Shown here one piece after another: positions 1-23,786 of a stretch of DNA of 23,786 nt. The DNA comes from a virus: positions 1-23,786 of the IMG/VR virus record IMGVR_UViG_3300020473_000126; one strand, written 5' to 3'. The first letter of the stretch is position 1; each line of letters begins with the position of its first letter. The notes beneath the pieces are model-generated. The model was given only the letters and a program-made list of their open reading frames with translations. It was not told the DNA's origin and ran no database searches. The translations under genes were made by a program, and so were the position numbers.

Positions 1-1
1 C

Positions 2-970
2 AACTTCGGGTCAGCGGATTATTTCGTAGGTGCTGTACCGTATTTGGAGAACCAGCTTTTGGTCTTCCTCAGAAATTCCGTGCATATGATTACGAACCTC
101 CATTCCACGGACATATCGGAGCATTATGAAATAACCCGCGAATATGGGTGCGTAGCCCCACGGACTATTACTCAAAGTGGCGCGCAGACTTACTTCCTAA
201 GCGACATGGGGGTAATGGTGATGACACCTCAGAGCGACCCCGGCAAGGGCATGGGAATCGTAGTTAGCAAAGTGCAGGGCGATGCCATGCCTCTCAGCAG
301 GAGCATTCAAGACCAGCTTTACGACCCTGACACCGGTATCAACCAAGAGGCAGTGAACAAGTCCGCAGCAGTGGTTTATAACAACCACCTATATCTGGCA
401 GTGCCTATGGATGATGATACCACACCCAAGACAGTATTCATCTACAACATTCTTCAAGGTGCATGGGTTAGCAAAGACACTTACGCCGAAGGCATCCGCA
501 ACTGGGTGGAACTACCCTACGGCAGCAATCCGCTACGCTCACGGCTCTTCGCTACGATGCCCAAGGGTTGGTACTTAATGGAAGAGAATGCGGGGCTGGA
601 TGATACCGGACGCGAAATAGGCGACAATTCGCAGAGCGGGACTACCGCAATTGCGGGAAAATTAAAGACCAGGAACTACACATTCGGAGATCCCACAATC
701 AAGAAGTGGAGGGCAGGACAGCTTGCCGCAAACGTGGTGAACAACGATGCGTTCAACGTAAAGGTGAACTCCATTGATCCGGACGTCACTTCACCTGCCA
801 CGGCATACACTGCTAGTGGAACGGAAGAAGTGCTGGTGCGATTCGGTGCGAGGCAACGAGGTCACTCAGCTAACGTTGAGGTAAACGTTACGGCAGGGTC
901 GCCTTCTTTTCGCCACGTCGCGATACAGGCGACAGGGCAAGCCCTATCCCAGAGGAGGACGGTAGCATGA
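2..970 (+). CDS. Tail hub/nozzle-like virion protein (5' partial)
   Basis: The reading frame is open from base 2 with no start in the window; the TTG at 44 is an internal Leu codon, so this is the C-terminal 322 residues of a longer protein. The visible start reads DYFVGAVPYLENQLLVFLRNSVHMI, then repeated short beta-strand-like blocks (TYFLSDMGVMVM, VVYNNHLYLAVPM, VFIYNILQGAWVS). This layout is typical of the beta-propeller-like tail hub or nozzle proteins of short-tailed phages (P22 gp10 / T7 gp12 functional class); that assignment is from remembered family character, not a search. It stops four bases into the next gene (ATGA overlap) and lies just before the internal-virion genes, which fits a tail position. 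The exact family is uncertain; that it is a virion protein is fairly sure. Confidence 0.62.
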   Translation, partial: NFGSADYFVGAVPYLENQLLVFLRNSVHMITNLHSTDISEHYEITREYGCVAPRTITQSGAQTYFLSDMGVMVMTPQSDPGKGMGIVVSKVQGDAMPLSRSIQDQLYDPDTGINQEAVNKSAAVVYNNHLYLAVPMDDDTTPKTVFIYNILQGAWVSKDTYAEGIRNWVELPYGSNPLRSRLFATMPKGWYLMEENAGLDDTGREIGDNSQSGTTAIAGKLKTRNYTFGDPTIKKWRAGQLAANVVNNDAFNVKVNSIDPDVTSPATAYTASGTEEVLVRFGARQRGHSANVEVNVTAGSPSFRHVAIQATGQALSQRRTVA

Positions 971-1248
971 CGTACAAAGTAGGAGAGTTGCTCACGCCCA
1001 ACACTGTTGGCGACATGGCGGAGCAAAACGCCAGTGCCGTACTTATCACGGGCGGGGTAATAAACGACTGCACGATCCAAGATCCAAACTTACGACTAAA
1101 CTCTTACTCCGTGTCCAGTGCTCCGGCAAACGCACCTGCGGCAAGAATAATATACGTCACGGATGGAGACGGGGGGAATCCTTGCTTGGCGGTAGGAAAT
1201 GGGTCAGCGTGGAAGCGCATAGCATTGGGGGCAACGATTTCAACATGA
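967..1248 (+). CDS. Small virion-associated hypothetical protein
   Basis: This 93-residue protein starts at an ATG overlapping the upstream stop by four bases, with a GAGGAGGAC purine block upstream as ribosome binding site. The C-terminal half (RIIYVTDGDGGNPCLAVGNG, then SAWKRI) looks like the short beta-rich segment seen in many phage tail or fibre-tip proteins, where a line of the type YVTDGxGGxPCLAxxNGxxW recurs. There is no signal peptide or membrane segment. Position between a tail protein and internal-virion genes suggests a minor structural or decoration role; the function is not established. It ends in an ATGA overlap with the next gene. Confidence 0.6.
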   Translation: MTYKVGELLTPNTVGDMAEQNASAVLITGGVINDCTIQDPNLRLNSYSVSSAPANAPAARIIYVTDGDGGNPCLAVGNGSAWKRIALGATIST

Positions 1249-1730
1249 ACGCTGTAAAAGAAGTGAGTAATTATGTCAGTGAGGTTCACGAGATGCTAAA
1301 CGAACTGACGAACTATGCTCGTAATAACGACAAAGAAAGATGCTTTCCAAAAAAAGCGTGGACTTGGGAAAGCACTAAAAATTTTTTACATTATCATTTA
1401 AATCAAGGAACTTTACTTTTCGTTAGAGACGAGGAGGGAGAGGTGTGCGGTTTAACCACATGGTGGAGGTGGCGCAAAAAAGACTTGGTTGACTTGAATG
1501 ATGATGACATTTTTCAGAACCCACCAAAACACTATCCAGACGGAGACTTACTGTATTTGTCCGACGTAGTGACTACCAAGCCAAACGCCATGAGGCTACT
1601 GGCGAAGGAGTTAGTCAGACGCAATCCTGACTATGCTTCTACCGAAATTTGGGGAACGAGAAAAAATAAAAAGACGGGAATAGCGTCTCGCGTTCGTTAC
1701 ACTCGTAGAATTTTAGACTTAATTAAATGA
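1245..1730 (+). CDS. GNAT-like acetyltransferase-family protein
   Basis: The 161-residue frame is taken from the ATG at 1245, which overlaps the previous stop; an upstream in-frame ATG at 1182 lies deep in that gene and is unlikely. Residues about 55-75 (LLFVRDEEGEVCGLTTWWRW) look like the beta-hairpin in the middle of a GNAT fold. They are followed by YLSDVVTTKPNAMRLLAKEL, which matches the GNAT strand-4/helix-3 region in spacing, although the usual acetyl-CoA loop Q/RxxGxG/A is degenerate. GNAT-like proteins sit in this slot (T7 gp13 position) in several short-tailed phages, beside internal virion genes. A structural rather than enzymatic role is possible. Codons here are A/T-richer than in the neighbours. 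Confidence 0.5.
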   Translation: MNAVKEVSNYVSEVHEMLNELTNYARNNDKERCFPKKAWTWESTKNFLHYHLNQGTLLFVRDEEGEVCGLTTWWRWRKKDLVDLNDDDIFQNPPKHYPDGDLLYLSDVVTTKPNAMRLLAKELVRRNPDYASTEIWGTRKNKKTGIASRVRYTRRILDLIK

Positions 1731-1739
1731 GGTAATGTT

Positions 1740-4700
1740 ATGGGAAAAGGTGATTCAGTTATAAATTATCCATCGCAGCCAAGTTATGGCGAAGGAATGC
1801 GTGAGGCTCTAGATGCGCAAGTAGCGTTACTTACAGGCACAAGAGTAGGAGAGTCAGACTTCACGGGGGTTGGCCCGTTAAGTGAACTTGTTCGCGACTA
1901 CGAAGCGCCGCTGCGTAAGGAAGCTGCCCAAATTGATACCGACGTGTTGCAGCAGACCATGCTTGGTACTGAAAAAATCGCAGACGAACAAGGACGAGTT
2001 CAAGTAGGGCATAAGCGGGTCAACGCAGAAAGTGGTGAAGAAATAGACTCAGTCTTCAAAAATTTCAACGGACGTATACTCAACACTAATACGGGTGAGT
2101 ATCTTGACCCTATGAACCACTCAAAGGTTTTGGGAAACAGTCCGGAGGGCAAGACTCTATTTTATGATTCTGACGAAGGGCCGCGATTTACTGATTTTGG
2201 ATCAACGGTATTACAGGAGTGGGCAAAGGAGACGGGGAATGATGCTAAACGATGGGAAACGCAAGGAAGTGTCTGGTCGCCTGGAAGAAACAATCGTGGG
2301 TTAGACAAAATTAAAAAAGGTGCTCTTGTAGGTGATGCTTTCACACCCCCTGGTTCCTGGGAGGCAAGAAGGGTTCTAGGTGTGCCTACTGAAGTTTTTG
2401 ACGAATTTTTACAAGACAAGACGACAGACCTTTTAAACAATCAACTATCTGATACCGGAGTTTCATTACCCGGCACGAAGTTAGTTCCGGTTTATCAAAC
2501 TGATGAAAATGGAAACGTAATAACAGACCAAACGCACCAGCTAAAAAGGGCGGGCAAACCCGTTCAAATGGGCGGCGGCATGGTAGACCTGCTTGGCGAT
2601 AGTCGCGAGTTACAGAGGGCGGTGCGTCAAGAGGACGGCACTTATAAAATGGAAGGCGTTGGTCGCAAAGCTGGATTTTCAGAAGACGAACAATTTCTAG
2701 GGTTGTCTGCATTCGGAGAAGACATTCAGGCGCAAAACTTATCCCGCCAACGCCAACGAGACTTGGAGGACGTTGCACGACTCTCTCCGCTCTACAAGGA
2801 GATCATGGATCAGTTCCAGCCAGGAACTCAAGAAGCGATAGATGCCGCTCGCAAATTGCTTGAAGACCGTGGGGGTGCTTTTACCGGAGCAGGTGGATCT
2901 TTAAGTGACGCGCAAACTCAAGTGCGCGAAAGTTATTTGCGCGTCTTGGGACGCGAACCCGATCCTGCGGGACTTGCGCACTGGACGGACGCTCTACAAA
3001 AAGGCGCTTCCGTAGAGGATATGAACATGGCATTCGCTCAGGCGCGTGCTACTGGTGACGCAGCGCCGGTTATGGAAGGTCGCTTGCAAGCTCAAGCTAG
3101 AGCCTTGGGGAGGGCGGCATCAGAAGGTCTGGACACGGGTGCGGCGATAACTGCGCCTACCGGAACGGCAGCTACCAGCTATTTGGCGCGAGGAGTAGAC
3201 GCAAGTCCACTTGCCGCGAGAACGGACTATACTGCCGCCCAAGCAGCCGCCGGAAGTCCTTTAGGTAGAGCAACAGGTTATGACGCTTCTCAAGTGGCAG
3301 GTGTTGCAGGGCCAGCAGGGCCAACTTCGTATGATGCCGAAAGGGCGGCAGCAGTTGACCCGTTGAGCGCTGCAATTGCCTATGATGCCAGCAGGGTAGG
3401 TGGAGTTCGCGACCTTAGTGCAGCGACCCAGTACGACCCGACTGCCGTGCAAGCAGTGAACCCCTTGACTGCTCCCACTTCGTATGACGCCATGAGGGCG
3501 GAGGCAATTGATCCGTTGTCAGCGGCGACTTCTTACGATCCTAGCGCGGATTTGGATTCGGGCAGGATCGGAGGAGCATACGAAGTAGCGACTGGTCGCG
3601 GAACAGGCGACATTCGTTCTGCCCTAATGGAGGATGCCTACACAGGATTGGGCGAGGGTCTTACCGCTCGCGAGCAAGAGCAAATTGAACAAGCTGCTCG
3701 CCGCAGAGCAACTGCTCTGGGCAGGGCATTTGATCGTGGTAGCATTGCTGATGAGGTGCAAGCCAGGGTGTTGGAAGACCGCAACCGCCAAGCTCAGAAC
3801 CGCGCATTTGCTCAAAGCGTTTTAGGGCAAGAAGCCGGAATGCAAACTTCGGAATTGGGCAGAAGCCTCCAAGCTCAAATGGGCAACCAGGCAGCAAGAA
3901 ACCGCGCTGCCGAATTTGGTGTGCAAGCGGGAATGACTCAAGAGCAAGCCCAAGCGCAATTCGCCCAACAGAAAGCTTTAGCTGATCAAGCAGCAGCCAA
4001 TCAAGCCGCTCAGTACGGGATTGGAGCAAGACTCCAACAGGAGCAGATGGAAGCGCAAATGGCACAACAAAAGGCAATGGCGGATGCCGCAGCCGCTAAC
4101 CGCGCAGCAGAATTTGGGGTGGAATCCGGAATGCAACAAGAGCAAACCGCCGCTCAAATGGAACAACAGCGAGCAATGGCAGATGCCGCCGCCGCAAACA
4201 GAGCCGCTGAGTTTGGCGTAGGAGCAGGTCTGGAGCGTGAAAGAGCTTCCGCTGAATTTGCTCAACAAAGAGCTTTAGCTGATCAAGCTGCCGCCAATCG
4301 CGCTGCGGAATTTGGAGTCAGCACGGGTATGCGTCAGTCTGAAATCGGCACTCAGATGGCGCAGCAGAAGGCATTGGCAGATGCCGCCGCTGCAAACCAA
4401 GCGGCGCAATTCGGAATTGGGGCGGGACTCCAGCAGGAGCAACTAGGCGCGCAACTCGCACAGCAGCGAGCATTGTCCGATCAAGCGGCTGCGAACCGCG
4501 CTGCGGAATTTGGGGTGGGAACAAGAGTTGCCCAAGAGCAAGCCAGCAGGGGGATGGATCAAGCGGCAAGACTAGCTACTGCCGCCGCTGAAAATCGCGC
4601 CGCAGAAATGGGCATGCAAGCAGGACTTCAACAGCAGCAATTTGCGGCAGGTCAAGATATTGCCGCCCAAGCAATGAATCGCGAAGCGGCGATGCAGGGC

Positions 4701-5348
4701 AGTCAGTTTGACATCTTGCAAGATATTGCGCGCCAGGAGTCAAACATAGGGCGGGAACTCAGTGCTGCGGAATCAGACTTGGAAAGGGATTATCGGCAAA
4801 AATTTTCGCAAGAGCAGTTGGCCCAGCAGGGGCTGCTTGGATACATGGATGCGACTACACGATTGGCAGGACTTGAACGGGCTACTACTCAAGACCCAAT
4901 TGCCGGGATTTTAAATCGTGCCGGTGGAGGAAGCCTACAAGCTGGGCAAGGTGTATTCGGGCAAGCCGGATACGGGCTACAGTCAGGGCCGCAATACCTA
5001 AACCCAGAGTCAGGTCTTGGATTCATTCAAAACCAAGCGACCAACCAAGCGAACATGTTTAACGCCCAAATTGGGGCAGACGCTACGAGGCAAGCGGGAC
5101 TATACAATATGATCGGTAGTATTGGTGGCGCAGCGACAGGTGCGGCATTCTGCTGGGTGGCACGCGAAGTCTACGGCGCACACAATCCCGCATGGTTGGA
5201 CTTCCGACAGTGGATGTTCAGTTCCGCACCAAGGTGGTTCTTCAAGCTATACCTGACCTTCGGGGAACGCTTTGCGAACTTTATTAGCAATAAGCCAAGA
5301 CTTAAGGCGCGTATCCGCCTATGGATGGATTCTAAAATCGGGAGATAA
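1740..5348 (+). CDS. Large repeat-rich internal virion (ejection) type protein
   Basis: This 1202-residue protein starts at ATG 1740 after GAGGTAATGTT. Four parts are visible. (1) Residues 1-385 are mixed and unrecognised. (2) Residues about 389-436 (SYLRVLGREPDPAGLAHW) match the DUF4214 pattern. (3) Residues 497-610 carry seven 17-residue repeats of the type YDAxRxxAVDPLSAATS, and residues 721-975 carry eight Ala/Gln-rich 33-residue repeats (NRAAEFGVxAG...), predicted helical. (4) The C-terminal ~75 residues are quite different, beginning CWVAREVYG and ending RIRLWMDSKIGR, with many Trp/Phe/Arg. As I recall, that ending recurs in many unrelated phage virion proteins. No signal peptide. Place, size and helical repeats suggest a protein packaged in the head and ejected with DNA; this is inferred. 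Confidence 0.65.
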   Translation: MGKGDSVINYPSQPSYGEGMREALDAQVALLTGTRVGESDFTGVGPLSELVRDYEAPLRKEAAQIDTDVLQQTMLGTEKIADEQGRVQVGHKRVNAESGEEIDSVFKNFNGRILNTNTGEYLDPMNHSKVLGNSPEGKTLFYDSDEGPRFTDFGSTVLQEWAKETGNDAKRWETQGSVWSPGRNNRGLDKIKKGALVGDAFTPPGSWEARRVLGVPTEVFDEFLQDKTTDLLNNQLSDTGVSLPGTKLVPVYQTDENGNVITDQTHQLKRAGKPVQMGGGMVDLLGDSRELQRAVRQEDGTYKMEGVGRKAGFSEDEQFLGLSAFGEDIQAQNLSRQRQRDLEDVARLSPLYKEIMDQFQPGTQEAIDAARKLLEDRGGAFTGAGGSLSDAQTQVRESYLRVLGREPDPAGLAHWTDALQKGASVEDMNMAFAQARATGDAAPVMEGRLQAQARALGRAASEGLDTGAAITAPTGTAATSYLARGVDASPLAARTDYTAAQAAAGSPLGRATGYDASQVAGVAGPAGPTSYDAERAAAVDPLSAAIAYDASRVGGVRDLSAATQYDPTAVQAVNPLTAPTSYDAMRAEAIDPLSAATSYDPSADLDSGRIGGAYEVATGRGTGDIRSALMEDAYTGLGEGLTAREQEQIEQAARRRATALGRAFDRGSIADEVQARVLEDRNRQAQNRAFAQSVLGQEAGMQTSELGRSLQAQMGNQAARNRAAEFGVQAGMTQEQAQAQFAQQKALADQAAANQAAQYGIGARLQQEQMEAQMAQQKAMADAAAANRAAEFGVESGMQQEQTAAQMEQQRAMADAAAANRAAEFGVGAGLERERASAEFAQQRALADQAAANRAAEFGVSTGMRQSEIGTQMAQQKALADAAAANQAAQFGIGAGLQQEQLGAQLAQQRALSDQAAANRAAEFGVGTRVAQEQASRGMDQAARLATAAAENRAAEMGMQAGLQQQQFAAGQDIAAQAMNREAAMQGSQFDILQDIARQESNIGRELSAAESDLERDYRQKFSQEQLAQQGLLGYMDATTRLAGLERATTQDPIAGILNRAGGGSLQAGQGVFGQAGYGLQSGPQYLNPESGLGFIQNQATNQANMFNAQIGADATRQAGLYNMIGSIGGAATGAAFCWVAREVYGAHNPAWLDFRQWMFSSAPRWFFKLYLTFGERFANFISNKPRLKARIRLWMDSKIGR
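3228..3560 (+). repeat. 51-bp (17-residue) tandem coding repeats, ~7 copies
   Basis: The Tyr codon that opens each unit lies at 3228, 3279, 3330, 3381, 3432, 3483 and 3534, an exact 51-bp period. The protein consensus is YDAxRxxAVDPLSAATS. The last copy is incomplete. Seen directly in the sequence. Confidence 0.9.
3900..4691 (+). repeat. 99-bp (33-residue) tandem coding repeats, 8 copies
   Basis: The Asn codon opening each unit lies at 3900, 3999, 4098, 4197, 4296, 4395, 4494 and 4593, so the period is exactly 99 bp with no slippage. Each unit splits into three 11-residue blocks: NRAAEFGVxAG, MxQEQxxAQxA and QQKALADQAAA. Copies are clearly diverged in DNA, so the array is not recent. Confidence 0.92.
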
Positions 5349-5352
5349 AACA

Positions 5353-6723
5353 ATGGCGAGAAGACCTTTTTTCAGCGGCAACTACGGAAGTTCACTAGCG
5401 CAAATAGACACGCGCCCAATTATGCAGGGGGCGGCGGCGCAAGCGGCGGCGTACCAGGGTATCGGGCAAAATATTGGCGGTGCGATTGAGAAGTATGGGC
5501 TGATGAAGGAGAAGCAGAAGAAGCAACAGGCAAACATTAAGTCTACCGTCAACTTTCTAGACTCCTTGGCAAATCAAGATCCGGACAATGCAGAACAGTA
5601 CGAGATAATGAAAGCTCAGTTGAATGACCCCGAAATCCCGCTTACCACAAGAGACGAACTTGCGAATCAAGGAATTAAGCAACTTACGCTTTCTCAGCAA
5701 ATGCTTCAGCGGAAAGGACTAATGGATGCCACTAGTGCAAATACTGCCCTTACTCTCCAAACCAAGGATCTCAACGATGCTCTAAAGCAGTCTAAAGTAG
5801 ATGCCGCAAACAGCGAAGCTGAACTAAAAGGATTCCAGGCGACAATGGAGAAGTTTAATCTTGAAGACTTTATGAAGTTGAGACCTAAGCAGCAACTCCT
5901 CCGACTTCAAAGGCTAAAGAATGAGCTTTCTGGTGAAGAAGTTGCTACCATAGTAAATTTGGAGCGTGGTGGCCCAGAAGGTATAGCAAGAGAGCAGATT
6001 GAAGAGATGAAGCAGAAAAAACAAGCTTTGGCTGAAAACCTAAAACATGTTAGTGCGCAGATAGCGCATATTAACAAAAAGACTGAGCAGCTTGGTAAGA
6101 TAGACCCCAAAGATGCAGTCACGCTTCAAAACCTTCTAGCCGAAGCTGAAAAATTCAAAGCGGAAGCTGAAAAAATGCGCGCCGAAACGGAAGCGATGGG
6201 CGAATTGACTGGGGGAGATGCGGAATCCGTTCCAGAGCAAGCGTCAATAAGACCGCCAGACGTCGCAGAAGCGGCGGGTGGAGACGTTGCGGGTGTATTT
6301 CAAGATGTAATAAATTCAGCGTTTGGGGTTGTTGGTGCATCTGGGTTTGAAGAAAGACATAGAGAAACTGCTAATCTGAGAGCGTTGAACGCTCAATTGC
6401 AACCAGCCCTAACAAAAGCCATCTCCTCTCAAGGTTCTGTTTACACTCAAGAGAAGATGGATAAGATTTTACCGCAACCAACGGATAGCAACCCAGCAAT
6501 GCAATCAAAACTTGAATCCTTAGTGCCTATCTTGGTGTCAAAGGTAGAAGAAGCTAAAATAGTTGCGCCTAACGCTAAAGCGGGGGAGCAGAGGTCAAGA
6601 GCGTTAAGAATTCTCAAAACGATACCCGGTATCATATCCGCCTTGGAGACGTCCATTTCCCAAAAGAACAGAAGACCAGTAAATGAAGAGGCTGATAGAA
6701 TTTTAGAAGAAGCAGGATATTAA
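5353..6723 (+). CDS. Coiled-coil virion/internal protein
   Basis: The start is set at ATG 5353 (MARRPFFSGNYGSS), four bases past the upstream stop and preceded by GGGAG; an in-frame ATG at 5272 would lie inside the upstream gene and lacks a site. The product has 456 residues. The N-terminus is Ala/Gly-rich (QGAAAQAAAYQGIGQNIGGA), followed by long heptad-like charged stretches at about 45-100 (EKQKKQQANIKS) and 210-290 (EEMKQKKQALAENLKHVSAQ; AEAEKFKAEAEKMRAETEAM), strongly predicted to be coiled coil. No catalytic motif is visible. It sits between two large ejection-type genes, as the middle internal-virion gene does in T7-like gene order. Role inferred from place and composition only. Confidence 0.6.
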   Translation: MARRPFFSGNYGSSLAQIDTRPIMQGAAAQAAAYQGIGQNIGGAIEKYGLMKEKQKKQQANIKSTVNFLDSLANQDPDNAEQYEIMKAQLNDPEIPLTTRDELANQGIKQLTLSQQMLQRKGLMDATSANTALTLQTKDLNDALKQSKVDAANSEAELKGFQATMEKFNLEDFMKLRPKQQLLRLQRLKNELSGEEVATIVNLERGGPEGIAREQIEEMKQKKQALAENLKHVSAQIAHINKKTEQLGKIDPKDAVTLQNLLAEAEKFKAEAEKMRAETEAMGELTGGDAESVPEQASIRPPDVAEAAGGDVAGVFQDVINSAFGVVGASGFEERHRETANLRALNAQLQPALTKAISSQGSVYTQEKMDKILPQPTDSNPAMQSKLESLVPILVSKVEEAKIVAPNAKAGEQRSRALRILKTIPGIISALETSISQKNRRPVNEEADRILEEAGY

Positions 6724-6740
6724 TAACTGGAGACTCAATA

Positions 6741-9404
6741 ATGGCAGATGCAGACAGGTACGCAGAGTGGATCGTAAAGAACCAAGACAAGATAGGCACT
6801 AAAGAGTTCAATACGGTAGCCCAAGCGTATAAGGCTAACAGAAAGTCTGGCGCTCTTCAGAAAAGCACCGCAGCGGCAAGTGGATTCAATGCAGGTTTAG
6901 CCGACATTATCGGCGCTCCCGTTGACCTAGTGAACTGGTTGCTCCCCGAATCCATGTCTTCGGATTATCCTGTAGGCGGAAGCAAGTCCATTCGTAGGGC
7001 ATTGGCGGCGGGTGACATGACCTACCAAGACGTTGAGGATTTGCCGTATGACCAAAGACCCTATGCACGGGGTGGGGAAGTGGCAGGGCAAACCGTTGGA
7101 GCGTTTGCTCCGGTTGCGGGAATGGCAGGTAAAGTGACTCCCGCCATGTCTAGAGCCGTATTGCCCCCTGCCAAAAGCACGGCAAGAACCATAGGTCGCG
7201 ACATAGTTAGAACAACTGCAAGAAACCCCGGTCAGGTGGCGGCGCTGGAAGGCGTTGCCGGTATTGGGGCAGGAGTTGCGGGAGGAACAGCGGAAGCGCT
7301 TTACCCCGGCGATACGACTGCTCGGATGCACGCAGAGTTGGCGGGTGCGTTCTCAGTGCCAATAATTGCAACTCAGGTTCTACCTCGTGCGACTAAAATG
7401 ATTACCCAGCAATTGCGTTCATTCTCTCCAGCGGGTCGCGAAACGGCGGCAGGGAAGAAAATAGGGGAAGCGCTTACTGCCGCAGGTGAAAGCCCCAAGG
7501 ATATTGTCGCTAAACTGAAAGCCGACGTTGGGAGTCAGACCTCCGGGCAAGCAACCGGCAGTCCGACTTTATTGGCAATTGAGAATCAAATGATCAAGGA
7601 CTTGCCAGGGCAAGTTGGTCAAGAAGTCGCCGCTCAAACAAAAAGTGCCATCAATGAGTTCAATGTAGCTTTTCGCCAAGCGAACAAAAGTGGAGACCCC
7701 GCGCTAGTTCAAGAAGCAGCGAAAGCGCGCATTGATTGGTTGAAGCAGTCACTAGACGCAAGAGTAGGCAGAGCGGAAGTGGCGGCTAAAGACGCATCCG
7801 CCGCAATCCTAGCGCGTGATCCCGAAGCTGCGGTAAAAGCAAGTAGAGCGGCGCGTGACATAATAGATTCTGAACTTCGTTTAGCTAGAAGCACAGAAAG
7901 CAAGCTTTGGAACGAAATAAACAAGAAAGCTCCAGTTGGTACGCAAAACTTTGAGAGAGAGTTCAAGTCCATGAAAAACGAGTTGCTTGAAGAGGAAACG
8001 ATTTCCGCTCCTATAGAAGCTTTTTACAAGAGGATTTCCGCCAATAAAAAAGCTGCAAAAATAAATCCCGAATTACCGGTAAAACTGCTACGAACTGAAG
8101 AAATGTTGAGGGCGCGGAGTCGCGCCTTGGACTTGGCGAGTACCGCTAGGGTGAAAGGTGAGTTTGGAGATGCCCGAAGGTTGCAGAGGATAGCCGACAG
8201 TATGCTTGATGATCTAAGCGACCTCGGAGACCCGGCGGTAGATGCCGCAAGAGCGTTTTCACGAGACCTAAACCAAAAGTTTACCGAAGGGTTTGTAGGA
8301 AAGACAATAGGGTATGAGAAAACGGGAGCTAAGGCAGTTGCCCCGGAAATGACCTTGGAGACTGCCGCCAGAGGTGGTGACGTTCAGCAATCCCTAAACC
8401 TCCAAGCAATGGAGAAAGCTACCCTTCGTTCAGTGGACACAATGGAAGCTGCGTCACAGACGGAGAACATGAAGAATATACAAAAGGCATTCATGACTCA
8501 AATTGCCGCGCAGACTGCCGATCCTTCCGGAGCTATTAATTTAAGCAAGCTGGACAACTTCATAGCTAATAATCCGCTTACGCTGAAACAATTGGGACTT
8601 ACCGATGCTTTGACCGACGTCGCAAGCAAGCGACGTCTGGCGGACATGCTGCAAGATACGGCAACAAAGGGACGTGCTTTTGCAGACAAGCAAAGTGCTG
8701 CGGCGAAAATTCTTGGCGCTAACAACTTGAATGAAGTCGTGACTCGCGCACTAGATTCTCCGCATCGCAAAGCGGCGTTTGAAGACTTGGCCCGTGTTGC
8801 ACGCAAGTCCGGTGATCCCGAAACTTTTGACGGGCTGCGGTTTGGGGTACTTGATACCATCTTGACCAAGGCAACCAAGGCGACCAAATTCGGGGATTTG
8901 ATTTCCGGTGATGCGTTGTCTGCATTACTGAAGCAAGAATCCAAAGGGAAGACTTTGCGTCAGACTCTACTAGATACAAAGGTGCTTACTCCCCAGCAGT
9001 CCAAAAACCTAAATACGCTTATTGCAAAAACTCAAGAGTTTGAAGCCGCTTTAGCCACTACCGCCAGAACCGAAAACATCTTAGGCGAAAAAAGTGTAAT
9101 GTTCAATTTGTTTAACAGATTGCTAGGTTCAAATATTGGCAGTTTAAGTGCGGTTGGCAGGACAAACCCACTCCTTGCCGCCGGAGCAGGATCACAGGCG
9201 ACTCAAAAGCTACTTGAAAAAATACCTCGCTTGAAGCTTTCCGGAGTAGTGGCGCAAGCAGTCAAAGATCCGAAGTTCATGGCAATGCTTCTACAAAAGA
9301 CGGCAAAAGATAGCACCACTCCTAACTTTATGAGGATGCGAGCATACCTGGTGCAAAACGGATTAATGGAATCAGAGCCGATGCACTCTGAAGTCAAAAA
9401 GTAA
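6741..9404 (+). CDS. Ejection / internal virion-type protein
   Basis: This 887-residue protein starts at ATG 6741 after CTGGAGACTC. Residues about 48-67 read GFNAGLADIIGAPVDLVNWL, a motif I associate with phage internal or ejection proteins. Residues 110-215 are Gly/Ala-rich and hydrophobic (VAGQTVGAFAPVAGMAG; GVAGIGAGVAGGTAEAL), able to form amphipathic or membrane-inserting helices. The rest is long helical sequence with many Ala, Lys and Glu and no visible catalytic motif (no lysozyme-like or transglycosylase signature recognised). It is the last gene before the late terminator. The likely role is delivery into the host envelope with the DNA; this is inference from family character and position. 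Confidence 0.62.
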   Translation: MADADRYAEWIVKNQDKIGTKEFNTVAQAYKANRKSGALQKSTAAASGFNAGLADIIGAPVDLVNWLLPESMSSDYPVGGSKSIRRALAAGDMTYQDVEDLPYDQRPYARGGEVAGQTVGAFAPVAGMAGKVTPAMSRAVLPPAKSTARTIGRDIVRTTARNPGQVAALEGVAGIGAGVAGGTAEALYPGDTTARMHAELAGAFSVPIIATQVLPRATKMITQQLRSFSPAGRETAAGKKIGEALTAAGESPKDIVAKLKADVGSQTSGQATGSPTLLAIENQMIKDLPGQVGQEVAAQTKSAINEFNVAFRQANKSGDPALVQEAAKARIDWLKQSLDARVGRAEVAAKDASAAILARDPEAAVKASRAARDIIDSELRLARSTESKLWNEINKKAPVGTQNFEREFKSMKNELLEEETISAPIEAFYKRISANKKAAKINPELPVKLLRTEEMLRARSRALDLASTARVKGEFGDARRLQRIADSMLDDLSDLGDPAVDAARAFSRDLNQKFTEGFVGKTIGYEKTGAKAVAPEMTLETAARGGDVQQSLNLQAMEKATLRSVDTMEAASQTENMKNIQKAFMTQIAAQTADPSGAINLSKLDNFIANNPLTLKQLGLTDALTDVASKRRLADMLQDTATKGRAFADKQSAAAKILGANNLNEVVTRALDSPHRKAAFEDLARVARKSGDPETFDGLRFGVLDTILTKATKATKFGDLISGDALSALLKQESKGKTLRQTLLDTKVLTPQQSKNLNTLIAKTQEFEAALATTARTENILGEKSVMFNLFNRLLGSNIGSLSAVGRTNPLLAAGAGSQATQKLLEKIPRLKLSGVVAQAVKDPKFMAMLLQKTAKDSTTPNFMRMRAYLVQNGLMESEPMHSEVKK

Positions 9405-9447
9405 CCCCTTGACTTACCCCACCACCACCCAATAAAACATTACCTAT

Positions 9448-9470
9448 CGTGAGAGTGTCGTGTTCTCACG
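9448..9470 (+). other. Stem-loop downstream of late operon
   Basis: CGTGAGA (9448-9454) pairs perfectly with TCTCACG (9464-9470) around a 9-base loop containing GTCGTG. It precedes the main terminator by ten bases and has no T-run of its own. It could be a 3'-end protecting hairpin or a protein/RNA site. Confidence 0.7.
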
Positions 9471-9479
9471 TTCCTTTCG

Positions 9480-9519
9480 GGAGGTGTGGGTTTGTCGTGA
9501 TTCCTGCACCTCCTTTTTT
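9480..9519 (+). terminator. Rho-independent terminator of the late (virion) operon
   Basis: GGAGGTG (9480-9486) and CACCTCC (9507-9513) form a 7-bp perfect stem followed directly by six T residues. The 20-base loop carries GTCGTGA (9494-9500), a motif found again in the other strong terminator and in minus-strand gene leaders. Confidence 0.88.
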
Positions 9520-9565
9520 GTAGGGTTGCGCTTTTTTTGCATTGGTTATTGACGGTTTTGACGGG

Positions 9566-9817
9566 ATGTGCATTCTCGCTGAAATGATTACTTCATCCGA
9601 AACTTTTAACGGACTAACAATAACCACTTACAATAATGACAAAATCTACATTGAATGCGACAAGCCAATCACCACCGAAGTCCTGCGCGAGCGAATTGCC
9701 CAAGTCTGTGGAACTGATACCGATCAGCGAAGCCGCCCAGCGTCTGGGCATATCTCAGGGAGCGTTCATGACACTCCGAAAATCGCTGGGAATACAGGCG
9801 ATAGGCTACAAGATTAA
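9566..9817 (+). CDS. 5' half of a frameshifted HTH gene, or overlapping small ORF
   Basis: From ATG 9566 this frame gives 83 residues; ATG 9584 and TTG 9542 are alternatives and none has a strong ribosome site. The first ~45 residues (TFNGLTITTYNNDKIYIECD then KPITTEVLRERIAQ) read as natural protein. Beyond about base 9700 the frame turns into low-quality Ser/Gly/Arg/Pro sequence. In the same place the +1 frame becomes a clear helix-turn-helix. The simplest reading is one ~100-residue protein whose two halves lie in different frames. A real frameshift, a decayed gene, a sequencing indel or two genuine overlapping genes all remain possible. Confidence 0.45.
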   Translation: MCILAEMITSSETFNGLTITTYNNDKIYIECDKPITTEVLRERIAQVCGTDTDQRSRPASGHISGSVHDTPKIAGNTGDRLQD

Positions 9818-9869
9818 CTGGCCTACGGTCATTCAACGCATAGAAGAATCTCAGAACCCAACCAACTAA
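9636..9869 (+). CDS. Helix-turn-helix protein (3' half, +1 frame)
   Basis: The frame opens at ATG 9636 but its first ~24 residues (Ser/Pro/Lys-rich) look out of frame. From about base 9705 it encodes VELIPISEAAQRLGISQGAF and MTLRKSLGIQAIG, followed by YKINWPTVIQRIEESQ. This is a small HTH of the MerR/excisionase-like or DNA-binding-domain-17 type (SEAAQRLGISxxAF as the recognition unit). No ribosome site precedes 9636. It is probably translated as the C-terminal half of the upstream frame. Being the first gene after the late terminator and before SSB and exonuclease genes, it is a candidate regulator; that is inference. Confidence 0.5.
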   Translation: MTKSTLNATSQSPPKSCASELPKSVELIPISEAAQRLGISQGAFMTLRKSLGIQAIGYKINWPTVIQRIEESQNPTN

Positions 9870-9883
9870 AGAAAGGAAATATT

Positions 9884-10429
9884 ATGTCATTTCTAAGCAA
9901 AGACTATAAACCGCTCCAGCCCTCCGGCGGAGGATACATGAAATTCGCGGAAGGTGAAAACCGTATTCGCATTTTAGCATCAGATAAAGATGACCCGCCA
10001 ACAGCTATAGTAGGTATGGAAGCATGGACAACTGATGCAGAAGGCAACCGCAAGCCGGTTAGATGCCAACCCGGTCAGAAACTAACTGGAGATTTTGAGG
10101 AAGACCCGAAGGAATTTTGGGCAATGTTAGTCTGGGACTACCAAGCTGATCAGGTGCGTATTCTGTCTATAACTCAGAAGGGCATCCAAGGTGAGATTCT
10201 GTCGCTGAAGCAAGACCCTGAGTGGGGCGACTTGCGGGAGTATGACTTGAGCATCATTAAAACCGGGAAGGGCTTGGAAACTCGGTACAACGTTGTCCCG
10301 AAACCCAAGAAGGAACTGCCGAAGGAAACGCTGCAAGTAATAGCTGACGCAGAAATTAATCTCATGGCGTTGTTCAGCGGTGACGATCCATTTGCCCCGA
10401 TCTCCGGTGCTAAGAAAGACCCATTTTGA
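9884..10429 (+). CDS. Phage single-stranded DNA-binding-like protein
   Basis: This 181-residue protein starts at ATG 9884 with GAAAGGA seven bases upstream. The N-terminal half (FAEGENRIRILASDKD; AIVGMEAWTTDAEGNRKPVR) and the middle (EFWAMLVWDYQADQVRILSI, then TQKGIQGEI) match the layout of a phage protein family commonly annotated as ssDNA-binding, and the C-terminus ends in an acidic/aromatic tail (SGDDPFAPIS...KKDPF) like the SSB partner-binding tail. It should coat ssDNA during replication and recombination and recruit partners by its tail. It is followed, with one base overlap, by the exonuclease gene, a common pairing. Family assigned from memory of its sequence pattern. Confidence 0.68.
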   Translation: MSFLSKDYKPLQPSGGGYMKFAEGENRIRILASDKDDPPTAIVGMEAWTTDAEGNRKPVRCQPGQKLTGDFEEDPKEFWAMLVWDYQADQVRILSITQKGIQGEILSLKQDPEWGDLREYDLSIIKTGKGLETRYNVVPKPKKELPKETLQVIADAEINLMALFSGDDPFAPISGAKKDPF

Positions 10430-11412
10430 TGGACGGTTTAACGAAAGGAATTAGCAACGCTGAGTACCACGGAAGTGACCTGCTTAGCAGAAGCACGGCA
10501 TCTGCCCTGCTCACCACTTCACCGCAAAAGGTGAGGTGGGAGCGGGACAACCCTCTCACTTATAAGGGAGTGCCGCTAATCATGGGCGGTTGCTTCCACA
10601 GCATGGTCTTAGAGCCTGAGTGCTTGGATGTGGAGTACGCAGTAAAGCCCACGGAAATAGACGGCAAGAGTCCATTGACCAAATACTACAAGGAGACCTT
10701 TGCGGAGATGCAAGCGGAGCGACCAGACGCTCAGTGGCTTAAAGCAGACGAGTGGAAGACTTGCTTGGGCATGGCGGAAGCAGTTCTGAGCAATCCTGTC
10801 TACACGCACTATGCGTCAGACGTGGAAGCTATTGCGGAAGGGACTGGGCATTTCAAGTATAACGGTGCGCATTGTAAAGTACGACCAGACTTGTACACGA
10901 GCGATGGCACGATCATTGATTTGAAGTCCACGCAAGACGCTAGTGAGGCTGGCTTCCGCAAAAGTGTACGCAACTTCGGGTATAACTTCCAAGCCTGTTG
11001 GTACTTAGAAGCTATGCGTGCGTTGGGATTACCCGCAAGGCAATTCATATTTGTCTGCGTGGAGAAAGCCGCGCCGTACCTCACCGCTACTTATACTTTA
11101 ACCGCGAGTGAGATAGACCGCCAAAAGCCAAGGATGCAGAAAGCGTGCGAAATCTGGGCTACCTGCATGGATACGGGCGTGTGGCCCGGTTACCCGGAAG
11201 AGGTGGTAACCTTGGATCTCAGCCGCTACGGCGACAACCACAAACTCTCCCTCAGTCAAGTCGCTGAGAAGTTTGGGGTAAGTCGTAGCTTCGTCTACAA
11301 GCTTATCGGAGAGTTTGAACTTGAGACATCAATGGTAGGGAATCAGCGGCGGGTAGACCTCACCGCATTCAGCAACGCCCTACGCAATCATGAAGGGAAA
11401 AAAGCAGCATGA
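10429..11412 (+). CDS. RecE-like PD-(D/E)XK exonuclease with C-terminal HTH fusion
   Basis: The start is ATG 10429 (TGATG junction with the SSB-like gene); TTG 10426 is an alternative. Length is 327 residues. Residues 50-65 carry LIMGGCFHSMVLEPE (His57), and residues 150-168 carry KVRPDLY then TIIDLKST (Asp154, Asp164, Lys166), followed by YNFQACWYLEA (Gln188, Tyr192). Together these are the RecE/PDDEXK_12 exonuclease motifs, for 5'-3' dsDNA resection ahead of annealing. Residues 273-318 form an extra HTH domain (LSLSQVAEKFGVSRSFVYKL, then VGNQRRVDLTAFSNAL) resembling an excisionase or Rep-like DNA-binding unit; this is not usual for the family. The gene lies between SSB-like and RusA-like genes, a recombination module. 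Confidence 0.82.
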   Translation: MDGLTKGISNAEYHGSDLLSRSTASALLTTSPQKVRWERDNPLTYKGVPLIMGGCFHSMVLEPECLDVEYAVKPTEIDGKSPLTKYYKETFAEMQAERPDAQWLKADEWKTCLGMAEAVLSNPVYTHYASDVEAIAEGTGHFKYNGAHCKVRPDLYTSDGTIIDLKSTQDASEAGFRKSVRNFGYNFQACWYLEAMRALGLPARQFIFVCVEKAAPYLTATYTLTASEIDRQKPRMQKACEIWATCMDTGVWPGYPEEVVTLDLSRYGDNHKLSLSQVAEKFGVSRSFVYKLIGEFELETSMVGNQRRVDLTAFSNALRNHEGKKAA

Positions 11413-11413
11413 A
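11397..11413 (+). repeat. 17-bp direct repeat, copy 1
   Basis: The 17 bases G-A6-GCAGCATGAA occur here at the end of the exonuclease gene and again, identical, at 11539-11555. Each copy contains the ATG of the next ORF. Spacing is 142 bp. Confidence 0.9.
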
Positions 11414-11588
11414 ACCACCAGCATATTACGTCGCTAAAGCACGCACCAAGGAGCGGGTACGCAAAACCAAGGGAGCGTTTGGCAGTTGCCGCCAAAGAAA
11501 TTCTTACGACCTCACGGTAATTCTAAACAGACGAAAGAGAAAAAAGCAGCATGAACGAACTGAAGCAACACATCATCACGGCTCTTGA
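11409..11588 (+). CDS. Short basic hypothetical protein (59 aa)
   Basis: ATG 11409 overlaps the exonuclease stop (ATGA) and reads 59 codons to TGA 11588: MKPPAYYVAKARTKERVRK..., Arg/Lys-rich, with RRKRKKQHER near the end. No family recognised. The last ~38 bases overlap the next gene in another frame. It lies between two identical 17-bp repeats, so it may have arisen by duplication or insertion at this junction. Ribosome site is only the weak AAGGGAAAA run. It could be non-coding; if expressed, it would be a candidate nucleic-acid binder on charge alone. Confidence 0.4.
   Translation: MKPPAYYVAKARTKERVRKTKGAFGSCRQRNSYDLTVILNRRKRKKQHERTEATHHHGS
11539..11555 (+). repeat. 17-bp direct repeat, copy 2
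   Basis: Identical to 11397-11413 and includes the ATG of the 61-residue gene at 11551. Confidence 0.9.
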
Positions 11589-11736
11589 TCTAGCACAGAC
11601 GCATCTTGACGAGGGCAACATTGAAGGGGCGCTCATCTGCCAGCAGGGGGCGTTACGGCAGGTTGCCGCACTGCTTGGCGGTGAGACTGAGACAACGGTA
11701 TTGGAAGGGGCTACGGTGGACTGCGAAGAAACATGA
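11551..11736 (+). CDS. Small acidic hypothetical protein (61 aa)
   Basis: MNELKQHIITALDLAQTHLD... is 61 residues, predicted mostly helical with an acidic C-terminus (GGETETTVLEGATVDCEET). The helical part (AQTHLDEGNIEGALICQQGA) has TPR-like residue spacing, but one unit is too short to call. It starts inside the second 17-bp repeat and ends with an ATGA overlap into the RusA-like gene, so it belongs to the recombination operon. Function unknown. Confidence 0.55.
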   Translation: MNELKQHIITALDLAQTHLDEGNIEGALICQQGALRQVAALLGGETETTVLEGATVDCEET

Positions 11737-12206
11737 AGTTCTGGATAGACTGCAACCCGCCCCGTAGCACTGCCCAATCGCAGAAGCGGATCGGAATGCG
11801 GGGGAAGATACCAATAATGTACACCACTGCAAAGGGCAGAGCACAGGAAGCTGATTTCATGAGTCTCTTGCACCCCTTTCGTCCCGAACAACCCTATGAC
11901 GGGGCGTTAAGGCTGGGCATCAGCTACTGCTTGCCCCTACTGAAGACTGAGAAGAAGGCAGTACGGGAGCAGGGTTGGACGGCACACAGCAAGCGCCCAG
12001 ACTGCGACAACATTTGCAAGATGTTCCAAGACACGATGGGCAAGCTGCTCTTCTGGACGGACGATTCACGAGTAGTGCATCTGACCTTCAGGAAGTACCG
12101 CAGTGAAAGTCCTGGTATCGGCGTAACGCTGGAGCATGTGACGGATGACGAGGTGGGAGATCCACGACAGTTTATACAAACTAACCAAGGAGGAAATTAT
12201 GACTGA
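11733..12206 (+). CDS. rusA: RusA-family Holliday junction resolvase
   Basis: This 157-residue protein overlaps the previous gene by four bases. Residues 87-111 contain KRPDCDNICKMFQDTMGKLL and FWTDDSRV, the RusA signature (D-x-DN-x2-K-x3-D, then a downstream Asp pair); Asp90, Asp92, Lys96 and Asp100 are the expected metal-binding/catalytic positions. RusA is a dimeric nuclease that cuts four-way junctions symmetrically, resolving branched phage DNA before packaging. Length fits the family (~120-160). It follows SSB-like and RecE-like genes, completing a recombination set. The last eight bases overlap the next gene, whose strong AAGGAGG site lies inside this one. Confidence 0.85.
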   Translation: MKFWIDCNPPRSTAQSQKRIGMRGKIPIMYTTAKGRAQEADFMSLLHPFRPEQPYDGALRLGISYCLPLLKTEKKAVREQGWTAHSKRPDCDNICKMFQDTMGKLLFWTDDSRVVHLTFRKYRSESPGIGVTLEHVTDDEVGDPRQFIQTNQGGNYD

Positions 12207-12564
12207 TGCAGACACACAGCAACGACAAGCAGGAATGCAAGCCGAAGGATGGGCAAGGGCTTTTCTTTACCGAATGCGCAAAGACAACAACAACCTGCGT
12301 GATGAACCCATAGATATGGATGCTTTTGATGATAAGATTGAATTTAGCGAGCAAGTGTTCTCTGCTAAACTTATTGCGGCGGGACTGGATGAAGTGGCAA
12401 TGAGCTTGAGGATGATTGCTGAGAGGATGGTGGACTCGTCCTCCTTGGATTCTTCTGCGTCAATGGTAGCTTCGTCACTGGATGGAATCGCTGAGAAGCT
12501 AAACACGGATAAAGGCGAAGATTATTCACTCAAGAAAGAACCGTTCAAGCCTACAAAGTATTAA
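12199..12564 (+). CDS. Hypothetical protein (121 aa)
   Basis: The start at ATG 12199 is set by AAGGAGG seven bases upstream; the longer in-frame opening at 12145 is inside rusA and has no site. The product is acidic, with two helical blocks (EFSEQVFSAKLIAAGLDEVA, MSLRMIAERM) and a Ser-rich stretch (VDSSSLDSSASMVASSLDGI). No domain is recognised. It lies between the resolvase and the replication genes, and a 78-bp gap follows. Function unknown. Confidence 0.65.
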   Translation: MTDADTQQRQAGMQAEGWARAFLYRMRKDNNNLRDEPIDMDAFDDKIEFSEQVFSAKLIAAGLDEVAMSLRMIAERMVDSSSLDSSASMVASSLDGIAEKLNTDKGEDYSLKKEPFKPTKY

Positions 12565-12642
12565 CTCTTAGGCTACACATAAAAACGTAACTGTATTCGT
12601 CTGCTTTCAGGTGGACGATGCTACCGCATGAAAGGAAATCAA

Positions 12643-12993
12643 ATGTATATAGAGATAGATAATCACAGGGTAAGACGGCACGACAAGATGAACTTCGCCA
12701 TTGAGCGGAAGAAGGGCAAGGAGTGGTCTCACGTAGGCTGGTATAGCTTCTTTGACGCTGCCTTGCTGGGACTCCTCCAGTACCTCATTGAAGCCAAGCT
12801 ACCGGCAAACGCAGAGGAGTGGGCAACCATTGCCGAAGAGCCTAGCAAGCACAAGAAGTGGAAGGAGTACTTGAAGAGATTCCAGGGCGATACTAAGAAG
12901 GTGAACGGGACTTTCCGTAGCGCCTTTGAAATGCTATTCGTCATTGACGTTATTCAAGAAGCTAAGGAAGAAATCATAGGGGCCGTAAAATGA
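12643..12993 (+). CDS. Conserved-looking phage hypothetical protein (116 aa)
   Basis: Start chosen at ATG 12643 because AAAGGA lies six bases before it; the ATG at 12628 lacks a site. The beginning (YIEIDNHRVRRHDKMNFAIE, RKKGKEWSHVGWYS) has the beta-strand pattern of small phage proteins that read RVRRxDxxNWxLEKRKxGKWxxVGYY, with a helical C-terminal half (LLGLLQYLIEA; WKEYLKRFQG). I recall that pattern from many phages but no function is known. It overlaps the initiator-like gene by four bases, so it is probably translated with the replication genes. Confidence 0.62.
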   Translation: MYIEIDNHRVRRHDKMNFAIERKKGKEWSHVGWYSFFDAALLGLLQYLIEAKLPANAEEWATIAEEPSKHKKWKEYLKRFQGDTKKVNGTFRSAFEMLFVIDVIQEAKEEIIGAVK

Positions 12994-13538
12994 AGAAGAA
13001 GGAGTTGCGTTTAAAATTTACCCCTGATGCATATGCTATTTTGACGGAGTATAGAGATCGCATGGATGCTGAAATGCGGGAAGTAAATTGGAGCAAAGTC
13101 GTAAACGAAATAGTCACGGAATATGATCGCTTAGTGCGCCGCTACGATGCCGCTGACGCGCCGCTTTCATGCCGCTCCTCGCGTACACGGGAGACTGTAG
13201 ACGAAAAATATAAAGAAAAAAAATGTATAAAAAAAGAAATTGCACCACCTCAAACCGCAAAAAGAGGAAAGCACTATCTCCCCAAGGACTTTGCCCCACC
13301 ACGATCCATAGCCAAGGAAGCTGGCGTAGACTATGAAGGCGCATTGGAGTGCTTCGCTGATTGGGCTAACTCTCAAGGCAAAAAATATACGGATTGGACT
13401 GCGTGCTTCCGCAATGCTTGCCGTTCATGGCTAAAGGAAAAGTTTCCCCATCTGAGACGCACGCCGATTCAACCTCATGGCAGTACCGAAATCCTCCGCA
13501 ATGAAGATATGAGCGACACCCGTCCGCCCCTCGTATGA
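12990..13538 (+). CDS. Replication initiator / helicase-loader-like protein
   Basis: This 182-residue protein begins in an ATGA overlap and ends in another with the dnaB-like gene. Residues 5-50 (ELRLKFTPDAYAILTEYRDR, NWSKVVNEIVTEY) resemble a ribbon- or winged-helix DNA-binding part. Residues 62-95 are a Lys/Glu-rich linker. Residues 98-152 (LPKDFAPPRS; ALECFADWANSQGKKYTDW; ACFRNACRSWLKE) match the C-terminal pattern of DnaT/phage O-type proteins (F-x-DWW-x-GKK-x-DW-x3-FRNW-type), which contact the replicative helicase. Being directly upstream of the helicase strengthens this. An iteron array and A/T tract lie inside its coding sequence, as in lambda gene O. Assignment is by pattern and context. 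Confidence 0.62.
   Translation: MKKKELRLKFTPDAYAILTEYRDRMDAEMREVNWSKVVNEIVTEYDRLVRRYDAADAPLSCRSSRTRETVDEKYKEKKCIKKEIAPPQTAKRGKHYLPKDFAPPRSIAKEAGVDYEGALECFADWANSQGKKYTDWTACFRNACRSWLKEKFPHLRRTPIQPHGSTEILRNEDMSDTRPPLV
13136..13176 (+). repeat. Iteron array: four GCCGCT units, 11-bp period
   Basis: GCCGCT occurs at 13138, 13149, 13160 and 13171, exactly 11 bp apart. Two 19-bp halves, 13136-13154 and 13158-13176, agree at 16 of 19 positions (GCGCCGCT-nnn-ATGCCGCT) with a 22-bp period. Since 11 is not a multiple of three, the encoded peptide is not repetitive, so the repeat is selected as DNA, not as protein. Confidence 0.85.
13136..13241. other. Candidate replication origin inside the initiator-like gene
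   Basis: The iteron array (13136-13176) is followed after ~26 bp by 13203-13241, a 39-base stretch with only four G and no C on the plus strand, a plausible duplex-unwinding element. It encodes the linker of the initiator-like protein and lies 290 bp before the helicase gene. The layout (iterons, then A/T tract, inside the initiator gene, then helicase) is that of lambda-type origins. Function is inferred. Confidence 0.6.
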
Positions 13539-14764
13539 GTGACCCTTCACTAGCAGAGACTGCGGTGCTCGCCGCGATGATGCGAGACGAGAGCAATCGT
13601 TCTTCGGCTCTTGCGATGGAGCACTTGACTGCTGACGACTTCACCAGCGATACTAACAAGAACATCTTTGAGGCATGTCGCAATCTGACCGCCCCGTACA
13701 ACGAAATTGACGTCGCCCTGGAATCGGGACTCAACGCATCCTGCATGGAGATCGCCAAGCAGCACGGCGGCGGTGACATCACCCGCTACATAGACCTCAT
13801 CATAGCAGAAAGACAAACCACCCAAGTGCGCGCCGCCCTCCTTAAAGCAACCGACTCCCTCAAGGAAGGTGACCCCCAAGAAGTAGCTTCCGCCTTCATA
13901 GCTTCTTGCTCAACAGCCCTTGCGTCCCGCCGCCATGCCGTCTCATGCGGCGTTGCGGTGAAAAGCGCACTTGCCGACTTCTTGGCGACCAACGAAGGTG
14001 GGTCAAGCGCACTACCCACAGGATTCAGTTCTCTAGATGAACTTCTTGGCGGTGGTCTGAAGGACGGAACGGTGTCAGTGCTCGCCGCCAGACCAGGAGT
14101 GGGTAAGTCCGCATTGGCTTTGTGGTTCACGCTCTCCGCAGCACGCCACGGGAAGAAGACCAGCTACGTCTCTCTTGAGATGTCAGCCACGGAGTGCGGC
14201 GGGAGATTGCTTACCGCCGCTTCGGGGCAGAGACGAGTGTACTCCAAAGGTGCATACACCCCGCAAAACATTTCTCACTTGCACGACACCGCCAACGCCA
14301 TGTCCTCGTGGCCCATCCGCTTCAAGGATGATGCAGAGGATTCGCTGGACAGCATCATAGCTTTTGTGCAGAGAGAGTCCGTGGAGCGTGGCGTGGATCT
14401 CGTAGTGGTGGACTACCTGCAACTGGTGAACGCACCCGGCGAGAGCGCCAACCAACGGGTTTCTTATGCGAGCCGTGCCTTCAAGAAGCTTTCAATGCAG
14501 CAAGACGTCCCCGTGATTGTGCTTTCTCAATTGAACAGGGCATTGGAAACCCAGGGCAGAGCACCCGCTCTCTCCGACTTGCGTGATAGCGGAAGCATTG
14601 AGCAGGATGCTGACATCGTGATGCTCCTTTCTCGCACCGAAGAATCCTCAGACAAGGACTCCATCTGCGTACATGTGGCGAAGAACCGCAACGGCCCCGG
14701 CGGGAAAGTGAACCTCACCTTTGAGAAAGCGTTTGGTCGTTTCTCTTCTCCACGCCTCAATTGA
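13535..14764 (+). CDS. dnaB: DnaB-type replicative DNA helicase
   Basis: This 409-residue protein has the full RecA-fold helicase core. Walker A is RPGVGKS at 186-192; the next strand is KTSYVSLEMSATE (210-220); Walker B is VVVDYLQL at 290-297; SQLNRALE is at 331-338, SDLRDSGSIEQDAD at 347-360, and HVAKNRNGPGG at 380-390, which includes the Arg-finger region. The N-terminal ~130 residues are a shortened DnaB N-domain (ETAVLAAMMRDE; NIFEACRNL), about 30-60 residues shorter than bacterial DnaB. It is a hexameric 5'-3' helicase at the phage fork. It overlaps the loader-like gene by four bases and is the last gene of the plus-strand replication operon. Strong identification. Confidence 0.93.
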   Translation: MSDPSLAETAVLAAMMRDESNRSSALAMEHLTADDFTSDTNKNIFEACRNLTAPYNEIDVALESGLNASCMEIAKQHGGGDITRYIDLIIAERQTTQVRAALLKATDSLKEGDPQEVASAFIASCSTALASRRHAVSCGVAVKSALADFLATNEGGSSALPTGFSSLDELLGGGLKDGTVSVLAARPGVGKSALALWFTLSAARHGKKTSYVSLEMSATECGGRLLTAASGQRRVYSKGAYTPQNISHLHDTANAMSSWPIRFKDDAEDSLDSIIAFVQRESVERGVDLVVVDYLQLVNAPGESANQRVSYASRAFKKLSMQQDVPVIVLSQLNRALETQGRAPALSDLRDSGSIEQDADIVMLLSRTEESSDKDSICVHVAKNRNGPGGKVNLTFEKAFGRFSSPRLN

Positions 14765-14772
14765 CTACATCC

Positions 14773-14808
14773 AGCCTCGTAAAGATACGAGAATGGTCAT
14801 ACGAGGCT
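14773..14808 (+). other. Mutually exclusive hairpins downstream of dnaB
   Basis: AGCCTCGTA (14773-14781) can pair perfectly with TACGAGGCT (14800-14808), a 9-bp stem, or its CTCGTA part can pair with TACGAG (14786-14791) in a tight 4-base-loop hairpin. No strong T-run follows. It may be a weak terminator, a 3'-end structure, or a switch. Confidence 0.6.
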
Positions 14809-14846
14809 TATAGGCATACCAAATAAGCGTTTTGATTGTTTCTGAG

Positions 14847-14892
14847 ACAGGATACCTATGTCACTAGGTCAGACACCCCTTCAGCGTCCTGT
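14847..14892 (+). other. Nested stem-loop structure in the convergent gap
   Basis: ACAGGA (14847-14852) pairs with TCCTGT (14887-14892), enclosing ACCTA (14854-14858) paired with TAGGT (14865-14869). The structure is visible on both strands. A 27-codon ORF with an AGGA site (ATG 14858, stop 14941) overlaps it; that ORF is weak. Confidence 0.45.
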
Positions 14893-14922
14893 ATGGGCTT
14901 GCGAGGTTTCTTCCTTACTTTA

Positions 14923-14959
14923 CATAGTACATAGCACATAGTGGCATAGTACTAAGTAC
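14923..14959. repeat. CATAG short tandem repeat and GTACT-A-AGTAC palindrome
   Basis: CATAG occurs at 14923, 14930, 14937 and 14945 (period 7, 7, 8), followed by an 11-bp palindrome at 14949-14959. Together they lie between the two convergent operons. Confidence 0.7.
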
Positions 14960-14984
14960 AAAGCACCAAGATGAACCTCCCCAC

Positions 14985-15025
14985 AAAAAAAAGCGGGGCA
15001 AGGATCACGACTTCCTCACCCCGCT
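14985..15025 (-). terminator. Rho-independent terminator of the minus-strand cluster
   Basis: Read on the minus strand, AGCGGGG (15025-15019) pairs with CCCCGCT (14998-14992), with an inner AGGA/TCCT pairing, followed by a run of T residues (plus-strand A run 14985-14992). The loop carries GTCGTGA (plus-strand TCACGAC, 15005-15011), and another copy lies just upstream at 15030-15036. It closes the minus-strand genes starting from 19603. Confidence 0.88.
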
Positions 15026-15049
15026 AGGGTCACGACTGAAACAAAAGAT

Positions 15050-15283
15050 CTAAAGCTCCGGCAACTCCTCCACCTCGCGTCCGCAGCACGTCTCGTGCTC
15101 CTCTACCGATACTAAAAAGTCTTCCGCACCTGTCACAGTGTCCGTGTAAGTTCCGCGATGGTCAGGATAATCCTCAAGCAAGTCCGTGGCGTGAAAGCCG
15201 GAACGAGCCATGACCCGGAAGGTAGTGCTCTTCCACTCCATCACCTCCACGTAGTACTCTTCCATGCCGTCAACGGACTCCAT
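15050..15283 (-). CDS. Small acidic hypothetical protein (77 aa)
   Basis: MESVDGMEEYYVEVMEWKST begins one base after the upstream stop; a second in-frame Met at 15265 is possible. The GGAG serving it lies inside the last codons of the upstream gene. The product is acidic with beta-strand-like N-terminus and HETCCGRE near the C-terminus. It is the last gene of the minus-strand cluster, 25 bp before the terminator. Family not recognised. Confidence 0.6.
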   Translation of the reverse strand: MESVDGMEEYYVEVMEWKSTTFRVMARSGFHATDLLEDYPDHRGTYTDTVTGAEDFLVSVEEHETCCGREVEELPEL

Positions 15284-15284
15284 A

Positions 15285-15668
15285 TCAGTTGTTCTCCATT
15301 GGCGTGTAATAAGCTTTGCCCACGCTGCCTAGCATCATTACCGCAGGAAAGTCGCAGGGCTTGCCATCAGCATCCTGGGGAGCAAGAGCCAGCAATGCCT
15401 CAACGAACTCCTTGGCTATAAGCGGGTCACGCAATTTCTGCAAGTCTGACGCGCCGTCAAGCAACAGCACACCCCCACTCCATGCTTCCATGTCTCCGAC
15501 GTCGCCTTGATGGAAGGTCATTATTCCGTAAGTACCGGAGTTCGCGGTGAAACGGTAAGCCCATAACCAACCACCGTTCTCACGGTAATCCTTTACTGCT
15601 TGGGCGTTACTCCTCACCATGTCCGAACATAAGATTTCAATAGGCTTCTTGATTGGTTCCTCGCTCAT
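15285..15668 (-). CDS. Hypothetical protein (127 aa)
   Basis: The start overlaps the upstream gene's stop by four bases and is preceded by AAGGAGGAG. The protein has an N-terminal helical part (CSDMVRSNAQAVKDYREN), a central Trp/Gly-rich beta part (GGWLWAYRFTANSGTYGIMT) and a helical C-terminal part (KEFVEALLALAPQD). No motif is recognised. It is part of the translationally coupled minus-strand series. Confidence 0.65.
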   Translation of the reverse strand: MSEEPIKKPIEILCSDMVRSNAQAVKDYRENGGWLWAYRFTANSGTYGIMTFHQGDVGDMEAWSGGVLLLDGASDLQKLRDPLIAKEFVEALLALAPQDADGKPCDFPAVMMLGSVGKAYYTPMENN

Positions 15669-15958
15669 TTCTCCTCCTTCTCGTAAAGCTTATACCAAGT
15701 ACTCTTGTCATCCAAATCGTCACAGTCAAATGCAACGTATTTCTCGCCGATCCGTTTCCTGGCACTGGATACGGGATCAATTGAATTGACTACATCAATC
15801 ACCGTCTTGAACCCAACGTATTCAATATCCATCTCACATCCCCACATGCTGTCGTGGAATGCTTGAGCCGCTTTTACCACCCCCTCAATTTTTTCCGCGA
15901 GGTTCTCCTCGTCCATGCGTTTCTCTTTTGCGTTTTTTAATCTGCGTTTCTTACTCAT
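15665..15958 (-). CDS. Hypothetical protein, basic N-terminus (97 aa)
   Basis: Start set at 15958 (MSKKRRLKNAKEKRMDEENL), where AGGAACTAAAAAC precedes the ATG; the same kind of leader (AGGAACT...AAC) precedes genes at 17683 and 19226. A six-residue longer start at 15976 overlaps the upstream stop and is also possible. The N-terminus is strongly basic; the rest is mixed and acidic (AFDCDDLDDKSTWYKLYEKE). No domain is recognised. Confidence 0.62.
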   Translation of the reverse strand: MSKKRRLKNAKEKRMDEENLAEKIEGVVKAAQAFHDSMWGCEMDIEYVGFKTVIDVVNSIDPVSSARKRIGEKYVAFDCDDLDDKSTWYKLYEKEEK

Positions 15959-15972
15959 GTTTTTAGTTCCTT

Positions 15973-16185
15973 TCATTTGATCGTTACCTCCCCATTGTTC
16001 ATGCCTTGAACTTCAAAGTGGTGCTCAAGGCCGTGTTCAGCCTCGCCCTTCATCCATACTTGGGCGGATTTCTTAGTTACCGTTTCACCATAATTCAGAT
16101 TCATAGCCTCTTTGTATTCAGCCCACTGCTCCGGAGTAAATTCCACCGTAGTCGTGAACTTGATGATCGTTGGTTTGGCGCTCAT
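15973..16185 (-). CDS. Small hypothetical protein (70 aa)
   Basis: MSAKPTIIKFTTTVEFTPEQ starts after GGAGGAGTC and overlaps the upstream stop by four bases. It has a beta strand, then a helix (PEQWAEYKEAMNL), then strands (HHFEVQGMNNGEVTIK). It may be a compact alpha/beta protein of a type common among phage early genes; unrecognised. Confidence 0.62.
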   Translation of the reverse strand: MSAKPTIIKFTTTVEFTPEQWAEYKEAMNLNYGETVTKKSAQVWMKGEAEHGLEHHFEVQGMNNGEVTIK

Positions 16186-16529
16186 GACTCCTCCATTTCC
16201 GTGTCTCCATTTGCCTCATTCCACAGCATCTCTGCTTCTGACTCCACTTCATCAAGTGCCGCCCAGAACTCTTTCATCTTAAATGGGAACTTGATTGTGT
16301 GAACGTCGGTCTCAGCGTCACTACCCTCAACAATTGAACCCACTTTCACTCCGATTACCTCCGATTGGTCATCGTGTGCAGTTGCGCACCATGCGCCGCA
16401 ATCGGTGAACTTATAAGTGTTTCTCGTTACTTGCTCCATTGTTTCTTCACCAAATCCACGAGCCTCGTAAAAATCGGGCACACTATTTACTTCCACTTCA
16501 ACGGATTTCATGTTCGTTGTTTCTGTCAT
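16182..16529 (-). CDS. Acidic hypothetical protein (115 aa)
   Basis: MTETTNMKSVEVEVNSVPDF starts after GAGGAGGAGAA. The second Met opens MKSVEVEV and lies in a 21-bp segment repeated exactly at the start of the gene at 17381. The protein is acidic throughout, with a Trp/Cys pair (CGAWCATAHDD) and a Glu-rich helical C-terminus (MKEFWAALDEVESEAEM). No family is recognised. Coupled by four-base overlaps to both neighbours. Confidence 0.63.
   Translation of the reverse strand: MTETTNMKSVEVEVNSVPDFYEARGFGEETMEQVTRNTYKFTDCGAWCATAHDDQSEVIGVKVGSIVEGSDAETDVHTIKFPFKMKEFWAALDEVESEAEMLWNEANGDTEMEES
16496..16516. repeat. 21-bp exact repeat at gene start, copy 1
   Basis: CTTCAACGGATTTCATGTTC plus G, 21 bases, is identical to 17351-17371. 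On the minus strand it encodes NMKSVE near the start of two otherwise unrelated genes. Confidence 0.92.
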
Positions 16530-16777
16530 TTCTCCTCCTCAAGTTCGCTTAGTTTTTCAGCAATGGTATACGGGATGTAATATCCTTCGGACTCAAACTC
16601 GCCTTGAATATTAATCAACTCCTCAAGCTCTTTTCTGAGCTTTCTCGCGGCATTTTGCGCAGTCTTGAAGTACCGCACCTTTTCCCTGTAGGGATTGTGC
16701 GTAATATCCCTGACGCAAACTTTGTGCGGTAGATCAACTTCAACGTGCAAGTCCGGTACAATCACGTAAGTCTTCAT
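16526..16777 (-). CDS. Hypothetical protein (83 aa)
   Basis: MKTYVIVPDLHVEVDLPHKV starts after GGGAGGAATC and overlaps the upstream stop. It has N-terminal beta strands and a long charged helix (FKTAQNAARKLRKELEELIN) able to form a coiled coil. The opening VIVPDLH superficially recalls metallophosphatase starts, but the rest of that family's motifs are absent. Function unknown. Confidence 0.62.
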   Translation of the reverse strand: MKTYVIVPDLHVEVDLPHKVCVRDITHNPYREKVRYFKTAQNAARKLRKELEELINIQGEFESEGYYIPYTIAEKLSELEEEK

Positions 16778-17034
16778 GATTCCTCCCTCTTCTTAGCCTC
16801 TTTGGCAATCTCCAGCAGCTTCTCGCCTAACCTGCGTACCTCGTCCATGTCGTCAAACCAGACGAACGCATCGCCGTAGCCTATCTTCACGTGCTCTATA
16901 CTGTCCGAAGCTCCGCCGTGATTGCAAAGGCTTGCGTGTTGATCCACCTCCTGGTCAAGTAACGTTTTTCCTGCCCACACCCCGAAGTTTTCAGAGTGCG
17001 CCGTGCGGTTCTTGTGTGATTTTACTATCTTCAT
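16774..17034 (-). CDS. Hypothetical protein (86 aa)
   Basis: MKIVKSHKNRTAHSENFGVW is followed by His/Cys-containing sequence (QHASLCNHGGASD), a strand (AFVWFDDMDEVRRLG) and a charged helix to the end. The C-terminal third has the pattern of small beta-alpha proteins. The ribosome site is weak (AGAGAAAG), suggesting coupling to the upstream gene that it overlaps by four bases. Unrecognised. Confidence 0.6.
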   Translation of the reverse strand: MKIVKSHKNRTAHSENFGVWAGKTLLDQEVDQHASLCNHGGASDSIEHVKIGYGDAFVWFDDMDEVRRLGEKLLEIAKEAKKREES

Positions 17035-17381
17035 GATTCTACTTTCTCTGCGAATTTTATAAATCTTGGGTTAATTTTCTTTCTAGGTTTTGCAACCCTG
17101 CCAATAGGGTAGTGGCAGTCTGCGCCAAACTGGCTTGCAGTGTAGTCAACTTCACTACCGTCAGGCAGACGATTCCAGAAGTGCGGCTCGCCGTTCACCC
17201 TGCCTTGAAGGATCTCTCCCCCCAGCAGGTTGCTCACGACGTACGATACCGCCCCACAGTGACCCCTTAACGGGTTGTCCTTGCTCCATTTGGTAGGTTC
17301 GTATGCGGTCTCACTGCTCGCCGCTTTCTTCAGCCTGTCCAGTAGTGTCGCTTCAACGGATTTCATGTTCGGCGCGCTCAT
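17031..17381 (-). CDS. YunG-like protein (cysteine-peptidase-fold candidate)
   Basis: This 116-residue protein starts after GGAGGTG. Residues 28-85 read EPTKWSKDNPLRGHCGAVSY, VVSNLLGGEILQGRVNGEPH and FWNRLPDGSEVDYTASQFG. This is the pattern of the YunG-type family (W-x3-NP-x-GQCxVTA..GGEI..G..NG..HYWNR..DG.EVDLT..QF). Conserved Cys42, His67 and Asp79 are spaced like a papain/transglutaminase-type triad, though activity is unproven even for family members. The first residues (NMKSVE) are shared, through a 21-bp repeat, with the gene at 16529. A phage copy in an early-type cluster could act on host proteins; that is inference. Confidence 0.6.
   Translation of the reverse strand: MSAPNMKSVEATLLDRLKKAASSETAYEPTKWSKDNPLRGHCGAVSYVVSNLLGGEILQGRVNGEPHFWNRLPDGSEVDYTASQFGADCHYPIGRVAKPRKKINPRFIKFAEKVES
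17351..17371. repeat. 21-bp exact repeat at gene start, copy 2
   Basis: Identical to 16496-16516; lies at codons 5-10 of the YunG-like gene. Confidence 0.92.
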
Positions 17382-17683
17382 TTGGACACCTCCACACCTA
17401 TCGGATCAAGGAAGAGATTAAATCCAGTTGCCCCACTCTCATTCACCCAAGGCGCTTTCTCGTTCAGGATGCGTCTCTCAGCTTCGCGAACCATCTGCAC
17501 CCAAGGGCAACCGTCAGGAAACGTTCCCTCGTTCTCCTCTGCTAGTCGGTAGGCATATAGGATTGCCAGTTGAGACTTGAAGGCTAACCCCTCAAACCAT
17601 TGTCCAAGCGCCTCCTCTGCCCTTTCACGATCCTCGTGACCGCTACTCCAGTCTTCTACGTCAATTCTGTAAGTTACTTTCAT
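17378..17683 (-). CDS. Hypothetical protein (101 aa)
   Basis: MKVTYRIDVEDWSSGHEDRE starts after AAGGAACTAGAAAC. The protein has a beta-strand start and mainly helical middle (QWFEGLAFKSQLAILYAYRL; PWVQMVREAERRIL). No known family is recognised. A 42-bp gap separates it from the gene upstream and it overlaps the next gene by four bases. Confidence 0.63.
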   Translation of the reverse strand: MKVTYRIDVEDWSSGHEDRERAEEALGQWFEGLAFKSQLAILYAYRLAEENEGTFPDGCPWVQMVREAERRILNEKAPWVNESGATGFNLFLDPIGVEVSK

Positions 17684-17725
17684 TGTTTCTAGTTCCTTAT
17701 TGCACGCATCTTGTCGCGATTGTGG

Positions 17726-18004
17726 TTACCAAATGCGTTGAATAACCATGTTGTCATTATTGACCCGCTTTGCATTCTTTTTGTAGAGATGCCATTCACC
17801 TACTTCAAAAAGAGCCTCAAACTTGTCTAATATTTGCGGGAATGTAAGATCGTAATGGTCATCACCATCAAATCCCCAACCGTTATTATCATCATCATAC
17901 AGATTGGTGTCTTTGTATTCCTCATACAACGTTTCCCTTGTGTGTACTTGTACAACAGTATCCCATGAGCATAGGTATTGTGGCTTGTTAATAGCTAATT
18001 CCAT
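17726..18004 (-). CDS. Acidic hypothetical protein (92 aa)
   Basis: Start set at 18004 (MELAINKPQYLCSWDTVVQV) by GGAGAA; the longer frame to 18070 runs into the upstream gene. The middle is very acidic (DTNLYDDDNNGWGFDGDDHY), ending in a basic stretch. The acidic patch resembles DNA-mimic or metal-binding segments only in composition. The leader ends TAGGAGAAACACGACA, which is repeated before the gene at 18407. Confidence 0.62.
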   Translation of the reverse strand: MELAINKPQYLCSWDTVVQVHTRETLYEEYKDTNLYDDDNNGWGFDGDDHYDLTFPQILDKFEALFEVGEWHLYKKNAKRVNNDNMVIQRIW

Positions 18005-18005
18005 T

Positions 18006-18021
18006 GTCGTGTTTCTCCTAT
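18006..18021 (-). promoter_or_regulatory. Duplicated junction leader (stop-SD-motif), copy 1
   Basis: On the minus strand, ATAGGAGAAACACGAC, including the upstream gene's TAG stop, the ribosome binding site and the CACGAC motif, ends one base before the ATG at 18004. An identical 16-base stretch is at 18410-18425. Confidence 0.8.
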
Positions 18022-18407
18022 GCTGTGTAAAGTTTACCGTCATCACCGACGTACAAATCAACCCCGCCAAAGCTCTCGCTTGCCTTTGTGAGCTTGTCTC
18101 CGGTTTCCCCTATGCCCCGATCCCAAAATCCGGCGCCATGCCCGTTTCTCGTTAGCCAAAAATCATGACCGGCTTTCTCGCTTTCAGTGTATTCCCAGTT
18201 TCTCCCTATCTTTTCTTCGTAATCACCTAGCGCGGTCTCATTCTCAGCAATGAATTTCTCGCAATCCTTTTCCATTGCCCTACGCGCTTCCGGCGCAATG
18301 TCATCACTGTCATATTTTTCGTCAAGATATTCGCAATCATCATCCATGCCGCCGCTGCTCCAAAGTGCGCAAGTTACATAGCCTAGTATAAATTCGTTAA
18401 GTTTCAT
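18018..18407 (-). CDS. Acidic hypothetical protein (129 aa)
   Basis: Start set at 18407 (MKLNEFILGYVTCALWSSGG), preceded by GGAGAAACACGAC; the longer open frame to 18575 covers the small basic gene in another frame and is rejected. The middle (ESEKAGHDFWLTRNGHGAGF, WDRGIG) matches a conserved-looking phage pattern HDFWLTRNGHGAGFWDRG, seen in many phage orphan proteins as I recall; function unknown. C-terminal end GGVDLYVGDDGKLYTA. The TAG stop overlaps the next gene's ribosome site. Confidence 0.68.
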   Translation of the reverse strand: MKLNEFILGYVTCALWSSGGMDDDCEYLDEKYDSDDIAPEARRAMEKDCEKFIAENETALGDYEEKIGRNWEYTESEKAGHDFWLTRNGHGAGFWDRGIGETGDKLTKASESFGGVDLYVGDDGKLYTA

Positions 18408-18409
18408 GT

Positions 18410-18425
18410 GTCGTGTTTCTCCTAT
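18410..18425 (-). promoter_or_regulatory. Duplicated junction leader (stop-SD-motif), copy 2
   Basis: Same 16-base stretch as at 18006-18021, again fusing the upstream TAG stop, the ribosome binding site and CACGAC, two bases before the ATG at 18407. Confidence 0.8.
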
Positions 18426-18559
18426 AGTTTCAGTTTCAATTGCCTTGCCTTGCGGATCTTGCGAACCGGCTTGCGTGCTTTCCTTGCCGGTTTCTCGCTT
18501 GGCAGTTTGCCGGTCGCGATTAGCTCTGCGATCAATTCTGAGATGTGTTGAGGTTTCAT
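18422..18559 (-). CDS. Small basic protein (45 aa)
   Basis: ATG 18559 overlaps the upstream stop by four bases and gives 45 residues: a helical N-terminus (HISELIAELIATGKLPSEKP) and a strongly basic C-terminus (ARKARKPVRKIRKARQLKLK). The longer frame to 18661 lies inside the upstream gene and is rejected. It fills the only gap between two real genes and its TAG stop is part of the next gene's leader. Charge suggests nucleic-acid binding; unproven. Confidence 0.58.
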   Translation of the reverse strand: MKPQHISELIAELIATGKLPSEKPARKARKPVRKIRKARQLKLKL

Positions 18560-18801
18560 GAGTCTTTGAAAACAATCCCGTTTACATCTATGACGTTGCA
18601 AGCCAGTCCGAATTCCGGAGTAGAGCAAAAGTAAGGCTCGCTTTCCGCCGGTATGTCCCAAACGTCAACGTAGTGCTCTTTTGCTAAAAAGGCATTGAGC
18701 GCGCTTTCATCTTCTTCGCTTAGTCCGGAAGTGTCACCGTTCACTAGTGCCGGTAAAGCATAGTCAGGTATTTGGTATTCGTAAGTGTCGTGTATTTTCA
18801 T
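18556..18801 (-). CDS. Hypothetical protein (81 aa)
   Basis: MKIHDTYEYQIPDYALPALV starts after AAAAGGAAAATAG. It is acidic, with segments resembling a short phage orphan (IPDYALPALVNGDTSGLSEE, then DESALNAFL), a pattern I recall from small phage/plasmid proteins with a YALxAL-N-GD-GLxxED motif. No enzymatic motif. CACGAC lies 15 bases before the ATG. It overlaps the small basic gene by four bases. Confidence 0.66.
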   Translation of the reverse strand: MKIHDTYEYQIPDYALPALVNGDTSGLSEEDESALNAFLAKEHYVDVWDIPAESEPYFCSTPEFGLACNVIDVNGIVFKDS

Positions 18802-18824
18802 TTCTATTTTCCTTTTGTCGTGAG

Positions 18825-19226
18825 TTAGTTTGAGTTGATGACCTTTTGAACGCTTACCTCGCCAATTTCCTTAGCGATTGCGTCAAGGTCGCTCTTTTCA
18901 AGCGTGCGATCCCATGCATCTTGCAAGGTTTCACTTTCTCGCAAGATTTCCTCACCTACTACATAGGCAAACATGTTCACCACTTTCTCCGGCTCTGATA
19001 AGTCTGTGATTCCCTCGCCGAAATTGTCTTGCTCGTATGTCTTTACCTTTTCAATGGCGTTGAATGCTTCACTGTCTAGGAATTGCTTCGCCTCGTAAGT
19101 GCCAATAATGAAATAGTCTTCATTCAGCAAATAATGGTGAAGGTCGCTTGCATGCTGTGTTTCGCCTACGCCTTCGCCTAAGCGGTCTATGATGTACTCT
19201 TTTATATATTCGTATTGGGTTTTCAT
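18825..19226 (-). CDS. Hypothetical protein (133 aa)
   Basis: Start set at 19226 (MKTQYEYIKEYIIDRLGEGV), where AAAAGGAACTCACGAC directly precedes the ATG; the open frame to 19337 overlaps the upstream gene. Mainly helical and acidic (QHASDLHHYLLNEDYFIIGT; EAKQFLDSEAFNAIEKVKTY). The pattern 'LHHYLLNEDYFIIGTYEAKQFL' type is familiar from small phage orphan proteins but without function. Ends with a SVQKVINSN tail. Confidence 0.66.
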   Translation of the reverse strand: MKTQYEYIKEYIIDRLGEGVGETQHASDLHHYLLNEDYFIIGTYEAKQFLDSEAFNAIEKVKTYEQDNFGEGITDLSEPEKVVNMFAYVVGEEILRESETLQDAWDRTLEKSDLDAIAKEIGEVSVQKVINSN

Positions 19227-19255
19227 GTCGTGAGTTCCTTTTCGGTTATTATTAA

Positions 19256-19603
19256 TTAGCAAATTTGCTCGCCGGAATGGTCGCAAAACACCGGTTCTTC
19301 GCATTCGTGCTCGCCACTTATGGCAACTACTCGCCAACCGTCATTACATTGGGTTTTTACGCTACCTAGTACGGCGCAAAAGTTTTCTCGTACACTGGTG
19401 AACGATAAACAGGCACCGTCATTCGTAATAAAAAACAGTTGGTAACCGCCAGGAAAGGCATATTCCCCGGCGCGAAGACTAGCTTTTAACTCGTTTGCGT
19501 TGGATATGTTGCGGTGGTGTCTGCATGCATTCCGACGAATCAGTTTGCCGGTTTGCTTTGCGTGGATATTACCGGCGTGCTCGTAAGTATTTGGATTTTT
19601 CAT
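19256..19603 (-). CDS. Conserved phage orphan with CDHxGE C-terminus (115 aa)
   Basis: First gene of the minus-strand cluster, MKNPNTYEHAG... The part from residue 37 (NELKASLRAGEYAFPGGYQL, FFITNDGACLSFTSVREN, DGWRVVAISGEHECEEPVFC, DHSGEQI) fits a widespread phage family of the form GAYAWPGGYPLFFLTSDGAxLSF...WRVVG..W.DPxxYCDHTGERI, function unknown. No ribosome site precedes the ATG; instead AACTCACGAC ends two bases before it, with a second CACGAC further up. This absence is odd for a first gene and may reflect unusual initiation or control. Confidence 0.7.
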   Translation of the reverse strand: MKNPNTYEHAGNIHAKQTGKLIRRNACRHHRNISNANELKASLRAGEYAFPGGYQLFFITNDGACLSFTSVRENFCAVLGSVKTQCNDGWRVVAISGEHECEEPVFCDHSGEQIC

Positions 19604-19605
19604 AG

Positions 19606-19632
19606 GTCGTGAGTTATTGGGTTATGGTCGTG
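19606..19632 (-). promoter_or_regulatory. Paired TCACGAC motif in leader of minus-strand cluster
   Basis: Plus-strand GTCGTGA occurs at 19606-19612 and 19627-19633, 21 bp (two helical turns) apart, between the putative promoter and the first ATG. Similar copies sit directly before the genes at 19226 (19227-19233) and 18801 (18817-18823). Candidate operator or translational site. Confidence 0.55.
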
Positions 19633-19659
19633 ATTAAAAACTAAAAAAACTTTTGCCAA
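19633..19659 (-). promoter_or_regulatory. Possible promoter of the minus-strand cluster
   Basis: On the minus strand TTGGCA (19659-19654) is followed after 15 bases by TTTAAT (19638-19633). The -35 is five of six and the -10 five of six, but the spacer is short. It lies in an A/T-rich stretch and upstream of the first gene, overlapping the TCACGAC pair. Weak evidence. Confidence 0.35.
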
Positions 19660-19759
19660 ATTTCGCAGGGTTTTACAAGCTTTTAGTGAAATTATTTTAC
19701 GCTTTGCAGTGTTTTAGCGGGTTACAGCGGGAAAATAAATAATTGCGAAAAGTTGGTTT

Positions 19760-19802
19760 GCTCGCCGCCTCGCGCTTTTTTGGCGTTGCGATTGGCGGGA
19801 GC
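19760..19802. other. Long imperfect hairpin
   Basis: GCTCGCCGCC (19760-19769) pairs with GGCGGGAGC (19794-19802) with one bulged base, and inside it TCGC (19770-19773) pairs with GCGA (19788-19791). It contains a six-T run in the loop. Confidence 0.65.
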
Positions 19803-19855
19803 GTTTCATTTCTTCCCACTTCCGACCACCGGCAAACGCCATGCGCGCGAACCAT

Positions 19856-19909
19856 GCCCCGCAAGCTTGCCCCGCTTCACCGGTTCGCTTGCCCCGCCCC
19901 GCAAGCTTG
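19856..19909. repeat. 14-bp direct repeat with internal palindrome
   Basis: GCCCCGCAAGCTTG occurs at 19856-19869 and 19896-19909, 40 bp apart. An overlapping unit GCTTGCCCCGC occurs at 19865-19875 and 19887-19897. GCAAGCTTGC is itself a palindrome. Confidence 0.8.
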
Positions 19910-19931
19910 GCAATCGTTGCCGGCTCGTATG

Positions 19932-19944
19932 GTCAATAGTTGAC
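19932..19944. promoter_or_regulatory. Operator-like palindrome GTCAA-TAG-TTGAC
   Basis: A perfect 5-bp inverted repeat around a 3-base centre, in the non-coding control region. Each arm also reads as a partial -35 box (TTGAC) on one strand. It may be a repressor site; no protein is assigned. Confidence 0.4.
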
Positions 19945-20091
19945 TGATTACGCTACACTGACGATTGCAAGAGGCGAGCACCGCATAAACAGTAGAAACC
20001 TTGCTTCGCGCAACAGTGATTATGTCTAATTGTCCCAAATCCTCACCCACGTTTCGCGCTTAAAAACCCGCACGATTGCGCGACTGGTGAA

Positions 20092-20164
20092 GCGGGGGGG
20101 CGGGGGCGCACCTGGCTGCGCGCTTTTTTCCTATAATTAATCGCACCCCCCCGCAGTTTTTTTT
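20092..20164 (+). terminator. G7/C7 hairpin with T8 tail
   Basis: GCGGGGGGG (20092-20100) is complementary to CCCCCCCGC (20146-20154), which is followed by AG and eight T residues (20157-20164). The intervening 45 bases include the smaller terminator-like hairpin at 20106-20129. Oriented to stop plus-strand transcription. Confidence 0.5.
20106..20129 (+). terminator. Terminator-like hairpin with T6
   Basis: GCGCA (20106-20110) pairs with TGCGC (20117-20121) around CCTGGC, followed by GC and six T residues. There is no plus-strand gene upstream for over 5 kb, so its transcript is unknown. Confidence 0.5.
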
Positions 20165-20224
20165 GCAATACGCCGCCCAGACTGCACTGTGCCTCGCCTG
20201 ACGCTGTCCGTATATCGTGCTATG

Positions 20225-20260
20225 GGTGTAATGGTGCGTAAAGGTGTGCAATGGCGTGCA
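20225..20260. repeat. GGYG short repeats, ~10-bp period
   Basis: GGTG at 20225, 20233 and 20243 and GGCG at 20253 head units GGTGCGTAAA, GGTGTGCAAT and GGCGTGCAGC. The last three are exactly 10 bp apart. They lie just downstream of the minus-strand gene's stop. Confidence 0.5.
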
Positions 20261-20262
20261 GC

Positions 20263-20736
20263 CTACCCTTTATCCTTCTTGGGTGCGTTTTCATCCTGCA
20301 CGGTTTTCATCTTGCCTGTCTTAAGTACTTCACGGACTTGATTGGGTGTCATATCTGAGGAGCCGAGCTTAACGTTTGCGGAAGCGGTAATGGAGGATGG
20401 ACGACCTGATACGGTCATATAGTTATGTATTAGGGTATTGACGGCAAACGCCAGGTGGTGAGCGGGTATATCATCCAATTTGCGATGTAGGGTATCTAGA
20501 GACTCGCTTACCATGACTCCTAATTTGTCTCTTACTTGGTCTAGGAACTCTTGGTCTGTAAGGCCCAAGACTTCCTTCACGAGTTTGTTTGCATCCTTCT
20601 TGAGGATCTTGCCGTCTGCGGCATCGTGCATGATGTTGGTGGCAACTTCTTGGTTCTGAGTTCTGGAGGCTACTTTTGCCGCTGCTTTCATCATTTTGTT
20701 TTTGTTGAGATTTTTTCTAAAGGCTTGTTTTTGCAT
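20263..20736 (-). CDS. Helical protein, possibly terminase-small-subunit-like
   Basis: Start set at 20736 (MQKQAFRKNLNKNKMMKAAA); the longer frame to 21093 is antisense to the divergent genes and rejected. Length 157 residues. The N-terminus is basic; residues 30-85 are helical (KDANKLVKEVLGLTDQEFLD). Residues 86-116 (RKLDDIPAHHLAFAVNTLIH, NYMTVSGRPSSI) resemble the 'DIPxxxLAxAxxxLxDKxxLLxGxPTS' segment common near the C-terminus of phage small-terminase-like and other phage HTH proteins. The C-terminus is Lys-rich. A small terminase role is only a possibility because no large terminase is in view. The ribosome site is weak (AAAGG). Confidence 0.5.
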   Translation of the reverse strand: MQKQAFRKNLNKNKMMKAAAKVASRTQNQEVATNIMHDAADGKILKKDANKLVKEVLGLTDQEFLDQVRDKLGVMVSESLDTLHRKLDDIPAHHLAFAVNTLIHNYMTVSGRPSSITASANVKLGSSDMTPNQVREVLKTGKMKTVQDENAPKKDKG

Positions 20737-20751
20737 ATTATTCTTGCCTTT

Positions 20752-20757
20752 ATTATA
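20752..20757 (-). promoter_or_regulatory. Perfect -10 box upstream of the minus-strand gene
   Basis: The minus strand has TATAAT 16 bases before the ATG at 20736, within the 51-bp divergent gap. No convincing -35 box is seen at 16-18 bases. It may rely on an activator or be chance. Confidence 0.4.
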
Positions 20758-20787
20758 GAAAGCGTCAAAAAGCGACAGAAAACTACG

Positions 20788-21222
20788 ATGAGTCCAGACG
20801 GAGTAAGAGCATATAAATTGTTGATTGAGGCTGACGTAAGCTTGGAACGGTTTGCGGAATTGAGCGGGGTGAAGGTGGGGAGTGTTCGTGCGGCGTTCAG
20901 CAGTGGTCGGTTGAGCAAGGCTATGCGTGGCATCTTGCACGACTTGGCTAATGGCTTGCAGGTGGACAGGATGGTGCAAGAGGCGAAGAAGGAGGAGGAG
21001 CATGAGGAGGAGACCGGAGAGAGGATGGGCAGGGTGTATGCAATTCCGGGCAACAAGTATTTGCGGTTGGTGGAGTTCAAGGACGGCAGTCATGGAAAGT
21101 TTCGCGCCAAGGTGGGTATGTTTGGTGTGGGTAGCGTAGCGCGGTTACGTCGGTTGGAGAGGGGCATGTGGGAAGTTGTGGGTCGTTATGACCGCAGGAG
21201 TCGTTTGCTGGATGAGGGTTAA
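20788..21222 (+). CDS. Possible HTH regulatory protein (144 aa)
   Basis: Start set at ATG 20788 (MSPDGVRAYKLLIEADVSLE); the upstream open frame is antisense to the divergent gene. No clear ribosome site precedes it. Residues 18-55 (SLERFAELSGVKVGSVRAAF, SSGRLSKAMRGILHDL) read as a helix-turn-helix. Then comes an acidic coiled segment (EAKKEEEHEEETGERMG) and a beta-rich C-terminus (NKYLRLVEFKDGSHGKFRAK). As the first gene of the plus-strand operon containing the methyltransferase it may regulate it; inference only. Confidence 0.55.
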   Translation: MSPDGVRAYKLLIEADVSLERFAELSGVKVGSVRAAFSSGRLSKAMRGILHDLANGLQVDRMVQEAKKEEEHEEETGERMGRVYAIPGNKYLRLVEFKDGSHGKFRAKVGMFGVGSVARLRRLERGMWEVVGRYDRRSRLLDEG

Positions 21223-21403
21223 GGTGAAGAACTACGAGGCTACCGGGTTTGAGGGTGGCAAGGTAAAGCCTGACGCAACGATTACTTTGTGGGTTACTCA
21301 GGATTTCAAGCGGCGTTTGCGCATCATGGCGGCAAACGGTGGTGTAAGCGTGAGTGAGTATTTGCGTCAGTTGGCAAAGGCGCAGATGGAGGGTGAGGGG
21401 TGA
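21212..21403 (+). CDS. Ribbon-helix-helix protein (63 aa)
   Basis: ATG 21212 (AGGAG ten bases upstream) overlaps the end of the previous gene; GTG 21224 is an alternative. Residues 28-60 (DATITLWVTQDFKRRLRIMA, GGVSVSEYLRQLAKAQ) have the RHH/CopG pattern: one beta strand, then two helices with S-V-S-E-Y-L-R. These proteins bind DNA as dimers through the strand. Likely a small regulator of this operon or of the divergent gene. It overlaps the next gene by four bases (GTGA). Confidence 0.65.
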   Translation: MRVKVKNYEATGFEGGKVKPDATITLWVTQDFKRRLRIMAANGGVSVSEYLRQLAKAQMEGEG

Positions 21404-21582
21404 ACGTAGGGGAGTTGATTGGCATGTTGTCCTCTTATCCCGAAGAGACTCCCGTGGCTACCTTGGAGGATTGGGGTTGTGGGTACGTATTGCGTGAGTT
21501 GGACGGAATTACGGACACCAGTGAGTTTGAGGAGGATCGCAACCCTCACGTGGTAGTTTTGTCCACGGAGGTTGGGCAGTGA
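21400..21582 (+). CDS. Small acidic hypothetical protein (60 aa)
   Basis: Starts with GTG 21400 overlapping the RHH stop and preceded by GGAGGGTGAGG. The sequence MNVGELIGMLSSYPEETPVA, then ...DWGCGYVLRELDGIT..., fits a short phage orphan pattern of the type LIxxLxxYPPDTPVxxxD..., function unknown. It overlaps the methyltransferase start by four bases. Confidence 0.62.
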   Translation: MNVGELIGMLSSYPEETPVATLEDWGCGYVLRELDGITDTSEFEEDRNPHVVVLSTEVGQ

Positions 21583-23036
21583 AGTTCATCAGTTTATTTG
21601 CCGGAGTGGGAGGATTTGACGAGGGTATGCGCAGGGCGGGTCACGAGTGTGTGGCTATGGTGGAGTGGGACAAGTCCGCTGCTGGTGTATTGGCGTATCG
21701 CTACCCTGGCATACCGTTGTATTGCGACGTGAGTAAAGTTGAGGTGGATGACCTGCCCGACTGTGATTTTTTAACATATGGATTCCCGTGTCAGGATTTG
21801 AGTGTAGCGGGAAAAAGGAAAGGATTGGAAGGTGAGCGAAGTGGATTGTTCTTTGAAGCGTGCAGAATCATCAAAGGGCTTGCAGAGCGAGCTATTTGGG
21901 GAGGAGGAGTTACTGGAGGTCGGTTCATCGCAGTGGCAGAGAATGTCTGCGGACTGCTCTCTGCGGATGATGGTTATGCACTTGCGGGGTGCATCCGAGA
22001 GTTACAGCAGATCGGGGCTGGTGAAATCGGATGGACGGTATTGGACTCGCAATACTTCGGATTGGCGCAAAGGCGGAAGCGCGTGTTCATTGTCTCAGAT
22101 TTTGGAGGTGAATCCTGCGACCAAATACTTGCTATCACGGAAAGCTTGCATGGGAATCCTGCGCCGGAGCGAGAAGCGGGGAAAGGTGCTCCCGCCGGTG
22201 TTGGACAGGGCTTTACGCCAAGTAGCTATGGCGGATACGAGCGAGGGTGTGGAACGCTCCGAAGCGAGGGAGGAGACATAGGAGGTGGTAGTGAGACTTT
22301 GGCGGTAACTCAAGGGGCAGACGTCTACAACGGCGAGGTAACGGGTGACACGGCTGCGACAGTGACCTCTGCCACGGGGATAGCGAATGCGAGTGGCCCG
22401 AAGGTGGTAGAAGGGCCATGCTATTCGCACCACGGGCAGGACTCAAGGGTTAAGGATTGTGGGGAAACTTCCCCTACTTTGCACAGCAAGATGGACAACG
22501 TTTCAGACGTACCGCTAATACGTGATGCGAGTGGGCCGAAGGTGGTAGGCTGGAATGGTGACGTCACCCCAAAATCCTCCGAAGACGTGAGCGTGACTTT
22601 GCGTAGCCAGCAGGGTGGGGAAGGAGTTGGCGTGGCGCACGAAACGGGACAAGGGTATTGGCAGGAGCATCCCCATGCCGGAACACTACGGGCAGAAGGA
22701 GAGAACAGACCCTCTCGCCCAAGTCACGTTATTTGCGAATCCCCGCAGATGAACCCCACCTTGGACATCGTGGATGGTGAGACCGTAGAAGGCATGTGCG
22801 AGATGCGTGGAGCTACTATGGTGAGGCGTTTGACCCCAATGGAGTGTGAACGCTTGCAAGGCTTTGAAGACGGCTGGACGAGCAAGCGCATGGAGTTGGA
22901 GCTAGAAGGCAACGAGTGGAAGCCCACGGGCAAGGTGGAAGAGCAGAAGGACGGCCCACGTTACCGCCAAATGGGCAATGCGGTGAGCGTACCCGTAGCT
23001 GAGTACATTGGGCGCAGAATGGCGGAAGCTGGATGA
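21579..23036 (+). CDS. C5-cytosine DNA methyltransferase
   Basis: This 485-residue protein has all main C5-MTase motifs: I FAGVGGF (7-13), IV GFPCQDLS (68-75, catalytic Cys71), VI ENV (121-123), VIII QRRKRVF (164-170), IX RRLTPMECERLQGF (416-429) and X RQMGNAVSVPV (463-473). It transfers a methyl group from S-adenosylmethionine to cytosine C5. The segment between VIII and IX (171-415) is about 245 residues, long for a target-recognition domain, and holds repeated TLRS/TLRA blocks and two ASGPKVV copies 46 residues apart. The target sequence cannot be read. In phage it usually protects phage DNA from restriction. ATGA overlaps on both sides. Confidence 0.92.
   Translation: MKFISLFAGVGGFDEGMRRAGHECVAMVEWDKSAAGVLAYRYPGIPLYCDVSKVEVDDLPDCDFLTYGFPCQDLSVAGKRKGLEGERSGLFFEACRIIKGLAERAIWGGGVTGGRFIAVAENVCGLLSADDGYALAGCIRELQQIGAGEIGWTVLDSQYFGLAQRRKRVFIVSDFGGESCDQILAITESLHGNPAPEREAGKGAPAGVGQGFTPSSYGGYERGCGTLRSEGGDIGGGSETLAVTQGADVYNGEVTGDTAATVTSATGIANASGPKVVEGPCYSHHGQDSRVKDCGETSPTLHSKMDNVSDVPLIRDASGPKVVGWNGDVTPKSSEDVSVTLRSQQGGEGVGVAHETGQGYWQEHPHAGTLRAEGENRPSRPSHVICESPQMNPTLDIVDGETVEGMCEMRGATMVRRLTPMECERLQGFEDGWTSKRMELELEGNEWKPTGKVEEQKDGPRYRQMGNAVSVPVAEYIGRRMAEAG
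22387..22548 (+). repeat. 24-bp near-exact repeat in the MTase recognition region
   Basis: 22387-22410 and 22525-22548 are identical at 23 of 24 bases and encode ASGPKVV in the same frame, 138 bp (46 residues) apart. Confidence 0.85.
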
Positions 23037-23254
23037 GTGAGCACACGATAGAGGAGAGTCGCCCTGCGGACTATGATTCTTGGAGTGACGGCAAGGGGTT
23101 CACGACCAAGGACTGGAAGAAATTTGAACTGGCGGTAGACAAGTTTTGGTTGAATACGCAATTGGCATACTCTGGTGGAAAAAAGATCCGCACGAACATT
23201 CCGCGAAGGAAGCCGAGCAGAACTTTATTTGATTTGGTATGGAAGCAGAAGTAA
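23033..23254 (+). CDS. Small hypothetical protein (73 aa)
   Basis: MSEHTIEESRPADYDSWSDG starts in an ATGA overlap with the methyltransferase stop. It is acidic at the start and basic at the end (GGKKIRTNIPRRKPSRTLFD). Charged helical middle (TKDWKKFELAVDKFWLN). No family recognised. It overlaps the next gene by 16 bases. Confidence 0.55.
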   Translation: MSEHTIEESRPADYDSWSDGKGFTTKDWKKFELAVDKFWLNTQLAYSGGKKIRTNIPRRKPSRTLFDLVWKQK

Positions 23255-23697
23255 AGCAGCGAGACTTCTTGGCGGATTTGCGTAACAGTTACTCTAGCGT
23301 GCTCATAGCTGCTGAGTATTGGCGCAAGCGCAAGTACCGTGTGACTTTGCAGCCCAATGAGGAATGCCCACCCGGCGGTGACTGGAAGGATTATACGGAT
23401 GACTGCGACTTGACTTTGAGCATTCCCATAGAAGTAAAGCAGAGCAGCAAAGCATGGTGTGGAGCGTTTGATTATCCATTTGCCCAAGTTCGGGTGATGG
23501 CGAAGCACGCATGGGACAATAAAGACCCGAAGCCGCATTTGGTAATGATCATGGATGCGAAAGCTCAAGCGGCGGTCATCGTGCCTGGTAGTAGTTTTCC
23601 GACTTGGGTGGAGCGCTACCAGACGGACTCCAGAGACGGCAGGAGTCAGTGGGTATATGATTGCAGCAAGCGAAAATGCGAGTGGGTGACTTTATGA
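23239..23697 (+). CDS. PD-(D/E)XK nuclease-like protein (152 aa)
   Basis: MEAEVKQRDFLADLRNSYSS is followed by a helix with Glu26 (LIAAEYWRKRKYRV) and then DDCDLTLSIPIEVKQSSKAW, where Asp57 and the E-V-K at 65-67 fit the PD-(D/E)XK core (D-x7-EVK). Residues 99-118 (PHLVMIMDAKAQAAVIVPGS) look like the next strands. The family includes restriction endonucleases, resolvases and phage nucleases. It lies in the same operon as the methyltransferase, separated by one small gene. The assignment rests on one motif, so structural prediction is needed; activity is not shown. Confidence 0.55.
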   Translation: MEAEVKQRDFLADLRNSYSSVLIAAEYWRKRKYRVTLQPNEECPPGGDWKDYTDDCDLTLSIPIEVKQSSKAWCGAFDYPFAQVRVMAKHAWDNKDPKPHLVMIMDAKAQAAVIVPGSSFPTWVERYQTDSRDGRSQWVYDCSKRKCEWVTL

Positions 23698-23786
23698 ATG
23701 CCGAAGGTCAGTGCGCTAGGGAGTTGAAGGCAATCATGGAGCGTTGGCTGGAGGAGAGCGATTTGGACGTTGATGAGATTGTAGAG
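23694..23786 (+). CDS. Hypothetical protein, 3' truncated by the window
   Basis: ATG 23694 overlaps the previous stop (ATGA) and the frame is open for 31 codons to the end: MNAEGQCARELKAIMERWLE and an acidic run (ESDLDVDEIVE). Helical start; too short to assign. It continues beyond the window. Confidence 0.5.
   Translation, partial: MNAEGQCARELKAIMERWLEESDLDVDEIVE

Follow-up and report, generated by a model that had tools for sequence, protein, structure and literature searches.

In bacteriophage lambda, as in the Stx phages, the replication origin occupies the central part of the initiator gene, where tandem repeats that bind the initiator precede an A/T-rich unwinding tract; in lambda, the two iterons closest to this tract are the required ones (PMC7466680). 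In SPP1, oriL is located in gene 38, where direct repeats and an A/T-rich unwinding element are found within the initiator gene, and this phage encodes a DnaB-family helicase, an exonuclease, a resolvase and a single-strand DNA binding protein (SSB) (PMC6316719). The RepA_N plasmid pSK41 carries four Rep boxes in the centre of rep, which code for a dispensable linker; the linker joins an N-domain that binds DNA to a C-domain in contact with the replication machinery (PMC5703833). On Vibrio chromosome II, RctB is the initiator, and the iterons to which it binds are short 12-mers (PMC5395669).

The DNA analysed in this work (the window) is a linear virus sequence of 23,786 bases, the full length of its record, and is probably a fragment of a larger genome. 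It contains an array of four GCCGCT units and an A-rich tract inside an initiator-like gene, and we consider it likely that these two elements form a phage replication origin within its own initiator gene, from which the DnaB encoded by the next gene is loaded. By analogy with lambda ori, SPP1 oriL and the pSK41 origin, the site most likely serves for initiator binding, opening of the tract and loading of DnaB. The overall arrangement is known; the novelty lies in the repeat, in its spacing of 11 bases and in the small initiator protein.

An earlier note on this sequence described the origin as lambda-like, a term that is adequate for the architecture (repeats and an unstable tract, inside the gene before DnaB), but not for a match to lambda O, the form of the iterons or the origin of the helicase. 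Lambda iterons are imperfect palindromes of about 18 bp, whereas here the cores have 6 bases, are placed 11 bp apart as direct repeats and show no dyad. Lambda relies on a separate loader, P, for host DnaB; here the phage's own DnaB is the product of the next gene and there is no loader gene between. Also, while lambda requires the iterons nearest the tract, two relatives of the window (L002 and L027) have lost the unit beside the A-rich tract, a point against the reading as an origin. The initiator gave no Pfam match to the lambda O family at E-values up to 1, although remote homology is possible. The array and its initiator are not members of the lambda O/ori family, and the likeness is one of architecture only.

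As in SPP1, a DnaB helicase, an exonuclease, a resolvase and an SSB are encoded here by the phage itself; SPP1, however, encodes its loader separately, as gp39, and has oriR as a second origin, whereas one array is present in this fragment. No sequence relation was found between the initiator-like protein and a known initiator such as SPP1 gp38. The presence of four repeats in the linker-coding middle of the initiator gene is shared with pSK41, but RepA_N proteins have a winged-helix N-domain and a C-domain in contact with primase, and the initiator-like protein has no Pfam match to RepA_N, with remote homology possible in this case as well. Vibrio chromosome II is a chromosomal system with an initiator unrelated to the 182-aa protein, and its origin sits outside the initiator gene.

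Genomic context

The features of the locus are given in Table 1. The initiator-like protein is composed of a short N-terminal domain, a variable linker and a C-terminal domain predicted to be DnaT-like, and its gene overlaps the DnaB gene by 4 bases. As previously described, the array and, after it, the unstable A/T-rich tract are located in the linker of a two-domain gene directly 5' of the DnaB gene. Two small genes (12145-12993) separate rusA from the initiator gene; they have matches in L002. In L004 and L027, which have no such matches, rusA is directly followed by the initiator gene, so that these small genes are variable insertions in the cassette.

Table 1. Coordinates of the features in the window and the data on which each is based.
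Feature	Coordinates	Strand	Basis
SSB-like gene, replication/recombination cassette	9884..10429	+	PHROG single strand DNA binding protein, 1.8e-10
Exonuclease VIII-like gene, same cassette	10426..11412	+	PHROG, 2.8e-68
RusA-type Holliday junction resolvase, same cassette	11733..12206	+	Pfam RusA, 1.1e-21
Initiator/helicase-loader-like gene, 182 aa	12990..13538	+	ORF; relatives L002, L004, L027, L003
Iteron array, GCCGCT x4, period 11 bp	13136..13176	+	Register kept in relatives
Conserved stretch ACGGGAGACTGTAGAC between array and A-rich tract	13187..13202	+	Near-identical codon for codon in 5 sequences
A-rich C-free tract, candidate DNA unwinding element	13203..13242	+	Stability ranking, synonymous constraint
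DnaB-type replicative helicase gene	13535..14764	+	Pfam DnaB_C 1.9e-62, DnaB N-terminal 3.6e-07; PHROG DnaB-like helicase 5.9e-73

The GCCGCT array

The four GCCGCT units start at 13138, 13149, 13160 and 13171, exactly 11 bp apart, and read GCCGCTACGAT GCCGCTGACGC GCCGCTTTCAT GCCGCTCCTCG when written in 11-bp units, with two 19-base halves (13136-13154 and 13158-13176) that match at 16 of 19 positions (84%), as originally noticed. No other run of at least four identical hexamers at a fixed spacing of 7-40 bp occurs in the window. Since 11 is not divisible by 3, each unit falls in a different codon phase and is translated differently (R-R, A-A, A-P-L and C-R-S), and therefore the repeat is not produced by the protein, in agreement with the initial reasoning on the codon frame. 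One could suppose that the whole DNA pattern is a by-product of a conserved linker protein (RRY-AA-AP, then KEKK-IKKE) that forces similar codons, which the similarity of the linker peptides among close relatives and the conserved lysine-rich stretch partly encoded by the tract would favour. Against this, when the gene was shuffled 5000 times with synonymous codons, no shuffle yielded such a four-copy run, and 18 reached three copies.

Pairwise comparison of the units showed that the core positions are all identical (36/36), while the spacers agree at 4 of 30 positions. Identical cores with unrelated spacers are the pattern of binding sites and not that of a fresh tandem duplication. A functionless minisatellite generated by slippage in a tolerant linker would explain the resemblance of the two halves, and linkers do tolerate repeats, but it is hardly credible in view of these spacers and of the register being kept in relatives that share 60-72% protein identity.

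Those relatives belong to a group of close homologues of the initiator retrieved from IMG/VR (L002, L003, L004 and L027). Conservation of the array among homologues had been proposed in the earlier note as a check, and three of them do hold the register in spite of the out-of-codon period: L004 (GCCACTTCCAT GCCACTCCTGC GCCACTTTCTG GCCTCTCCTCA), L002 (GCCGCTACCAT GCCGCTACCGC GCCGCCACCCC) and L027 (GCCGCCATCAT GCCGCTACCGC GCCACCCCCCC), the last two without the fourth unit. The L003 contig ends inside the array (L003:1, third unit), as if the assembly had been broken at the repeat. At least three GCCRCY units at exact 11-bp spacing are present in L002, L004 and L027, an outcome reached in 0.1-0.4% of trials when the codons of the same proteins were resampled. 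Three such units at 11 bp were found once in each of the three relative records spanning the site, and no other occurrence was detected in 908 kb of fetched loci. The GCCGCT pair pattern was present in 18 viral contigs and, except for the relative L005, no array-plus-tract was seen in the sequence stretch examined.

Between the window and L004, 4 of the 24 core positions differ, and all four differences are at core position 4, one per unit, so that L004 has three GCCACT cores and one GCCTCT. The chance of such a distribution is 6/10626, and the codon phases of the units are different. At least two of these concerted changes are non-synonymous (R to H, A to T), which also argues against a by-product of the protein.

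The same note regarded homologues without the array as evidence against an origin, and on this point the results went both ways, with L002, L004 and L027 keeping the array and more distant homologues (L113-L117, about 50% identity in the C-terminal domain) having none. The linker of L113-L117 showed no direct-repeat array, just a weaker A/T segment, whose instability ranked first in L113, second in L114 and L115, third in L117 and outside the top six in L116. The array is therefore confined to a single clade, formed by the window, L002, L004 and L027.

The A-rich tract

A 39-base stretch with four G and no C had been reported next to the array. This corresponds to 13203-13241, but the full C-free run has 40 nt (13203-13242) and five G. 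According to nearest-neighbour energies, every other 40-mer of the window is more stable than these 40 bases, and the homologous A-rich tract is likewise the least stable 40-mer in L002, L004, L027 and L006. A search of 2.9 million viral contigs for the core pattern of the tract gave hits in three, each of them a relative.

Synonymous constraint peaks at the tract, where synonymous change is nearly absent. Identical codons are used at 129 of 139 shared residues (93%) in aa 67-83, compared with 573 of 913 (63%) outside aa 50-83, and a codon identity as high as that observed in aa 67-83 was obtained in 6 of 20000 column permutations. Lysine is encoded by 20 AAA and a single AAG in the tract, while the ratio elsewhere in these genes is 19:31, and the observed A+T richness was equalled by 10 of 20000 codon-resampled tracts. 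Neither this A+T richness nor the almost exclusive use of AAA in the tract only is accounted for by conservation of the linker protein, and we regard a by-product as very unlikely. The A-rich tract is a candidate unwinding element, as predicted from its sequence. Taken with the kept register and the concerted change at one core position, the synonymous constraint supports selection on array and tract at the DNA level.

The initiator-like protein and its possible action

A search of 50,697 phage records gave no match to the initiator-like protein, and no relatives of it were found in cultured phages or in GTDB contigs. Its direct family match is weak ('replication initiation protein', phrog_1032, best E 0.005, all four members), and this weak assignment counts against the origin reading. 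The distant homologues L113-L117, which were reached through the exonuclease gene, share the C-terminal domain with 46-51% identity; their matches were to two families, 'primosomal protein' (phrog_3992, with 1.4e-5 as the best value) and 'replication initiation protein'. The full-length structural model is poor (mean pLDDT 57.5), which likewise counts against the origin reading. The model of the C-terminal domain, with a pLDDT of about 70, aligned with 4ou6 (DnaT84-153 with single-stranded DNA) over 65 residues with a Z of 4.0 and an rmsd of 3.5, although such a Z can arise from a common arrangement, and in this model the domain looks DnaT-like.

Regarding the N-terminal domain, the model has two helices after a short N-terminal segment, which is drawn as a helix and not as a strand, and searches of Pfam, PDB sequences and Foldseek gave nothing significant for a ribbon-helix-helix identity. 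Distant homologues had sub-threshold matches to 'Arc-like repressor' (E 0.15, L113) and 'transcriptional repressor' (E 0.065), and these, together with the sequence layout, suggest that this could be a ribbon-helix-helix domain. The N-domain of the window (12990-13135), with 24% identity to that of L004, has diverged from its relatives far more than other parts of the protein and is missing 14 residues; the divergence stops just before the array, which could be the mark of a domain replacement. No simple co-variation of N-domain and core was seen, given that the window has the same core as L002 (GCCGCT), yet L004, with GCCACT, is closer to L002 in its N-domain, and this too counts against the origin reading.

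The same layout and weak repressor matches would also fit an operator: bound to the array, the initiator-like protein, or else some other phage repressor, would control its own gene and dnaB, with the tract being a promoter or transcript feature and replication starting elsewhere. Autoregulation is common among initiators. However, the site is in mid-gene and not at the gene start, and no promoter-like pair was found at the tract, the three detected in 12500-15100 all being elsewhere and near the number expected by chance. In addition, an operator needs no least-stable DNA with frozen synonymous sites beside it, and we consider it improbable as the function of this site.

If the array is an origin, as we favour, several copies of the 182-aa gene product would sit on the GCCGCT iterons; as the four iterons follow each other at intervals of one helical turn, the bound copies would all lie on one face of the DNA. 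We infer that the array is read by the initiator-like protein, probably with its N-terminal domain. The resulting nucleoprotein complex could then strain and open the adjoining A-rich tract, and the exposed single strand would be held by the DnaT-like C-terminal domain, which may also load the phage DnaB encoded by the next gene, so that replication would start at the array. If this is true, an initiator and loader combined in one protein with one-turn iterons would be a small system for biochemistry.

Repeats at other DnaB loci

Distant DnaB loci were clustered at 60%, resulting in 28 independent clusters, and the 1 kb upstream of each dnaB was scanned along with 230 control blocks. Evenly spaced repeats, mostly with periods of 11-12 bp, were present upstream of dnaB in 9 of the 28 clusters versus 6 of the 230 control blocks (p 2e-6). 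Periods of 12 bp may stem from repeated codons, as with GAAGAAG in L044 and CCCTCAC in L048, and therefore only the out-of-phase cases are free of doubt; periods that are not a multiple of 3 were found in 4 of 28 clusters and 1 of 230 blocks (p 5e-4). Repeats located in the gene before dnaB were AAGCAAA in L034 and AACGCAA in L055 (both 11 bp), GAACAAA in L103 (11 bp, four copies), AATTCCG in L031 (11/12 bp, six copies) and TACGCAA in L082 (12 bp, at least eight copies). The cores of these five arrays are unrelated. The related loci L047 and L055 have different cores beside nearly identical downstream sequence.

These data are compatible with a compact class of origins, in which a small ribbon-helix-helix-type initiator with a DnaT-like domain reads 11-bp iterons and loads its own DnaB without a separate loader, arrays of 11-12 bp before dnaB being a common but unrecorded format in uncultivated phages, a generalisation that we put forward only tentatively and hold to be rather doubtful. 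The locus described here provides a concrete, testable origin for a phage group with no cultured relative found in this work, and suggests that origins can be read from sequence by looking, in the gene that precedes dnaB, for repeats out of codon phase. Given the arrays in 9 of the 28 unrelated clusters of helicases, such a scan could locate the origins of many phages for which only metagenomic sequence exists.

Other features of the window

GC skew had been suggested as a test for the origin, but in this linear 23.8-kb fragment it tracks the coding strand (mean +0.15 for genes on the plus strand and -0.16 for those on the minus strand), and thus speaks neither for nor against an origin here. 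Rfam and tRNA scans gave no matches. Between the convergent genes after dnaB (14761-15040) there is a window-only insertion with three ACATAG copies at 7-bp spacing. This repeat, at 14922, was considered as an origin, but it is absent from L002, L003 and L027 and is therefore no origin candidate by conservation. The same interval holds a conserved strong hairpin with a T-run on the minus strand, which resembles a terminator. A C-5 cytosine DNA methyltransferase gene (21579-23036; Pfam DNA_methylase, 4.3e-54) is common to the window and L003/L006.
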